From Novosphingobium sp. 9 (GTDB lineage Bacteria; Pseudomonadota; Alphaproteobacteria; Sphingomonadales; Sphingomonadaceae): DNA of 64,000 bases. A program made the translations under genes and the position numbers. The DNA is taken from the NCBI RefSeq assembly GCF_025340265.1, contig NZ_CP022707.1, positions 992,501-1,056,500 of the forward strand, given 5' to 3'. Below are positions 1-64,000 of this stretch, piece by piece. Under the pieces are notes generated by a model that saw nothing but the letters and a program-made list of their open reading frames with translations, had not been told where the DNA came from and did no database searches. Within the stretch, counting starts at the first letter, position 1. Every line of letters starts with the position of its first letter.

Positions 1-5
1 GGGTG

Positions 6-614
6 CTACTGAAGCGTCACGCCGTCCTCGTCGCCATTGCGACGTCCGAAGAACTGCATCAACTGCACCAGTAACTCGCAGCGCTGGGCCAGCGTGTCGA
101 CTTCCAGCAGCGCCTGCTTGGCGGCGCTGTCGAACGGAGCGATCTGCGCCACGCCATTGATAAGCGAGGTATCGTCGAGGCGGACCACCTTGTCCCAGTC
201 CACCGAATAGCCCTGCCGGTCGGCAAAGCGGCGCGCCTCGCGCTCGAAGCTGGCACGTTCGATGGGGGAAAGGGCTTCCAGTTCGGGATCGGCGATAAGC
301 TCCGCCTCGATCTGCCGGAACGGCGTGGTGACGTCGAGTTCGCGCAGGACCCGGAAGCGCTGTTCGCCTTCGAGAATGATGTTGAAGCGCCCGTCCTCCA
401 GCGCCTCCACTTCCGCGATCCGGCCAAGGCACCCCACCGCATAGAGCGGGGCACCCTCGGCATTCGCCTGAGGCTGGATCATGCCGATCCGCCGGTCACG
501 GGCGAGGGCATCCGTCACCATTGCGCGATAGCGCGGCTCGAAGATGTGCAGCGGCAGTTGCAGCTCGGGGTAGAGCATCGCGCCGGTCAGCGGGAAGATC
601 GAGATCCGCGTCAC
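6..614 (-). CDS. LON peptidase substrate-binding (LAN) domain protein
   Basis: About 202 residues from a GTG at 614. The frame stays open to an ATG at 683, but that would overlap the upstream gene, whose stop is at 635. The protein starts TRISIFPLTG and carries the typical Lon N-domain run LPLHIFEPRYRAM near residues 20-32, then the beta-rich core and a helical tail. There is no AAA+ or Ser/Lys protease domain, so this is the stand-alone Lon-N family and not the protease itself. In the family this fold binds unfolded peptide; the exact role of the stand-alone form is not established. It sits 20 bp downstream of the thioredoxin/TPR gene and is probably cotranscribed with it, which suggests a shared protein quality-control job. 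Confidence 0.9.
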   Translation of the reverse strand: MTRISIFPLTGAMLYPELQLPLHIFEPRYRAMVTDALARDRRIGMIQPQANAEGAPLYAVGCLGRIAEVEALEDGRFNIILEGEQRFRVLRELDVTTPFRQIEAELIADPELEALSPIERASFEREARRFADRQGYSVDWDKVVRLDDTSLINGVAQIAPFDSAAKQALLEVDTLAQRCELLVQLMQFFGRRNGDEDGVTLQ

Positions 615-634
615 GGCGCGCCTGCTCCGCCCGC

Positions 635-1552
635 TCAGCCGAACAGGATCGTCGAGAGGCGACGGCGGGTGGCCGCGACCCACGGGTCTTCAAGGCCTAC
701 GACCTCGAAGATCTGGAGCAGCTTGGAGCGCGCGGCGCCTTCGTTCCAGGCGCGGTCGGCCTGGACCATCGCCAGCAGCGTATCGGCGGCGGTGTCGCGC
801 TCCCCTGCGGCAAAAGCGGCGTTGGCGAAGGCGAGCTGCGCGTCCATGTCCGCGGGGCGCTCGGCAGCAGCGGCACGCAGGGCGGAGAGTTCGCTGTCCT
901 CGGGCTTGTCGGCGGCGAGTTCCAGCGCAGCGCGGGCGCGTTCGATGTGAGCGTCGGCCAGCATCTCGGGCGTCAGGCCTTCGAGCAGTTGGCGGGCCTC
1001 GTCGATCCGTCCGGCAGTGACGAGCGCGCGGATGAACCCGGCGGCGGCCTCGGCGTTATCGGGCGCGACCTCGAGGATCTGCATGAACATCGCGGCGGCG
1101 CGCTCGGCATCGCCTGCGGCCAGCGTTTCTTCGCCCATCGCGAGCAGCGGGGCCAGATCGGGCGCCGGTTCCTCGCCCAGTGCACCGGGCTGGACCGGAA
1201 GCTGCGAAAGCAACTGGTCGAGCACCTGGCGCAGCTGCGTCTCGCTGCGCGCATTGGTCAGGTCTGCCACCGGCTGGCCCTGGAACATCGCATAGACCGT
1301 CGGGATCGAGCGGACCTGGAACTGCGAGGCGATGAATTGCTCCTCGTCCACATTCACCTTGGCGAGGATCACGCCCTTTTCGGCATATTCGGCAGCGATC
1401 TTTTCCAGCGTGGGGGTCAGCGCCTTGCACGGGCCGCACCATTCTGCCCAGAAATCGAGGATGACCAGCTTGGTCATCGACGGTTCGGCCACGTCCTTGC
1501 GGAATCGCTCGACGGCCTTCTGTTCCTCGATGTTCAGACCCATGCTGGCCAC
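635..1552 (-). CDS. cnoX: Thioredoxin-domain/TPR co-chaperone (CnoX/YbbN family)
   Basis: 305 residues. The N-terminal thioredoxin fold has an intact active site WCGPCK (Cys39, Cys42) and the cis-proline loop SIPTVY. From about residue 125 the protein is alanine-rich and helical, as expected for the TPR-like C-terminal half of CnoX/YbbN. Family knowledge: E. coli CnoX has lost the CxxC and acts as a chlorine-activated holdase, whereas the Caulobacter protein keeps WCGPCK and also has reductase activity. This one is of the second kind. It is cytoplasmic and would protect clients from aggregation and over-oxidation before handing them to GroEL or DnaK. It is first in a two-gene unit with the Lon-N protein. 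An alternative start is Met4. Confidence 0.92.
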   Translation of the reverse strand: MASMGLNIEEQKAVERFRKDVAEPSMTKLVILDFWAEWCGPCKALTPTLEKIAAEYAEKGVILAKVNVDEEQFIASQFQVRSIPTVYAMFQGQPVADLTNARSETQLRQVLDQLLSQLPVQPGALGEEPAPDLAPLLAMGEETLAAGDAERAAAMFMQILEVAPDNAEAAAGFIRALVTAGRIDEARQLLEGLTPEMLADAHIERARAALELAADKPEDSELSALRAAAAERPADMDAQLAFANAAFAAGERDTAADTLLAMVQADRAWNEGAARSKLLQIFEVVGLEDPWVAATRRRLSTILFG

Positions 1553-1779
1553 GCGTAATCTCCATTCGTCGCAAATATGTTTTGCAGGTGGCGGCCTAGA
1601 TCGCCCTTCGGAGGCGATTTGTGAAGGGGCAAACCCCGTAGCGTCCAGCCTTTTGCCGAGGCTTTGCCATCGCTGCTGAAGTTTTTGAACTTTTTCGCTT
1701 GCCGAGTCAGACGGCCCCTGTTAGTGGCCCGCCTCACCCGAGAGGACAGGCCATCTGGCCGGTTCTTTCAAACGCCAGA

Positions 1780-1854
1780 GCGGGCGTAGCTCAGGGGTAG
1801 AGCACAACCTTGCCAAGGTTGGGGTCGAGGGTTCGAATCCCTTCGCCCGCTCCA
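1780..1854 (+). tRNA. tRNA-Gly (anticodon GCC), copy 1
   Basis: Full cloverleaf: acceptor GCGGGCG (1780-1786) pairs with CGCCCGC (1844-1850); discriminator T and encoded CCA at 1852-1854; anticodon stem CAACC/GGTTG with loop TTGCCAA, anticodon GCC; T-arm GGGTTCGAATCCC. The second copy 167 bp downstream is identical over the whole gene, and the 8 bases before each copy also match. Confidence 0.97.
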
Positions 1855-1946
1855 GTTTTCCTAGAGAAATCAGGCGTTTCGCGTTCCTGCATGGTTCGCG
1901 TTCCGGGTTTACCTGTGAGGCCTTTTCGGCCTGCACCAGCGCCAGA

Positions 1947-2021
1947 GCGGGCGTAGCTCAGGGGTAGAGCACAACCTTGCCAAGGTTGGGGTCGAGGGTT
2001 CGAATCCCTTCGCCCGCTCCA
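1947..2021 (+). tRNA. tRNA-Gly (anticodon GCC), copy 2
   Basis: Identical to the gene at 1780-1854, including the encoded CCA and the preceding bases CGCCAGAG. The two copies are separated by 92 bp and are probably cotranscribed. The spacer between them is not repeated. Confidence 0.97.
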
Positions 2022-2040
2022 GTCTTCCTATAGACCAGTT

Positions 2041-2508
2041 TCAGCGTTTCCTCGATCGTCGGGGCAGTAGGGCGTTGCGCATCGCGAAGCTCGAACTGAT
2101 GCGGGTGACGCCCGGCAGGCGCGAGAGCACTTCGCCGTGGATCGCCTCGTAGGCGGCGGCGCTTTCGGTGCGTACGCGCAGCCAGTAATCGACATCGCCT
2201 GCCATCAGGAAGCATTCCTTGATTTCCGGGCACTGGCGCACGGCAGCCTCGAAGCGTGACAGGAAATCCTCGCTCTGGCGCTCCAGCGTGACCTGCACCA
2301 GCACGTCGACGCCGTTCGCCTCGTCGCCAATGCCTGTCAGCGCGGTGTAGCCCGCGATCACGCCGCTGTCCTCCAGCAGGCGGATGCGGCGATGGCAGGC
2401 GGAGGGCGAGAGGCCAACCTCGGCGGCGATCTCCGAATTGGGGCGCCGGGCGTTCAGCCGCAGCAGGCGCAGGATCGCGCGGTCGGTGGAATCGAGCGGT
2501 GCGGGCAT
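2041..2508 (-). CDS. Lrp/AsnC-family regulator, divergent to dadX-dadA (DadR-like)
   Basis: 155 residues: an N-terminal winged HTH (about residues 7-50, with SEIAAEVGLSPSACHRRIRL) followed by a C-terminal RAM/ligand-binding beta-alpha domain (about 65-145, including GDVDYWLRVR). Family members bind amino acids and form octamers on DNA. The gene is divergent from dadX-dadA-ridA across 118 bp that contains an inverted repeat. This is the arrangement known for DadR of pseudomonads, an Lrp-type activator of alanine catabolism. That it senses L-alanine here is inferred from position only. Confidence 0.9.
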   Translation of the reverse strand: MPAPLDSTDRAILRLLRLNARRPNSEIAAEVGLSPSACHRRIRLLEDSGVIAGYTALTGIGDEANGVDVLVQVTLERQSEDFLSRFEAAVRQCPEIKECFLMAGDVDYWLRVRTESAAAYEAIHGEVLSRLPGVTRISSSFAMRNALLPRRSRKR

Positions 2509-2524
2509 TCATTCTCCAGACTTG

Positions 2525-2566
2525 CGAAGATCGTGCGAAAAATCGTGATATGCGCAATGATCTTCG
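2525..2566. promoter_or_regulatory. Inverted repeat in the dadR-like/dadX divergent promoter region
   Basis: Perfect 8-bp arms CGAAGATC (2525-2532) and GATCTTCG (2559-2566), 26 bp apart. With one gap the arms extend inwards as CGAAGATC-R-T-(T)-GCG on both sides. The site lies 17 bp from the regulator start and 60 bp before dadX, where an Lrp-type operator would be expected. Confidence 0.5.
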
Positions 2567-2626
2567 ACAGACAGGCATAACATTCAAGTCGATATTCGAT
2601 AGAGTGGCGGCGAAGGAGTTTTTCCC

Positions 2627-3781
2627 TTGGCTTCCACCCCGTCCGATATTCCGCCAGAATTTGCAGGTGCCACGCTGCGTATCGACCTCGATGCGCTGGC
2701 CGCCAACTATCGCCTGATCCGCGATTGTGCCGCCCCGGCGCGCGCTGCCGCCGTCATCAAGGCGCGCGGCTATGGTCTGGGCGCGGAACTGGTCGGCGCG
2801 ACGCTCTATGCCGAGGGATGCCGCGATTTCTTCGTCGCCATGCCGGGAGAGGCAGTACCGGTGCTCGCCGCGTTGCCCGCCGCCGCGCGCGTTTTCGTGC
2901 TCAACGGCCTGCTTCCGGGCGCGGAAGAGGCTTGCGCGGCGCTGGGGGCTATTCCGGTGCTCAACTCGCTCGACCAGATCGCGCGCTGGTCTGCCTGTGC
3001 GAAGGCGCGGGGCGAGATGCTGCCCGCCGCCGTGCAGGTGGACAGCGGCATGTCGCGCCTCGGCCTCTCGCCTGAGGAACTGGCGATCCTGATGGCCGAG
3101 CCGGAGCGCTTGGGCGGCATCGACCTGCTGCTGGTCATGAGCCATCTTGCCTGCGCCGACACGCCCGAGGCCGAGGCGAACACCGCGCAGGCGACGCGCT
3201 TTGCCGCCATGGCCGAAGCGTTTCCCGGTGTGCCCCGCGCGCTCGACAACAGCGCGGGCAGCTTCCTGCCGCGCGGGCACTTCGATCTCGTCCGCCCCGG
3301 CATCGCGCTTTACGGCGGCGCGCCTTACGAGGGTGAGAACCCGATGCGTGCGGTCGTCTCGCTGGAGGCGCGGCTGGTGCAGACCCGCAAGGTGCCTGCG
3401 GGCACTGGCGTCGGTTATGGCCTGACCCATGTGACCACCCGCGAGACCACGGTGGCGACGATCCCGGTGGGCTATGCCGATGGCTGGCCGCGGCATCTCT
3501 CCGGCGTCGGTGCGGTCTATCTCGGCGGGCACCGCGCACCGATCCTGGGCCGTGTCTCGATGGACAGCATGACCGTGGACGTCACCGATGTGCCCGAAGT
3601 GCATATCTATCCCGGCGCGCCGGTCGAACTGATCGGGCCGCACCAGAGCCTCGATCAGGTGGCCGGCGACGCGGGCACCATCTCCTACGAAATCCTCACC
3701 CAGCTCGGCCCCCGCTATCACCGCGAGATCGTTCCGGTGCAGGCCCCCGCCCAAGCCCCCGAACGGAGCGACGCAGCATGA
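2627..3781 (+). CDS. dadX: Catabolic alanine racemase
   Basis: 384 residues. A TTG start at 2627 is chosen because AAGGAG at 2613-2618 lies 8 bp upstream and no ATG fits. It is a PLP fold-type III enzyme interconverting L- and D-alanine. Visible features are the PLP lysine in [12 protein letters not shown] (Lys45), the second catalytic base Tyr264 in GVGYGLTH, and the conserved [10 protein letters not shown]. The length suits the Alr/DadX family. The stop overlaps the dadA start (ATGA), so the pair is translationally coupled. The downstream D-amino-acid dehydrogenase makes the catabolic DadX role more likely than the cell-wall role, although a single racemase could serve both; whether a separate alr exists cannot be seen here. 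Confidence 0.93.
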
Positions 3782-5028
3782 AGGTCATCATCCTTGGCAG
3801 CGGCGTGATCGGCGTCACGTCCGCCTGGTATCTCGCGCAGGCGGGGCACGAGGTGACCGTCATCGACCGGCAGGAAGGCCCGGCGCTCGAAACCAGTTTC
3901 GCCAATGCGGGCGAGATTTCGCCGGGGTACTCCACCCCGTGGGCCGCGCCCGGCATTCCGCTGAAGGCGATGAAGTGGCTGACCATGCGCCACGCCCCGT
4001 TGGTGCTGCGCCCGCAGCCGGACATGGCGATGGTACGCTGGATCGCGGCGATGCTGCGCAACTGCAACGCGCGCGACTATGCGATCAACAAGCGCCGCAT
4101 GGTGCGCGTGGCCGAGTTCAGCCGCGACCGTCTGGTCGAACTGCGCGGCGCAACCGGCATTGCCTATGACGAGCGTAGCCAGGGCACGCTGCAACTGCTG
4201 CGCGAGGCGAAGCAGATGGACGGCATCGCCAAGGACGTCGACGTGCTGCGCGCCGATGGCGTGCCGTTCGAAGTGCTCGACCGCGCGGGCTGCATCGCCG
4301 CCGAGCCGGGCCTTGCCGCCTCGCAGGCGCCCATCGCCGGTGGCCTGCGCCTGCCGCACGACGAGACCGGGGACTGCTTCAAGTTCACCAATGCGCTGGC
4401 CGAGCGCTGCGCCGCGCTCGGCGTCGAGTTCCTCAACGGCACCACGATTACGCGATTGATCGAGGAGGGCGGACGCATCGCCGGGGTGGAGACGAGCGCA
4501 GGCGTGCTGCGCGCCGACAGTTACCTCGTCGCCATGGGCAGCTTCTCGCCGATGCTGGTCAGGCCGCTGGGCCTCAAGTTGCCGATCTATCCGGTGAAGG
4601 GCTATTCGCTCACCGTGCCGATCACCGACGAGGCGCGCGCGCCGGTCTCCACCCTGCTCGACGAAAGCTACAAGGTGGCGATCACCCGGCTGGGGAACCG
4701 CATCCGCATCGGCGGCATGGCCGAGCTTTCGGGCTACGAGCGCACTTTGCCGCCCGCCCGCCGCGAAACGCTGGAGATGTCCGCCGGATCGCTGTTCCCC
4801 GGCGCGGGCGACTTCTCGAAGGCCACGTTCTGGTGCGGCCTGCGTCCGATGACGCCCGACAGCGTGCCGGTGATCGGCGCCACGAAGATCGACAACCTCT
4901 TCCTCAACTGCGGCCACGGCACGCTGGGCTGGACGATGGCCTGCGGCTCGGGCCACGTCATCGCCGACCTCATGAGCGGCCGCCGCGCTGCCATCGAAAC
5001 CGCCGATCTTTCGATCGACCGCTACTGA
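3778..5028 (+). CDS. dadA: D-amino-acid dehydrogenase, FAD-dependent (DadA)
   Basis: 416 residues. The N-terminal FAD-binding Rossmann motif GSGVIG is at 7-12, with the acidic end of the second strand at VIDRQ. The sequence is DAO-family throughout, including GYSLTVPI and the C-terminal [16 protein letters not shown] that closes over FAD. It oxidises D-alanine and other D-amino acids to 2-oxo acids and ammonia and passes electrons to the membrane quinone pool; in the family it is peripherally membrane-bound. It overlaps dadX by 4 bp and is followed 22 bp later by a RidA protein. Together they form a complete L-Ala to D-Ala to pyruvate route. Confidence 0.95.
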
Positions 5029-5049
5029 TTTTGCGCAAGGACTGAATAC

Positions 5050-5400
5050 ATGACCACCATCACCCGCATCGACGAAGGCGCCCGCATGAGCGAGGCCGTC
5101 GTCCACAACGGCACCGTCTACCTCTCCGGGCAGGTCGGCGAGATCGGCGATTCGGTTGCCGACCAGACCCGCACCGCGCTCGCCGAGATCGAGATGCTCC
5201 TTAGCAAGGCAGGCAGCAGCAAGGCCAACATGCTCGCCGCGCAGATCTGGCTGGCCGACATGGCCGACTTCGAGGCGATGAACGCCGTCTGGGACGCCTG
5301 GGTCGCCGACGTCCCCCGCCCGACCCGCGCCACCGGTGAATCCAAGCTCGCCGATCCGGGCTATCTCGTGGAAGTGATCGTCACCGCTGCCGTGGCGTGA
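5050..5400 (+). CDS. RidA-family (YjgF/YER057c/UK114) enamine/imine deaminase
   Basis: 116 residues, the full length of a Rid subunit. It keeps the substrate-carboxylate arginine (Arg93 in PTRATGE) and the family ending YLVEVIVTAAVA. Rid proteins form trimers in the cytoplasm and hydrolyse reactive enamine/imine intermediates. D-amino-acid dehydrogenases release imines, so its place 22 bp behind dadA suggests it speeds or detoxifies that step (inference). The sequence looks more like the YoaB/YjgH-type subfamily than archetypal RidA. Confidence 0.9.
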   Translation: MTTITRIDEGARMSEAVVHNGTVYLSGQVGEIGDSVADQTRTALAEIEMLLSKAGSSKANMLAAQIWLADMADFEAMNAVWDAWVADVPRPTRATGESKLADPGYLVEVIVTAAVA

Positions 5401-5431
5401 TCTGGGGTTCGGGTTGAAGGGGTAGTTTAGG

Positions 5432-5453
5432 GCAGGGGGCCATTGCCCCCTGC
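5432..5453 (+). terminator. GC-rich hairpin behind the dad operon
   Basis: Perfect 9-bp stem GCAGGGGGC/GCCCCCTGC with a CATT loop, 32 bp after the ridA stop. There is no T-run, so an intrinsic terminator is only possible; it could simply stabilise the mRNA 3' end. Confidence 0.4.
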
Positions 5454-5566
5454 ACCCCCGGTACGTCTCCCGGCGATGGGGTGGGGCTTGAGGCTGGCTT
5501 TGCAAATGTGGGCTATGCGGTAAATGTCCCATTGCGGAAATTCCAAGTCCGTGTTCCATTGGCTGC

Positions 5567-5857
5567 ATGGTTGGAAATCCTGACTACAATTCGCTGATGC
5601 ACGAAGTCTGCGTGGACCGAGGTTGGTGCGGTGGGATTGTTGACAATAGACCTTCGCATGTGGACGATTTTATTCCAAAAACCGGGCCTGTCAGCGCCGA
5701 GCAGTTCGTCGACTGGTTATTTTTGGCCGATGGCGTCGATCCATCGTCGGAACCTGCCAAGTGGCAAAAACATAAGATCGGTCTGCGAGAGGCGTTCGTT
5801 CGTCACATGGGCGCGGACGTAGTCGACGCCTCAAAATTAAAATCGGACTTCGCCTAA
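5567..5857 (+). CDS. Hypothetical protein, 96 residues
   Basis: The family is not recognised. It is a soluble, acidic protein with several Trp and Cys residues (RGWCGG near residue 20) and no signal peptide or membrane segment. Base composition is visibly richer in A and T than the neighbours, especially at the 3' end. It is flanked on the left by the dad hairpin and on the right by a pair of inverted REP-like units, so it may be an acquired gene. The reading frame is clean over its length, but coding status rests on that alone. Confidence 0.55.
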   Translation: MVGNPDYNSLMHEVCVDRGWCGGIVDNRPSHVDDFIPKTGPVSAEQFVDWLFLADGVDPSSEPAKWQKHKIGLREAFVRHMGADVVDASKLKSDFA

Positions 5858-5865
5858 CCACCCTT

Positions 5866-6027
5866 CTTCGTCATTCCCGCGAAGGCGGGAATCCAGTGGC
5901 AACATTGGCGGTGAAGGATGCCTTTGCGCCTTCCGCTTATATTTTTGGAACGGTGCAATCTCGCCGCAGATCTCGGTTTCTAAGCGTGGGGCTGAACTGG
6001 ATTCCCGCCTTCGCGGGAATGACGAAG
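5866..6027. repeat. Pair of inverted REP-like palindromic units
   Basis: A 31-bp unit at 5866-5896 is repeated as an exact reverse complement at 5997-6027. Each unit is itself a hairpin (TTCCCGC, GAAG, GCGGGAA). The 100 bp between them is AT-richer and has no gene. This unit-spacer-unit layout is that of a bacterial interspersed mosaic element. It lies between a hypothetical gene and the 3' end of pmbA. Confidence 0.85.
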
Positions 6028-6066
6028 GTTAGGATGAAGGCAGTAAGCTCGCCCGGCCTCGCCCCC

Positions 6067-7412
6067 TCAATCCCCCGCGACGGTCATTCCATCCACGCGC
6101 AGCGTCGGCACGTTGACGGCGCGGAACCATTCGAGGTCGTTCGCGGCGGTCAGCGCGCCGTACATCGCCACCAGATTGCCCGCGACGGTGAACTCGGCAA
6201 CGGGGCCGGCGATCTCGCCGCCCACGATGCGGAAGCCCGAGGCGCCGCGGCTGTAGTCGCCCGTCACCGCGTTCACGCCCTGTCCGATCAGCTCGGTGAC
6301 ATAGACGCCATCGGCGATGTCCGCGATCAGTTCGGCAGGCGAGAGCGCGCCGGGGCCATATGGACGTTGCCGGTCGAGACGCCGGGGGCACCGGCACCGC
6401 CACGCGCGGCATGGCCGGTGGGTTCGAGGCCGAGCTGGCGCGCGGCGGCACTGTCGAGCAGCCAGCCGGTGAGGCGCCCGTCGGCCACGATTGCGCCGCC
6501 CGTCGTGGGCAGGCCCTCGCCATCGAACGGACGCGAGCGCAGACCGCGCGCGACATGCGGATCGTCGAGGATCGTCAGGCCCGGTGCGAACAGCTGGTCC
6601 TCCAGCCGCTCCAGCAGGAAGCTGGCGCGGCGCGTGATCGCGCTGCCCGAAATGGCGCCGATCAGCGGGGCGAGCAGCGTGCCGCCGACGCGCGGATCGA
6701 ACACCACCGGCATCGCGCCGCTGCGCAACTTCGCAGGGTTGAGGCGGGCGACCGCCCGTTCGCCGCCGCGCGTGCCGATTTCGGCAGGGGACGGCAGGTC
6801 CGCAAGGTGGTGCACCTGTCGCCAGTCGCCGTCGCGCTGCTTGGCATTGCCCTCGCCCGCAACGACCGAGGCGCTGACGCCCCGGCTGGTCGAGGCATAG
6901 GCGCCCGAAAAGCCGTGGCTGGTTGCCAGCGCGAACACGCCACCGCCCGAAGAGGCCGAGGCGCCGTCCGAATTGGTGACGCCTGTCACCGCGCGCGCCG
7001 CGTCCTCGGCCTCTTCGGCCATGGCGCGAAGCTGCTCGGGCGAGGGTTCCTGCGTGTCGATCAGGTCCAGCTCGGGCCAGTCGCCGTGGCTCAGGCGATC
7101 GCGCGGAGCGAGCCCGGCATAGGCGTCTTCGGGCGCGGCGCGGGCCATGTCGAGCGCGCGCGCGGCCAGTTCGTCGAGTGCGGCGACCGACAAGTCGGAC
7201 GAGCCGATACTGGCCGAGCGCTTGCCCACGAAGACCCGCAGGCCGATGTGCTCGCCTTCGGAGCGCTCCACGTCCTCCAGCTTGCCCAGCCGCACCGAGA
7301 TGCCTTCGGACGCGCTGGCGCTGTAGACCGCATCGGCGGCATCGGCGCCGGCGCGGCGCGCGCGCTCGACAAGGTCTGCGGCCCGCTCGTGGGCGTCCTG
7401 GGTGCTCAGCAT
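6067..7412 (-). pseudogene. pmbA: TldD/PmbA-family metalloprotease subunit (TldE), single-base frameshift
   Basis: The first frame (7412 to 6327, 361 codons) is a PmbA/TldE protein that ends abruptly after STGNVHMAPA. The missing C-terminus (from NAVTGDYSRGASGF to AEFTVAGN) continues in another frame down to 6067. Adding one C to the CCCC run, seen as GGGG at 6352-6355 on the plus strand, restores one protein of about 448 residues, the normal family length. The TldD/TldE heterodimer is a cytoplasmic Zn peptidase that trims unfolded peptides and matures some ribosomally made peptides; TldE itself lacks the metal site. The break removes conserved C-terminal strands, so it is either a recent mutation or a sequencing error. 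lptB is divergent. Confidence 0.88.
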
Positions 7413-7581
7413 GGCGTGTCCTGTGTCCTCAATCGCTTGAGGACGGCCCTAGCGGTGAGACGGGCGGAGGGCAAATCGGGTGGTGCTTTCAATCCTCACC
7501 ATGCACGAAACCTGCCAGTTTCCATCGGCCTACGAAAATGCCCGCTTGCGGCACACCCCCGTGCTGCGGTAACTCGCGCGG

Positions 7582-8388
7582 ATGGACGCCGATAACGATC
7601 TGCACGCCCAGCCCGCAGCCGAACAGGCCGCCGAACAGCAGGCCGCTGCTGCTCTGGTCGCCGAAAAGGGCGGGCTTGAGGTCATTTCCATCGCCAAGAG
7701 CTATGACAAGCGGACCGTGCTGTCCGATATCTCGCTCTCCGTCGCGAAGGGCGAAGTGCTGGGCCTGCTCGGCCCGAACGGTGCGGGCAAGACCACCTGC
7801 TTCTATTCGATCATGGGTCTGGTACGCCCGGATTCGGGCCGCATCCTGATGGACGGCGTCGATGTGACGCGCCTGCCGATGTACCGCCGCGCGGTGCTGG
7901 GGCTGGGTTATCTGCCGCAGGAAACCTCGATCTTTCGCGGGCTGACGGTGGAGCAGAACATCGCCGCCGTGCTCGAACTGAACGAGCCGGATCGCAGCGT
8001 GCGCGAAGCCGAGCTGGAGCGCCTGCTCGACGAATTCGGCCTCACCCGCCTGCGCGCCAGCCCGGCGATGGCACTGTCCGGCGGTGAGCGCCGCCGTGCC
8101 GAAATCGCCCGCGCACTGGCCGCCAAGCCGTCGATCATGCTGCTCGACGAGCCGTTCGCAGGCATCGATCCGCTCTCGATCTCGGACATTCGCGAACTGG
8201 TGCGCGATCTCAAGAATCGCGGCATCGGCGTGCTGATCACCGACCATAACGTGCGCGAGACGCTGGATATCGTCGACCGTGCCTGCATCATCTACGGCGG
8301 GCAGGTGCTGTTCGCGGGCAGCCCGCAGGCGCTGGTGGCGGACGAGGCGGTGCGCAGGCTCTATCTCGGCGAGAGCTTCACGCTGTGA
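7582..8388 (+). CDS. lptB: LPS export ABC transporter ATPase LptB
   Basis: 268 residues. After an Ala/Gln-rich leader of about 30 residues comes a complete ABC ATPase: Walker A GPNGAGKTT (64-72), Q-loop in LPQETSIF, signature LSGGE (165-169), Walker B with catalytic Glu LLDEP (187-191), and H-loop TDHNVRET. The sequence is of LptB type, including GIGVLITDHNVRETL. It powers extraction of lipopolysaccharide (or the glycosphingolipid-containing envelope lipids of sphingomonads, an open question) from the inner membrane with LptF/G/C, which are not in this window. It is followed by rpoN, a common pairing in proteobacteria. Confidence 0.96.
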   Translation: MDADNDLHAQPAAEQAAEQQAAAALVAEKGGLEVISIAKSYDKRTVLSDISLSVAKGEVLGLLGPNGAGKTTCFYSIMGLVRPDSGRILMDGVDVTRLPMYRRAVLGLGYLPQETSIFRGLTVEQNIAAVLELNEPDRSVREAELERLLDEFGLTRLRASPAMALSGGERRRAEIARALAAKPSIMLLDEPFAGIDPLSISDIRELVRDLKNRGIGVLITDHNVRETLDIVDRACIIYGGQVLFAGSPQALVADEAVRRLYLGESFTL

Positions 8389-8468
8389 TCCATTCGGGGG
8401 CTTTCCATCCGGCGCAGGCGTGGGGGCGCCACCTGTCGAAGAGCCTGCCCCCGACGGGACACTGATCC

Positions 8469-10031
8469 GTGGCTCTCGGGCCACGCCTCGACCTGCGGCA
8501 GAGCCAGTCGCTGGTGATGACGCCGCAGCTCCAGCAGGCGATCAAGCTGCTGGCGCTGTCCAACCTCGAAATCGAGGCGTTCGTCGGCGAATCGCTCGAT
8601 GGCAATCCGCTGCTCGATACCGGGGTGGCGGAAGCGCCGGCGCCTGTCGAATCCATCGAAAGCATGCCGGACGAGGCGCGGCGGACTGCGCTGGAAACCT
8701 CCGGTGTCGACCAACTGATCGGTGAGGGGCGCGGCGGCGATGACCGCCCGCTCGATATCGACGCACGCGCTCTCGATACCGAGCGCGATACGGGCGATGG
8801 CGCGGCGGAATCCGCGTTCAGTGGCGGCGATGCGCTGTGGGGCGCTGGTGGCGGTAGCCTTTCGGGCGAGGATGGCCCCGGTATCGACGAGCGCCCCGGT
8901 GCCGATGAGACGCTGACTGAGCACCTGACCGCGCAAGTCGGCGCCGTCGCGCTGGATATGCGCATGGCGGCGATCATGCATTACCTGATCGGCCAGCTCG
9001 ACGAGGCGGGCTATCTGCCCGCGCGCGTCTCGGAACTGGCGGCGGACCTCGCGCTGGACGAGCGGGAAGTGGAAGCGGCGCTGACGCTGGTGCAGACGCT
9101 CGATCCGACCGGGGTGGGCGCGCGTTCGCTCGGCGAATGCATTGCCCTTCAGGCGCGCGAGGCGGATCGCTACGATCCGGCGATGGCGCGGCTGATCGAC
9201 AATCTCGATCTGCTGGCGCGCGGCGAAATCCCGCGCCTCAAGCGCATGTGCGGCGTGGACGACGAGGATTTCGCGGACATGCTGGCCGAACTGCGCGGCT
9301 ACGATCCCAAGCCCGGCCTGCGCTTCGGCGGCGAACCGAGCCTGCCGGTGACGCCCGATGTGCTGGTGACACCGGCTCCGGCGGTAGAGGCAGAGGGGGC
9401 GCCATCGCCGGAGCCGTCCTCCGGCTGGACCGTCGCGATCAACCCGGCAACACTGCCGCGCCTGATCGTCAACCGGGGCTATTATGTGGAGCTGCGCGGC
9501 ACGTGCGGCGACAAGGCCTCGCGCGCGTGGCTTTCGGAAAAGCTGGCCGATGCCAACTGGCTGATCAAGGCGCTTGACCAGCGCCAGCGCACGATCCTGA
9601 AAGTGGCGAGCGAACTGGTGAAGCAGCAGCAGGGCTTCTTCCAGCGCGGCGTGGCGCACCTCAAGCCGCTGACCCTGCGGGCGGTGGCCGAGGCCATCGG
9701 CATGCACGAATCGACCGTCAGCCGTGTCACCTCGAACAAGTACCTGCAATGCCCGCGCGGTACGTTCGAGCTGAAGTACTTCTTTACCTCGGGGGTGGGC
9801 GCTTCGGCGGATGGCGAGGGCGGGGCTTCGGCGGAGGCGGTGAAGGCGGCGATCCGCCAGCTGATCGATGCGGAGGACCCCAAAGCGATCCTCTCCGACG
9901 ATACGCTGGTCGATCTGCTCAAGGACAAGGGCTTCCAGCTTGCCCGGCGCACGGTGGCGAAGTATCGCGAGGCGATCGGCCTTGGCAGTTCGGTCCAGAG
10001 GCGCCGCCAGAAGGCGATCGCGGGGAAGTAG
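8469..10031 (+). CDS. rpoN: RNA polymerase sigma-54 factor
   Basis: 520 residues from a GTG at 8469. Region I is Gln/Leu-rich (RLDLRQSQSLVMTPQLQQAI), region II is acidic and variable (about 60-155), then comes the core-binding domain, the HTH (RAVAEAIGMHESTVSRVTSNKY) and, near the C-terminus, the RpoN box ARRTVAKYRE (492-501) that reads the -24 element. It directs transcription that needs AAA+ activators. It lies 80 bp downstream of lptB in the same direction. No hpf or ptsN follows; the next gene is convergent. Confidence 0.97.
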   Translation: MALGPRLDLRQSQSLVMTPQLQQAIKLLALSNLEIEAFVGESLDGNPLLDTGVAEAPAPVESIESMPDEARRTALETSGVDQLIGEGRGGDDRPLDIDARALDTERDTGDGAAESAFSGGDALWGAGGGSLSGEDGPGIDERPGADETLTEHLTAQVGAVALDMRMAAIMHYLIGQLDEAGYLPARVSELAADLALDEREVEAALTLVQTLDPTGVGARSLGECIALQAREADRYDPAMARLIDNLDLLARGEIPRLKRMCGVDDEDFADMLAELRGYDPKPGLRFGGEPSLPVTPDVLVTPAPAVEAEGAPSPEPSSGWTVAINPATLPRLIVNRGYYVELRGTCGDKASRAWLSEKLADANWLIKALDQRQRTILKVASELVKQQQGFFQRGVAHLKPLTLRAVAEAIGMHESTVSRVTSNKYLQCPRGTFELKYFFTSGVGASADGEGGASAEAVKAAIRQLIDAEDPKAILSDDTLVDLLKDKGFQLARRTVAKYREAIGLGSSVQRRRQKAIAGK

Positions 10032-10048
10032 AGGCGTATCAATCCGTC

Positions 10049-10068
10049 ATCCCGGCGCAGGCCGGGAT
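10049..10068. repeat. Short palindrome of REP type after rpoN
   Basis: ATCCCGGC, GCAG, GCCGGGAT: a perfect 8-bp stem 17 bp after rpoN. The following 80 bp contain degenerate relatives of the repeat seen at 52512-52666 (CCTGAGC and CGAAGG cores). It could act as a transcription stop between the convergent genes. Confidence 0.55.
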
Positions 10069-10180
10069 CGCTATCGATGTCGTACCAGGCTCATGACGAT
10101 CCCAGCCTGCCCGCAGGGCAGTTTATCCTGAGCGCCAGCGAAGGGCTTGGATGACGGGGTCAGGTCATGACGGGTTTGGC

Positions 10181-10582
10181 TTACACCAGCCCCAGCTTCG
10201 CCAGTTCGCTGACCATCCTTGCAGGCATGGCATCGCCCGCCACTTCGCCCGCGCCGAGATCGGCGGGGGCGTCTTCCTCGGACAGGTAGCGCCAGCCCTG
10301 ATGCGCGCGCTTGGGCTTGGTCTGGACGGCGATCAGTTCGGGCGAGAGGTGGATGTGCCAGCGCCCGTCCTCGCGCTGGGTGAAGCGGCGGATCGGCGAG
10401 CGACCGATCAGGGCATGCTCGAAGATCCAGTAGAGCGAGCCGCCGATCATCTCCTCATGCCGCTTGGGCAGATAGCGCGTGGTCATCAGCGCCTCGCCCA
10501 ACGGGGCGTGCGCCTCCAGCCATTCGCGAAGGTCCGCAGGGCTGGTGGCGGAAAAGGCGATCTTGGTCATGTTGAGCGGCAT
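10181..10582 (-). CDS. DUF1489 family protein
   Basis: 133 residues of the alphaproteobacterial DUF1489 family, recognised from RYLPKRHEEMIGGSLYWIFEH and the terminal QGWRYL segment. It is soluble, with no signal peptide. Function is not known; family members are small, conserved, and often described only as hypothetical. It lies 27 bp downstream of mgtE on the same strand, so the two may be cotranscribed. An alternative start is Met5. Confidence 0.88.
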   Translation of the reverse strand: MPLNMTKIAFSATSPADLREWLEAHAPLGEALMTTRYLPKRHEEMIGGSLYWIFEHALIGRSPIRRFTQREDGRWHIHLSPELIAVQTKPKRAHQGWRYLSEEDAPADLGAGEVAGDAMPARMVSELAKLGLV

Positions 10583-10609
10583 GACCTCCAGATAGGGAGG
10601 CTACCCCGA

Positions 10610-12040
10610 TCAGGCCAGTCCCGTCAGCACCGCCAGCCCGAGGAACGAGAAGAAGCCCATGCAGTCGGTCGCAGTGGTCACGAACACCGCCGAGGATACC
10701 GCCGGATCGACGCGGAAACGGTCGAGCAGGACGGGGACGAGAATGCCCGCGAGACCGGCGACCAGATTGTTGATGACCATCGCCGAGCCGATCACCGCGC
10801 CCAGCAGCGGATTGCCGAAGATCAGCCAGGTTCCGGTGCCGATCAGCAGGCCCAGCGTGGTGCCGTTGGCGATGGCAATACGAAACTCGCGCAGGATCAT
10901 GCGAACGGTGTTGGAATCGGTCAGCTGGTTGGTGGCGATCGCGCGCACCGCCACGGCCAGCGTCTGCGTGCCCGCGTTGCCGCCCATGCCCGAAACGATC
11001 GGCATCAGCACCGCCAGCAGCGCGAAATGCGCGATCGCGCCCTGGAACCCGCCGACCACCGACGAGGCGAGCATCGCCGTGGCGAGATTGACGACCAGCC
11101 ACGTCAGACGCGCGCGCACGGTCAGCAGGATCGGCTCGTTGATGTCGCCATCACCGGCGCCGGACAGCAGCAGGGCGTCCTCGCCCGCTTCTTCCTGAAT
11201 GATGTGGACGATGTCGTCGACCGTGACCTGACCGATCAGGCGCCCCGCCTCGTCCACCACGGCGGCGGAGATCAGCGCGTACTTCTGGAAGCGCAGCGCG
11301 ACTTCCTCCTGGTCCATGCCGACCGGGATCAGCGTCTGGTCGCGGGCCATGACATCGTAGAGCGGAATGTTGCGCGGCGTGCGCAAAATCCACGAGAGCG
11401 AGCAGGTGCCGACGGGCCGGTGCATCGGATCGACGATGAACACTTCCCAGAACTCGGTCGGCAGTTCGCGGTGGTCGCGCAGGAAATCGATCAGCCCGCC
11501 GACCGTCATCGTTTCGTGGACGGCCACGAAATCGCGGCTCATCAGGCGCCCTGCGGATTCCTCCGGATAGGCAAGCGCGGATTCGATCGCGGCGCGGTCT
11601 TCCGGCTCCATCTCGGCAAGGACGGCCTGCTGGTCCTCCTCGTCGAGATCCTCCAGCATGGCGACGGCATCGTCGGTATCGAGTTCACCGGCGATCTCGG
11701 CGACGACATCGGCGGGCAGCGCCTCGACGATGGTCTCGCGCACCCAGTCGTTCAGTTCGGCGATGACCTCGGCGCCCATGAGGTCGCTGATCGCGCGACC
11801 CAGCGGCGCACGCTCGCCCTCGTCGACCAGCTCGAAAAGGTCGGCGATGTCGGCGGGGTGGAGCGGTTCGACAAGGTCGTAGACGCGGCCGAAGTCATCC
11901 TCGGCCAGAGCCTCCTTCACCGCCCGCACGAACTCGGGCTTGAGGCGGTTGTCCTTGTCCAGACTCTCGCTCTCGGCCGCCGTCTCGGGCGCGGTCGCCA
12001 CGTCTTCGGTCAGGTCGGTTTCGAGGTCGGTATCGCTCAT
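10610..12040 (-). CDS. mgtE: Magnesium transporter MgtE
   Basis: 476 residues from ATG at 12040 (MSDTDLETD). An upstream in-frame start exists but runs into AT-rich promoter-like DNA. Domain order: acidic N-domain of helical repeats (LEPLHPADIADLFELV), two CBS domains (about 180-310, from MSRDFVAVHE to VDDIVHIIQEEAGED), then five membrane helices with the signature LMPIVSGMGGNAGTQTLAVAVRA. It is a homodimeric inner-membrane Mg2+ channel that closes when the cytosolic domains bind Mg2+. The divergent neighbour is ppiB. No M-box riboswitch could be recognised upstream. Confidence 0.95.
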   Translation of the reverse strand: MSDTDLETDLTEDVATAPETAAESESLDKDNRLKPEFVRAVKEALAEDDFGRVYDLVEPLHPADIADLFELVDEGERAPLGRAISDLMGAEVIAELNDWVRETIVEALPADVVAEIAGELDTDDAVAMLEDLDEEDQQAVLAEMEPEDRAAIESALAYPEESAGRLMSRDFVAVHETMTVGGLIDFLRDHRELPTEFWEVFIVDPMHRPVGTCSLSWILRTPRNIPLYDVMARDQTLIPVGMDQEEVALRFQKYALISAAVVDEAGRLIGQVTVDDIVHIIQEEAGEDALLLSGAGDGDINEPILLTVRARLTWLVVNLATAMLASSVVGGFQGAIAHFALLAVLMPIVSGMGGNAGTQTLAVAVRAIATNQLTDSNTVRMILREFRIAIANGTTLGLLIGTGTWLIFGNPLLGAVIGSAMVINNLVAGLAGILVPVLLDRFRVDPAVSSAVFVTTATDCMGFFSFLGLAVLTGLA

Positions 12041-12112
12041 GGAAGCCGGTCTAGGCCGGTCCTTCGCAATTGCAACCGCCAGAGCTGGTCCATCACCAAT
12101 TTGCCCGCCCGA

Positions 12113-12149
12113 CAATTCGGCGTAAACTGGCCAATTGGGCGTAAACCGG
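12113..12149. promoter_or_regulatory. Two tandem 18-bp direct repeats between mgtE and ppiB
   Basis: CAATTCGGCGTAAACTGG (12113-12130) and CAATTGGGCGTAAACCGG (12132-12149): 16 of 18 bases identical, period 19. They are placed 73 bp from mgtE and about 125 bp from ppiB in the 233-bp divergent region. Two boxes at almost two helical turns look like a dimeric operator. Confidence 0.4.
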
Positions 12150-12273
12150 GCGGCGTTTGCCTGCATGGGCGTGACATTGGCGCAGGGCGCCTTATATCGG
12201 CGGTCAGTTTTGAAAGAAGCCCCCGGTGCCGGGGCCGGACCTGTAATCGCGGGTCCGCAATGGAGATACCCGA

Positions 12274-12744
<471 letters not shown>

Positions 12745-12794
12745 CAAGCGTCAGGCGTCAGCGAAGCCTGATGGTTCCTGCAACAGGATACAGG

Positions 12795-12826
12795 AAAAGG
12801 CGGTCCCGATTGGGGCCGCCTTTTTT
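12795..12826 (+). terminator. Intrinsic terminator of ppiB
   Basis: Stem AAGGCGGTCCC/GGGGCCGCCTT (one T-G pair) with a GATT loop, followed by six T. It also lies between ppiB and the end of the convergent polysaccharide operon; A-runs on the 5' side allow weak activity in the other direction. Confidence 0.9.
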
Positions 12827-12828
12827 GT

Positions 12829-12873
12829 TAGCCGGCATGTTTTACTAGCCGGCATGTTTTATTAGTCGGCATG
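12829..12873. repeat. Tandem 17-bp repeat, about 2.6 copies
   Basis: TAGCCGGCATGTTTTAC (12829-12845), the same with final T (12846-12862), then a partial third copy TAGTCGGCATG. It directly follows the T-run of the ppiB terminator, in the 240-bp gap between two convergent genes. Confidence 0.75.
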
Positions 12874-12982
12874 GGCGAATTCGGCGTCTGCCGCGCGGTT
12901 GCCATCCTAAGCTCTCGATGATTCCTTGCAGCCCTTTGGAATGGAAGAGGGGCGGTCTCGCGAAGCGCCGTCAGGCGCATTC

Positions 12983-14203
12983 TCAAACGGTCTGTCGGGT
13001 GGCCGCATAAGGGGCGCCGAAAAGCGCATCGTACGCTGCCAGCAGCTTCGGGCGTTCCTTGTCCCAGCCAAGGTGCTGGTGAACCCGTTCATATCCAAAG
13101 CGGCCCATCGCTGCGGCCTTTGCCGGATCGTCGAGAACTTCGGCGATCTTGCGAGCGAAGTCGATCGGGTCGTTGGCGAGCGCGTAAAGCGATGCATCCT
13201 GTGCCGAAAAGCGGCCTTCCTTGACGTCGAACTGCACAATGGGCTTACCCAGCGCCATATATTCCATGATCTTGTTCATGGTGCTGAGGTCGTTCATCGG
13301 ATCGACGCGATCCGGATTGACGCAAATATCGGCGGTGTTGAGCATGTCCATCAGCACATCGTCGGGCGCTCGCCCGGTGAAGGTGAAGAGGTCCGCCACG
13401 CCTTTTTCGCGCGCGTAAGTCTTGATGAACTCCAACTCCGGCCCGCCACCGACGATGCCGTAGTGAATGTCTTCCCGGCCCTGCGCGCGCAGCCATGCGG
13501 CGGAGTCGACCAGAAGATCGAGCCCTTCCTGGCGACCGATTACGCCGACATAGCCCACGAGGTGGCGTTTGCCCTGCTTGAGTTCCGGCCTGGCGGGGCC
13601 GGGCTTGATCTTGGAAAGCTCTGGCCCCGAGCGAACCACGAAGACATCTTCGGGCTTCATGTGGCCGCGCCGCACGGCGATGGCCTTGTAGCTTTCATTC
13701 GTGGCGATCGAGACCTTGGCTAGTGCAAAGGTCAGGCGTTCGGCCCAGACCATCGCCTTGTACTGCAATCCGCGCGTGCCGAATTTGGTTTCGAACAGTT
13801 CCGGGCACAGGTCGTGGTGGTCGAACAGGAAGCGCTTGCCGAACGGGCGGAACAGCGCCGCGACAAGAAAGATGAGGTCTGGCGGATTGCAGGCGTGGAT
13901 CACGTGGAATCCGCGTGTGAAGGCGATCCGCAGTGCAAGCCTCAACTCCGCGAACAGTGCCGAGCCATACTCTGCGATATATCCCATGAGGCCGTTGCCT
14001 TCCGTCGGCAGGGTGTGCCGATAGATATGGATTTCCTCGATAACCTCGTGGGTGGCGTCGTAGCCCTTGCCGGTCGGGCAGATGATCGACACCTGATAGC
14101 CGGCATCGCGCAGCGTGCGGGCTTCCATCCATACGCGGCGGTCGAATGGAACAGGCAGGTTCTCGACGATGATCAGAACCTTGCGGAGTGTCTGACGGGG
14201 CAT
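12983..14203 (-). CDS. Glycosyltransferase family 4
   Basis: About 406 residues from ATG at 14203; a TTG at 14212 would add three. GT-B fold: the N-terminal half has LIIVENLPVPFDRRVWMEA and the C-terminal half the nucleotide-sugar site GYVGVIGRQEGLDLLVDS with NKIMEYMALGKPIVQFD. It resembles WcaI/WbuB-like enzymes that act on undecaprenyl-linked oligosaccharides; donor and acceptor cannot be read from sequence. It is the last gene of the nine-gene minus-strand polysaccharide operon starting at rmlA and meets the acetyltransferase stop within a few bases. Confidence 0.88.
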   Translation of the reverse strand: MPRQTLRKVLIIVENLPVPFDRRVWMEARTLRDAGYQVSIICPTGKGYDATHEVIEEIHIYRHTLPTEGNGLMGYIAEYGSALFAELRLALRIAFTRGFHVIHACNPPDLIFLVAALFRPFGKRFLFDHHDLCPELFETKFGTRGLQYKAMVWAERLTFALAKVSIATNESYKAIAVRRGHMKPEDVFVVRSGPELSKIKPGPARPELKQGKRHLVGYVGVIGRQEGLDLLVDSAAWLRAQGREDIHYGIVGGGPELEFIKTYAREKGVADLFTFTGRAPDDVLMDMLNTADICVNPDRVDPMNDLSTMNKIMEYMALGKPIVQFDVKEGRFSAQDASLYALANDPIDFARKIAEVLDDPAKAAAMGRFGYERVHQHLGWDKERPKLLAAYDALFGAPYAATRQTV

Positions 14204-14208
14204 GGCTG

Positions 14209-14826
14209 TCAATCCTCGACGGCATGGGGGGATGTGGCGACGGGAGGCACGGCAGCGCCTCTGCGTTCGCCGACGATCCGGGCAGGGGTGCCCACGGCGA
14301 TGGCCATGGGCGGAATGTCGCGGTTCACCAGAGTGCCGGCGCCGATCACGGCGCCATCGCCGATGGTAACGCCGGGCAGCACGATGGCGCGGGTGCCGAG
14401 CCAGACATCGCGGCCGATGATAATGTCGGCCTCGTCCATCGCCTGCCGGGAGACCGGGCTGCCGTCATGAAAGCGGTAGCTGGAAGCAGTGATCATGACC
14501 TCGGGACCGAGCAATACGTCATCGCCCAGCAAGATGCGTGCGCGGGTGTTTCCGGCCCAGATGTGGCAGCGCGAACCGATGGCGACGCGTTCGCCCAGAA
14601 CGACGCGCTCGGCATGCGAAAAGACGGCGTCCGGGCTGATCGCGCAGCCTTCGCCGCGGCGCACGCTTCGCAGTGGCTGAACGTGTGAGTAGTTGTAGTA
14701 ATTGACGATCTTGAACAGATGCGCCCAGGCACGGGGGTCAAGAGTCGAAGCCAGCAATCGCAGGAAGCGCTGGCCGCGCGACAGCTTTCGCTTGGATGTG
14801 AGGTCGGGGCTGGAAGAGGGGATCAT
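14209..14826 (-). CDS. Left-handed beta-helix acetyltransferase (WcaF-like)
   Basis: 205 residues. After about 60 N-terminal residues there are many hexapeptide turns (IGSRCHIWAGN, ILLGDDVLLGPEV, IIIGRDVWLGTRAIVLPGVTIGDGAVIGAG) and the catalytic-type His in SSYRFHDG. The family transfers acetyl from acetyl-CoA to sugar hydroxyls; WcaF does this on colanic-acid fucose. Here it probably decorates the rhamnose-containing polysaccharide made by the same operon (inference). It is trimeric in the family and cytoplasmic. Confidence 0.88.
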   Translation of the reverse strand: MIPSSSPDLTSKRKLSRGQRFLRLLASTLDPRAWAHLFKIVNYYNYSHVQPLRSVRRGEGCAISPDAVFSHAERVVLGERVAIGSRCHIWAGNTRARILLGDDVLLGPEVMITASSYRFHDGSPVSRQAMDEADIIIGRDVWLGTRAIVLPGVTIGDGAVIGAGTLVNRDIPPMAIAVGTPARIVGERRGAAVPPVATSPHAVED

Positions 14827-14857
14827 ACCGAAGTCCAGCCTGTTGTCGCGGTCGGCA

Positions 14858-15673
14858 TCAGCGGCGCAACAGCTTCTTGAAGACCGGTTTGCCCATCAGG
14901 AACACCTGTTCGCGAATGTCGCGCATGGGGCCGAGTACAAGCCGATCGAGCATTAGCTGCGCGGCATTCACGGAACGTGCCTTCACGTCGGCGCGCAACG
15001 TGAAGTCATCGAGAATGGTTGCGGCAGGCAGGCGCCGCCCCTTGATGCGATTGGTCACATTCTCGCCGTGGACGACCTGCAGCCACATCGGCGGGCTTTC
15101 GACTTGCGTGAGGTTCCACTTGGTTGCCAGTTCATGATGCTGGGCGGACCAGATGGTCTTGATCGGCGCGGCGCCGTTTTCGATCAGGCTGGTAAAGGGA
15201 TTGCTGCGATCGGTGGCCGTGAACAGGCGACCGTCGCGCATGGCGACACCATGTGGAAAGTTGAGCACGGTGCCGGGGGCATGTTCGTGCGCGGCGGCCT
15301 GTATCCGCCTCACGAAATCGCGTGCGATACCGTCGTCGTTATCGAGGCGGGTGGTCAGGACGATGTCCTCTTCCGTACCAACCATGGCGCTGACATCTCT
15401 TGCCGCGATGCCCTCGCGGGAGACGCCCACGAAGCGAGGGGAAAAGGGCATGACTTCCTGCGCGCGGGCGATGCGGTCGCGGAATTCCTGCGGCGTATTC
15501 TCATCGAAATAGATCAGCCAGTCGAACTGCCGGTCCGTCTGATCGGCAACGCTGGGCAGGCAGTAGCGCTCGAAGAGTTCGAAGCGGCGTGCCAGCCAGC
15601 CCGGCGAATTGCGGATAGCGCTTTCCCGGCCGGGGCTGGCGATGTTGAAGCGGGTCAGAATGATATGGCGCAT
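14858..15673 (-). CDS. Putative rhamnosyltransferase-family protein (GT-A-like)
   Basis: 271 residues from ATG at 15673 (MRHIILTRFNIA). It resembles the putative rhamnosyl transferase family (Pfam Rhamnosyl_transf_2-type), recognised from the opening HIILTRFN, the segment FDWLIYFDENTP and the metal-site-like TRLDNDDGIARDF. It lies 4 bp downstream of a GT2 gene in the operon that makes dTDP-rhamnose. Assignment to rhamnose is by family name and context; the true donor is not shown. Soluble, probably membrane-associated through the lipid-linked acceptor. Confidence 0.8.
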   Translation of the reverse strand: MRHIILTRFNIASPGRESAIRNSPGWLARRFELFERYCLPSVADQTDRQFDWLIYFDENTPQEFRDRIARAQEVMPFSPRFVGVSREGIAARDVSAMVGTEEDIVLTTRLDNDDGIARDFVRRIQAAAHEHAPGTVLNFPHGVAMRDGRLFTATDRSNPFTSLIENGAAPIKTIWSAQHHELATKWNLTQVESPPMWLQVVHGENVTNRIKGRRLPAATILDDFTLRADVKARSVNAAQLMLDRLVLGPMRDIREQVFLMGKPVFKKLLRR

Positions 15674-15677
15674 CGTC

Positions 15678-16694
15678 TCAGTTCCCCTGAAGGCGGGCGA
15701 TGGCCTGCCGTGCATGCTCGGCTCCCCTGGCATACCCGTGCCACCACAGCCCCGGAGAGCGCACGAGCGGCCAGTTCACATGCCCCATGCGGGCAAAGCG
15801 CGAGTTGCGATTGCGTACGAGCTTTCCTGCGATCACCCGCTCGATGGCGGCAATCCAAACCAGCGCGCCGCCCGCTGCAGCGCCCAGCGGTCCCCAGTGC
15901 TTGCGCATGTAATGCATCTGGCCGATCGCGCGGTAGACCGTGCGCCCACGCGACATTTCACCCGTCGTGCCGGTCTTGTGGATCACTGCTGCCTGGGGCG
16001 CGAAAAGGATGGTGTAGCCAGCGCGGCCCAGACGGTGGAACAGATCGATTTCCTCGCTGTAGAGGAAGAAACTCTCGTCGAACCCGGCCATTGCCCGATA
16101 GGCTTCGGCACGGATCATGAAGAACGCGCCGGTGACGGCGTCTACCGCGCTGGTGCGGTCCAGTGGGCGATCGCGCTGCTGGATCCTGCCTTCCACCCCG
16201 GCCGTAGCGAGAAGCAGATGGCTGAAGGCGGGAAGGCGAATGTAATTGTGGATTTCGGGGCGCCCCTCCGGGTTCTTGATCATGCCCCCGAACACGGCAG
16301 CCTCCGGGTGCCGGCGCTCCTCTTCAAGGAGCACGGCCACTGCACCCTCATCAAGAATGGCATCGGGATTAACCAGCAGCAACAGGTCGGCGCGGGCTTG
16401 CGCGGCCAGGCGGTTGTTGCCCGGACCGAAGCCGATGTTGCCTTCGCTCGGCACGATGCGAACATCGGGATATTCTCGGGCCACACGATGCTCGGTGCCG
16501 TCATCGCCATTGTCGATGAACAGGACTTCGCCGCCCACTGAAGTGGCTTCGCGCAGGGCCGCTGTCAGGCATTCGTCGAGAATGCTGCCGGCGTTGTAGG
16601 CCACGATCAGCAGGCTCACGGTCGGCTTTGCAGTGGTTGCGGGATTACCATCGATCACTCCAGGCACGCTCTCAGGCTCCGGCGAACATGGCAA
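15678..16694 (-). CDS. Glycosyltransferase family 2 (WbbL-like)
   Basis: 338 residues. GT-A fold: SLLIVAYNAGSILDECL at the start, VLFIDNGDDGTE, the divalent-metal region LLLVNPDAIL, and acceptor-side FFLYSEEIDLFHRLGRAGY, all as in rhamnosyltransferases of the WbbL/RfbN group. A C-terminal amphipathic/hydrophobic segment (GGALVWIAAIERVIAG) may hold it to the membrane. Its 5' end overlaps the 3' end of the preceding, frameshifted GT2 gene by 23 bp, which fits tight operon packing. Confidence 0.88.
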   Translation of the reverse strand: MPCSPEPESVPGVIDGNPATTAKPTVSLLIVAYNAGSILDECLTAALREATSVGGEVLFIDNGDDGTEHRVAREYPDVRIVPSEGNIGFGPGNNRLAAQARADLLLLVNPDAILDEGAVAVLLEEERRHPEAAVFGGMIKNPEGRPEIHNYIRLPAFSHLLLATAGVEGRIQQRDRPLDRTSAVDAVTGAFFMIRAEAYRAMAGFDESFFLYSEEIDLFHRLGRAGYTILFAPQAAVIHKTGTTGEMSRGRTVYRAIGQMHYMRKHWGPLGAAAGGALVWIAAIERVIAGKLVRNRNSRFARMGHVNWPLVRSPGLWWHGYARGAEHARQAIARLQGN

Positions 16695-17603
16695 GGTTGC
16701 GGGGCAGGTCGGGGTAGAGAATCCGGTTCGCCAGCAGCGTCCAGCGACGCGTCAGCGCGCCACGCTTCGGCAGGGAAACGAACGCCTCGATCAGCGCACG
16801 GCCTTGCTCATCGATAGTGCCATCCAGTTGCGCAAGGACAGCGGCGGCCTGTCGTCTGCGCCAGGTCATGCCTGCGCGCACACGATCCAGCTTTCCGGAA
16901 GACCCGGCGTATTTCATCATGCTGACTGGCTTCTGATCCGATGAATTGGCGCCGTGAAGGCGATAGGACATTGTCGTATCGTCCAGAACGGAGACCTTTC
17001 CGGCAAAGGCGGCAAGGAGCAGCAGATACCAGTCATGCCCGGTCACTTCGTCCACGGGAACGGGCATGGCCAGTCGATGCAGAGCCCGGTTGATGCCCGA
17101 TGCGCAGCCGAGCATCGGCGGGCAGACCAGCGCGCGCGCAGGAGGGTCTCCGGCACCGGGATGCATCTTCTTGTAGGCCCAGTAGCTGGCCCTTTGGGAC
17201 CGCCATTGCCATCGATCAGCCGAACGTCGGAGAAAACGTAGTGGGGTGTTCCCGATCCGAACTGCGCATTGCCGCTTTCGAGCATGGCCAGCGTGCGTTC
17301 GACCTTGTCATGGTCCCAGACATCGTCCGCATCGGCAAACAGGACATAATCGGCATCCGCCCGTTCGAGGAGGAAGCTGAAATTCGCTTTTGCCGATCCA
17401 CTGGGGGATGCACGCCGGATCAGCTCGAACCGGTCAAACCGGTCTGCATAGCTTTCGACAATATCGGCCGAGCCGTCGTTTGAACAATCGTCGCTCACCA
17501 GCAGGCGGAAGTCGCGCCGTGTCTGGGCGGCGAGCGAATCCATCAACGCAGGCAGATAGCGCGCGTTCTGATATGTGGCGAGGAGGATGTCGACGGTTGG
17601 CAC
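16672..17603 (-). pseudogene. Glycosyltransferase family 2, single-base frameshift
   Basis: The N-terminal part (from GTG 17603, or ATG 17651) has VDILLATYQNARYLPALMDS and the DxD-like FADADDVWDHDK, and stops out of context at 17043. The C-terminal part continues in another frame (KKMHPG to 16672). One missing base within the AAAGGGCC stretch (plus-strand 17189-17198) restores SYWAYKKMHPG and a single protein of about 310 residues. As written, the enzyme loses its acceptor domain. It is the first glycosyltransferase behind rmlB. It may be a real loss of function or a base-call error in a homopolymer. Confidence 0.85.
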
Positions 17604-17620
17604 GCGCGGACTTTCGGTTC

Positions 17621-18679
17621 TCAGGCCTTGGCCTGCTGGAGCGGTTTCCACCAGTCTTCGCGCTCAAGATACCACTTGAGCGTGCTGGACAGGCCGCCTT
17701 CGAAATCGTGGACGGGCACATAGCCGAGTTCGGCCTTGGCCTTGGTCTCGTCGATGGCATAGCGCCGATCGTGGCCCTTGCGATCTTCGACGAAGGTCTT
17801 GAGATCGCTGGTGGGGCGTCCCTTGGCGGGGAGGGCATCGGGAAAGCGCTCCGCCAGCGAGGGATCCGCGGCAAAGGCCTTGTCGACCTGGGCGCAGATC
17901 TCGTCGATCACGGCAAGGTTGGGAAGCTCTTCGCCGCCGCCGATGTTGTACGTTTCGCCGGGGACGCCGTTGTTCAGGCAGGCCTCGATACCGCGGCAGT
18001 GATCCTCGACGTGCAGCCAGTCACGCACGTTCATGCCATCGCCGTAGATCGGCAGCGGCTTGCCCGAAAGCGCGTTGAGCAGGAACAGCGGGATGAGCTT
18101 TTCCGGGTACTGGTATGGCCCGTAGTTGTTCGAGCAGTTGGTGGTCGTCACCTCCAGCCCGTACGTGTGGTGGTAGGCGCGCGCCAGATGGTCCGAAGAG
18201 GCCTTGGAGGCCGAGTAGGGTGAATTCGGCGCATAGGGCGTCGTTTCCGAGAACGCAGGGTCTTGCGGCCCGAGCGAGCCGAACACTTCGTCGGTCGAGA
18301 TGTGGTGGAAGCGGTGCGGAACGCCGCTGCCCGAAAGCCAGACTTCGCGCGCAGCCTTCAGCAGGCTGTTGGTGCCAAGAATGTTGGTTTCGATGAAGGC
18401 ATCCGGTCCGGAGATCGAGCGGTCGACATGGCTTTCCGCAGCGAAATGAACCAGCGTCGAAATTTCATGCTCGCGCAGCAGCGTCTTCACGAGTTGCGTA
18501 TCGAGGATATCTCCGACCACAAGCTGCGCGCGCGGGACGCCGGCGATAGTCGATTCGTTGCCGGCATAGGTCAGGCTGTCCAGAACGATGACCTGGCTTT
18601 CGGGGTGCTTCGCGCTCCAGTAGTGTACGAAGTTGCCGCCAATGAAGCCGGCACCTCCCGTTACGAGCAGATTAGACAA
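17621..18679 (-). CDS. rmlB: dTDP-glucose 4,6-dehydratase
   Basis: 352 residues from a TTG at 18679, chosen because the protein then starts right before LLVTGGAGFIGGN (NAD site) and overlaps the rmlD stop by 8 bp; the ATG at 18751 would add 24 unrelated residues. Short-chain dehydrogenase/epimerase fold with STDEVFG and the catalytic Tyr-Lys pair in YSASKASSDH. It converts dTDP-glucose to dTDP-4-keto-6-deoxyglucose, step 2 of dTDP-L-rhamnose synthesis. Here it comes last of the four rml genes (A-C-D-B). Confidence 0.96.
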   Translation of the reverse strand: MSNLLVTGGAGFIGGNFVHYWSAKHPESQVIVLDSLTYAGNESTIAGVPRAQLVVGDILDTQLVKTLLREHEISTLVHFAAESHVDRSISGPDAFIETNILGTNSLLKAAREVWLSGSGVPHRFHHISTDEVFGSLGPQDPAFSETTPYAPNSPYSASKASSDHLARAYHHTYGLEVTTTNCSNNYGPYQYPEKLIPLFLLNALSGKPLPIYGDGMNVRDWLHVEDHCRGIEACLNNGVPGETYNIGGGEELPNLAVIDEICAQVDKAFAADPSLAERFPDALPAKGRPTSDLKTFVEDRKGHDRRYAIDETKAKAELGYVPVHDFEGGLSSTLKWYLEREDWWKPLQQAKA

Positions 18680-19529
18680 GTCCCTGTTCCTTCTTGAGCA
18701 TGGTTCTGAGGTGGGTGCGCCAGTGGACCGCAGGCGCTTCGAGAAGCGCACGCGTCGCCGATGTGTCCAGAAGCGAGAAGGCAGGGCGGACTGCCGGGGT
18801 CGGATATTGTGCCGTTGCGATCGGATTGATCGTCACCGGTCGATCCAGCAAGCCGATGGCGAGGGCTTCCTCGTGGATCGCCACGGCGAAATCGTACCAG
18901 CTGGCCACCCCTGCATCGCTGTGGTGGTACACCCCTCGCGCCTCGCGCGCGGCAAGCCCCCATAATACGGATGCTAGGCCCGGCGCCCATGTCGGCGTGC
19001 CGATCTGGTCTGCAACGACGCCGAGCGTGTCGCGCTCGCGCATCAGGCGCAGCATGGTACGCACAAAGTTCGCGCCGCCGGCGGAGTAGACCCAGCTGGT
19101 CCGCACGATCAGCGCGTCCGTCCCGGCAGCGTCTTCACCATCGGCCTTGGTCTTTCCGTAGACCGACAGTGGATTGCGTGCGTCTTCGGGACGATAGGCG
19201 CGTGCGGAACTGCCGTCGAACACGAAGTCGGTGGAAACGTGAACCAGTCGGCCGCTCCCCGCTTTCATTGCGCGGGCCATTGCTGCGACCGCATCGACAT
19301 TGACCGCACGCGCCGTGGCTTCGTCGTTTTCCGCCTTGTCCACGGCCGTATAGGCTGCGGCATTGAGCAGCAGGTCAGGGGCCTCGCGGGACACGCGCTC
19401 GTAGACGGCGGCGGCATCCGTCAGATCAAGCGATGTGCGGTCGAGCGCCACGGCGTCGCAGCCGTCGGGCAGTGATGCCAGCAGTGCCTTGCCCAGCTGT
19501 CCGTTGCAGCCGGTGATGAGGGCCTTCAT
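18672..19529 (-). CDS. rmlD: dTDP-4-dehydrorhamnose reductase
   Basis: 285 residues from ATG at 19529 ([13 protein letters not shown]), overlapping the rmlC stop (ATGA). NAD(P) site TGCNGQLG, DLTD after strand 2, HVSTDFVFDG, and catalytic Tyr-Lys in YGKTKADGE are all present. It performs the last step, reducing dTDP-4-keto-L-rhamnose to dTDP-L-rhamnose. Standard family length; cytoplasmic. Confidence 0.96.
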   Translation of the reverse strand: MKALITGCNGQLGKALLASLPDGCDAVALDRTSLDLTDAAAVYERVSREAPDLLLNAAAYTAVDKAENDEATARAVNVDAVAAMARAMKAGSGRLVHVSTDFVFDGSSARAYRPEDARNPLSVYGKTKADGEDAAGTDALIVRTSWVYSAGGANFVRTMLRLMRERDTLGVVADQIGTPTWAPGLASVLWGLAAREARGVYHHSDAGVASWYDFAVAIHEEALAIGLLDRPVTINPIATAQYPTPAVRPAFSLLDTSATRALLEAPAVHWRTHLRTMLKKEQGLV

Positions 19530-20071
19530 GCAAAGGCCTCGACCGCGTCGAGCGTGACGCCGAGCAAGTCCTTGCCGGACAGTTGCGGTGTCATGCCGTC
19601 CAGCGGCCATGCGATGTCCACGGCGGGGTCGTTCCAGAGCAGGCAGTGCTCACTTTGCGGCGCGTAGGGCGCGGTGCATTTGTAGAGGAAGTTCGTGTTG
19701 TCTTCCAAGGTCAGAAAGCCGTGCGCGAAACCCTCGGGCACCCAGAACATGCGCTTGTTCGCAGCACTTAGCTCCACGCCCATCCATTGTCCGAACGTGG
19801 GCGACGACTTGCGCAGATCAACGGCAACGTCATAGACGGCACCGGTTGCCACGCGCACCAGTTTACCTTGCGGCGCCGGGTTCTGGAAATGCAGGCCCCG
19901 CAGCACCCCTTTCTGCGAACAGCTATGGTTGTCCTGTACGAACGTGAGGTCGAGCCCGATTTCGCGGAACTTCGCCTCGCTCCAGGTTTCCATGAAGAAG
20001 CCTCGGTCGTCGCCGAACACTCTGGGTTCAAGGATCAGAGTGCCGGGCAGCTTGCCCTCGATCACGTTCAT
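19526..20071 (-). CDS. rmlC: dTDP-4-dehydrorhamnose 3,5-epimerase
   Basis: 181 residues, cupin fold. The catalytic base His is in RGLHFQNP, and the family run [24 protein letters not shown] with its active-site Tyr is intact. It epimerises C3 and C5 of the 4-keto sugar, step 3 of the pathway. It overlaps both rmlA (20068-20071) and rmlD (19526-19529) by 4 bp, so the set is translationally coupled. Confidence 0.96.
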
Positions 20072-20955
20072 GGACGCTCACCATTCTGCAGCAACTGTAT
20101 CAGGTATTCCCCATAGCCTGACTTGCGGAGCGGCGCGGCGAGCGATTCCAGCGCGGCATCGTCGATGAAGCCCTGTCGCCAGGCGATCTCTTCCGGGCAG
20201 CAGACCTTCAGGCCTTGTCGTTCTTCGGTGACGCGGACGTAGGTTCCGGCGTCGAGCAGCGAATTGTGCGTGCCGGTATCGAGCCAGGCATAGCCGCGCC
20301 CCATTATCTCGACGTTCAGTGCACCGTCTTCCAGATAGCGCATGTTGAGATCGGTGATCTCGTATTCGCCGCGCGGGGAAGGCTGGAGATCCCGCGCGCG
20401 ATCGACTGCCGTCTCATCGTAGAAATACAGTCCGGTGACGGCATAGTTGGAGTTTGGCTTTTCCGGCTTTTCGACCAGTTCGACAGCGCGTCCTTCGCTG
20501 TCGAAGGAGACCACGCCATAGGCCTGCGGGTTGTTGACGCGATAGGCGAATACGCTGGCACCCTGCTGCTGGGCGTCTGCATTCTTCAGCAGGATCGGCA
20601 GGCCGTGGCCGTAGAAGATGTTGTCGCCTAGAACGAGAGCGCTTTTCGAACCGGCAAGAAAGTCCGCGCCGATGTGATAGGCTTGGGCCAGCCCGTCCGG
20701 TGACGGCTGCACGGCATAGCTGATCGACATGCCCCACGCCGTACCGTCGCCAAGCAGGTTGGCGAACGCGGCCTGATCCTGAGGGGTGGTTATGATCAGC
20801 ACTTCCCGGATACCCGCCATCATCAGTGTCGCAAGCGGATAGTAGATCATCGGCTTGTCGTAGACCGGCATCAGTTGCTTGGATGCACCGCGGGTGAGCG
20901 GGTAGAGGCGTGTGCCCGATCCACCTGCCAGGATAATGCCCTTACGATTGGTCAT
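20068..20955 (-). CDS. rmlA: Glucose-1-phosphate thymidylyltransferase
   Basis: 295 residues. Nucleotidyltransferase signature [16 protein letters not shown], then [17 protein letters not shown], and the metal-site DNIFYG. It makes dTDP-glucose from glucose-1-phosphate and dTTP and is the feedback-inhibited entry step to dTDP-L-rhamnose. It is the first gene of the nine-gene minus-strand operon; its promoter lies in the 319-bp divergent region up to 21275. Confidence 0.96.
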
Positions 20956-21274
20956 AGGTTCTCGCTAAAGTATTGGCGGGGCAGAAGAGTGTGATGGCTA
21001 CAGCATTGCAGCGCACAAATCCGGGTGTTTCATCAGGGTCACTTTCGGCCAGAATACGGTTGAAGATCATGTCTCATCCGAGTCTTTGGTATTGGTGACC
21101 CGCGTCAGTAAAATACGTATTTACGCGAAGTGTCTACGGGCGGGCGGTGGATTAGGCAACATCCTTTTAGATAGGACCTTTCGCGATTCACCGCCCACTG
21201 ATGCGTTGCCCCTGCGTCATGTTGCACTGCGGCGTTTTGTGTATCTTGCTGATTTTGGAGTGTGAGTTTAAGGG
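20956..21274. other. Divergent intergenic region between rmlA and the export operon
   Basis: No gene seen. It is AT-richer than its surroundings and must hold the promoters of both polysaccharide operons. A perfect 12-bp palindrome AAATACGTATTT lies at 21111-21122. The last 40 bp (from 21235) are the start of the 3-kb duplication, so the palindrome and most of this region are not copied upstream of the second export gene pair, which must use a different promoter. Confidence 0.6.
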
Positions 21275-22024
21275 TTGTTTCGTATTCGTATTTGTAGACG
21301 GGGACATGGCTTGAGGGTCTGGGATATTTGGGCTCGGAGTGTTCCGTGCGCTTTGGTTTGTCTGGCGCTTTCGGGGTGCGGGAGCACGCCGGCGCCGCCG
21401 GTTGTGGGCCGTATATCGCCGCCTGCTGTGACGTCCCAGGGGCAGGAGGCGTTCGTGTCTCCGGGTGCGGGGAACGGTGTTCTTCGTGCAGGGGACGTGA
21501 TTTCGGTTCAGGTTTTCCGGGAGGCTGACCTGTCTCTGGATGCGACGCCGATTGCCGAGGACGGGACGATTGCGCTGCCGCTGATCGGAACGATCAAGGC
21601 GGCGGGCCTGACGCCGGCGCAGCTTTCGCAGCAGGTGACGCAGCGTCTGTCGAAGACATATCTGGTCTCGCCACAGGTGACGGTCAACCTTCAGCAGTAT
21701 GCCTCGCACCTGGTGTCGGTCGAGGGCGCTGTGGAGAAGCCCGGGGTCTATCCGTTTGCGGGCGAGGCCCGTCTGTCGAGCGCGGTGGCGCTGGCGGGCG
21801 GCACCAGCGATGTCGCCAAGATGAAGCAGGTGGTGATCTTCCGCCACGATGCGCAGGGGCAGAGCGTTGCGGTGTTCGACTATTCGGCAGTTCAGGCCGG
21901 GACGATGATCGACCCGGTGCTGATGCCGGGTGACCGGGTCGTGGTGGGGCTTTCGGGCATGACCCAGGCCTGGCAGGATCTGGTCAAGTCGCTTCCGGCT
22001 CTTGCCATTTTCACGCGTTTGTAA
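21275..22024 (+). CDS. Outer-membrane polysaccharide export lipoprotein (Wza/OPX family), copy 1
   Basis: Up to 249 residues. A lipobox LSGC (Cys35) follows a hydrophobic stretch, marking a lipoprotein signal. The mature part has the polysaccharide-export domain (VLRAGDVISVQVFREADLSLDATPIAEDGTI region, about 68-150) and a SLBB domain (SVEGAVEKPGVYPF, about 155-225). The start is uncertain: TTG at 21275, or TTG at 21311 closer to the lipobox. It forms the outer-membrane end of a capsule or exopolysaccharide exporter. It is 14 bp upstream of its kinase/co-polymerase partner. The copy at 27951 encodes the same protein. Confidence 0.9.
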   Translation: MFRIRICRRGHGLRVWDIWARSVPCALVCLALSGCGSTPAPPVVGRISPPAVTSQGQEAFVSPGAGNGVLRAGDVISVQVFREADLSLDATPIAEDGTIALPLIGTIKAAGLTPAQLSQQVTQRLSKTYLVSPQVTVNLQQYASHLVSVEGAVEKPGVYPFAGEARLSSAVALAGGTSDVAKMKQVVIFRHDAQGQSVAVFDYSAVQAGTMIDPVLMPGDRVVVGLSGMTQAWQDLVKSLPALAIFTRL

Positions 22025-22038
22025 GGGTCTGGATCTCC

Positions 22039-24264
22039 ATGGATAATCATGAACTGGCGCCTGTGGCGTCATCCTGGGCGGATCGTTACATAGCCGACGA
22101 ACGGGGCGCGGGAGACTATCCTGCGGCGGCGCAGGGCGCAGGGATGATCAGCATGGCGCAGGTGCGCGGGGCGCTGTGGCGCCAGCGCTATGTCGTCGGC
22201 GGGATCGTGCTGGTGTGCCTGGTGCTGGGTCTGGTGGCGACGCTGCTGATGCGGCCGGTCTACCAGGCGACGGCGACGGTGCGGGTCGACCAGCAGATGG
22301 GGCAGATCGTGGAAGGTCAGGACCTGGCCAACCCGATGATCGCCTCGAACGAGTTGCCGCGCTATCTCAAGACGCTTTCGGCGGTGATCGGCAGCCATTC
22401 GATGGCGCTGCGGGTCGCCGATAAGCTGGGTCTGGATCGCGATCCGGCATTTGTTGGCGACGACAAGGGCGATGGCAAGCTGCAGACCCGGCAGGCCCGT
22501 CTGGATCGGGCGGCGCGCAAGATCGCGGCGAACGTGTCGGTCGATGCGCCGGGCGATACGCGGATCATGGCGATCTCGTACAAGTCGCCCGGTCGCGAGG
22601 AGGCGGCGCGTCTGGCGAATGCCTACGCCAGCCTGTTCGTGGCCGATGACGCGCAGCGTTCGATGGATACCAACAGCTACGCGCGCCAGGTCCTGCAGCA
22701 GCAGATCGATGCGACGCGCGACCAGCTGGCCAAGTCGGAAATGCAGGCGGTGAACTATGCGCGTGCGAACCAGCTGATCATGCCGATGGGCAGCGGAAGC
22801 GGCGGCGGCGATGGCGGTTCGAGCGACGGCCAGAGCGGCGGCGGCGGCGGTGGCGCCCAGACCCTGACCGGGGCGACGCTGATGTCGATGAACAGTGCCC
22901 GTTCGGGACTGGTATCGGCGCGGATCCAGGCCGAACAGCACTGGAACGTGGTGTCCGGCATGCCGGCGCTGAGCATTCCCGAGGTGCAGCAGAACTCGGC
23001 GATCCAGACGCTGCAGGGGCAGCGTGCGGATCTGGCCGGGCAGCTGGCGCAGCTGAAGCAGCGTTACAAGGCGGGCTATCCGCAGGTTGACGAGCTGACG
23101 ATGCAGATCCACTCGCTCGACCAGCAGATCGCGCAGACGGCCAGCCAGATCAAGGCGTCGATCAAGGCGCAGTACGAGGTGGCCAAGCAGCAGGAAGGGG
23201 CGATGGATACCGAGATCACGAAGGTCTCGAGCCAGACGCTTGCCGAGCAGGATCGCCAGGTCGAATACAGCCTGCTGAACCGCAACACCGATGCGTTGCG
23301 CCAGCAGATGACCTCGCTGATGCAGCGCTACAACGAGATCGCTTCGGCCTCGGATATCCATGCGAACAATCTGACGCTGCTGGATACGGCCGAAGCCCCG
23401 GCCTCGGCGGTCTCGCCCAACATCTACAAGAACATGATGCTGGCGCTGGGCGCGGGTATCGTGCTGGCCTTCGGCGCTGCGCTGCTGCGCGAGATGCTCG
23501 ACGACAGCCTGCACTCGCCCGAGGACGTGGAAGCCAAGCTGGGCGTGCACCTGCTGGGGATCACGCCGCATGTCGAGGTGGACAAGCTGGAGGAGGCGAT
23601 GGGTCGCGCAGGGGCGCTGTCGGAGGCTTATGCCTCGCTGCGCACGGCGATCGAATATGCCGCTCCGGCGATCCCGCACCGCGTGATCCAGTTCACCTCG
23701 AGCCAGGCCTCGGAGGGCAAGACGACGACCTCGACGTCGCTGGCAGGTCAGTACGCGGCGCTGGGTCGCCGGGTGCTGGTGATCGACGCAGACTTGCGCA
23801 AGCCCACGATCGGGCGGGCACTGATCGGTCGCAAGGCCGAGCATGGTCTGGTCGACGTGCTGCTGGGGCATCGCACGTTCGAGGACGTGGTGGTGTCGGT
23901 GTCCGGCAGCATGGACGTGATCCCGTGCGGACATATCCCGCCCAACCCGGTGGAAATCCTCTCGTCGGCGGCCTTTGCGCAGTTCATCGAGAGCCATCGC
24001 AAGGCCTACGATCTGGTGCTGATCGATTCGCCGCCGGTGATCGGTCTGGCCGACGCGGTGCTGATCGGCCGCGTCGCCGATCACATCGTCTTCGTGGTCG
24101 AGGCCAACCGCTCGCACTTCGGCCAGGCCAAGGCCGCGATGCGCCGCCTCGGACAGGTCCACGCCAAGGTCATCGGCGCCGTCCTCACCAAGTACCGCGC
24201 TCAGGAAGCCGGACACTCATACGAATACGCATACAACTACTATTCATACGGAAAAGAAAACTGA
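22039..24264 (+). CDS. Polysaccharide co-polymerase/bacterial tyrosine kinase (Wzc family), copy 1
   Basis: 741 residues. The Wzz-type chain-length domain is bounded by two membrane helices (about 51-71, YVVGGIVLVCLVLGLVATLLM; about 468-487). A periplasmic coiled coil is interrupted by a Gly/Ser linker (about 250-275). The cytoplasmic BY-kinase domain has Walker A ASEGKTTTS (Lys561), Walker A' VIDADLRKP (Asp583, Asp585) and Walker B LVLIDSPP (Asp663). The tail carries six tyrosines (728, 730, 732, 734, 735, 737), the usual autophosphorylation cluster. It controls polymer length and export with the OPX lipoprotein. No separate Wzb phosphatase is in the window. Confidence 0.93.
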   Translation: MDNHELAPVASSWADRYIADERGAGDYPAAAQGAGMISMAQVRGALWRQRYVVGGIVLVCLVLGLVATLLMRPVYQATATVRVDQQMGQIVEGQDLANPMIASNELPRYLKTLSAVIGSHSMALRVADKLGLDRDPAFVGDDKGDGKLQTRQARLDRAARKIAANVSVDAPGDTRIMAISYKSPGREEAARLANAYASLFVADDAQRSMDTNSYARQVLQQQIDATRDQLAKSEMQAVNYARANQLIMPMGSGSGGGDGGSSDGQSGGGGGGAQTLTGATLMSMNSARSGLVSARIQAEQHWNVVSGMPALSIPEVQQNSAIQTLQGQRADLAGQLAQLKQRYKAGYPQVDELTMQIHSLDQQIAQTASQIKASIKAQYEVAKQQEGAMDTEITKVSSQTLAEQDRQVEYSLLNRNTDALRQQMTSLMQRYNEIASASDIHANNLTLLDTAEAPASAVSPNIYKNMMLALGAGIVLAFGAALLREMLDDSLHSPEDVEAKLGVHLLGITPHVEVDKLEEAMGRAGALSEAYASLRTAIEYAAPAIPHRVIQFTSSQASEGKTTTSTSLAGQYAALGRRVLVIDADLRKPTIGRALIGRKAEHGLVDVLLGHRTFEDVVVSVSGSMDVIPCGHIPPNPVEILSSAAFAQFIESHRKAYDLVLIDSPPVIGLADAVLIGRVADHIVFVVEANRSHFGQAKAAMRRLGQVHAKVIGAVLTKYRAQEAGHSYEYAYNYYSYGKEN

Positions 24265-24297
24265 CACATATATAAAAAGGGGGATGATCCCTTCAAG

Positions 24298-24328
24298 ATA
24301 GCGCTCCCGAACCGGTCGGGGGCGCTAT
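24298..24328 (+). terminator. Hairpin between the kinase gene and the ligase gene
   Basis: Stem ATAGCGCTCCCGA/TCGGGGGCGCTAT (one T-G pair), ACCGG loop, 33 bp after the kinase stop. There is no T-run, so it probably attenuates or protects the mRNA instead of ending it; the downstream genes lack another clear promoter. It is not present behind copy 2. Confidence 0.5.
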
Positions 24329-24382
24329 TGCGTTGTGAAAGATGTGCAGGCCACGCAACAGGCCAATAAGGAGCGGTCAGCC

Positions 24383-25771
24383 GTGAGAGCCCAGTCCCCC
24401 TATGCTGCCCGCGGACACACGCCGCTATGGAAGCAGCGTGTCGTGCATTTGCAGTTTCTCTTGGTGGCCGCCTTGCTGTTCGGCGGAGGTGGGGTGGGAT
24501 ATGGCCTTGCCAATGCATGCGTCCAGATCCTCGCATTGGTGCTGCTGGCGCTCAACGGCCATGTCGTTGCGCGCTTTTTCCGTCATGCGCCGTGGCCGGT
24601 GCTTGGCCTGCTTGTTCTGACGATGTTGTGGCCCTTGTTGCAGCTTGTGCCGCTGCCCTATGCGATGTGGAGCCGATTGCCCGGCCGGGATATCGTCGAG
24701 CAATCGCTGTCTCTTGTGACCGACCCGCAAGGCGCCTGGTTCCCTGTCTCCATGGACTCCATGCGCACGCTTACGGCTTTTGTCGGGACCATCGTGCCGG
24801 CAACGGTTCTGGTGCTGGGCTGGGGTATTTCGGGGCGGGATCGCCACCGGCTGCTATGGACGCTGGCTATCCTTGCGCTTGGCAGTGTCTTGCTGGGCGT
24901 ATTCCAGCTCAGCGGGGCGGTGCCGCTGATCTATGCGACCAATGACCTTGGTATGACCAAGGTCGTCCACGGGACGTTTGCCAATCGCAATTCGGCCGGG
25001 GTGTTTCTCGATGTCGCGCTGGCGATACTTTGCATATTGCCTCTGCGTTCGGTGACCCTTGCCAATCTGGCTTTGCGGGTGGGGCTTTTCGCGCTGCTTG
25101 GTCTGGGTGTGATCGGCACGATGTCGCGGTCGGGAACGGCCCTGCTCTTGCTGCCGGTTCTTTTCTGCCTTGTTCGGCTGTGGGCAACCAGAAAGGAGTG
25201 GATCGGAAAGGACCGCCAAGGCGTAAGGCAGGGGATATCGCGGGGTTGGCTGTTGGTGTTTGCTGTCGGCGGTCTGCTGGTTATTGGCGCGGTGGCCGGG
25301 GCCGGCGGTGGCAGGCTTGCCTCCACCTTCGAGCGTTACCAGAACTTGAAGGACCAGCGCCCGGAAATCTGGGCGGATGCGATCGATTCGGCCAAGCGCT
25401 ATTGGCCTGTTGGCGCCGGCACGGGAACTTTCGACGAGGTTTTCCAGGCTGACGAATCGCTTGAATATGTGACTGAGCGTCGTGCCGGGCGGGCGCACAA
25501 CGATTATATCGAGATGGCTGTGGAATCCGGTCCTTTTGCGGAACTGATCGCACTGGCCTGGGTGTTGGCGGTTCTTGCGTCGGTCTGGTGCGTTCGCAAG
25601 CGGGAAGATCGCTGGACGCTATGGGCCTCTGCGGTAGGGCTGGGATGCTTCATCCTGCAATCGGGCATCGACTATCCGCTTCGCAATCAGGCCAATCTTT
25701 GCGTGGCTGGCCTGTTGTTCGCTCTCTGCGCGACGGCTTTTCGACCGCGTAATATGGAGTCAGCAGCATGA
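24383..25771 (+). CDS. O-antigen ligase/polymerase-like membrane protein (Wzy/WaaL superfamily)
   Basis: About 462 residues from GTG 24383, chosen because AAGGAG at 24368-24373 is 9 bp upstream; an earlier GTG at 24335 lacks such a site. About ten to twelve membrane helices with the large periplasmic loop (VVHGTFANRNSAGVF early, then RAGRAHNDYIEMAVESGPF) that marks the O-antigen ligase family. Such proteins polymerise or transfer undecaprenyl-linked glycans at the periplasmic face. Between a Wzc-like kinase and other export genes, polymerase (Wzy) is more likely than LPS ligase, but the two cannot be separated by sequence. Its stop overlaps the next start (ATGA). Confidence 0.85.
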   Translation: MRAQSPYAARGHTPLWKQRVVHLQFLLVAALLFGGGGVGYGLANACVQILALVLLALNGHVVARFFRHAPWPVLGLLVLTMLWPLLQLVPLPYAMWSRLPGRDIVEQSLSLVTDPQGAWFPVSMDSMRTLTAFVGTIVPATVLVLGWGISGRDRHRLLWTLAILALGSVLLGVFQLSGAVPLIYATNDLGMTKVVHGTFANRNSAGVFLDVALAILCILPLRSVTLANLALRVGLFALLGLGVIGTMSRSGTALLLLPVLFCLVRLWATRKEWIGKDRQGVRQGISRGWLLVFAVGGLLVIGAVAGAGGGRLASTFERYQNLKDQRPEIWADAIDSAKRYWPVGAGTGTFDEVFQADESLEYVTERRAGRAHNDYIEMAVESGPFAELIALAWVLAVLASVWCVRKREDRWTLWASAVGLGCFILQSGIDYPLRNQANLCVAGLLFALCATAFRPRNMESAA

Positions 25772-26901
25772 AGCGGCTGGTATGGATCCTGGCGCTGGCG
25801 TTCGTCGGCATGCTGGTTGTCGGTGTGGAACTGGATCGATCGGCCCGGATGGACTCGTCGCTGGACGATTACGTTCCAGCGCTCTTTCAGTCGTTTGCTT
25901 TGGAAAATGAGGTGGACGGGGCCGGAAGCCAGTCTCTGGACGGCGAGCAATTAGATGACGCGCGTAAATTGCTGCGTCAGCGCCCGGTCCCGGCTGAGCA
26001 TCTCAGGGCTTTGGCATTGGCTGAAATCGCCGCTGGCAACGATGCCGTGGGCCAGCAGGCGATGGCCTTTGCCGCAGGACGGGGCTGGCGTGATCCGGTC
26101 GTTCAGGCGACGATGGTGCGGGCTGGGGCGCAGGCCGGGGCGTGGGATATCGCTGCGCAGCGCCTGGCCGCGCTTTGGGCGGTGGTGAACGATCGGCAGA
26201 CGCTGAACGATCTTACCCATCTGGTCGCACAGACCGAGCAGGGACGAGCGGCGCTTGCTCAGCAACTGGCGGGCAATATACCGGCGCGCGATGGGATGAT
26301 GCGCTGGATCGCAGGCAACCTTACGCCGCAGCAGGCGGCATCTGTTGCGATGGCTGCTCAGGCGCATGGAGCCAGATTTGACTGCGGGCAGATGGCTGAT
26401 GTGGCGCGCAAGGTTGTCGTGTCGGATGGTGATGCCGAGCTTGCACAGGCGCTCTGGAACGGGCGCTGCAGTCGTAATTCGGCGCCGTCGCAGCCCGGTG
26501 ATGTTCGCTTTGTATCATCTGCTCCTACCGGGGATACAGGGCCGTTCGGGTGGCAGCTGACTCAGAACTCGGCAGTATCTGCCGACCTCGAAGGAAGCGG
26601 AGGCGACGTTTCACTTAGCGTTCACAATGGCGGTTCGGTGCCTGCAAAGTTTGCGGAACGCATTGTCACGCTGGCGTCGGGGGCGCATCTGCTAAAGCTG
26701 TCCGCGAATGCGTCGGGCAGCGGTGCACGAGGAGTTTCGGTCGCCATGTTCTGTCTGCCTGACGGCGTTCCGCTTGCCGGGGCGGCGAGCAATGGAGGAA
26801 GCCTCTTTCAGATCCCCGCTGCGGGATGTCGCGCTCAGAAGCTCATTCTCACCGCCTCTCCGGGAGATATCGAGGGCCTGCGTATTTCTTCGGAAGGGTG
26901 A
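25768..26901 (+). CDS. Unknown membrane-anchored envelope protein of the polysaccharide cluster
   Basis: 377 residues; family not recognised. One N-terminal membrane helix (VWILALAFVGMLVVGVEL) is followed by an alpha-helical, TPR-like part (about 65-240, with repeats such as PAEHLRALALAEIAAGN) and a beta-rich C-terminal third (about 255-375) with Gly/Ser strands like a jelly-roll and two cysteines (CLP, GCRA) that could form a disulfide in the periplasm. Coupled by ATGA overlap to the ligase/polymerase gene, it probably assists polymer assembly or binds the product (inference). A strong terminator follows. Confidence 0.7.
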   Translation: MKRLVWILALAFVGMLVVGVELDRSARMDSSLDDYVPALFQSFALENEVDGAGSQSLDGEQLDDARKLLRQRPVPAEHLRALALAEIAAGNDAVGQQAMAFAAGRGWRDPVVQATMVRAGAQAGAWDIAAQRLAALWAVVNDRQTLNDLTHLVAQTEQGRAALAQQLAGNIPARDGMMRWIAGNLTPQQAASVAMAAQAHGARFDCGQMADVARKVVVSDGDAELAQALWNGRCSRNSAPSQPGDVRFVSSAPTGDTGPFGWQLTQNSAVSADLEGSGGDVSLSVHNGGSVPAKFAERIVTLASGAHLLKLSANASGSGARGVSVAMFCLPDGVPLAGAASNGGSLFQIPAAGCRAQKLILTASPGDIEGLRISSEG

Positions 26902-26905
26902 AGGC

Positions 26906-26968
26906 AAGGCCTGCAACCGGTCATCGCCTTGCGTTGGAAGGCGATGACCGGTTGCAGGCCTTTATTTT
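26906..26968 (+). terminator. Very strong 25-bp-stem terminator
   Basis: Arms 26906-26930 and 26938-26962 are perfect reverse complements (25 bp) with a 7-nt loop, followed by TATTTT. It ends the first export operon 4 bp after the last stop codon. Being symmetrical and lying between convergent genes, it may stop transcription from both sides. Confidence 0.85.
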
Positions 26969-26978
26969 GGCTGGCCCT

Positions 26979-27545
26979 CTATCTTGAATGCCGGGTCTTG
27001 CGCACTGGTGCGCTGAGAATCTGACGATATTTCCATGCTGTGCCGGCAATCGTCAGGCATGCGGCAAGGTCGATGAGGTAGTTCGGTCGCAGGATGCCGC
27101 CGTGATAAAGCAGGGCATCGACCCCATGCAGCGATATCATCCGAAGGGTAACCAGCAGTATCTCTGCCACTGCTGCAATCCGCGAGGCCAGTATCATAAG
27201 GGCGGCCGGATGCATGGCTGCACGGCGCTTCGAGGTCTTGTACAGGATCCAGCAGGAGGCTCCAGTTGTCACTGCGATGATAAGCAGGACAAGCGGGGTC
27301 TGCAGGTCACGCCTTTCTGAATAGACCTGATCTGCCCTGGCGATGCCGCGCATCGTATCGGAAAAATTCTGTTCGACGTTGAACAGCCGCATGCAGATCA
27401 TCACGACGAACAGCCCAATCATCAGCCACCAGTTGATCTTGTCTTTTGTCGGAAGACTCCTGCCGATGCCGAAAAGGGCCGTGCGTAGCGTGACGGCCGC
27501 ACACAGCGCATAAAGGATGATGGCGAACAGGGCTGCTGGAGACAT
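26979..27545 (-). CDS. Unknown integral membrane protein
   Basis: 188 residues; family not recognised. Four predicted membrane helices (about 5-25, 39-55, 84-104 and 115-135) plus a weaker one near 155-170, and a basic C-terminus (RKTRHSR). It is convergent with the preceding operon and lies between the two copies of the export/kinase pair, so it belongs to the unique 3.6-kb stretch flanked by the duplication. No catalytic motif is seen. Confidence 0.65.
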   Translation of the reverse strand: MSPAALFAIILYALCAAVTLRTALFGIGRSLPTKDKINWWLMIGLFVVMICMRLFNVEQNFSDTMRGIARADQVYSERRDLQTPLVLLIIAVTTGASCWILYKTSKRRAAMHPAALMILASRIAAVAEILLVTLRMISLHGVDALLYHGGILRPNYLIDLAACLTIAGTAWKYRQILSAPVRKTRHSR

Positions 27546-27910
27546 CTGGCTGTTTTATCCGGTTGGCGTTGCGTCGCGGGAAGGCGGCTCTGCATTTTAC
27601 GCAGACAAGAGCGTTGTTAGCATAAATTGGCAGTCGTGGAATGGATGCCAGGATTGCAATTGGGGCAAACCTGTTTCGCGTGGAGCGCTGTTTTTCGCCA
27701 TATTTTCTGAAATGCGAAGGGGCTTTGGGCTGATATTTTCTGCCAGATAAGTCAATCTCCGAAAATTTCTATAAATCCCTGCTTATATTCTAAATTACGT
27801 CAATTTTTTTGATATGAATGTCCTAATTATCCAGTGAAAATGGGATGTTGAGTGCGGTATTTGGATTCTGGTGCAATTTTTCCTCGATGCGCAGAAAGGT
27901 GATATTCGAA
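27546..27910. other. AT-rich gap before the second export/kinase copy
   Basis: No convincing gene. The last about 130 bp (27750-27880) are clearly AT-rich for this genome, with several TATAAT-like stretches, and should hold the promoter of the second gene pair, which differs from that of copy 1. A 77-codon open frame at 27517-27750 looks non-coding. Confidence 0.55.
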
Positions 27911-27950
27911 TTTTGTGTATCTTGCTGATTTTGGAGTGTGAGTTTAAGGG

Positions 27951-28700
27951 TTGTTTCGTATTCGTATTTGTAGACGGGGACATGGCTTGAGGGTCTGGGA
28001 TATTTGGGCTCGGAGTGTTCCGTGCGCTTTGGTTTGTCTGGCGCTTTCGGGGTGCGGGAGCACGCCGGCGCCGCCGGTTGTGGGCCGTATATCGCCGCCT
28101 GCTGTGACGTCCCAGGGGCAGGAGGCGTTCGTGTCTCCGGGTGCGGGGAACGGTGTTCTTCGTGCAGGGGACGTGATTTCGGTTCAGGTTTTCCGGGAGG
28201 CTGACCTGTCTCTGGATGCGACGCCGATTGCCGAGGACGGGACGATTGCGCTGCCGCTGATCGGAACGATCAAGGCGGCGGGCCTGACGCCGGCGCAGCT
28301 TTCGCAGCAGGTGACGCAGCGTCTGTCGAAGACATATCTGGTCTCGCCACAGGTGACGGTCAACCTTCAGCAGTATGCCTCGCACCTGGTGTCGGTCGAG
28401 GGCGCTGTGGAGAAGCCCGGGGTCTATCCGTTTGCGGGCGAGGCCCGTCTGTCGAGCGCGGTGGCGCTGGCGGGCGGCACCAGCGATGTCGCCAAGATGA
28501 AGCAGGTGGTGATCTTCCGCCACGATGCGCAGGGGCAGAGCGTTGCGGTGTTCGACTATTCGGCAGTTCAGGCCGGGACGATGATCGACCCGGTGCTGAT
28601 GCCGGGTGACCGGGTCGTGGTGGGGCTTTCGGGCATGACCCAGGCCTGGCAGGATCTGGTCAAGTCGCTTCCGGCTCTTGCCATTTTCACGCGTTTGTAA
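27951..28700 (+). CDS. Outer-membrane polysaccharide export lipoprotein (Wza/OPX family), copy 2
   Basis: Same 249-residue protein as the gene at 21275, with no base difference seen. Lipobox LSGC at Cys35, polysaccharide-export domain and SLBB domain as there. Only the promoter differs. Two identical OPX genes would raise dosage or serve two sets of partners. The start codon question (TTG 27951 or 27987) is the same. Confidence 0.9.
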   Translation: MFRIRICRRGHGLRVWDIWARSVPCALVCLALSGCGSTPAPPVVGRISPPAVTSQGQEAFVSPGAGNGVLRAGDVISVQVFREADLSLDATPIAEDGTIALPLIGTIKAAGLTPAQLSQQVTQRLSKTYLVSPQVTVNLQQYASHLVSVEGAVEKPGVYPFAGEARLSSAVALAGGTSDVAKMKQVVIFRHDAQGQSVAVFDYSAVQAGTMIDPVLMPGDRVVVGLSGMTQAWQDLVKSLPALAIFTRL

Positions 28701-28714
28701 GGGTCTGGATCTCC

Positions 28715-30940
28715 ATGGATAATCATGAACTGGCGCCTGTGGCGTCATCCTGGGCGGATCGTTACATAGCCGACGAACGGGGCGCGGGAGACTATCCTGC
28801 GGCGGCGCAGGGCGCAGGGATGATCAGCATGGCGCAGGTGCGCGGGGCGCTGTGGCGCCAGCGCTATGTCGTCGGCGGGATCGTGCTGGTGTGCCTGGTG
28901 CTGGGTCTGGTGGCGACGCTGCTGATGCGGCCGGTCTACCAGGCGACGGCGACGGTGCGGGTCGACCAGCAGATGGGGCAGATCGTGGAAGGTCAGGACC
29001 TGGCCAACCCGATGATCGCCTCGAACGAGTTGCCGCGCTATCTCAAGACGCTTTCGGCGGTGATCGGCAGCCATTCGATGGCGCTGCGGGTCGCCGATAA
29101 GCTGGGTCTGGATCGCGATCCGGCATTTGTTGGCGACGACAAGGGCGATGGCAAGCTGCAGACCCGGCAGGCCCGTCTGGATCGGGCGGCGCGCAAGATC
29201 GCGGCGAACGTGTCGGTCGATGCGCCGGGCGATACGCGGATCATGGCGATCTCGTACAAGTCGCCCGGTCGCGAGGAGGCGGCGCGTCTGGCGAATGCCT
29301 ACGCCAGCCTGTTCGTGGCCGATGACGCGCAGCGTTCGATGGATACCAACAGCTACGCGCGCCAGGTCCTGCAGCAGCAGATCGATGCGACGCGCGACCA
29401 GCTGGCCAAGTCGGAAATGCAGGCGGTGAACTATGCGCGTGCGAACCAGCTGATCATGCCGATGGGCAGCGGAAGCGGCGGCGGCGATGGCGGTTCGAGC
29501 GACGGCCAGAGCGGCGGCGGCGGCGGTGGCGCCCAGACCCTGACCGGGGCGACGCTGATGTCGATGAACAGTGCCCGTTCGGGACTGGTATCGGCGCGGA
29601 TCCAGGCCGAACAGCACTGGAACGTGGTGTCCGGCATGCCGGCGCTGAGCATTCCCGAGGTGCAGCAGAACTCGGCGATCCAGACGCTGCAGGGGCAGCG
29701 TGCGGATCTGGCCGGGCAGCTGGCGCAGCTGAAGCAGCGTTACAAGGCGGGCTATCCGCAGGTTGACGAGCTGACGATGCAGATCCACTCGCTCGACCAG
29801 CAGATCGCGCAGACGGCCAGCCAGATCAAGGCGTCGATCAAGGCGCAGTACGAGGTGGCCAAGCAGCAGGAAGGGGCGATGGATACCGAGATCACGAAGG
29901 TCTCGAGCCAGACGCTTGCCGAGCAGGATCGCCAGGTCGAATACAGCCTGCTGAACCGCAACACCGATGCGTTGCGCCAGCAGATGACCTCGCTGATGCA
30001 GCGCTACAACGAGATCGCTTCGGCCTCGGATATCCATGCGAACAATCTGACGCTGCTGGATACGGCCGAAGCCCCGGCCTCGGCGGTCTCGCCCAACATC
30101 TACAAGAACATGATGCTGGCGCTGGGCGCGGGTATCGTGCTGGCCTTCGGCGCTGCGCTGCTGCGCGAGATGCTCGACGACAGCCTGCACTCGCCCGAGG
30201 ACGTGGAAGCCAAGCTGGGCGTGCACCTGCTGGGGATCACGCCGCATGTCGAGGTGGACAAGCTGGAGGAGGCGATGGGTCGCGCAGGGGCGCTGTCGGA
30301 GGCTTATGCCTCGCTGCGCACGGCGATCGAATATGCCGCCCCGGCGATCCCGCACCGCGTGATCCAGTTCACCTCGAGCCAGGCCTCGGAAGGCAAGACG
30401 ACGACCTCGACTTCGCTGGCAGGTCAGTACGCGGCGCTGGGCCGCCGGGTGCTGGTGATCGACGCAGACTTGCGCAAGCCCACGATCGGGCGGGCGCTGA
30501 TCGGTCGCAAGGCCGAGCATGGTCTGGTCGACGTGCTGCTGGGGCACCGCACGTTCGAGGACGTGGCGGTGTCGGTGTCCGGCAGCATGGACGTGATCCC
30601 GTGCGGGCATATCCCGCCCAACCCGGTGGAAATCCTCTCGTCGGCGGCCTTTGCGCAGTTCATCGAGAGCCATCGCAAGGCCTACGATCTGGTGCTGATC
30701 GATTCGCCGCCGGTGATCGGTCTGGCCGACGCGGTGCTGATCGGCCGCGTCGCCGATCACATCGTCTTCGTGGTCGAGGCCAACCGTTCGCACTTCGGCC
30801 AGGCCAAGGCCGCGATGCGCCGCCTCGGACAGGTCCACGCCAAGGTCATCGGCGCCGTCCTCACCAAGTACCGCGCTCAGGAAGCCGGGCACTCATACGA
30901 ATATGCATACAACTACTATTCATACGGAAAAGAAAACTGA
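28715..30940 (+). CDS. Polysaccharide co-polymerase/bacterial tyrosine kinase (Wzc family), copy 2
   Basis: 741 residues, differing from the copy at 22039 only by Val618Ala, in the kinase domain between Walker A' and Walker B. Membrane helices, Gly/Ser linker, all nucleotide-binding motifs and the C-terminal tyrosine cluster are unchanged, so both copies should be active. It is followed by a terminator and then a (frameshifted) GT4 gene, not by the ligase/polymerase seen behind copy 1. Confidence 0.93.
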   Translation: MDNHELAPVASSWADRYIADERGAGDYPAAAQGAGMISMAQVRGALWRQRYVVGGIVLVCLVLGLVATLLMRPVYQATATVRVDQQMGQIVEGQDLANPMIASNELPRYLKTLSAVIGSHSMALRVADKLGLDRDPAFVGDDKGDGKLQTRQARLDRAARKIAANVSVDAPGDTRIMAISYKSPGREEAARLANAYASLFVADDAQRSMDTNSYARQVLQQQIDATRDQLAKSEMQAVNYARANQLIMPMGSGSGGGDGGSSDGQSGGGGGGAQTLTGATLMSMNSARSGLVSARIQAEQHWNVVSGMPALSIPEVQQNSAIQTLQGQRADLAGQLAQLKQRYKAGYPQVDELTMQIHSLDQQIAQTASQIKASIKAQYEVAKQQEGAMDTEITKVSSQTLAEQDRQVEYSLLNRNTDALRQQMTSLMQRYNEIASASDIHANNLTLLDTAEAPASAVSPNIYKNMMLALGAGIVLAFGAALLREMLDDSLHSPEDVEAKLGVHLLGITPHVEVDKLEEAMGRAGALSEAYASLRTAIEYAAPAIPHRVIQFTSSQASEGKTTTSTSLAGQYAALGRRVLVIDADLRKPTIGRALIGRKAEHGLVDVLLGHRTFEDVAVSVSGSMDVIPCGHIPPNPVEILSSAAFAQFIESHRKAYDLVLIDSPPVIGLADAVLIGRVADHIVFVVEANRSHFGQAKAAMRRLGQVHAKVIGAVLTKYRAQEAGHSYEYAYNYYSYGKEN

Positions 30941-30957
30941 CACATATATAATTAAAA

Positions 30958-31025
30958 AAAGGGGGGTCATGGGTCTCCTCTTTCTTGGCGGTTGTGTCGA
31001 AGCCTAAGAGGCCCCCTTTGTTTTT
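30958..31025 (+). terminator. Terminator-like structure after kinase copy 2
   Basis: The right arm AAGAGGCCCCCTTT (31006-31019) pairs with AAAGGGGG (30958-30965) and, after an 11-nt bulge, CCTCTT (30977-30982); GTTTTT follows. The long, interrupted stem makes it weaker than the other terminators here. Confidence 0.55.
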
Positions 31026-31065
31026 GGTGCCGTAAAATTCCGCATTCCGCGAATTTTCAAACGGA
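31026..31065. repeat. Interspersed hairpin motif, copy 1
   Basis: 40-bp motif with core AAAATTCCGC...GCGAATTTT that recurs at 44241-44278 with one substitution and two 1-base indels. The arms AAAATTC/GAATTTT can fold into a hairpin. It sits 15 bp before the GT4 gene start, so it would form part of that gene's leader. Confidence 0.7.
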
Positions 31066-31079
31066 CCTAAGGAAATCTC

Positions 31080-32289
31080 ATGTCTGCATCGACACCGACC
31101 GGTGAGCGGCATCTCGATGTCGTGCATGTATCCTGCGACTTTCCGGATCCGATCGTTGCGTTCAAGACGCCGGTCATCCGCACTCTGCTGGAACTGACGC
31201 AAAATGATTTCAGCCATCGCGTCTATTCGCTGAACCGCCAGTCGCCGTCAGCGCTTTCGTTTGGCAAATCGGTGATTGCAGGGCTGGGAAAGCCTGGCCT
31301 GACGATGCGGGCACAACCGTTCGAATGGGGAGAGGCGATCGAATACGAGGCGCCCGGTCGGGGCCTGTTTCTCGCAACGCTCATGCGGCAGGTCGGTGAA
31401 GAACTGGCTGCCGATCTGCGGGCTTCCGGCCGCGTGCCGGATCTTCTGGTGGCGCACAAGCTGTCGATCGAGGGTATCGCGGTTCAGCGCGCGGCCTTTT
31501 TGCTCGACCGGCCATATGCTCTGTCGATCCAGGGGGATACCGACACCAAGGTGTTGGCCGCGCGTCCGGACCTGAAGCGCGCCTTTGCCGGGATATTCCA
31601 TGGCGCGGCCATGGTCTTTCCGTTTGCGCCCTGGTCGCTGCGGCAGGTCGAAGGCAGGTTGGGGGCGCGAAGCGGGCCTTGTATTGCCCTGCCATGCCCG
31701 ACCGATCTTGACGAGCCGCTGCCCCCCTTGCGGGGGCGAGGGGCTGATCACCGCGTTCCATCTCAAGAATCACGCGCGCAAGAATCTGAAAGGTATGGTC
31801 GCGGCGCTTCGTTTGCTCGACGGAGAAGGCTTTCATGCCCGGCTTGGCGTGATCGGTGGCGGTAACGAGGAGCAGGTCGGCGCCTGCCGGGATATCGTGG
31901 TCGCGCATGCCGGAACGCATCTGGAAGGCGCGCTTGACCGCTCGGCCCTGCGCCAGCGCATGCGGCAGGCGCGCGCGTTCGTATGTCCTTCATTGCGCGA
32001 GAGCTTCGGGCTCGTATTCATCGAGGCGCTGTTTGCCGGTCTGCCCATCGTTTACCCGAAAGGGACAGCGGTTGACGGCTATTTTGACGGTCACGACTTC
32101 GCGATTGCCGTCGATGCCCGCGACCCCCGGTCGATCGCGCTAGGTATGCGCCGGGCCATCGAGGAAGAGGCGCAGCTCAAGGCCAGTCTTGCGCGGTGGC
32201 AAGGCAGTGCCGAGGCCAGACGCTTTCAACGTGCCAGCATCGGCGAGGCTTTTGCATCGGGCCTGCGGATGGCCGCAACCGCAGGATAG
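31080..32289 (+). pseudogene. Glycosyltransferase family 4/1, single-base frameshift
   Basis: The N-terminal frame (HLDVVHVSCDFPDPIVAF, to about residue 218) runs out of family sequence at PLPPLRG. The C-terminal GT-B half (GLITAFHLKNHARKNLKG, then the donor-site SFGLVFIEALFAGLPIVYPKG) continues in another frame to 32289. Removing one G from the GGGGG run at 31732-31736 gives PLPPLRGEGLITAF and one protein of about 402 residues, a normal GT4 length. It is 139 bp after the second kinase gene. As written the donor-binding half is lost; homopolymer slippage or a sequencing error are both possible. Confidence 0.85.
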
Positions 32290-32308
32290 CTCGTCTTGCG
32301 CCCGTGGG

Positions 32309-33721
32309 TCAGGCGGGAGTTGCGACTTCGCTTGCCGCTGCTGGCGTCTTGGCGGCCAGCGCATTCACGAAATCCTCGCGCCAGCGAATCACATCCTGTT
32401 CACGGACCGATGCGAGCAGTTTCTCGTGCCGCTTCTTGCGTTCGGCCAGAGGCATGGTGAGTGCGCGTTCTATAGCTTCGGAGACATGCTCGATCGAGTG
32501 CGGGTTGATGAGGAGTGCATCCTTGAGCTGGTGCGCGGCGCCTGCGAATTGCGAGAGGATCAGCACGCCGGGATTCTCCGGATCCTGCGCGGCGATGTAT
32601 TCCTTGGCAACGAGGTTCATGCCGTCGCGCAGGGGAGTAACGAGCCCGATGTCGGCCGCCCGGTAAAACCCCGCGAGTTGTGCGCGCGGATAGCCGCGGT
32701 TGACGTAGCGGATGGGGACGAAGCCGACGTCCGCATGGGCCCCGTTGATGTGGCCGGTCTTGCGTTCGAGATCTTCGCGAATCTGCTGGTAGCTGGCGAC
32801 ATCCCCGCGTGAAGGCGGGGCGATCTGGAGGAGTACCACGTCTCCGGCGTTATCGGGATGGTCGCCCAGATAGCGCCCGAAACTCTCGAAACGTTCGCCA
32901 AGGCCTTTGGAATAGTCGAGGCGATCGACACCGATCATGATCTTGCGGCCGCGGACGCTGGATTTCAGACGCTCATAGGCCTCCTGCGCTTCGGCGCCGC
33001 GTGAGGCTTCGGTGAATTCTTCGTAATCGACCCCGATCGGGAAAGCACGGGCCAGTACCTTGCGGCCATTGTATTCGATGGTGTTGTCGAGGCCGACCTT
33101 CAGCCCCATTTCCTTCTGGACGTAGTGCAGGAAGCTTTCCAGCCACTCGGTCGTCTGGAAGCCGATCACGTCACACTCCAGCATCGAGGATACCAGTCGC
33201 TCGTGGAACGGCAGCGAGGTCAGCAGGCGTGTCGGCGGCCAGGGCGTATGCAGGAACAGGCCGATGCGGTTCTTTATCCCGCGTCGACGCAGCATCGAGC
33301 CCAGTGGCAGCAGATGATAATCGTGGATCCACACAAGATCGTCAGGCTCGATCAGGGGGGATACGCTGTCGGCGAAGCGTTCGTTGACGCGTTCATAGCC
33401 TTCGCCGAAATTGCGGTCGTATTCGGTCAGGTCGATACGATAGTGAAACAGCGGCCAGAGCGTCCGGTTGGCATAGCCGTTGTAGTATTCCTCGACGTCC
33501 TGGGGTTCCAGGTCGATCGTTGCAGTGGTGACATCGTCGTTGCGTTGCATGTCGAGGTGGCCGGTGAACTCCTCGGTTTCCTGCCCCGACCAGCCAAACC
33601 AGATACCGCGATGCTCGCGCAGTGCAGAATTGAGCGCCACGGCAAGCCCCCCTTGCGCGCCGGCTGCGCCCGCAGCCTTGGGCACCGAAACCCGGTTGGA
33701 GATCACGACAAGTCGTTTCAT
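32309..33721 (-). CDS. otsA: Trehalose-6-phosphate synthase (UDP-forming)
   Basis: 470 residues, GT20, GT-B fold. It has the N-terminal loop SNRVSVPKAAGAAGAQGGL that closes on glucose-6-phosphate, WIHDYHLLPL, GVDRLDYSKGLGERF and the donor site RDGMNLVAKEYIAAQ. It joins UDP-glucose and glucose-6-phosphate to trehalose-6-phosphate. It is the third gene of otsB-GH15-otsA, 47 bp behind the GH15 gene. Standard length. Trehalose serves as an osmo- and desiccation protectant. Confidence 0.96.
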   Translation of the reverse strand: MKRLVVISNRVSVPKAAGAAGAQGGLAVALNSALREHRGIWFGWSGQETEEFTGHLDMQRNDDVTTATIDLEPQDVEEYYNGYANRTLWPLFHYRIDLTEYDRNFGEGYERVNERFADSVSPLIEPDDLVWIHDYHLLPLGSMLRRRGIKNRIGLFLHTPWPPTRLLTSLPFHERLVSSMLECDVIGFQTTEWLESFLHYVQKEMGLKVGLDNTIEYNGRKVLARAFPIGVDYEEFTEASRGAEAQEAYERLKSSVRGRKIMIGVDRLDYSKGLGERFESFGRYLGDHPDNAGDVVLLQIAPPSRGDVASYQQIREDLERKTGHINGAHADVGFVPIRYVNRGYPRAQLAGFYRAADIGLVTPLRDGMNLVAKEYIAAQDPENPGVLILSQFAGAAHQLKDALLINPHSIEHVSEAIERALTMPLAERKKRHEKLLASVREQDVIRWREDFVNALAAKTPAAASEVATPA

Positions 33722-33768
33722 TTTCTGCCCCTATTCGCGCTTTACACAGCGCCCGCAGGAGGCGCGCC

Positions 33769-35619
33769 TCAGCGCCAGTCCCGCCAGGACCGGGACAATT
33801 GCCCGGCACAGTTGATGATACCAACAAGCGAATAGGTCTGGGGAAAGTTCCCCCAAAGCTCACTCGTCTCGAAGTCCATGTCCTCGGACAGAAGTCCCGA
33901 TTTCGTCCGGTGGCTCAGCATCGCTTCGAACAGGCGGCGTGCTTCCTCATCGTTTCCGGAGCGATGCAGGGCCTCGATCAGCCAGAAGGTGCAGATGTTG
34001 AAAGCGGTTTCGGGCAGGCCGAAATCGTCTTCGTTGTCATAGCGCAGCATGTGCTCGCCGCGCCGTAGCGCGTTCTGTACCGCCTCCAGCGTCGACTGGA
34101 AGCGCGGATCGGCGGCGTCGACGAACCGCAGCTCGACCATCTGCAACAGGCTGGCATCGAGCTGCGAGCCGCCGAAGCTGGCGGCATAGTGGCCGCCCGC
34201 CGTATGTCCTTCGATTTCGTGCCAGGCCTTCTCGTCGATGGTGGCCCGAATGGTGTCTGCGCGATCACGCCATAGATCGGCGCGTTCGGTGAGGTCGAGG
34301 TGCTCGGCGGCATTGGCGAGGCGGTCGCACGCGGCCCAGCACATCACGCTCGTGTAAGTGTGGACGGCCGTGCGGGTGCGCAGTTCCCACAGGCCCGCAT
34401 CGGGCTGATCGTGGGTCTTCCAGGCCATTTCGCCCACGCGTTCGAGGCTGGCGAAGTCGTCATGCGTTGCCGGGCGCAAAAGGCGCTCGTCAGAGAAGGC
34501 CTGGATCGAGGGGAGGACGATCTGGCCATAGCAGTCGTTCTGAATCTGGTAGTAGGCCGCGTTGCCGATCCGCACGGGGCCCATACCGCGATAGCCGGCA
34601 AGATCCTTGGCTTCCCACTCGATGATCTCGCGTCCGCCGCTGACAGCATAGAGCGGCTGGATCGCGCCGCCTTCGGCATCGTCGATGATGTTGCGAAGAT
34701 AGGCGAGGTACTTTTCCAGCACGTCGAGCGCACCGAGGTGGTTGAGCGCCTGAACCGTATAGTAGGCGTCGCGAATCCAGCAGTAGCGGTAGTCCCAGTT
34801 GCGCTGGGAGCCGGGCGCTTCGGGGATCGAGGTGGTGAGCGCGGCGACGATCGCGCCGGTTTCCTCATGCTGGCACAGCTTCAGCGTGATCGCGGCGCGG
34901 ATAACCGCGTCCTGCCAGTCCATCGGCGTGGCAAGGCCGCGTACCCAGTTCATCCAGTAAGACTGAGTAAGCAGTCGCATCGTTTCCAGTTCGTGGCTGA
35001 CGTCGCCGACGAACGGCTCATCGGGGCCGAGGAAGAAGTGCAGGGGCCGCTCGACGCGGAAGTAGCGCTCGTCGAGGATGTAGCCCACCGGTGCATCGGT
35101 GGTAAGGCGCAGGGTGTTGCGTTCCACCAGATAGCGGATGTGGTTCGAGCCGTGGGTGATCTGTGCCAGATGGCTGCCATAACCGCTCATCGGGGTGAGG
35201 ATCGCACGGATGCGGGGCGAGCCTTTCACCGGCTTGACGATGCGCGCATAGGCGATCGGGCGATAGGTGCGCCCGAGCCGCTCGAAGCGCGGGCAGAAGT
35301 CGATCACATCGACGATCCCGCCGTTGGCGTCTTCCAGCCGGGTCACGAGGATGGGGGTGTTGCGCACGTAGCCTTGCGTGGCCGACACCTGATTTTCCAG
35401 CTCAAAGCGCCAGGTCCCGGCGTCCTGCCCCTTGTCGCCGCGCAGCAGCGCACAGAAGGTCGGGTCGCCGTCCACACGGGGGACGCAGCCCCAGACGAGC
35501 GCGCCTGCCTCGTCGATCAGGCCGGAGACCTGGCAGTTGCCGATGGGCCAGAGTTCGAGCGTGCTCATGCGGGCGGGCTCCTTGGTTGCAGCAGGGGTGT
35601 TCTGTGAAGGTACGGTCAA
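33769..35619 (-). CDS. Glycoside hydrolase family 15 protein (possible trehalase)
   Basis: 616 residues. An N-terminal beta-sandwich (TREH-type) domain is followed by the (alpha/alpha)6 barrel. Family runs visible: QRNWDYRYCWIRDAYYTVQAL (general-acid loop) and near the C-terminus GLLSEDMDFETSELWGNFPQTYSLVGI with the second catalytic Glu. There is no signal peptide, so it is cytoplasmic. GH15 contains glucoamylases, dextranases and, in mycobacteria, trehalases. Lying between otsB and otsA with 4-bp overlap to otsB, a trehalase role is the most economical inference; glucoamylase remains possible. An alternative start is Met18. Confidence 0.9.
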   Translation of the reverse strand: MTVPSQNTPAATKEPARMSTLELWPIGNCQVSGLIDEAGALVWGCVPRVDGDPTFCALLRGDKGQDAGTWRFELENQVSATQGYVRNTPILVTRLEDANGGIVDVIDFCPRFERLGRTYRPIAYARIVKPVKGSPRIRAILTPMSGYGSHLAQITHGSNHIRYLVERNTLRLTTDAPVGYILDERYFRVERPLHFFLGPDEPFVGDVSHELETMRLLTQSYWMNWVRGLATPMDWQDAVIRAAITLKLCQHEETGAIVAALTTSIPEAPGSQRNWDYRYCWIRDAYYTVQALNHLGALDVLEKYLAYLRNIIDDAEGGAIQPLYAVSGGREIIEWEAKDLAGYRGMGPVRIGNAAYYQIQNDCYGQIVLPSIQAFSDERLLRPATHDDFASLERVGEMAWKTHDQPDAGLWELRTRTAVHTYTSVMCWAACDRLANAAEHLDLTERADLWRDRADTIRATIDEKAWHEIEGHTAGGHYAASFGGSQLDASLLQMVELRFVDAADPRFQSTLEAVQNALRRGEHMLRYDNEDDFGLPETAFNICTFWLIEALHRSGNDEEARRLFEAMLSHRTKSGLLSEDMDFETSELWGNFPQTYSLVGIINCAGQLSRSWRDWR

Positions 35620-36404
35620 GCCTGGTCTGCTCCACGCAGCCAGTCATGCACGGCAGCCACGCTGTTGAGGCGCCAGTGCGCAGCCGTGGCGCGCGGCGGG
35701 CCGATGAGCACGCCGGCGCCGCCATGGCGCTCCATGACTTTGAAGGCGTCCTCGTCGGTCACGTCGTCGCCCAGGAACAGCGGCTTGGTGCCGGCGAACA
35801 GCGGCAGGCTCATGAACTTGTCGACGGCGCTGCCCTTGTCCGATCCGGGCATGACCAGTTCGACCACCTGTTTGCCGCGCTTGGTCTTGATCCCGAGTTC
35901 GGCCGCCAGCGATTCGGTAAGCTCGATAAGCTGATCCAGCAGATGCGGATGCGTGCGCGTGTGGACGGCCACGCCGAAGGGCTTGGCTTCGACGATCAGG
36001 CCACCGTTCGCCTCGGAAAAAGCGCGAAGGCCCTCGACTGCGCGGGCAGGCAGCGGTTCGGCAAGCGGCACGACCGCACTGGTGCCGGTCTCGCGGAATT
36101 CGCCGCCATGCGATCCGGCGATCGCAACGTCGAGTGGGCCAAGCAGCGCCTCCAGCGCTTGAATCGAACGGCCGGTGATGATGGCCAGACGTCCTTCAAG
36201 TCGCCGGGAGAGCGCCTCGATCCGCGCGCCGAGGTCTTCGGGCACGCGCACCAGGTCCGGGTGGTCGGCAATCTCGACCAGCGTCCCGTCGAAGTCGAGG
36301 AACAGCGCGGTCTCGGACGAGACGGTGAGCGGCGGGGGAGGGGGCAGATCGGCGACGGCAGCGTCGCTCCCCGCCCGCGAGAAGGTTTCGCTGGGATGGG
36401 TCAT
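35616..36404 (-). CDS. otsB: Trehalose-6-phosphate phosphatase
   Basis: 262 residues from ATG at 36404; a much longer open frame upstream is not coding. HAD phosphatase: nucleophile motif FLDFDGT (Asp37, Asp39) after a proline-rich leader, IITGRS (motif II), Lys-containing KGSAVDKFM, and GDDVTDEDAF (metal-binding Asp). It dephosphorylates trehalose-6-phosphate. First gene of the ots operon; its promoter lies in the 249 bp shared with the divergent guanylyltransferase gene. Confidence 0.95.
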   Translation of the reverse strand: MTHPSETFSRAGSDAAVADLPPPPPLTVSSETALFLDFDGTLVEIADHPDLVRVPEDLGARIEALSRRLEGRLAIITGRSIQALEALLGPLDVAIAGSHGGEFRETGTSAVVPLAEPLPARAVEGLRAFSEANGGLIVEAKPFGVAVHTRTHPHLLDQLIELTESLAAELGIKTKRGKQVVELVMPGSDKGSAVDKFMSLPLFAGTKPLFLGDDVTDEDAFKVMERHGGAGVLIGPPRATAAHWRLNSVAAVHDWLRGADQA

Positions 36405-36653
36405 TGTGGTCAGTCTTGCACCTTGATCCGGAAAAGGCCACCCCTTGGGGCATTCGGATGACAGGCGGACGAAAGTCACCCGCCGCGACTGCGAACGCAT
36501 GAGCAGATGACCGGTTCCGGTTTTGAGACGATGCGTGGTCGCATGAATGTTGCATCGCAGAAAAATGAATAGCACAATATGCGCATAGTATTCGGCTTTG
36601 CCGTCGTTCGCGCCGAGACCTGTCCGGCGCCGCCCGAGTGTCTGGGGGAATAT

Positions 36654-37706
36654 ATGAACACTGTGGTTCCGGTGATCCTCTGCGGAGGAAGCGGTACGCG
36701 TTTGTGGCCGCGTAGCCGGGTGTCCCGGCCCAAGCCTTTTCTGCCGCTGATTGGCGAACTGACGCTGTTCGAGGCGACGATCGCGCGCTGTCCGCCTTCG
36801 ATCGGTTTCGCAGGACCGGTAGTGGTGACGGGGGCGCTGCATCTCGATCATGTCGAGGCGCAACTGGGCGATGTCGAGCAGCCGAGCGTGATCGTCGAGC
36901 CCTGCGCGCGCAATACCGCCGCGGCCATCGCGCTGGCGGCGAACCGCTTGCCCGAGGATGCGATCATGCTGGTGTGTCCCAGCGATCACTGGATCGGCCG
37001 CCCGGACGCTTTCGCGTCGGCTGCCGTCGCAGCCTCGCAATTGGCCTCGGAAGGCTGGCTGGTCTCGTTCGGGATCGAAGCGACCGCGCCCGAGACCGGC
37101 TTTGGCTACCTGCGTCAGGGCGAGGAAATCCTCGGCGGTTCGGGCGCCAAGGGCTTCCGCACTGCCCAGTTCGTTGAAAAGCCGGATCTGGAAACCGCGC
37201 GGACGTTTCTTTCGGCGGGCGACTATGCCTGGAACGGCGGGATTTTCGCCTTCCGGGTAAAGGATTTCCTGCGTGAACTGGCGACCCATCGCCCGGATAT
37301 CGACGCGGCGGTGCGCAAGGCCGTGGAGTCCGGGTGGACCGAGGGGCATCGCTTCCACCCCGACGCGGAGCTCTTCGCGGCGGTGGAGAGCGAATCGGTG
37401 GACTATGCGGTCATGGAAAAGACTGCCCGCGCGGCGATGGTCCCGGCGGACATGGAATGGTCAGACATCGGCAATTGGGCGGCGCTCCATGACGCGGTGC
37501 CGCGCGACAGCGACGGCAACAGCATCCGCGGGTGCGTGGGTGAACTGGTCGATTGCCGCAATGTGCTGGTAGACAGCGACGGGCCGCGCGTTTCGGTGAT
37601 CGGGCTGGAGAATGCCATCGTCGTGGTCGACGGCGATGATATCCTCATCACCACGACGGCGGGTGTGCAGAAAGTCGGAAAGCTCTCGGGGGCACGGAAC
37701 CAGTAG
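36654..37706 (+). CDS. Mannose-1-phosphate guanylyltransferase
   Basis: 350 residues from ATG 36654, with GGGGGAA upstream. Nucleotidyltransferase signature GGSGTRLWPR (11-20) and Lys27, CPSDHWI, FVEKPD, and the C-terminal beta-helix region with MEWSDIGNW. It makes GDP-mannose from mannose-1-phosphate and GTP. It is the single-domain form without the phosphomannose-isomerase domain of ManC/AlgA. GDP-mannose would feed the surface polysaccharide made nearby; the phosphomannomutase is not in the window. Confidence 0.92.
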   Translation: MNTVVPVILCGGSGTRLWPRSRVSRPKPFLPLIGELTLFEATIARCPPSIGFAGPVVVTGALHLDHVEAQLGDVEQPSVIVEPCARNTAAAIALAANRLPEDAIMLVCPSDHWIGRPDAFASAAVAASQLASEGWLVSFGIEATAPETGFGYLRQGEEILGGSGAKGFRTAQFVEKPDLETARTFLSAGDYAWNGGIFAFRVKDFLRELATHRPDIDAAVRKAVESGWTEGHRFHPDAELFAAVESESVDYAVMEKTARAAMVPADMEWSDIGNWAALHDAVPRDSDGNSIRGCVGELVDCRNVLVDSDGPRVSVIGLENAIVVVDGDDILITTTAGVQKVGKLSGARNQ

Positions 37707-37805
37707 GCACATATGATGGACGAACCGGCGGGGCTCGGGTAGCCGTGCCGTTATCCTGTTCGCCCGCGCTTTCTTCTGCCGGCTTTCCGATCGGAGCGTT
37801 CGCCC

Positions 37806-38363
37806 GTGCCCGCGTTCTATCTCACGTTTCTGGCAGTTCTGCTCGCGGGGTTTGGTGCGCGGGATCAGATTACCATGGCCTCGCTGGCGCGCGTGCAGGG
37901 ACAAAGGCCCGGTGTGCTGCTCACAGGGATGGTCTGTGCGTTCCTCACGGCAGGGCTTGCCGCGTGGGCGGGACTGTGGATGCTCGGGCACCTGCCACCA
38001 CCGGCACGCGGGATATTCGCGGCAATGGCACTGGCGATTGCCGGCGTGGAGTCGCTGCTTGTCGTCCCCCGTAAGACGCTTCTGGAGCCGACGCTGTCGC
38101 TTGGCGCGCTGGCGCTAGTTCTCGTCGCGCAGCAGATTACCGATGCGGCGCGTTTCGTGGTGCTGGCGATGGCGGTGGGAATGGCCGCGCCGCTGGTGTC
38201 GGGATTGGCAGGGGCTTTTGCCGGCGCGGCACTTGCCGTGCTGGCGTGGAGCCAGCCGGATTGGCTCTACACGCTGTCCGCACGATGGGTTCGTCGCGGC
38301 GTGGGGGCAACCCTGATGCTGGTCGCCGCGCTGGTGGCAATCGCAAATCTCGGCATTGGGTGA
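37806..38363 (+). CDS. Small multi-pass membrane protein, possibly UPF0016/GDT1-like
   Basis: 185 residues from GTG at 37806. Six hydrophobic segments in two sets of three. The GARDQ at about residues 17-21 sits where the GDT1 (TMEM165) cation-transporter family has E-x-G-D-K-T, so this could be a diverged member; the second motif is not obvious. Function unknown. 100 bp after the guanylyltransferase in the same direction. Confidence 0.6.
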   Translation: MPAFYLTFLAVLLAGFGARDQITMASLARVQGQRPGVLLTGMVCAFLTAGLAAWAGLWMLGHLPPPARGIFAAMALAIAGVESLLVVPRKTLLEPTLSLGALALVLVAQQITDAARFVVLAMAVGMAAPLVSGLAGAFAGAALAVLAWSQPDWLYTLSARWVRRGVGATLMLVAALVAIANLGIG

Positions 38364-38449
38364 TCGGTAATTTCGATTGAAACAAACCCTTCTGCTTCGG
38401 GTTCTTGAGCCTAAATAGTGTGACGCATTGAACAAAGGGGAACGAGACG

Positions 38450-38908
38450 ATGACTTCCAAGGACAACGCCCAAGGCGCGCTGGTGGACAGCCTCAACGGG
38501 CTGCTGGCCGATACGCTCGCGCTCTATATCAAGACCAAGAATTTCCACTGGCACGTCAAGGGGCCGCAGTTCCATGACCTGCACCTGCTGTTTGACGCGC
38601 AGGCGGGCCAGATCTTCGCACTGACCGACGTCGTGGCAGAGCGTGTGCGCAAGCAGGGCGGCAAGACGCTGACCAGCCCGGATTCGGTTGTCTCCAAGAC
38701 GCGCATCAAGCCGCAGGATTCGACCGATCTCGATGCCATGGCGATGGTCCGTGAACTCTATGAGGACAACCTCGAATACGTGAAGCGCCTTCGCGAAGTG
38801 AAGGAAGCCGCAGGCGAGGCGGGCGACAACGCCACCGACGGGATCGTCGATGACTGGACCGATCAGGCCGAGGAACGCGCATGGTTCCTGCGCGAAATCA
38901 TCGCCTGA
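38450..38908 (+). CDS. dps: Dps-family DNA-binding ferritin
   Basis: 152 residues. Four-helix ferritin-like fold with the inter-subunit ferroxidase residues of Dps: His33 (FHWHVKGP), His45 and Asp49 (LHLLFD), Asp60 and Glu64 (DVVAER). It forms a 12-mer that stores iron, consumes peroxide and, in many species, coats DNA in stationary phase. SD AAAGGGGAACGAG precedes the ATG. A perfect hairpin (38964-38988) follows 55 bp behind the stop. Confidence 0.95.
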   Translation: MTSKDNAQGALVDSLNGLLADTLALYIKTKNFHWHVKGPQFHDLHLLFDAQAGQIFALTDVVAERVRKQGGKTLTSPDSVVSKTRIKPQDSTDLDAMAMVRELYEDNLEYVKRLREVKEAAGEAGDNATDGIVDDWTDQAEERAWFLREIIA

Positions 38909-38963
38909 TAACACTTGCCCGGTCTCGCGTGCTAACGCTTGCGAAACCGGCTTCGCGAGATGC

Positions 38964-38988
38964 ATGGGGAGTGCTAGGCACTCCCCAT
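38964..38988 (+). promoter_or_regulatory. Perfect hairpin abutting the pgl start codon
   Basis: ATGGGGAGTGC, TAG, GCACTCCCCAT: an 11-bp perfect stem ending one base before the pgl ATG at 38989. The only purine-rich SD-like sequence (GGGGAG) lies inside the 5' arm, so folding would hide it. It may instead be the dps transcription stop, although no T-run follows. Confidence 0.55.
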
Positions 38989-39624
38989 ATGTCCGACACC
39001 CAGATACCTGCCGTCACCATCGTTGAACACGCTGACGATGCCGCCATTGCCCGTTGGTTCGCCGATCGCCTGAAGCACGCGCTGGCTGCCACTGATGGCC
39101 CGATTGCGGTGACAGTGCCCGGCGGTTCCACGCCATTTCCCATTTTCGATATCCTCGCGCACGAAGATCTCGACTGGTCGCGGATCGCGGTCTGGCCGGG
39201 CGATGATCGCATCGTCGAGGAAAGCCATCCGGCTTCCAACGTGGGCAAGATCCGTGCTCGCCTCGAACCGGTGGGAGCGGTGATCGTGCCGCTGACCGAA
39301 GAAGCTGTCCCGCCTCATTTCACCATTGCCTGGTTGGGAATGGGCGCGGACGGGCATATCGCCTCGCTCTTTCCCAACACCGACCCGCAAGTGGATGATC
39401 CGCAGGCCGTGCGCCGTCTTACGCCCGATCCCTTGCCGCCCGAGGCGCCTTTTGACCGGGTGAGCCTGACGATCCCTTCGCTCATCGACAGTGACGAGAT
39501 GATGTTCGTCATTCGCGGCGACGAAAAACGTGCGCTGTTCGACGCCGCAGTGCAGGGAGAGCACGACCTGCCCGTGTCGCGGCTTCTGAAAGCGGCTACC
39601 GGGAGGATCACCTGCTTCTGCTGA
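38989..39624 (+). CDS. pgl: 6-phosphogluconolactonase
   Basis: 211 residues from ATG 38989 (MSDTQIPAV). NagB/Pgl fold with AVTVPGGSTPFPIFDIL and the family hallmark WLGMGADGHIASLFPNTD. It hydrolyses 6-phosphogluconolactone in the pentose phosphate/Entner-Doudoroff routes. It is shorter than many Pgl proteins (about 230-250) but complete at both ends. The partner genes zwf and edd are not adjacent. The start lies right at the foot of a perfect hairpin, see 38964-38988. Confidence 0.9.
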   Translation: MSDTQIPAVTIVEHADDAAIARWFADRLKHALAATDGPIAVTVPGGSTPFPIFDILAHEDLDWSRIAVWPGDDRIVEESHPASNVGKIRARLEPVGAVIVPLTEEAVPPHFTIAWLGMGADGHIASLFPNTDPQVDDPQAVRRLTPDPLPPEAPFDRVSLTIPSLIDSDEMMFVIRGDEKRALFDAAVQGEHDLPVSRLLKAATGRITCFC

Positions 39625-39812
39625 CGCGGGGCAGGCGGCGGCAAGTCAACTGCTGACGGGGCAGTCGCAGAAAGCGTAAGGCCAAGCGGAACAGGGGTTT
39701 TTGCATATCCGCCGGGCGTGCCGTCGGGGGCGCGGGCGGGAAAAGTGAAAACTGCACTCTGTCCGTCGCAAGTCGGCTTGTAGGGCGGTGATCCTTGGCG
39801 TTTAACACCGGA

Positions 39813-41372
39813 ATGGATCATTTTCTGACGCTCCGGCTTCGTCGCGGGATTGCCCGTCTCGCTTCCATCGGCACCACTGGTGTTGTCGGACTGGCGATGT
39901 CGCTGGGCGCTACCATGTCGCCCGCAACTGTGCTGGCCGTTCCCAATGTGCCCAACCGTGCTCCGGCACTTCCGCCCCAGGTCGCTTGCGATCGCCCGGT
40001 GATGCCAGCGGGCGGCCATGTGTTCTACATGGATCCGGTGCGGGGATCGGACAGCGGCGATGGATCGCGTGCGCATCCCTGGCGAAACTTCGGCGCTCTC
40101 GTGAGCAAGCGCAAGCTGGGCGAACGCTTGCGCAGTTCGATGCGGCTGCCGATGTTGCCGGATGGCGCACAGCCGGGCGTGTTCTACCGCGAGCAGGCCA
40201 ACCCTGACGGGAAGGTCGTCGGCGGCGATACGATCCTGCTGGCATCGGGCGATTATGGCGAACTCGTTCTGAACGGAATCGTCAATAAGCGCTTCATGCG
40301 CATCGCGGCCGCGCCTGGCGCCCGTCCGGTCTTTACCCGGATCGTTACGGCGTTTTCCTCGCATATGATCTTGCAGGGGCTTGTTGTGCGAGGGCCGATG
40401 GGGCCGAAATCGACGCGTGTGCTCGTTGGTGCGGCGCCTCAGAACGAGTTCATGCCCGACAATCTGGTCTACGATCACATGGATCTGGGCGCCAGCGCCC
40501 CCATTGCCGGGCACGATCCGCAGGACTGGTACGACAATGCGCCCAACGGCGTGATGATGCGCGGCGATTGCATGACGATCAGCAACAGCCGCATTCACGA
40601 TGTGCGCACGGGTGTTGGGATCATTCGCGGTCGTGACGATCAGGTTCTGAACAACCGTATCTCCGGTTTCTCCGACGATGGCATCGACTTCAGCGGCGAT
40701 CGTCTGCGGATTCGCGGAAACTGGATCACCGATCACTGGAACAACAACGGTGCCCTGCATCCGGACTGCATGCAGGGGCAATCGAGCAGTTGGCACTGGC
40801 CCTATTCCGGGCTGACGATCGATCACAATGTCTGCATCGATCACACCAGCGAACGCGCCGTTCCGGACAAGGAGGTGATGCAGGGCATTTCGATGTTCGA
40901 CGGCGTGTGGAAGAATATCGTCATTACCTGTAATCTGGTACTGCCACGCGCTTACCATGGGATCGCGCTTTACGGCATGGACAACGCGCGCATCGAGAAC
41001 AACGTCGTTGTCGGAATGGACCCCAAGGAGCCTTCGTGGATCATGGCGTTCTACTCGAAGGAACAGAAGGCGCCGCGCGGTGATGTGATCCGGGGCAATT
41101 GGGCAACGGGGTTTCCCAATGCAGATCAGGGGAAGGCCGGCACTTTGGCGGGACTCAAGACCGGCGAACTGCATATGAAGGACGGTGGTTCCGCCGATGA
41201 ACTCTCGGTGACGATGGCGAATAATACGCTGGCGGTCTGGCCGGGCACCAAGGTCAGTGCGCATCTCGATCCCAAAGTGAAGATCGTGCGCATCGATGGG
41301 CCGGCCAAGCCGATGTCGGTGCCAGAGGCCTTGCGTCGCTATCCCCTGCCTGCCGCCTGTCAGAAAACCTGA
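39813..41372 (+). CDS. Secreted right-handed parallel beta-helix protein
   Basis: About 519 residues from ATG 39813; a TTG at 39795 would add six. A signal peptide (RRGIARLASIGTTGVVGLAMSLGATM, cleavage near VLA) leads to DPVRGSDSGDGSRAHPWRNF, typical of pectate-lyase-like/beta-helix proteins, then repeated NSRIHD, NNRISGFSDDGID, RGNWITDHWNNN, NNVVVG turns. Such proteins bind or cleave polysaccharides. No canonical lyase site could be identified, so the activity is open. Near the polysaccharide island it may process the exported glycan (inference). Confidence 0.82.
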   Translation: MDHFLTLRLRRGIARLASIGTTGVVGLAMSLGATMSPATVLAVPNVPNRAPALPPQVACDRPVMPAGGHVFYMDPVRGSDSGDGSRAHPWRNFGALVSKRKLGERLRSSMRLPMLPDGAQPGVFYREQANPDGKVVGGDTILLASGDYGELVLNGIVNKRFMRIAAAPGARPVFTRIVTAFSSHMILQGLVVRGPMGPKSTRVLVGAAPQNEFMPDNLVYDHMDLGASAPIAGHDPQDWYDNAPNGVMMRGDCMTISNSRIHDVRTGVGIIRGRDDQVLNNRISGFSDDGIDFSGDRLRIRGNWITDHWNNNGALHPDCMQGQSSSWHWPYSGLTIDHNVCIDHTSERAVPDKEVMQGISMFDGVWKNIVITCNLVLPRAYHGIALYGMDNARIENNVVVGMDPKEPSWIMAFYSKEQKAPRGDVIRGNWATGFPNADQGKAGTLAGLKTGELHMKDGGSADELSVTMANNTLAVWPGTKVSAHLDPKVKIVRIDGPAKPMSVPEALRRYPLPAACQKT

Positions 41373-41418
41373 CGGGTACGATCGTCCTCGAATGTCTGAG
41401 GGCCGATGGCCTCAGAAC

Positions 41419-42534
41419 TCAGAACAACGAGGGTTGATCAGGCGTACTGCCGGGTGCGGCATCATCAGTGCCGAGTGCGGATAGTGTCAGGCCCATCAAA
41501 CGGACCGGCTGGGGCAGGGGCATCAGTTCTGCCAGCAAGGCATGCGACAGGTCTGCGAAATCGCTGCTGGATGTGACCGGTTGCGGGACCGACCGCGCCC
41601 GCGTGATCGTGCGGAAGTCGGCGTAGCGCAGCTTGAGCGTAATGGTGCGACCATGGGCCTCGGCGCGTTCGATCCGGTCCCATACCGTCTCGATGATATC
41701 GTCCAGCGTGGCGCGCAGCGCGTCTGCGCCTGAAATATTCTGCGCGAAAGTGCGTTCGCCACCGAGTGACTTGCGCGGCCGGTTCGCGCGGACCCGGCGC
41801 AGGTCGACACCTCTGGCCGCCCGGAACAGGTAATCGGCGAAGCTCCCGAAATGGGCGCGCAGGAAAGCGAGGTCTTTCGCAGCAAGATCTGCGCCGGTTT
41901 CTATGCCGAGCCCGGCCATCTTTTCCGCGCCGCGCGGCCCGACGCCATGAAAGCGCCGCACAGGCAGTCCGGCCACGAAAGCGGCCCCTTCTCCGGGACG
42001 GATCACGCACAGGCCATCGGGCTTGTGCTGGTCGCTGGCGAGCTTGGCGAGGAACTTGTTGTACGAGACCCCGGCACTGGCGGTGAGCTGCGTCTCCTCG
42101 CGGATGCGGCGGCGGATTTCCTGCGCGATCCGCGTGGCAGAGCCGATCCCTTTCAGATCGTCGGTCACGTCAAGATAGGCCTCGTCGAGCGAGAGCGGTT
42201 CGACGTGCGGCGTATAGTCATGAAAGATCGCACGGATCTGCTGGCTGACGGCGCGATAGACCTCGAAGCGGGGCTTGCGAAAGATCAGGTCCGGGCACTG
42301 GCGTGCCGCGCGCGTGGAAGGCATGGCCGAGCGTACGCCGAACTTGCGCGCCTCGTAGCTGGCTGCCGCGACCACGCCGCGCCCTGACGATCCGCCGACC
42401 GCCACCGGCTTTCCCCGCAGCGAGGGATCGTCGCGCTGCTCGACGCTGGCGAAAAAGGCATCCATGTCGACATGGATGATCTTGCGCAGGCCGTCAGCCT
42501 CGTCATCCTCTTCGCTGGATTGCGTTGCTGTCAT
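41419..42534 (-). CDS. dinB: DNA polymerase IV (Y-family)
   Basis: 371 residues from ATG at 42534; the longer open frame upstream is shadow of the neighbouring gene. Catalytic acids are in HVDMDAFFASVEQ (Asp23) and SLDEAYLDVTD (Asp117, Glu118). The steric-gate region FFASV, HhH motifs (FHGVGPRGAEKM) and little-finger domain are all present. The last residues, QPSLF, form the sliding-clamp-binding motif at the extreme C-terminus. Error-prone translesion polymerase, usually LexA-controlled; I did not see a clear SOS box. Confidence 0.95.
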   Translation of the reverse strand: MTATQSSEEDDEADGLRKIIHVDMDAFFASVEQRDDPSLRGKPVAVGGSSGRGVVAAASYEARKFGVRSAMPSTRAARQCPDLIFRKPRFEVYRAVSQQIRAIFHDYTPHVEPLSLDEAYLDVTDDLKGIGSATRIAQEIRRRIREETQLTASAGVSYNKFLAKLASDQHKPDGLCVIRPGEGAAFVAGLPVRRFHGVGPRGAEKMAGLGIETGADLAAKDLAFLRAHFGSFADYLFRAARGVDLRRVRANRPRKSLGGERTFAQNISGADALRATLDDIIETVWDRIERAEAHGRTITLKLRYADFRTITRARSVPQPVTSSSDFADLSHALLAELMPLPQPVRLMGLTLSALGTDDAAPGSTPDQPSLF

Positions 42535-42618
42535 GTTCTGGTTTATAGCCATTCCTGACGGAAATGCGAGGCATCTCGAGACTCGCAACCGTCCTGCAAT
42601 TGATGCATTGGCACGCGC

Positions 42619-43896
42619 ATGGAATCGCACTCCCCCCAGACCCGTAGTTTCCCCATCGGCGAATTCGAATTCGTGGCGATGATGGCCGGCTTCCAGATGC
42701 TGCAATCGCTGGCGGTGGACGTCATGCTGCCGGCGCTGGGGACGATTTCGCGCGATCTGGGCGAGACCGACCCCAATTCCCGCCAGTACATCATCGGGGT
42801 GTTCCTGATCTTCAGCGGCCTTGGCACGCTGGTGCCGGGCGCGCTGGCGGACCGTTTCGGGCGCCGCCCGGTCATTCTCGGGGCCTTGTGCGCTTATGCG
42901 GTCAGCTCGCTGGCCTGCGCAATTGCGGGCAGTTTCGAGCTGCTGCTGATCGCCCGCGCCGTGATGGGCCTGTTCGCCTCTGCCATGATGGTCATGCCGA
43001 TGACGATCCTGCGTGACCGTTTCGAGGGCGACAAGATGGCGCGCACCCAATCGCTGGTGGCGATGGTGTTCATGGTGATGCCGATGATGGCGCCGATGAT
43101 CGGCCAGACGGTGCTGCTGTTCGCCAGCTGGCGCTGGATCTTCGGCATCATGGCCTCTGTCAGCGCGCTGGTGTTCCTGTGGACGATCCTGCGTCTGCCC
43201 GAGACCCTGCGAGAGGAAAACCGCCAGCCGGTGCAGATCGGCGTGATCGGACGCAACATGGTGAAGGCCTTCACCGTGCGCGAGGCCTTCGGCTATTTCC
43301 TCGGCGCGGCCTTCGTGCAGGGGGCGCTGTTCGGCTATCTCAACAGCGCGCAGCAGTTGGTGGGTGAGCACTTCGGGATGGGCACGCTGTTCCCGGTGGT
43401 GTTCGGGACGATGGCGCTGATCATGGCGAGCACGAACTTCATCAATGCGCGCATCGTCGAGAAGTTCGGCGCGCGCCGCGTCAGCCATGCCGCGATGATG
43501 GTCTATATCGTGACCGCCGTGATCCATCTGGTGCTGGCATGGCACGGCGAGGGGTTCTGGACCTTCGCGCCGCTGATGACGATCTCGATGTGCATGATGA
43601 GCTTTATCGGTGCCAACTTCCAGGCGATCTCGCTCCAGCCTTTCGCGCGCATGGCGGGGGCTGCGGCCTCGGTCATGTCGTTCGTGCGCATGGTGCTGGG
43701 TTCGGTGCTGGGCGCGCTGATCGGGCAGGCCTACGATGGTTCGGCGGTGCCGATCATGGTGGCGATGGTCGTCTGCGGCTCGGTCTGCATCGGCCTGGTA
43801 CTGTTTTCCGAGCGCGGGCAGCTGTTCCGGCGCCTCAATCCGCCGGGCTTCTACAAGGGCAAGATCTCACCTGCGGGTATCGAGGGGGCGGAATAA
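42619..43896 (+). CDS. MFS drug-efflux transporter, Bcr/CflA type
   Basis: 425 residues with 12 membrane helices. MFS motif A in the loop between helices 2 and 3: GALADRFGRR (74-83). The N-terminal IxMLPALGTISRDLG-like start, with VDVMLPALGTI, and the TM4-5 pattern GLFASAMMVMPMTILRDRFEG are those of the DHA1 Bcr/CflA subfamily. It should export small toxic molecules by proton antiport; substrates unknown. Divergent from dinB across 84 bp. Ends with a strong bidirectional terminator overlapping the stop region. Confidence 0.9.
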   Translation: MESHSPQTRSFPIGEFEFVAMMAGFQMLQSLAVDVMLPALGTISRDLGETDPNSRQYIIGVFLIFSGLGTLVPGALADRFGRRPVILGALCAYAVSSLACAIAGSFELLLIARAVMGLFASAMMVMPMTILRDRFEGDKMARTQSLVAMVFMVMPMMAPMIGQTVLLFASWRWIFGIMASVSALVFLWTILRLPETLREENRQPVQIGVIGRNMVKAFTVREAFGYFLGAAFVQGALFGYLNSAQQLVGEHFGMGTLFPVVFGTMALIMASTNFINARIVEKFGARRVSHAAMMVYIVTAVIHLVLAWHGEGFWTFAPLMTISMCMMSFIGANFQAISLQPFARMAGAAASVMSFVRMVLGSVLGALIGQAYDGSAVPIMVAMVVCGSVCIGLVLFSERGQLFRRLNPPGFYKGKISPAGIEGAE

Positions 43897-43923
43897 AAAA
43901 GGGAGCCGGAAGGCTCCCTTTTT
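43897..43923. terminator. Bidirectional intrinsic terminator
   Basis: AAAAGGGAGCC, GGAA, GGCTCCCTTTTT, starting at the base after the MFS stop. A-run on one side and T-run on the other: it should stop both the MFS gene and the convergent small membrane-protein gene, whose stop is 20 bp away. Confidence 0.93.
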
Positions 43924-43942
43924 GTTGGAGTGACGAGCTTCG

Positions 43943-44089
43943 TCAGACCCTGCGGCCACGGAACAGCTGCACGAGGCCGACGACAATGGCGACGATCAGC
44001 AGGAGGTGGATTGCCCAGCTGGCGACGTGGAACACGACGAAGCCGAGCAGCCAGAGGACCAGCAGGATCGCGGCGATGGTGAAAAGCAT
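43943..44089 (-). CDS. Lmo0937-family small membrane protein
   Basis: 48 residues from ATG at 44089. Two membrane helices joined by a short turn (LFTIAAILLVLWLLGFVVFHVASW and IHLLLIVAIVVGLVQLF) and a basic tail RGRRV, which is the whole of the Lmo0937/DUF5670 family. Widespread, often stress-induced, function unknown. SD GGAGAACAAT lies just upstream. It sits between the MFS terminator and the carotenoid operon. Confidence 0.85.
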   Translation of the reverse strand: MLFTIAAILLVLWLLGFVVFHVASWAIHLLLIVAIVVGLVQLFRGRRV

Positions 44090-44240
44090 GGGATTGTTCT
44101 CCTTGGCATCCTGAACACCGAAACGCACGATCCGTGCGTCAGGCTCCCGCGACAAATGCCGCTATTGCCAAAATGTTTCCAAGGACACGTAGCCCAGGCG
44201 AATTACGCGCATTTGCCTGATTGCTCGGGGGGAGAGGACT

Positions 44241-44278
44241 GGTGCGGTAAAATCCGCATTCCGCGAATTTTCAACGGA
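44241..44278. repeat. Interspersed hairpin motif, copy 2
   Basis: 38-bp motif nearly identical to 31026-31065. On the minus strand it starts 5 bp after the crtB stop and folds as AAAATTCGC, GGAAT, GCGGATTTT (one G-T pair), so here it could serve as the 3' end of the carotenoid operon. Confidence 0.7.
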
Positions 44279-44282
44279 ACTC

Positions 44283-45353
44283 TCAGGCCTTGCGGACCAG
44301 TTCCAGCAGTTGCGGGCGTGAAATCACAGGATGCGGGCGCAGGGCAGGGGCGCGGTGCTGGGCCTCGGTGAAAGCCGAGGTGACGAAACGCAGTTTCTGC
44401 ATCTTGGTGGTCGTCACCCGGTGGTCCCAGGCGTGGGCACCGCGCGCCTCGACCTCGCGGGCAATCGCGCCATAGATGTTCGCGGCGGACAGGATCGCCC
44501 AGCGCTGGCGAAAGGCGAGGCGCGCCGCGCCGACGCGGGCAGAGGCCTCGTACTCGTAGGCAAGCGCACAGGCCCGTGCGACCTGCGGGACCAGCGCGTG
44601 GCGGTAGTGCGGCTTGGTCACTTCGCCGGGGGGAATATCGGCCTCCACCAGCCACTCGACGGGGAGGTAGCAGCGCCCACGAGCATCGTCTTCCCACACG
44701 TCGCGCACGATATTGCCCAGCTGGAAAGCGATGCCGAGGTCGCAGGCGCGGTCAAGCGTATCGTCATCCTCGGGCGAGACGCCCATCACCGCCGCCATCA
44801 TCACGCCGACCGCCCCGGCGACGTGATAGCAGTAGCGCAGCATGTCGCGTTCGCTGCGCGGGCGCCAGTCGGCAGCGTCGAGCGCGAAACCCTCGATCAC
44901 GTCCGGCGCGACGTCGCGGAGCAAGGGCACTTCGCGGGCGAGCACCCCGAAGGCGTCGAAGGCAGGCGTCCCGGTCGGCTCGCCCGCCAGCGCCAGTTCG
45001 GTGAGCGTGCGGATGGTGGCGAGCCGGGATTCGGGATCGAGCGTGGTGCCGACAGGGCGCGGCGCCGGGGCGCGGCCATGGTCCTGATCGTCGGCAATAT
45101 CGTCGCAGGCGCGGCACCAGGCGTAGAGCAGCCAGACCTTTTCGCGGGTCTTGCGGTCGAACAGGCGGCTGGCGGCGGCAAAGCTTTTCGATCCCTTGCG
45201 GATCGAGCGATGGGCCGCGCGGACAAGCGCGGCCCGGCTCGGCAGAGTGGGGCTGCTGGCAGGGATGGGAAGGCTCCGGCGTTGTTGGCGTCGTCGGCGG
45301 TAAGGTACTACAAACCGTAAGAAATCAAAGCGTCGAAGGATCCATCGCGACAA
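44283..45353 (-). CDS. crtB: Phytoene/squalene synthase family protein (CrtB)
   Basis: Up to 356 residues; the ATG at 45353 overlaps the LOG gene by 29 bp and gives a basic leader of about 40 residues that may not all be translated. Both prenyl-diphosphate Asp-rich motifs are intact: AWCRACDDIADDQ and QLGNIVRDVWEDDARGRCYLP. It condenses two geranylgeranyl diphosphates to phytoene, the first C40 step. It is the last gene of crtY-crtI-Tdi1-like-LOG-crtB, although its reaction comes first. Confidence 0.93.
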   Translation of the reverse strand: MSRWILRRFDFLRFVVPYRRRRQQRRSLPIPASSPTLPSRAALVRAAHRSIRKGSKSFAAASRLFDRKTREKVWLLYAWCRACDDIADDQDHGRAPAPRPVGTTLDPESRLATIRTLTELALAGEPTGTPAFDAFGVLAREVPLLRDVAPDVIEGFALDAADWRPRSERDMLRYCYHVAGAVGVMMAAVMGVSPEDDDTLDRACDLGIAFQLGNIVRDVWEDDARGRCYLPVEWLVEADIPPGEVTKPHYRHALVPQVARACALAYEYEASARVGAARLAFRQRWAILSAANIYGAIAREVEARGAHAWDHRVTTTKMQKLRFVTSAFTEAQHRAPALRPHPVISRPQLLELVRKA

Positions 45354-45921
45354 TCGGCGTGATCGGCGCCTGATGGCGCATCAGGTCGAGCAGCGGAGCG
45401 AGTTCGGGCGCGTCGAGGATGATCCCCTGATGCGCCGGACGCACGAAGCCGACCTCGGCCATGTGACGGTTGAAGGCGAGCAGGCCGTCGTAGAATCCGA
45501 AGGCGTTGAGCACGCCGATCGGCTTGGCGTGATAGCCCAGCTGCGCCCAGCTGACTGCCTCCCACAGCTCGTCCATGGTGCCGACGCCGCCGGGCAGCAC
45601 GACGAAGCCGTCCGACAGGCGGGTGAAGGCGGCCTTGCGCTCATGCATGTCCTTGACGATGTGCAGTTCCGTGCAGTCCCGGTTGGCGACTTCGCCGCCC
45701 TTGCCGTTCTCGCCCACCAGCGCTTCGGGGATCACGCCGATCACTTCGCCGCCCGCATCCAGCGCGCCGCTGGCAGTCGCGCCCATGAGGCCGAGGCGCC
45801 CGCCACCATAGACGACGCCGATGCCCTGTTCGGCCAGAGCCTTGCCGACATCGTAGGCCAGCTGGACATAGCGGGGATCGGAGGGGGTGGCGGAACCGCA
45901 ATAGACGGCGAGGCGCTTCAT
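45325..45921 (-). CDS. LOG-family phosphoribohydrolase (TIGR00730)
   Basis: 198 residues. Rossmann-like fold with VYCGSATPSDPRY at the start, GGGRLGLMGATA, and the LOG signature PGGVGTMDELWEAVSWAQLG holding catalytic Arg/Glu (ERKAAF before it). LOG enzymes remove ribose-5-phosphate from nucleotide monophosphates (cytokinin nucleotides or AMP). Why it is cotranscribed with carotenoid genes is unknown. It overlaps the Tdi1-like gene by 4 bp and crtB by about 29 bp. Confidence 0.9.
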   Translation of the reverse strand: MKRLAVYCGSATPSDPRYVQLAYDVGKALAEQGIGVVYGGGRLGLMGATASGALDAGGEVIGVIPEALVGENGKGGEVANRDCTELHIVKDMHERKAAFTRLSDGFVVLPGGVGTMDELWEAVSWAQLGYHAKPIGVLNAFGFYDGLLAFNRHMAEVGFVRPAHQGIILDAPELAPLLDLMRHQAPITPIVAMDPSTL

Positions 45922-46361
45922 GATGGGAGTACTGCTTTCAGTTTGACGGGAGTGCCTTCGGGCATGTCGCGCATCTGGTGCGCAACCTGCCCGGTGAAGG
46001 AGATGAGCTGCGTCAGCGGCAGCTTGATGAAACTCTGTATGTCATAGGTGTCGTTCAGCATCGCCTCGGCGGTGCGGGCGTAGACCTCGTCGGGCGCGGT
46101 TGCACCCAGCCGTTCGCGGACCGCTGCAACCAGCGCCTCGGCGCGCCAGACCAGCTGGACTTCGGGATCGGCGAGGTACTGTTCGGCCTGTGCCTCGGTG
46201 CCGAGGCGCAGCAGTTCGCGGGTGTCGGTGTCGAGGTAATGGACCGTGCCGTCCGCGTCCGCCACCACCAGATGACCCATACGGCTGACCATCAGCACGG
46301 TTGCGAAATCGACGCCGGTCCAGCCCCATTCGCGCTTGAGAGTACGCAGAACCGCGCTCAT
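45918..46361 (-). CDS. Tdi1/DUF1851-domain protein in the carotenoid operon
   Basis: 147 residues from ATG at 46361 (MSAVLRTLKREWGW), overlapping the crtI stop by 4 bp. The C-terminal part, YDIQSFIKLPLTQLISFTGQVAHQMRDMPEGTPVKL, matches the domain named after the T6SS immunity protein Tdi1; the N-terminal half resembles its companion GAD-like region (GHLVVADADGTVHYLDTDT). No toxin gene is adjacent, and the tight coupling with crtI and LOG argues for a role with these genes. Soluble; function here unknown. Confidence 0.8.
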   Translation of the reverse strand: MSAVLRTLKREWGWTGVDFATVLMVSRMGHLVVADADGTVHYLDTDTRELLRLGTEAQAEQYLADPEVQLVWRAEALVAAVRERLGATAPDEVYARTAEAMLNDTYDIQSFIKLPLTQLISFTGQVAHQMRDMPEGTPVKLKAVLPS

Positions 46362-47863
46362 TTCAGGTCTTCCACGATCAGCCGTGCGGTGGCCTTGGCG
46401 GAGGCGACGACGCCGGGAATGCCCGCGCCCGGATGGGTGCCCGCGCCGACCATATAGAGGTTGCGCAGCACGTCGTCGCGGTTGTGGGCGCGGAACCACG
46501 CGCTCTGCGTCAGGATCGGCTCCAGACTGAAGGCATTGCCTTTCCAGGCGTGCAGGTCATGCTCGAAATCGAACGGGGTATAGTGGAAGCTCGTCACCAG
46601 CCGGTCGTCGAGGTCCGGGATCAGGCGGCGCTTCACCTCGTCCAGCACCCGGCGTTCCAGCTGCGGGCCAACGGCCTTCCAGTCGATCGGCAGCTTGCCC
46701 AGATGCGCGACCGGGACCAGCGCGTAGAACGTGCTCTTGCCCGCAGGCGCCATCGAGGGATCGGTGACGGTCGGGTGGTGGAGATAGATCGAGAAGTCGC
46801 GGGGCAGCACGCCATGCTCGAAGATATCGTCGAGCAGGCCCTTGTAGCGCGGCCCGAACAGGATCGAGTGGTGCGGGATGCCCGGCCATTTGCCCTCGAT
46901 CCCGAAGTGGACGACGAAGAGACTGGGCGAAAAGCGCTTGCCGGTCAGCTTCTTGGCCATCTGCTGGCCACGCGGGGTTTCGGAAAGCAGGGTGCGGTAG
47001 GTGTGGACGAGATCGCCGTTCGAGGCGACGGCATCGAAGCGCTCGCGCCAGCCGCTGACGGTTTCCACCTCATGCACGCGGTCGCCCACGGTGTGCAACT
47101 GCGTCACCCGGTCGGCAAGGCGCAGGCGGCCGCCGAGGCGCTCGAACAGGCTGGCCATGCCCTGTGCCAGCTTGTTGGTGCCGCCTCTGGCCCACCACAC
47201 GCCGCCGTCCTTTTCCAGCTTGTGGATCAGGGCGTAGATCGCGCTGGTGGTCATCGGGTTGCCGCCGACCAGCAGGGTGTGGAACGAGAGTGCCTGACGC
47301 AGATGCTCGTCCTTCACGAACGAGGAGACCATCGAATAGACCGAGCGCCACGCCTGATAGCGGGCCAGCGCGGGCGCGGCCTTGACCATCTGCGAGAAGT
47401 TCAGGAACGCCTCGGTGCCAAGGCGCACGTAGCCTTCGTGATAGACGCCCTCGGCATAGCGCACGAACTCGTCGTAGCCGCCCACGTCCTGCGGGGCGAT
47501 CCGGCTGATCTCGCGGCGCAGCGCGGGCTCGTCGTTGGAATAGTCGAAGGTGACGCCATCTGGCCAGCCGAGGCGGTAGAACGGCGAGACCGGCATCAAA
47601 TCCACATCGCGGGCGATGTCCTGATCGGTCAGCGCCCATAGCTCGCGCAGGCAGTTGGGATCGGTGATGACGGTGGGGCCGGCATCGAAGGTGAAACCCT
47701 CGCGCTCCCACACATAGGCGCGGCCACCCACCTTGTCGCGGCCCTCGACCAGCGTGGTGTCGATCCCGGCGCTCTGCAGGCGGATGGCGAGGGCAAGGCC
47801 GCCGAACCCGGCGCCGACGATGCAGGCTTTCTTCACCGCGGGACTTTCGGGCTGAGTGTGCAA
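46358..47863 (-). CDS. crtI: Phytoene desaturase
   Basis: 501 residues. FAD site GAGFGG (17-22) in VGAGFGGLALAIRLQSAGIDTTLVEGRD, then GGRAYVWEREGFTFDAGPTVITDP, and the C-terminal bacterial-phytoene-dehydrogenase signature YMVGAGTHPGAGIPGVVASAKATA. It converts phytoene to lycopene by four desaturations. Overlaps crtY by 31 bp and the next gene by 4 bp, so expression is coupled. Confidence 0.96.
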   Translation of the reverse strand: MHTQPESPAVKKACIVGAGFGGLALAIRLQSAGIDTTLVEGRDKVGGRAYVWEREGFTFDAGPTVITDPNCLRELWALTDQDIARDVDLMPVSPFYRLGWPDGVTFDYSNDEPALRREISRIAPQDVGGYDEFVRYAEGVYHEGYVRLGTEAFLNFSQMVKAAPALARYQAWRSVYSMVSSFVKDEHLRQALSFHTLLVGGNPMTTSAIYALIHKLEKDGGVWWARGGTNKLAQGMASLFERLGGRLRLADRVTQLHTVGDRVHEVETVSGWRERFDAVASNGDLVHTYRTLLSETPRGQQMAKKLTGKRFSPSLFVVHFGIEGKWPGIPHHSILFGPRYKGLLDDIFEHGVLPRDFSIYLHHPTVTDPSMAPAGKSTFYALVPVAHLGKLPIDWKAVGPQLERRVLDEVKRRLIPDLDDRLVTSFHYTPFDFEHDLHAWKGNAFSLEPILTQSAWFRAHNRDDVLRNLYMVGAGTHPGAGIPGVVASAKATARLIVEDLK

Positions 47864-49095
47864 AGATCGGGCGTGCGAAGACCGGGCATGCCAAGATCGG
47901 CGAGCGGAGCACCGCCACCCAGCAGGCTGGCGGCAGCGGCGATCACCGGCACCGGCGGCCTGCCGGACAGGACACGCACCATGTCGGCAGGCGTCGAGGC
48001 GCCTGCGTAGAAGCGTTCGATCAGGCTTTCGGGCAGGCGATAGAACCGCTCAAGCATGCGATAGCGCGCGTCTGGCCGCGCGGCAGCAAAGAGCATGCGC
48101 GTCAACATCCGGTAGAAGCCTCCCCGGCGCCAGTTTCGGTGCGACCATGCATGACTGAACCTTCCTAGGGCCATCCCGTCCGGGTTGTCGAGAGTGGTCA
48201 GGTAGGTAGCGAACATGACAGCTTGCGGAAACGAGTACGAGGTCAGCGGATGGGCCAGCCCGGCGCGCACGCCCGCACGGGCGGTGCCGTGTTCGTCGAG
48301 AGCATGCCAGAACGCGGGGAAATCCCCCTTGGCGATCACCGGCAGGACGCCGGTTTCCTCGTACCCGATGCGTGCGACGGGCCAGCCTTGCCTCTGGGCA
48401 TAGCGGGCGATCCGGTCGCGCAGGGCGGGAGGGTCGAGGTCCGGGCTGTCCGAATAGTAGGTGTCCTCCACGAAGACGTCCCGCTCGCCGAAGGGCAGGC
48501 AGTAGACGAAGCGATAGCCGTCCAGCTGCTCGACACGGGCGTCCATGACGACCGGGCGCGTCAGGCCGTGGGGGTGGGACAAGTGCAGCGTCTGCCCCAT
48601 GAACTTCTGCCATCCGCCTGCCATGTGGGGCAGCGCGCCCGCACCGCGCGCGTCGATCACGGCATGCGCGCGCAGCACCCTGCCATCGTGCAGCGTCACC
48701 GTCTGCGGCGTGATTGTGTCTACCTCGACCCCGGTCAGGATACGATCTGCCGGAAGTGCGGCACGCACCGCCGCATCCAGCCGGGCGGAGGTTACGGCGT
48801 GATAGGCCGTATGGAGCTGCCGCGAGTGCGCGGGAAAGTGGACGTCGTACCCCTCCCAGCGCGCGACGATCAGCGGCTCGATCCAGTCCCTGTTCGCAGG
48901 TGCGATATCGCTGCCGAAGAACGACCAGACATGCTCTCCGCCCAGTGTTTCTCCGCGTTCCAGCAGGGTGACGGGAATATCCGGTCGCCTTGCCGCCATG
49001 GCCAGCGCGATCAGCCCGCCGGACAGGCCACCGCCGACCACTATCAGGCCAGTTCCCTCGTTCATGTCCGTCGTTGTGCTGTCCATGCTTTTCAT
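47833..49095 (-). CDS. crtY: Lycopene beta-cyclase
   Basis: 420 residues (Met1, Met4 or Met11 possible). FAD/NAD-binding N-terminus LIVVGGGLSGGLIALAMA, LGGEHVWSFFGSD, and the cyclase segments FVYCLPFGERDVFVEDTYYSD and GVLPVIAKGDF are of CrtY type. It closes both ends of lycopene to beta-carotene. First gene of the operon; the promoter is in the 65 bp before the divergent acetyltransferase gene. Later tailoring genes such as crtZ or crtG are not in the window. Confidence 0.95.
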   Translation of the reverse strand: MKSMDSTTTDMNEGTGLIVVGGGLSGGLIALAMAARRPDIPVTLLERGETLGGEHVWSFFGSDIAPANRDWIEPLIVARWEGYDVHFPAHSRQLHTAYHAVTSARLDAAVRAALPADRILTGVEVDTITPQTVTLHDGRVLRAHAVIDARGAGALPHMAGGWQKFMGQTLHLSHPHGLTRPVVMDARVEQLDGYRFVYCLPFGERDVFVEDTYYSDSPDLDPPALRDRIARYAQRQGWPVARIGYEETGVLPVIAKGDFPAFWHALDEHGTARAGVRAGLAHPLTSYSFPQAVMFATYLTTLDNPDGMALGRFSHAWSHRNWRRGGFYRMLTRMLFAAARPDARYRMLERFYRLPESLIERFYAGASTPADMVRVLSGRPPVPVIAAAASLLGGGAPLADLGMPGLRTPDLCTLSPKVPR

Positions 49096-49160
49096 GATGT
49101 ACGACCGGTGTGTTCACCGGGCAACTTGGCAGTCGTTGTGCGTTGCGGCATGATGCGGTG

Positions 49161-49694
49161 ATGAAGACTTTGACGATCAGCGATGCAACGTCGGCAGACG
49201 CCGAAGCCATCGCCGCCATCTTTGCGCATTATGTGCTCGAAAGCACGGCAACTTTCGAGACGGTCCCGCCTGACGAGCCAGAGATCGCCCGCCGAATCGC
49301 GGCGGTGACGGGGGACGGTTATCCGTTCGTCGTCTCGCGCGACGAAGAGGACGGGCAGATCCTCGGCTTCGCGTTCGGCACGCGCTATGCCCCGCGCGTT
49401 GGCTATCGCTATGCCGTGGAGACGACGATCTATGTCCGGCCGGACTGCGTGCGCCACGGCATCGGCTCGGCACTGCTCGATGCCCTGATCGAAAGCTGCG
49501 AGGCACGCGGGCTGCGGCAGGCCTTTGCGATTATCGCCGAATCCGAACCGGCTTCCGTTATCCTTCACGCGCGCCACGGATTCCGGCCGGTGGGCACGCT
49601 GGAGGGAGCGGGGTGGAAGCATGGCAAGTGGCTCGATGTCTTCATCATGCAGCGGGCTCTCGGGGCTGGCAAGGATACCCTTCCGGAAGATTGA
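49161..49694 (+). CDS. GNAT N-acetyltransferase (Pat/MnaT type)
   Basis: 177 residues from ATG 49161. GNAT fold with acetyl-CoA motif VRHGIGSALLDALI and the YVRPD strand before it; HARHGFRPVGTLEGAGWKHGKWLDV is typical of phosphinothricin/methionine-sulfoximine acetyltransferases. The usual substrate in the family is an L-amino acid or analogue, acetylated on nitrogen. Divergent from crtY; no link to pigment synthesis is known. Confidence 0.9.
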   Translation: MKTLTISDATSADAEAIAAIFAHYVLESTATFETVPPDEPEIARRIAAVTGDGYPFVVSRDEEDGQILGFAFGTRYAPRVGYRYAVETTIYVRPDCVRHGIGSALLDALIESCEARGLRQAFAIIAESEPASVILHARHGFRPVGTLEGAGWKHGKWLDVFIMQRALGAGKDTLPED

Positions 49695-49809
49695 TTGCGT
49701 TTACAAACTGTTGCAGAGGCGTTGCAACCGCATGAAGGCTTGCGTGTTAATCGCAGGATGGCACCCGACCGGCAGAGGATCGGTGCCGACAAGGTAACAG
49801 GGATCGATA

Positions 49810-50714
49810 ATGAAGACCAAACAGGCATTCCGTGTCCTTTGCGGCACCGCGCTCGCCGCCACCGCCGCGCTGGCTGCGGTTCCCGCGTTCGCCCAGTCCT
49901 CCACCGACTCGTCCGCCAGTATTTCCAGCGACGCGTCGGTAACGGCGCCGACGAAGAACGTGCTCGCGGGTAACCACGTCACGATCGGCGTGGGTGTGGC
50001 CTATACGCCGAGCTATGACGGCTCGAACAACATGAGCGCCACGCCGTTTCCCGCCATCCAGGCGCATCTGTGGGGCATCGACGTCAATCCGCGTCCGGGC
50101 GGTGTCTCGCTTGACCTGATCCCGTCGCCCGACGACGCCAAGGTCAGCTTCAATCTCGGCCCGGTCGCCACCTATACCGGCAACCGTGCCTCGGGATCAA
50201 GGACCCGGTGGTGCGCGCGGCGGGCAAGCTGGATGTCGGCATCAACGTGGGCGGCAACGCGGGCGTGAACTTCAACAAGCTGCTCAATCCCTATGACCAG
50301 CTGACGGTCGGCGCGGACGTGCTGTGGGACGTCAACGGCGCGTCGGGCGGCATGCAGATAAACCCGAACGTGACCTACAAGACCCCGGTCAGCAAGGCCG
50401 CGCTGGTGATCCTCAATGTCGGCGCGCGCCATGTCGATGACGATTACGCCAAGTACTATTACTCGGTGAACGCCACGCAGAGCGCCAACAGCGGGCTGCC
50501 GCTCTACAACGCCAAGGGCGGCTGGGACAGCTGGCACACCGCGATGATCGTGGGCTACGACCTGTCGGGCGACTTGCGCGACGGCGGCTTCGAAGTGTTC
50601 CTTTTCGGCAACTACATGCGCATGCTGAACGACGCTTCGGCAACGCCCTATACCTCGATCCGCGGCAGCGCCAATAACTGGACCGGCGGCGTGGGCGTGG
50701 GCTACACGTTCTGA
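49810..50714 (+). pseudogene. MipA/OmpV-family outer-membrane protein, single-base frameshift
   Basis: The N-terminal part has a clean signal peptide (cleavage after VPAFA) and VTIGVGVAYTPSYDGSNN, typical of the MipA/OmpV barrel; it leaves frame after NRASG. The rest (KDPVVRAAGKLDVGINVGG to the C-terminal WTGGVGVGYTF with terminal Phe) is in another frame. One base missing in the GGG run 50193-50195 restores NRASGIKDP and a barrel of about 300 residues, the expected size. As written no barrel forms. Natural loss or base-call error are both open. The stop overlaps the convergent regulator gene by 13 bp. Confidence 0.88.
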
Positions 50715-51040
50715 TCCTCTTTCGCGGCGGCCTTTTCCGGTGCCAGGGCATCGGGCGAGGCCGCCGCGACGATCGCTTTCAGCGCGGCAATATGCGCTGC
50801 GAAGGCCTTCCGTCCGGCTCTGGTAAACATCGCCCAGGTGCGCTGCCGCCCGTCCATCGGCGATTTCTTCAGCGTCACGTACCCCGCCTCGACCAGCGCG
50901 GAGAGATGCTTGGACAGCACCGAATCCGATACGCCCGCGATCTCGCGCAGCCGGGCGAATTCCACTTCCGTCGTCTGGGCCAGCACCGCGCCGATCTGCA
51001 ATCGCGCCGGGGGATGGAGCACCATGTCGAGCTGGCTCAT
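50702..51040 (-). CDS. Winged-helix transcriptional regulator (HTH_34 type)
   Basis: 112 residues from ATG at 51040. Winged HTH over about residues 1-80: LDMVLHPPARLQIGAVLAQ, recognition helix region SDSVLSKHLSALVEAGYV, wing KKSPMDGRQRTWAMFTRAG. This is the small MarR/ArsR-like family often coupled to a membrane protein. It overlaps the preceding membrane-protein gene by 4 bp (ATGA). Three palindromes lie in front of the operon, so autoregulation is likely (inference). Confidence 0.88.
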   Translation of the reverse strand: MSQLDMVLHPPARLQIGAVLAQTTEVEFARLREIAGVSDSVLSKHLSALVEAGYVTLKKSPMDGRQRTWAMFTRAGRKAFAAHIAALKAIVAAASPDALAPEKAAAKEDQNV

Positions 51041-51507
51041 CGGTCCATCCCGCCCCGCAGCTCGCGCAAGTACAATCGCTGGAACACCACGCTCCCGCCG
51101 CCTGCCAGCAGCCCTGCGATCACCGCGATGCCCAGCCGCGTGAAGATCGAGAGCCCGCTTTCCTTCGCGTATGTCTCGGCGAAGATCAGCACCAGCATCG
51201 TACCCAGCAGCGCGAAGACCAGCGGCCGCGTGGCACCGCGCCGGTAGCCGTTGACGAAGGTGCCGCTGCGCGCCCGGTCGTAGCGCACGAGCAGCACGAC
51301 ACCGGCCATGCACATCGCCACAATCGCGCCGGTCAATACGGTCGGCAGGCCGGGGGCCAGCACCATCGCGCCCATCAGCAGCCCGAAAGCCGCGTGCCGC
51401 CACGGCGGGCAGGCCTTTGCCTGTACGTCCGCCAGCCGGTTGCCGGCTTCCTGTGCCGAAGCGAGCGCGGCTGCCGCCGTCTGCCGATCGATCCCGTCGC
51501 TGTCCAT
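51037..51507 (-). CDS. Unknown membrane protein coupled to the winged-helix regulator
   Basis: 156 residues from ATG at 51507 (MDSDGIDRQT); the frame is open to 51603 but that stretch is the operator region. Four hydrophobic helices in two pairs (FGLLMGAMVLAPGLPTVL, VAMCMAGVVLLV, LVFALLGTMLVLIFA, LGIAVIAGLLAGGGSVVF) after a soluble N-terminus. Family not recognised; its coupling to an HTH_34 regulator resembles sensor-like or self-controlled membrane modules. Confidence 0.75.
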   Translation of the reverse strand: MDSDGIDRQTAAAALASAQEAGNRLADVQAKACPPWRHAAFGLLMGAMVLAPGLPTVLTGAIVAMCMAGVVLLVRYDRARSGTFVNGYRRGATRPLVFALLGTMLVLIFAETYAKESGLSIFTRLGIAVIAGLLAGGGSVVFQRLYLRELRGGMDR

Positions 51508-51530
51508 CGTGACCTGCCTTCCCGAAATGA

Positions 51531-51599
51531 CTTTCCAATGTGGAAAGAGATGCGCTTCACTTTCCGATTCGGCAAGTGATAATTTTCCAGTCTGGAAAG
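51531..51599. promoter_or_regulatory. Cluster of three related palindromes (candidate operators)
   Basis: Consensus CTTTCCR-N3-YGGAAAG. Box 1: CTTTCCA ATG TGGAAAG (51531-51547), perfect 7-3-7. Box 2: CTTTCCG ATT CGGCAAG (51560-51576), one mismatch. Box 3: TTTTCCA GTC TGGAAAG (51583-51599), six of seven pairs. Centres are 29 and 23 bp apart. They lie between the stop of the UDG gene and the start of the membrane-protein/regulator operon. Confidence 0.7.
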
Positions 51600-51603
51600 T
51601 CAT

Positions 51604-52200
51604 TCAGCCAAGGTCATTGGGGAGCACCTCCTGCACCCGCGCTCGCAGGGCGGGGAGCAGCTCCGCTTCGAACCACGGGTGCTTCGCCATCCATATCCGG
51701 CTGCGCCAGGCCGGGTGGGGCAGCGGGATCACGCCCTCGGGCGCGTCCTGCCAGCGCGCCACCGCTTCGGTGAGGTTCCTGGCAAAGCCGCGCGGCAGGT
51801 AGCGTTTCTGGGCATATTGGCCGACCAGCAGCGTCAGGCGCACCTGCGGCATCGCGGCGAGCAGCGGTGGATGCCAGCGCGGCGCACATTCGGGGCGCGG
51901 CGGCTTGTCCCCGCCACTCGCCTTGCCGGGATAGCACAGGCCCGAGGGCATCTGCGCGATTGTCGACACATCGTAGAACGCCGCCTTGTCGAGCCCGAGC
52001 CAGCCGCGCAGCCGGTCGCCGCTGTCATCGTCCCAACCGATGCCGCTGGCATGGACCCGGCTGCCCGGCGCCTGCCCGATGATGAGCATCCGCGCGCTTT
52101 CGCTTGCCGCCACGAAGGGGCGTGGCGCGAACCCGAGCGCGTCTTCGCACAGCGTGCAGGCGCGGATCTCGGTCAGCAGGGTATCGAGCGGGGCGGTCAT
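51604..52200 (-). CDS. Uracil-DNA glycosylase family protein, Fe-S type
   Basis: 198 residues from ATG at 52200. Four cysteines in family-4/5-like spacing (Cys15, Cys18, Cys89, Cys105) should bind a [4Fe-4S] cluster. Glycosylase motif 1 is in LIIGQAPGSRVHASGIGW and motif 2 in IPLPHPAWRSR. The family removes uracil from DNA. The motif-1 loop GQAPGSRVHASG differs from canonical GEAPGxxE, so the exact subfamily and the activity are open. 4 bp downstream lies the operator cluster. Confidence 0.82.
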   Translation of the reverse strand: MTAPLDTLLTEIRACTLCEDALGFAPRPFVAASESARMLIIGQAPGSRVHASGIGWDDDSGDRLRGWLGLDKAAFYDVSTIAQMPSGLCYPGKASGGDKPPRPECAPRWHPPLLAAMPQVRLTLLVGQYAQKRYLPRGFARNLTEAVARWQDAPEGVIPLPHPAWRSRIWMAKHPWFEAELLPALRARVQEVLPNDLG

Positions 52201-52233
52201 GGCCGGGCGAGATGGCGTCGCCCGCGAACACCT

Positions 52234-52387
52234 GCAAGGTGACAGGTGGTTGACACAGTTGACACGGTCCAGAGGGAAAGTGTCACTTTGCCGCCCCAAA
52301 GTGTCACCTTGCGCAGAAAACCGCCATTTTTACGTGCGTACAGTGTTAACATCGGTGTCGCTTTAGCGACTTGATCTGTCACCTTGC
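52234..52387. repeat. Four copies of an 11-bp motif TGTCACCTTGC
   Basis: Inverted copy GCAAGGTGACA at 52234-52244; TGTCACTTTGC (one change) at 52281-52291; exact copies at 52302-52312 and 52377-52387. TTGACACAGTTGACACGG at about 52250-52267 adds further TGACAC cores. They lie in the 505-bp gene-free stretch 52201-52705, just upstream of the UDG gene. No gene was found in that stretch. Confidence 0.65.
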
Positions 52388-52511
52388 GGGAGGCGCGATT
52401 TCGGAAGAGGCAGGAGGCATGCATGGCGCAATCCTACCGCAGCGGGCCAAGTGTAGGAAATCGGTTTGGCGACGGTGGGGAGATGCCATTGCCTCGAAGG
52501 TCTTCCCAATG

Positions 52512-52666
52512 CCGCTCAGCCTGAGCTTGTCGAAGGCTGCGCGCGAGGATGGCCGCCATGCCCGACATCTTGGCAGGTTTGCGGGGTCATGATCGAGCCT
52601 GACCTTGTGTCTTTTTCAGCAGGTCACACGGCATCGCGCGGCCTTCGACAGGCTCAGGCTGAGCGG
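52512..52666. repeat. Second type of inverted REP-like pair
   Basis: A 26-bp unit (core GCCTGAGCTTGTCGAAGGC) at 52512-52537 recurs inverted at 52641-52666 with one mismatch. The intervening 103 bp hold no gene. This CTTCGACA-CTCAG type repeat is unrelated to the one at 5866-6027. It lies behind the GNAT gene (minus strand), in a gene-free region. Confidence 0.8.
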
Positions 52667-52705
52667 GTGGGGGAGGCAGGGCGCGGTGACGGGCGCGATG
52701 CCCTG

Positions 52706-53215
52706 TCACCCCAAGCCCCTCTCCATCCAGCGCGCACTTGCGCCGTATCCCCTGACTTTGTCGGCAAGCGCCTGCGACATCGCGCCCTCCGCGAAGCCCA
52801 GCGCTCGCCAGTAGGGGGCGGCACCTTCGACCGCGATCAGCTGGGCGCGGGGCAGGCCGTCGCGCGCGGCCATCGCGAGGGCCTGTTCGACCAGCCGCCG
52901 CCCGATGCCCGATCCGCGCGCGGCCTGCGACACCGCAAGGTCGTGGAGGAACAGCACTTCGGCGGTGCCCTCTGTCGTCAGCACCGCGCCGACCAGGGGC
53001 GGGGCGCTGTCCTGCCAGCCGTGGGCGAGGAGATAGGCGATCAGCGTGTCGTCCCGCTCGGCAGCAAGACAATAGCTGGCGGGCAGTGTCAGGCGGCTGG
53101 CAAAAGCCTCGGCAGGCTCGACCAGAAACGCCGGATAGGCCACCTGCTGGATCGCCAGTGCGGCGGGCAGATCGTCCAGGGTCAGAGGCCGGATAGTGAT
53201 GGCGGGCTCGCTCAC
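52706..53215 (-). CDS. GNAT-family N-acetyltransferase
   Basis: 169 residues from GTG at 53215, overlapping the upstream stop (GTGA). GNAT core: ITIRPLTLDDLPAALAIQQ, then LHDLAVSQAARGSGIGRRLVEQAL with the acetyl-CoA loop, and YWRALGFAEG. The substrate cannot be deduced. Cotranscribed with the 2OG-Fe(II) oxygenase gene, so the two may act on the same molecule or protein (inference). Confidence 0.88.
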   Translation of the reverse strand: MSEPAITIRPLTLDDLPAALAIQQVAYPAFLVEPAEAFASRLTLPASYCLAAERDDTLIAYLLAHGWQDSAPPLVGAVLTTEGTAEVLFLHDLAVSQAARGSGIGRRLVEQALAMAARDGLPRAQLIAVEGAAPYWRALGFAEGAMSQALADKVRGYGASARWMERGLG

Positions 53216-53943
53216 GCAGGCTGTTCCTGTGCGCGCAGCCACCCGGTGATCGAGAGCCGTCGCCGCGCGGCAGATGGCGCAACGTAGGAGACGCTGTGCG
53301 ATTGCGGTACGGCCAGCAGGTCGAGTGTGTTGAACGCGGGCGCCACGCCCTCGAAGCTGCCGTTTTCGCCGTGGAACATCAGCAAGCCGCCCCATTCCGC
53401 TCGCCAGCCTGCATTGAGGCTGAGCACGAAAGCCGCGCGGCGATCCTTGCCCGCGACGTTATCGGTGTGGGCGGTCAGAAAGTCGCCGGGCGCATAGGCG
53501 GTCGCCTGCGTATCGGCGAAGCGGATGTCCTCGTGCCCGGTGATCTGCCTGAGAAACGACAAAGCCGCCTCGCTCGACAGCCAATCGGCAAAGCGCGCGA
53601 GGATGTCGGTGCTGGCCGCGCGCGCGGCTTTGCCATCGGGGACGCGGACCGTCTCGTAGCGATACTGGAAACCCTCGCGCGCCTGGGCATGGATGGCACC
53701 ATCCAGCGCCTCGCGCTGATCCTGCGTCATACTCTCGCGGGCAGGGCGGTCGAGTTCGTAGAGCTTGCTGCCGCTGTTGAAGACCTGTCGCCAGTCGGTG
53801 CGGGCGTCAAGGTCAGTCAACAGCCGTTGCGGGCCGTCGTTGCCGAGGAAGCCGGCGATGCGAACCCGGCAGCGCTGGCGGTAGACCTCGCCGAGATGTT
53901 CGGGATTGAGGGCGGGATTGAGCGTGAACGGGTCGGCAAGCAT
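53212..53943 (-). CDS. 2-oxoglutarate/Fe(II)-dependent oxygenase (prolyl-hydroxylase-like)
   Basis: 243 residues. Double-stranded beta-helix with the iron triad His159-x-Asp161 (TAHTDN) and His216 (SHSVSYVAP), and the 2-oxoglutarate-binding Arg near 229 (RRRLSITGW). It resembles the OGFOD1/Tpa1 group of prolyl hydroxylases acting on ribosomal protein uS12; the substrate here is not shown. Coupled by 4-bp overlap to a GNAT gene. Confidence 0.88.
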   Translation of the reverse strand: MLADPFTLNPALNPEHLGEVYRQRCRVRIAGFLGNDGPQRLLTDLDARTDWRQVFNSGSKLYELDRPARESMTQDQREALDGAIHAQAREGFQYRYETVRVPDGKAARAASTDILARFADWLSSEAALSFLRQITGHEDIRFADTQATAYAPGDFLTAHTDNVAGKDRRAAFVLSLNAGWRAEWGGLLMFHGENGSFEGVAPAFNTLDLLAVPQSHSVSYVAPSAARRRLSITGWLRAQEQPA

Positions 53944-53964
53944 GGAGGCGGCTCTGTCAGGTGG

Positions 53965-54588
53965 TCAGCCTATCTGCATCAGCGAAGATGAATAGGGCGC
54001 GACCAGACCTTGCGCGCGGTCCCACCCGCCGCGCAGCCACGTATCGTGTGTGTGCGGGTCGGAGGGCAGGATCACCGGCATTGTCTCGCGCCCCTCGGCG
54101 CGCAAGGCGGCATTGGCGGGGCAGGTGAGCAGCGCGAAGGAGGGCACCTCGCTGTCCTTCCATACGCCTGCCATGGCGAACAGCGGCTGGTCGCCCGCGC
54201 CGATCCACAAGGCGCGGCGCTTGCCGTCGGTGGGCGAGGGGCGGCCCCAGACCATGAAGGCGCTGGCGGGCACGAGGCAGCGGAACTCGCTGTTGCGCAA
54301 GTTGCCGATCCAGAACGGACTTTCGGTGTTGCGCACGGTCAGGATGCCGCGCGCGCCGGGCTCTGCCACCGAAGGCGGCGGCGGGACGCCCCACAGGCGC
54401 GGGATCAGGCGGCGCGGGGTGCGCGTCTGCGGGCGTGGGCCTGCCACTTCCTCGCGCCCGGCGGTGATGACCGGGGCAAAGCTCATCGCCGAGACAGTTC
54501 CGCCCGGCCACGGGTCTGCGCCCGGATCGAGCCCGAAGGCGCGTCCCACGGCGCGGGCCGGGGCATCGAGGCGGTAGAGCACGGTCAT
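53965..54588 (-). CDS. SRAP (HMCES/YedK) family protein lacking the catalytic Cys2
   Basis: 207 residues. The SRAP fold is clear from RCLVPASAFMVWG, AGVWKD, FALLTCPANA and MPVILPSDPHTHDTWL. Active members begin Met-Cys-Gly-Arg and bond through Cys2 to abasic DNA. Here the start reads MTVLYRLDAPA: Cys2, Gly3 and Arg4 are gone although the following YRLDAPA aligns, and a stop five codons upstream rules out a missed start. The conserved Glu of the GFYEW motif is also absent (AFMVW). The His of motif HTHD remains. It is probably unable to crosslink abasic sites; a DNA-binding or other role is possible. Confidence 0.85.
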   Translation of the reverse strand: MTVLYRLDAPARAVGRAFGLDPGADPWPGGTVSAMSFAPVITAGREEVAGPRPQTRTPRRLIPRLWGVPPPPSVAEPGARGILTVRNTESPFWIGNLRNSEFRCLVPASAFMVWGRPSPTDGKRRALWIGAGDQPLFAMAGVWKDSEVPSFALLTCPANAALRAEGRETMPVILPSDPHTHDTWLRGGWDRAQGLVAPYSSSLMQIG

Positions 54589-54634
54589 CTTGCGTCCGCT
54601 CTAGACGCGCGCGCCGGGGCCGTCTATTCTGGCC

Positions 54635-56688
<2,054 letters not shown>

Positions 56689-56734
56689 TCGCGTTTTCAC
56701 CTCGCTTGTCTTCGCAGGTGCAGCATCGAGTGCT

Positions 56735-56765
56735 ATGAATGCGGTCCCCCGGAGACCGCATTCAT
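56735..56765 (+). terminator. Perfect hairpin between thiC and the next gene
   Basis: ATGAATGCGGTC, 7-nt loop, GACCGCATTCAT: a 12-bp perfect stem. The 3' arm contains the first two bases of the following ATG (56764). It may end thiC transcription (no T-run) or control translation of the next gene by hiding its start. Confidence 0.5.
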
Positions 56766-57069
56766 GCCTCGACGCGATACGACCGACTGGATGAAACTGG
56801 CCAGTGACAGTTACTTGCTCTGGGCCGACTCGATGATGGTGGTAGGGCTGCGCACGGCCGAGATGATGGTCGGGCGCGGCACGGCGGCCGAAAACATGCT
56901 GATGGTGTCCGAAAAAATGCAGGCCGCCGCCGAACTGGGCGTCAAGCTGGCGGCGGGCGGCCTCGCATCGCCGGAAAGTCAGGCGCACACGGCGGTCCGC
57001 CACTATCGCCGCAAGGTCTCCGCGAACCGCCGCCGCCTGACGCGCCGGGTGAACAAGAGCGGAAAATGA
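56764..57069 (+). CDS. Hypothetical protein, 101 residues
   Basis: No family recognised. All-helical, with a Met/Ala-rich middle (DSMMVVGLRTAEMMVGRGTAAENMLMVSEKM) and a very basic C-terminus (HYRRKVSANRRRLTRRVNKSGK), somewhat like phasins or small nucleoid/granule-associated proteins. The basic tail could bind DNA, RNA or acidic lipid. The start codon is inside a perfect hairpin; the next in-frame Met is Met10. It is 10 bp from the DUF72 gene downstream, so they are probably cotranscribed. Confidence 0.7.
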   Translation: MPRRDTTDWMKLASDSYLLWADSMMVVGLRTAEMMVGRGTAAENMLMVSEKMQAAAELGVKLAAGGLASPESQAHTAVRHYRRKVSANRRRLTRRVNKSGK

Positions 57070-57079
57070 GAGAGCGGCT

Positions 57080-57829
57080 ATGACGGCGCAGGTCCATATC
57101 GGCGTCGGCGGCTGGACTTATGCGCCGTGGCGCGGCGCGTTCTATCCCGAAGGTCTGCCGCAGGCGCGCGAACTGGCGTTTCAGGGCGAGCACCTGACCG
57201 CGACCGAGATCAACGCCACCTTCTACCGCCGCCAGAGCCCTGCCAGCTTTGCCAAGTGGCGCGATGCGGTCCCCGAAGGCTTCCGCTTCGCGATGAAGGG
57301 CTCGCGCTACTGCACCAATCGCCGCGATCTGGCCGAAGCGGGCGAGAGCGTCGCCAATTTCATGGCGCAGGGGCTGGTCGAACTGGGCGACAAGCTGGGG
57401 CCGATCAACTGGCAACTGGCGGTGAGCAAGAAGTTCGACGCCGACGAGATCGCTGCCTTCCTCGCGCTGCTGCCCGCGACGCACGAAGGACTGGCGATCC
57501 GCCACGCCATCGAACCGCGCCACGAAAGCTTCGACGATCCTGCCTTCTTCGACTTGTGCCGCAAGGCCGGTGTCGGCGTCGTGCTGGCCGACAGTCCGAC
57601 CTATCCGGCCATCGCCGCGCCGGATACGGCATCCTTTGTCTACCTGCGCCTCCAGAACGCGCGCGAGGCCGTGGCGACCGGCTACCCCGAAGCCGAACTC
57701 GACCACTGGGCCAGCCGCATCGCGCGATGGAGCGCCGAAAACCGCGAAGTCTTCGCCTTCTTCATCGCCGCAGACAAGATCCGCAACCCCGCCGCCGCCA
57801 AGGCGCTGATCGAGCGGGTAGGCGCTTGA
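57080..57829 (+). CDS. DUF72 domain-containing protein (YecE-like)
   Basis: 249 residues, TIM-barrel DUF72 family: VGVGGWTYAPWRGAFYPEGLPQ-type start, EINATFYRRQSPASFAKWRDAVPEGFRFAMKGSRYCTN, and VLADSPTYP near residue 170. A highly conserved bacterial family without a settled biochemical function. Cytoplasmic. Short SD AGAGAGCGGCT before the ATG. Confidence 0.92.
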   Translation: MTAQVHIGVGGWTYAPWRGAFYPEGLPQARELAFQGEHLTATEINATFYRRQSPASFAKWRDAVPEGFRFAMKGSRYCTNRRDLAEAGESVANFMAQGLVELGDKLGPINWQLAVSKKFDADEIAAFLALLPATHEGLAIRHAIEPRHESFDDPAFFDLCRKAGVGVVLADSPTYPAIAAPDTASFVYLRLQNAREAVATGYPEAELDHWASRIARWSAENREVFAFFIAADKIRNPAAAKALIERVGA

Positions 57830-58140
57830 GGTCAGCATGGGTGGTTTTATGGGAAGCGGACTTTCGGCAAACGCCCCACGGTGGACATATCTCTCTCCTC
57901 TTCAGGGGAGAGATACGAAGGCTTGGCAGCTTGCTGCCTAGCCGTAGTTGAGAGGGGTTAGGTCGCGCGCTCCCCTCTCCCAACCCTCTCCCCTTTAGGG
58001 GAGAGGGCTATGACCGCTCCCCACCCATATCGGCCCTTCAATCCCGTCGGGTATCCTGCGGTGACGGACAAGCCCGGTGGTCGAACCCGTCCAATCCTTC
58101 TAAAGCGCCTCGATACTTCTTCAACCGGACGGCCCCACTC
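57830..58140. other. Gene-free stretch with palindromic repeats
   Basis: No gene seen. Contains two versions of a CTCTCCC-GGGGAGAG palindrome: an imperfect one near 57888-57915 and a perfect one, CCCTCTCCCC TTTA GGGGAGAGGG, at 57984-58007. Such units are common interspersed repeats in this group and could end transcription of the DUF72 unit. Confidence 0.7.
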
Positions 58141-58542
58141 ATGACCTCTTCCGCTGCTGCCGAACTCGCGATCCGGGGGCGCCGTGCGGCGTTCAACCGG
58201 GCGATTGCAGAGGGGGATGCGGGCGCGATCGGGGCATTTCTGGCGCGCGACTGCGTGATGGTGACGGGCAGCGACAGCGCGGTGATTTCCGGGCGCATGG
58301 GGCAGGTAAAGGTCTGGCGGCGCGAGTTCACCGCGAGCCCGCGAACGGTCTATGTCCGCAGCCCGGAGGCGATTACGGTCTCGGCCAGCGAGCCGGTGGC
58401 AATGGAGACCGGGCACTGGCGGGGGTATGCTCTGGGGGCAGAGGATGCGGCGCTCGCTTCGGGCAGCTATGCGGCCAAATGGCGCGATATCGGCGGCGGC
58501 GAATGGGTGATCGAGGCCGAAGTCTTCGTCACGCTCGCCTGA
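58141..58542 (+). CDS. SnoaL/DUF4440-like (NTF2-fold) protein
   Basis: 133 residues. NTF2-like cone fold suggested by AFNRAIAEGDAGAIGAFLARDCVMVTGSDS, then GHWRGYALG and YAAKWRDIGGGEWVIEAEVFV; the family includes many small isomerases and binding proteins without fixed function. No signal peptide. Its own transcript seems to end at the hairpin 58567-58603. Confidence 0.78.
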   Translation: MTSSAAAELAIRGRRAAFNRAIAEGDAGAIGAFLARDCVMVTGSDSAVISGRMGQVKVWRREFTASPRTVYVRSPEAITVSASEPVAMETGHWRGYALGAEDAALASGSYAAKWRDIGGGEWVIEAEVFVTLA

Positions 58543-58566
58543 GGACAGGTATATCGGACGCGAAAA

Positions 58567-58603
58567 ACCCGGAAAAAACACCGGTACGGGCGTTTTTCCG
58601 GGT
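58567..58603. terminator. Hairpin between convergent genes
   Basis: Perfect arms ACCCGGAAAAA (58567-58577) and TTTTTCCGGGT (58593-58603) with a 15-nt loop. It lies between the convergent DUF4440-like gene and the small secreted-protein gene. Confidence 0.6.
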
Positions 58604-58656
58604 CTTCGATGTGGTCAGCCGCCGGAGGAGAGAAAGGCGGCGGACCGGGCAAGCTC

Positions 58657-58956
58657 TCAGTCGTTGGCGGCGAGCGCGGCGGCCTTCACCTGCTCCAGCT
58701 TGAAGCGGACCGGGTGATTGTCGAACGTGCCGGTCACGACGTCGTCGCGAACGAAGAGGCGGAAGGGCTCGGCGCCGTGGTTCGCGCTGCCGCGCAGGAC
58801 CTGGCCTTCGCCTTCGGCTTCGACGGTGTAGGTGTACTCGACGCCATTGCGCACGAACGACTGCTTGGCGGCATCACCCTGTGCAAAGGCCGAAGTGCCG
58901 ATGGCAGCGCCAGCAAGAGCGGCAACGGCGGCGGCGTACTTGAAGAAAACGGTCAT
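58657..58956 (-). CDS. Small secreted hypothetical protein
   Basis: 99 residues with a clear Sec signal peptide (cleavage after TSAFA, about residue 25). The mature part of about 74 residues is beta-rich and acidic (VEYTYTVEAEGEGQVLRGSANHG). Similar small periplasmic proteins of sphingomonads are annotated only as hypothetical. No cysteines in the mature part. Confidence 0.72.
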   Translation of the reverse strand: MTVFFKYAAAVAALAGAAIGTSAFAQGDAAKQSFVRNGVEYTYTVEAEGEGQVLRGSANHGAEPFRLFVRDDVVTGTFDNHPVRFKLEQVKAAALAAND

Positions 58957-59269
58957 CTGGCAATTCCCTGGTTTGAGAGAGCTTGCCCTTAAGCATCCTG
59001 GTATTCTTGCGATCTTATGTTCTGCTTGAGGTCAGAATAGCGATGCAAAGTGGTCGGACAAATGCATTGCAGGATTCTGCAATTGCATAAAACGCACCAA
59101 CATGTCTGAGTAGTTGTCGCCATTGGATAAATCGGGATGCGCGGTTCGGCGTGGGGGCTCGAAAAAATCGCGTTCGGTTCCGTCGCCGCCGCGTCGCACC
59201 TGCGCAAGCCCCACATCGTGAAACTTTTTGGGCCTTTCGATTCGCGAGGGCCTTGCCTGAACCCTGCGA
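58957..59269. other. AT-rich intergenic region with a hairpin
   Basis: No gene seen. A hairpin ATGCATTGCAG, GATT, CTGCAATTGCAT (one bulge) lies at 59062-59088 and could end the minus-strand gene that stops at 59270, although it is about 180 bp away. Confidence 0.5.
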
Positions 59270-60031
59270 TCAGTGCGCGGCGCTGTGCGTCCGGCCTTCG
59301 GCGGCGAGGACATCGGCAGCGGCATCGCGCGCGCGGGACGCGGCATCCTTGGCCGCGTCGCCCGAGTCTGATGAGGCTGCCTGACCGGAAGGGGCCTGAC
59401 CGGGAGCGCCGCTCTGCGCCGGGCCGCTGCCGAAGGCACGGTCGAACGCGGACTGGCCCTGCTGCGCGCCGGACAGGGCTGCGGGCGGCGCGTCCACGAA
59501 GCCACGAGGGACAGGCGCGGACTGCTGGCGATAGCCGGGACGGTCACCGTCGCCATCGTCCTGCCAGTTGTCGCCATCGTCCTGTTGCCAGTGGCCCTGA
59601 CCGCGGCCGCCCCATCCGCGGCCACCCCATCCGTCACCGTCCATCGCTTGCGGGCCGGGCATCACGATCCAGCCGCGCTGGGCAAGCCAGCGCTCGGGTC
59701 CGGCCAGCCAGCGGGGCATGCCGAAGCCGCCCTGATCGTCGGCCCCATCGTCGGAATAACTGCCGTCGCCGGCCCGGTCATCGGCGTAACCGCGCCGATC
59801 CCCGTCCGCATCGCCGCGATTCTGCTGGGCGTAGCCGTAATCCTGCTGCGAGAGGTCGCCCTGGCCTGTCCGGTCGACGACCATGCCCTGGCTCTGGTCG
59901 CCCGGTGCCTCGCGTTGTTCGGGATGCTCGGCGCGATAGGAGGTGAGCGCGGGCGTGGTGATATTGGCGAGCACGATGCCCGCCGCAATGCCGGCGCCCG
60001 CCAGCAGGACCAGTACCTTACCCGCCTTCAT
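59270..60031 (-). CDS. Low-complexity membrane-anchored hypothetical protein
   Basis: 253 residues. An N-terminal membrane helix (VLVLLAGAGIAAGIVLANI) is followed by a long Asp/Gly/Gln/Ser-rich, probably disordered region (DDRAGDGSYSDDGADDQGG) with a Trp-Gly block (GWGGRGWGGRGQGHW). A short ordered segment (PRWLAGPERWLAQRGW) sits near residue 105. The tail is Ala/Asp rich. Family not recognised; periplasmic location is likely. The reading frame has the codon bias of its neighbours, which supports coding. Confidence 0.65.
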   Translation of the reverse strand: MKAGKVLVLLAGAGIAAGIVLANITTPALTSYRAEHPEQREAPGDQSQGMVVDRTGQGDLSQQDYGYAQQNRGDADGDRRGYADDRAGDGSYSDDGADDQGGFGMPRWLAGPERWLAQRGWIVMPGPQAMDGDGWGGRGWGGRGQGHWQQDDGDNWQDDGDGDRPGYRQQSAPVPRGFVDAPPAALSGAQQGQSAFDRAFGSGPAQSGAPGQAPSGQAASSDSGDAAKDAASRARDAAADVLAAEGRTHSAAH

Positions 60032-60174
60032 CTTGTGCCGTTTACCGTATGCCTGTGTGCGTTCATCGTTGCGCGCCCTAGGGACGGCAGGCTGTCGAGG
60101 CGCTGAACGGGCCTGAGCGCCGATGCCGGGTGACGCCCGATTGCTGTGCTTACGCTTGTGGAGTATCCTGCGCC

Positions 60175-60657
60175 ATGCTTCGCGCCGCGCTCCTTGTCGC
60201 CGCTCTGGCTGGCCTCATCGCCAGCCTTGGCGCGTGCCAGCGCAGTCCGTCCGCGCAAATGCCGGGCGACCCGGACGACCATCGCCCGTGGAGCGCGATC
60301 CCCGCCGATGCCGTGCTGGTCGCCAGCGGCACCGAACCGTTCTGGAGCGCGCGCGTGCGCGATGGCCACCTGACCTACGCGACGCCCGAGCGTCCGCAAG
60401 GCGTAACCCTTCCGGTATCGCGCTTTGCCGGGCGGGGCGGCGTGTCGTTCAGCGGCGAGATCGAAGGGCGCGACCTGACGCTGGCGGTCGGACCGGGGCC
60501 GTGCAGCGACGGGATGTCCGATCGTCCATGGCCTTACGGCGCCACGCTGCGTCTTGGCGAGCGGGTGCTGAGCGGCTGTGCCCGAAACGGAACCGGGGCC
60601 GAAACCGGGGCGGCGAGAGCGCCCGAATCGGCGCCATCGCGCACGCCGCTGCCCTGA
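60175..60657 (+). CDS. COG3650-like lipoprotein
   Basis: 160 residues from ATG 60175. Lipoprotein signal with lipobox-like SLGAC (Cys21 as acylated residue). The mature domain has the pattern GTEPFWSARVRDGHLTYATPE, GVSFSGEIEGRDLTLAVGPGPCSDGMSDRPWPYGATL and LSGCAR, as in small envelope proteins of COG3650. Two further cysteines may form a disulfide. Function unknown. Confidence 0.78.
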   Translation: MLRAALLVAALAGLIASLGACQRSPSAQMPGDPDDHRPWSAIPADAVLVASGTEPFWSARVRDGHLTYATPERPQGVTLPVSRFAGRGGVSFSGEIEGRDLTLAVGPGPCSDGMSDRPWPYGATLRLGERVLSGCARNGTGAETGAARAPESAPSRTPLP

Positions 60658-60754
60658 TCGAGAGCCACCATCCGAGCCTCCCGCACGTCAGGCTGGGGAA
60701 AAATCGTGTCGTACCGGGTTGACCGCGCGCGCCTGCATGAGCACCTAGGGCGCG

Positions 60755-61261
60755 ATGAACGACACGACACCTGACAGCCTCATCCCTTACGACGAAATCG
60801 TGCAGGAGGCCCTGCGCGCCGTGGTCGGCCGCGTGCTCGGCCAGATCGTGTCGTCGGGCGGGGTTCTGCCCGGCACCCACCACTTCTATATCACGTTCAA
60901 AACCGGCGCCCCCGGCGTCAGCGTGCCGCCGGACTTGCGCGCGCGCTTCCCCGACGAGATGACGATCGTGCTCCAGAACAAGTTCTGGGATCTGGCCGTC
61001 ACCGACGAGGGCTTCACCGTCAGCCTCAGCTTCAACCAGATCCCGGCCAAGCTGGTGGTGCCGTTCTCGGCGATCACCGCCTTCGTCGATCCCGCCGTCG
61101 ATTTCGGTCTGCAGTTCCAGGCCATCGTCGAGGACGAGGATGAGGAAGACCTCACCGGCACCGCAGGCAACGATGGCGAGGAACGCGATATCGCCTCGCG
61201 CATTACGCCTAGCGAGGACGGCTCGAATGTCGTCTCGGTGGACTTCGGCAAGAAGAAGTAA
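60755..61261 (+). CDS. sspB: SspB-family ClpXP adaptor (alpha-type)
   Basis: 168 residues: substrate-binding barrel (YDEIVQEALRAVVGRVL, HHFYITFKT, VLQNKFWDLAVTDEGFTVSLSFNQIPAKLVVPFSAITAFVDPAVDFGLQF), acidic linker (EDEDEEDLTG), and a C-terminal tail VVSVDFGKKK that in the family docks on the ClpX N-domain. It tethers ssrA-tagged and other substrates to ClpXP. Alphaproteobacterial SspB type. Confidence 0.92.
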   Translation: MNDTTPDSLIPYDEIVQEALRAVVGRVLGQIVSSGGVLPGTHHFYITFKTGAPGVSVPPDLRARFPDEMTIVLQNKFWDLAVTDEGFTVSLSFNQIPAKLVVPFSAITAFVDPAVDFGLQFQAIVEDEDEEDLTGTAGNDGEERDIASRITPSEDGSNVVSVDFGKKK

Positions 61262-61297
61262 GGCGGGGTCCTCTCGCCCCTGGCAGAAAGACGGGCG

Positions 61298-61780
61298 ATG
61301 TTCGGATTCGGAAAGAAGGGCGGGAAGCAACTGACGGAGAGAGCTTCCGAACGGCGCCGTGCCGTGCGAAGCGGCCCGCGCCATGTGAAGGTGCGTGCCG
61401 CCGATCTGGAGCCGCCCGAAGGCGCGGATACCTCGCTCGAACTCGCGGGGCCTAGCCCCAACCCGCATACCAACCTTGCCATTGCCGATATCGCCCTGCG
61501 GTCGAGTACGTTCCTTGCCCGCCGTGCGGTGGAGCGCCTGCTGCTGGGCAAGACCTATGCCCCGCGCAAGGCGCGCGCGATCCTGAAGGGGCGCTCGCTG
61601 CCGCAGTCGATGATCCACGGGATGATCGCGCGTACCGCGATGCGCTCGGTGCCCGGCGCGGTGCTGGTGGGCAGCGGGCTGGTGGTCAAGACGCTCTACG
61701 ACCGCTCCCGCGCCCGCCGCGCCGCCGCCAAGGGCGAGGCCCGCCTGTCGCGTATGGCGGCGGAAGGCGAAGAAGATTGA
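61298..61780 (+). CDS. Hypothetical protein, 160 residues
   Basis: Family not recognised. Basic N-terminus (FGFGKKGGKQLTERASERRRAVRSG), a Pro-rich linker, a helical middle, one hydrophobic stretch (SVPGAVLVGSGLVVKTLY, about 119-136) that may be a membrane helix, and a basic then acidic tail. It lies 36 bp behind sspB in the same direction and is probably cotranscribed with it; gmk follows. Confidence 0.7.
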   Translation: MFGFGKKGGKQLTERASERRRAVRSGPRHVKVRAADLEPPEGADTSLELAGPSPNPHTNLAIADIALRSSTFLARRAVERLLLGKTYAPRKARAILKGRSLPQSMIHGMIARTAMRSVPGAVLVGSGLVVKTLYDRSRARRAAAKGEARLSRMAAEGEED

Positions 61781-61891
61781 TCGGCTGTGCCGATCGGGGG
61801 CGAGGAAGACTGATCGAAAGCGGCGGCATCTGAGCGCCTCGGTATCGATTTGCCCCTTGATTTGCCGCCCGCGCATCGCCATCGCTCCGTG

Positions 61892-62557
61892 ATGGAGCAC
61901 GATACTCACTCGCACGACCTTCACCCCGATGCCGGCCTTGCCCGTCGCGGTCTGATGTTCATCCTTTCCTCGCCGTCCGGCGCAGGCAAGACGACCATCG
62001 CGCGCAAGATGCTCCAGCACGAGACGAACCTGCGCCTCTCGGTCAGCTGCACCACCCGCGCGCCACGGCCCGGCGAAGTGGACGGCAAGGACTATCACTT
62101 CATCTCGCAGGACCAGTTCGACCGCATGGTCGAGAACGAGGAGTTCCTCGAATGGGCGCATGTCTTCGGCAAGAGCTACGGCACGCCCAAGGCCGAAGTG
62201 AAGGCGGGCATCCGCGCCGGGCATGATTATCTGTTCGACATCGACTGGCAGGGCACGCAGCAGCTGCACCAGAAGATGGAAGTCGACGTGGTGCGCGTAT
62301 TCCTGCTGCCCCCCTCGATCGACGAACTGCGCCGCCGCCTGACCGGTCGCGGCACCGACAGCGCCGAAGTGATCGCCGACCGCATGGCCCGCGCGCAGTC
62401 CGAGATCAGCCACTGGGACGGCTACGATTACGTCGTGGTCAACGAGGACATCGACGAGTGCTTCGGCAAGGTCCGCCAGATCCTCGCCGCCGAACGCCTG
62501 CGCCGCGCCCGCCAGACCGGCCTCATCGGCTTCGTGCGGGAACTGATGGTGCCGTAG
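61892..62557 (+). CDS. gmk: Guanylate kinase
   Basis: 221 residues from ATG 61892; earlier in-frame codons read through an Arg/Pro-rich leader of no similarity. P-loop SSPSGAGKTT (26-35), GMP-binding SVSCTTRAPRPGEVDGKDYHFI and YGTPKAEV, LID segment RLTGRGTDSAEVI. It phosphorylates GMP to GDP. Slightly long for the family because of a His/Asp-rich N-terminal tail (about 19 residues). Confidence 0.96.
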   Translation: MEHDTHSHDLHPDAGLARRGLMFILSSPSGAGKTTIARKMLQHETNLRLSVSCTTRAPRPGEVDGKDYHFISQDQFDRMVENEEFLEWAHVFGKSYGTPKAEVKAGIRAGHDYLFDIDWQGTQQLHQKMEVDVVRVFLLPPSIDELRRRLTGRGTDSAEVIADRMARAQSEISHWDGYDYVVVNEDIDECFGKVRQILAAERLRRARQTGLIGFVRELMVP

Positions 62558-62585
62558 GAACGGGCCATCCAGTTCTTGCGGTTTA

Positions 62586-63636
62586 GAGCGGATTTCGACC
62601 GGTATGAATCGGTAGGGATTCCCTACGATAGCGTTTTGTGATTCATAATCCGTGCTGGTGAAGGAGGCTGGCATGGATGGGTCATCCGCTTTCGATGGAT
62701 TTGCGCTCGCGGCTTTTGGCAGCGATCGATAACGGATTGAGTTGCCGGGCGGCGGCGGCGCGATTTGGTGTTGCCCCCTCGACGGCGATCCGCTGGCATG
62801 CACTTCGGCGCGACACGGGCGCCTTTGCCGCCAAACCGCAAGGCGGTGATGTGCGTTCGCGCCGGATCGAGGAACGAGCGGCGGAAGTCCTCGCTGTCTG
62901 GGAGGCGCGGAAGGACATTTCGCTGGAAGAACTACGGGTGGATCTGGCCGCAGCCGGACTGATCGTCTCGGTAGCGGGACTTCATCGGTTTTTTGTACGT
63001 CGGGGCATGACGCGCAAAAAAAGACTGGCCATGCAATCGAGCAGGACCGTCCCGACGTCCTGAAGCAGCGGCATGATTGGTTCGAGGGGCAGGTCGACCT
63101 CGAACCAGGACGCCTGGTCTTCATCGATGAAACCTGGACCGCCACCAACATGACCCGCAGCCATGGCCGCTGTGCCAAAGGCGAGCGACTGCGGATGGGT
63201 TTCCCTCACGGGCACCGCAAGACCACTACGCTGGTCGCGGCTCTGCGCATGACGGGCATGGTCGCACCGATGGTACTGGACGGTCCCATCAACGGCGATT
63301 GGTTCGAGGCCTACGTGGCCCAGGTTCTCGTACCTGAACTGCGGCCAGGTGACATCGTCATAATGGACAATCTGTCGAGCCATAAGCGTCCGGCTGTCCG
63401 GGATCGGATCGAAGCAGCAGGTGCGACACTGCGCTTCCTTCCGCCCTACAGCCCGGACTTCAATCCGATCGAGAAGGCTTTCTCCCGCCTCAAGGCCCTC
63501 CTAAGGAAAATCGGGGAGCGAACAGTCAGCGGTCTGTGGAGCCTCATCGGAAAGCTCGTCGACATCTTCCAACCCGCCGAATGCGCCAATTACTTCAGCT
63601 CTTGCGGATATGATCCAGACTGATCGAAATCCGCTC
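62586..63636 (+). mobile_element. IS630-family insertion sequence, 1,051 bp
   Basis: Flanked by TA (62584-62585 and 63637-63638), the target duplicated by IS630/Tc1-mariner elements. Terminal inverted repeats start GAGCGGATTTCGA at both ends (13 perfect bases, imperfect to about 25). One transposase gene in two frames. The element sits between gmk and the convergent ATPase gene, exactly at the ATPase stop codon. Confidence 0.93.
62677..63623 (+). CDS. IS630-family DDE transposase, two frames joined by -1 frameshift
   Basis: Frame A (62677-63063) holds the N-terminal HTH (DNGLSCRAAAARFGVAPSTAIRW). Frame B holds the DDE domain: Asp in LVFIDETWTATNM, Asp in IVIMDNLSSHKRP and Glu in PDFNPIEKAFSRLK. 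The frames join at an A7 run (63016-63022); slipping one base back gives MTRKKKTGHAIEQDRP and one protein of about 315 residues. A -1 programmed frameshift at such a run is common in IS630 elements. AAGGAGG precedes the ATG by 9 bp, so frame A is well translated. Confidence 0.9.
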
Positions 63637-64000
63637 TAGTCTTTGATCCAGTGGCGTTTGAGATACTCGTCAAACATCGGAACCGTGAAGGCAATGTCAC
63701 CGTGCGCAGGGCTATAGATCATGCCTTTTGCGATGATCTGTGCGCGCCGTGGCCCCAGAGTGGTCAGCTTCTCTCCAAGGACATCGGCGACTTCCGATGA
63801 TCGAAACGGTCCAGCGCCCAATTTCGCCATCGCGATGACATATTCCTTTTCCTTCGGTGTGAGCCTGTCAATTCGCACCTTGAAGAAGCCATCGTCGAGC
63901 CTTCGCAACGCTTCCTTTCCCGCCGACTCGATGCACTCTACCGTGATCGGGGATCGTTCGGAGGCATTCCACACCTGATAGCCCCATTCCTGCAAGAAAT
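63636..64000 (-). CDS. AAA-type ATPase, C-terminal part (runs off the window)
   Basis: About 120 C-terminal residues, open to the window edge; the leading FLQEWGYQVWN is part of the larger protein and not a start. The segment resembles the C-terminal winged-helix part of Orc/Cdc6- or archaeal-type AAA ATPases found in bacteria (DRLTPKEKEYVIAMAKLG, YSPAHGDIAFTVPMFDEYLKRHW). The ATP site lies outside the window. The stop TAG consists of the duplicated TA plus the first base of the IS630 element; without the insertion it would read TAA, so the protein end is unchanged. Confidence 0.75.
   Translation of the reverse strand, partial: FLQEWGYQVWNASERSPITVECIESAGKEALRRLDDGFFKVRIDRLTPKEKEYVIAMAKLGAGPFRSSEVADVLGEKLTTLGPRRAQIIAKGMIYSPAHGDIAFTVPMFDEYLKRHWIKD

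Follow-up and report, generated by a model that had tools for sequence, protein, structure and literature searches.

A mosaic wza-wzc duplicate in Novosphingobium sp. 9 with identical 5' parts and older 3' tails

The wza-wzc module of Novosphingobium sp. 9 is present twice, and the pair is best explained as an ordinary duplicate made mosaic by homologous recombination, for which no new mechanism is needed. Self-comparison of the window (the whole 64-kb stretch of DNA that was analysed) showed one long direct repeat, the copies of which (A and B, Table 1) lie on the same strand with an offset of 6,676 bp from start to start. The copies are 3041 bp each and were aligned with 0 gaps and 11 mismatches, which are at 23664, 23715, 23736, 23766, 23820, 23871, 23891, 23931, 24111, 24213, and 24228 of copy A, so that the first 2429 bp are exactly identical. 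Ten of the 11 mismatches are synonymous changes at third codon positions and 10 of the 11 are transitions, and the single replacement change, at 23891, is V618A, with valine encoded by copy A and alanine by copy B. The right-most difference sits 47 bp from the right border of the repeat, and the left border is clean. This comparison confirmed what the earlier note had reported, namely an identical first 2.4 kb and 11 substitutions in 23664-24228, ten of them synonymous.

Table 1 Features of the repeat and of its flanks (positions in the window)
Feature	Position	Strand	Site or remark	Basis
Repeat copy A	21235..24275	+	putative ectopic site between rmlA and wzy	self-comparison, genome search, synteny
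Repeat copy B	27911..30951	+	ancestral site, flanked by the gene at 26979-27545 and by the glycosyltransferase	self-comparison, synteny
Diverged tail, copy A	23664..24228	+	all 11 differences inside; copy B counterpart 30340-30904	
rmlA-like nucleotidyltransferase	20068..20955	-	left neighbour of copy A	PF00483
Wza-type polysaccharide export lipoprotein, copy A	21275..22024	+		Poly_export PF02563 and SLBB PF10531 above cut-offs
Wzc-type chain-length regulator and tyrosine autokinase, copy A (V618)	22039..24264	+		Wzz, GNVR, AAA_31, TIGR01007
Wzy-type polymerase (Wzy_C/O-antigen ligase domain)	24335..25771	+	right neighbour of copy A	PF04932
Gene without Pfam match	25768..26901	+	after wzy	homologue of its N-terminal part directly behind wzy in all 7 relatives fetched
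Gene without Pfam match	26979..27545	-	left neighbour of copy B	divergently oriented homologue beside wza in 9 of the 11 relatives fetched
Wza-type lipoprotein, copy B	27951..28700	+	same DNA sequence as in copy A	
Wzc-type autokinase, copy B (A618)	28715..30940	+		translation, genus-wide protein comparison
Group-1 glycosyltransferase	31080..32289	+	right neighbour of copy B	profile match, synteny

Each copy is predicted to encode a Wza-type export lipoprotein and a Wzc-type (PCP-2a) tyrosine autokinase. In the Wzc-type protein, the profiles PF02706 (Wzz), PF13807 (GNVR), and PF13614 (AAA_31) were found in one chain, each above its cut-off, TIGR01007 scored 145.6 bits (cut-off 108.05), and the kinase family profile matches begin at residues 529-548. 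By eye, both kinase translations contain SSQASEGKTT, VLVIDADLRKP, and VLIDSPPV, which we take to be Walker A, A', and B, as well as YEYAYNYYSYG, presumably the C-terminal tyrosine cluster. The solved Wzc structures 9exo, 7nhr, and 3la6 are distant relatives of the query (140, 138, and 100 bits) and match its residues 341-740, 341-738, and 527-737, so the best-matching solved chain covers residues 341-740. The Wza-type translation contains a lipobox-like LSGC (by eye); the ORF of copy A was taken from a TTG, and the true start is probably further in. The name rmlA for the left neighbour of copy A is suggested by the PF00483 match together with an RmlD-type neighbour. In the glycosyltransferase to the right of copy B, which is a single frame in 7 relatives, the frame shifts between 31609 and 31736; this frame change lies within a stretch of C and G runs and may be a sequencing error.

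A search of the own genome (4,386,972 bases, 2 contigs) found copies A and B and no third copy, and the flanks of the two copies differ from each other. By eye, both right flanks start with an A-run and then a G-run of unequal lengths (24276-24283 and 30952-30966), so homology with indels may reach about 8-15 bp further; when the right-hand flanks were aligned locally with gaps, the best alignment lay elsewhere, and its score of 21 was not above shuffles (shuffled 95% point 23). The best match between the left-hand flanks was 9 bp, a length given with no shuffle control. No transposase family was found among the 20 ORFs profile-scanned around the copies. A promoter scan gave 4 sigma-70-like sites against 2.8 in shuffles, with 1 upstream of copy A and 0 upstream of copy B, and since this count is near the shuffle level, it allows no conclusion on the promoters of either copy.

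The clustering of the differences is not due to chance. Under an even spread, the probability that all 11 fall within the last 612 bp is 2e-8, and the probability of any equally long difference-free gap is 3e-7. In a single-breakpoint scan, the observed likelihood ratio was matched by 0 of 20,000 permutations, so a single recent duplication with evenly spread differences, against which the earlier note had argued, was excluded. The repeat contains about 602 synonymous sites in the 5' part and 154 in the tail, and the tail would receive all 10 of the 10 synonymous differences with a probability of 1.2e-7. The tail had a dS of 0.068 and a dN of 0.0022 (dN/dS about 0.03, or 0.033), and dS of the 5' part was below about 0.005 (upper 95% bound, 602 synonymous sites), which means that the two parts of the repeat differ in age. 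The 5' 2.4 kb of copies A and B have a very recent common ancestor, and the separation of the 3' tails is older than that of the 5' parts by a factor of at least about 13 (95% bound). The paralogue pair thus combines an uninterrupted identical tract with an adjoining part that diverged earlier, which is one of the marks of a gene-conversion mosaic.

Without selection, the probability that at least 10 of 11 changes are synonymous is 1e-5 to 1.5e-4, according to the transition bias. Such a share is improbable for random mutation, so the differences have passed through selection, and the tail changed under purifying selection. Local mutagenesis as the cause of the clustering was rejected on the same synonymous share, which also argues against random error. 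Constraint was also rejected as the cause, because protein constraint leaves synonymous sites free and because the kinase end is on average better conserved across 11 relatives (picked by DNA matches that lie mostly in the kinase end): residues 542-730 were 0.497-0.545 identical to them and residues 1-541 were 0.381-0.442 identical, but the contrast was not seen in every 60-residue bin, as bin 61-120 (0.521) exceeded bin 541-600 (0.502) and bin 601-660 (0.414) was lower than several 5' bins. The copies therefore do not differ in a loosely held part of the protein, and the 5' identity must be of recent origin.

The breakpoint was placed at about 23510-23663 (95%, at the difference density of the tail), which corresponds to about residues 490-542 and spans the entire linker from the last membrane-helix-like stretch (by eye) to the kinase domain. 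The remark in the earlier note that the boundary falls notably at the start of the kinase domain did not hold up, because the interval, though it reaches the start of the kinase, is too wide for such a reading.

The polarity of the changes could be read for part of the 11 sites only, because the relatives are saturated at synonymous sites. Site 618 is valine in the proteins P0002-P0004 (70-57% identical; aligned by eye) and leucine in 11 of 11 relatives, so A618 of copy B is most simply the derived state. At codon 559 the state of copy B was favoured as ancestral by 10 of the 11 relatives, the state of copy A was favoured at codons 691 and 730 by 7 of 11 each, and the remaining sites were weak or uninformative. 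Changes thus appear to have occurred on both tails, as for two sequences evolving apart.

To place the copies, we used 11 fetched same-genus loci with the nearest wzc genes by DNA match. A homologue of the gene at 26979 adjoins wza in 9 of them and a glycosyltransferase directly follows wzc in 7, and because these gene neighbours are those of copy B, copy B is at the ancestral site. A second sample consisted of 7 fetched loci of 13.8-16 kb each around the wzy homologue, and neither wza nor wzc was found near wzy in any of the 7. In two of them (G217 and G140), rmlA lies directly upstream of wzy on the minus strand, and in a third (G206) a piece of rmlA was found at the edge of the fetched locus, some 8 kb from wzy. 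Copy A is best read as a putative ectopic insertion into the rmlA-wzy interval. G217 and G140 have an ORF of about 85 codons between rmlA and wzy, which was not found in the 64-kb window of Novosphingobium sp. 9.

Near-identical pairs of this kind are rare in the genus. A wzc relative at E 1e-100 or better was found in 123 of 195 genus genomes, own included, and with five candidates scored per genome, 9 of the 123 (Novosphingobium sp. 9 included) had at least two wzc matches and only Novosphingobium sp. 9 had two with almost equal full-length scores. Judging from scores and ranges, the wzc pairs of the other genomes are probably unlike each other. The nearest Wzc proteins among 8000 scored candidates were 70%, 68%, and 57% identical. 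No DNA match over at least 1 kb exceeded about 66% in 97 other genomes of the relatives set and 194 others of the genus set, and no conspecific genome was found in these sets. A kinase scan of genome contigs for close relatives gave 14 pattern matches, 0 of them confirmed. In plasmid records, the three best matches were from Novosphingobium with 34-36% protein identity (best 36%), and the DNA segment between copies A and B had no match.

We give about an even chance to the explanation that an older or already diverged pair had its 5' part homogenised by gene conversion, however the divergence arose. The A/B pair would first have been present in a slightly diverged state, either after an older duplication or because copy A entered slightly diverged. 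RecA-dependent gene conversion would have written one 5' part over the other, in one long tract or in several overlapping tracts, and would have ended within the breakpoint interval, sparing the 3' tail. Copy A would place an export lipoprotein and an autokinase beside Wzy, under whatever drives the rmlA-side region, and copy B would have kept its own upstream region. A benefit in dosage or co-expression, and not a new activity of the kinase, would explain why both copies were retained.

Measured conversion rates in E. coli and Salmonella far exceed mutation rates (PMC8022953, PMC5485169). The E. coli value is 8.6e-6 per rRNA operon per donor per generation (PMC8022953), and tuf conversion in repair-proficient Salmonella occurs at 2e-8 to 1e-5 per cell per generation, with a fitted processivity that gives a mean walk of 500 nt each way (PMC5485169). 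When we applied the model of PMC5485169 at the tuf processivity, the probability that one tract covers the 5' part was 0.8%, and 0.07% when the right stop was also included; at a processivity of 0.999, a value that the same source excludes for tuf, the one-tract probability was 9%. The left repeat edge is homogenised to the last base, which goes against this model, since edges convert least in it (PMC5485169). With mutation rates assumed to be 1e-9 to 2e-10, a dS of 0.068 would take 3e7-2e8 generations to arise within one genome, and so many generations with almost no conversion of the tail argue that the divergence arose in another genome. These tract and generation figures make the import of one tail, or the entry of copy A in a slightly diverged state, quite credible.

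The import history would consist of a recent whole duplication of the 3041-bp unit, after which the 3' end of one copy was replaced from a close relative, most simply that of copy B, with the tract running on into the native downstream flank. We consider this a real possibility, although short of an even chance. It needs neither a long coexistence of near-identical repeats nor a long conversion tract, and it accounts for differences up to 47 bp from the right border together with a clean left border; the possible A-run and G-run indels past the border fit a tract that crossed it, and the restriction of the near-identical pair to Novosphingobium sp. 9 among the 195 genus genomes is in its favour. 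However, no donor is known, as the protein identities of at most 70% and the best genus DNA match of about 66% (194 other genomes) indicate, and a tract imported into copy A would have had to stop inside the final 47 bp or so of the repeat. Changes on both tails fit import and conversion alike. The two histories proposed in the earlier note, a homogenised 5' part or an imported kinase end, are the two that survive the analysis.

The apparent boundary lies 612 bp from the unique flank, and the frame change in the glycosyltransferase beside copy B may be a sequencing error, as would be expected if assembly or polishing had collapsed the interior differences and kept only those near the unique right flank, with a boundary set by read or insert length. 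Should the assembly be reliable only over the 600 bp adjoining each unique flank, the boundary position itself would be meaningless. But the left 600 bp, equally near a unique flank, have no differences (P = 5e-4 if only the ends are reliable), 10 of the 11 differences are synonymous, and two versions with different flanks point to two loci, which a mixed sample could imitate (contamination estimate 2.73%); we regard such an artefact as improbable. The apparent boundary is also near residue 542, close to the start of the kinase profile matches, and the earlier note had stated that the export parts are kept the same while the kinase parts drift. That selection preserves the equality of the export parts and allows specialisation of the kinase parts is nevertheless very hard to believe: the kinase parts differ by one residue with a dN/dS of 0.033, average conservation across relatives is higher at the kinase end than in the rest of the protein, and selection on protein cannot equalise about 602 synonymous sites. 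The pair is a caution that a boundary close to the start of a domain need not mean functional specialisation.

The closest known counterparts of the pair are tufA/tufB and the rRNA operons, which are likewise near-identical copies within one genome, with identity blocks ascribed to non-reciprocal recombination (PMC5485169, PMC8022953, PMC6053082). Unlike these, the pair described here is a polysaccharide export module with a boundary that leaves one end diverged, and its proposed conversion is deduced from one genome. Concerted evolution of duplicates through gene conversion is an established process (PMC6053082), so the wza-wzc mosaic adds an example to a known kind of event. In the literature collection searched, no paper combined wzc with gene conversion and paralogs. 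The pair is a clean natural bacterial example in which the ages of two parts of a duplicate are at least about 13-fold apart and the boundary is located to within about 150 bp, and with a few sister strains it would allow a test of whether divergence between near-duplicates arises in the genome against conversion or is brought from outside.

The repeats frame wzy with 2.4 kb of exact identity, so that recombination of one with the other would lead to excision or amplification of the wzy unit. It is unlikely, in our view, that they form a RecA-dependent switch or dosage device for a surface polymer, with the tail steering crossovers.

The setting of copy A was compared with that of wzy in other genomes of the genus. 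We used 39 genomes, the best-scoring wzy matches of 90 other matched genomes down to G131; G057 and G141 (wzc about 2.5 kb from wzy), G152 (no wzc match listed), and 48 genomes that scored below G131 were outside this set. In 25 of the 39, wzy is within 450 bp of a wzc gene, with wzy first; in 8 the two genes share a contig but are at least 18 kb apart, and the other 6 have their wzc match on a different contig. A similar setting is found in Sphingomonas sanxanigenens, in which ssC, ssD, and ssG are adjacent genes of the Wzc, Wza, and Wzy types (locus tags 02925, 02930, and 02935), and according to PMC5399355, the wzc, wza, and wzy homologues are all three required for full sanxan production. 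By locus-tag number, the order there is wzc-wza-wzy, whereas it is wza-wzc-wzy in Novosphingobium sp. 9, and the second set of S. sanxanigenens is described as different and split in two (PMC5399355), whereas the wza-wzc sets of Novosphingobium sp. 9 are 99.6% identical. As wzy near wzc is common in the genus and is also found in S. sanxanigenens, copy A makes a common kind of neighbourhood, and it may have been kept for this wza-wzc-wzy arrangement.

The regions upstream of copy A, the ectopic wza-wzc module (20956-21234), and copy B, the module at the ancestral site (27546-27910), were compared, and no alignment longer than 9 bp was found between them, so the two modules may be under different promoters.

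The frame change in the glycosyltransferase was placed between 31609 and 31736, close to C and G runs, and in seven relatives the same gene was found in a single frame of 402-482 codons. The split gene may be a pseudogene, or else the split may be a sequencing error. The inverted repeat to the left of copy B forms a 20-pair stem with a loop of 7 (26911-26957), and the genes flanking it end at 26901 and 26979; it is probably a terminator.

The small ORF in loci L060 and L062 of two relatives has a signal-like start, and we looked for it in the window and did not find it. Near the window start there is also a 95-bp direct repeat (1773-1867 and 1940-2034), whose copies are 98% identical.

Coordinates of the features in the window and in two related loci
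Feature	Location	Size	Context
Inverted repeat	window 26906-26962	57 bp	between two convergent genes
Small ORF	L060 7407-7817	~85 codons from inner start	between rmlA and wzy
Small ORF	L062 7289-7540	83 codons	between rmlA and wzy
Glycosyltransferase, two frames	window 31080-32289		adjoins copy B
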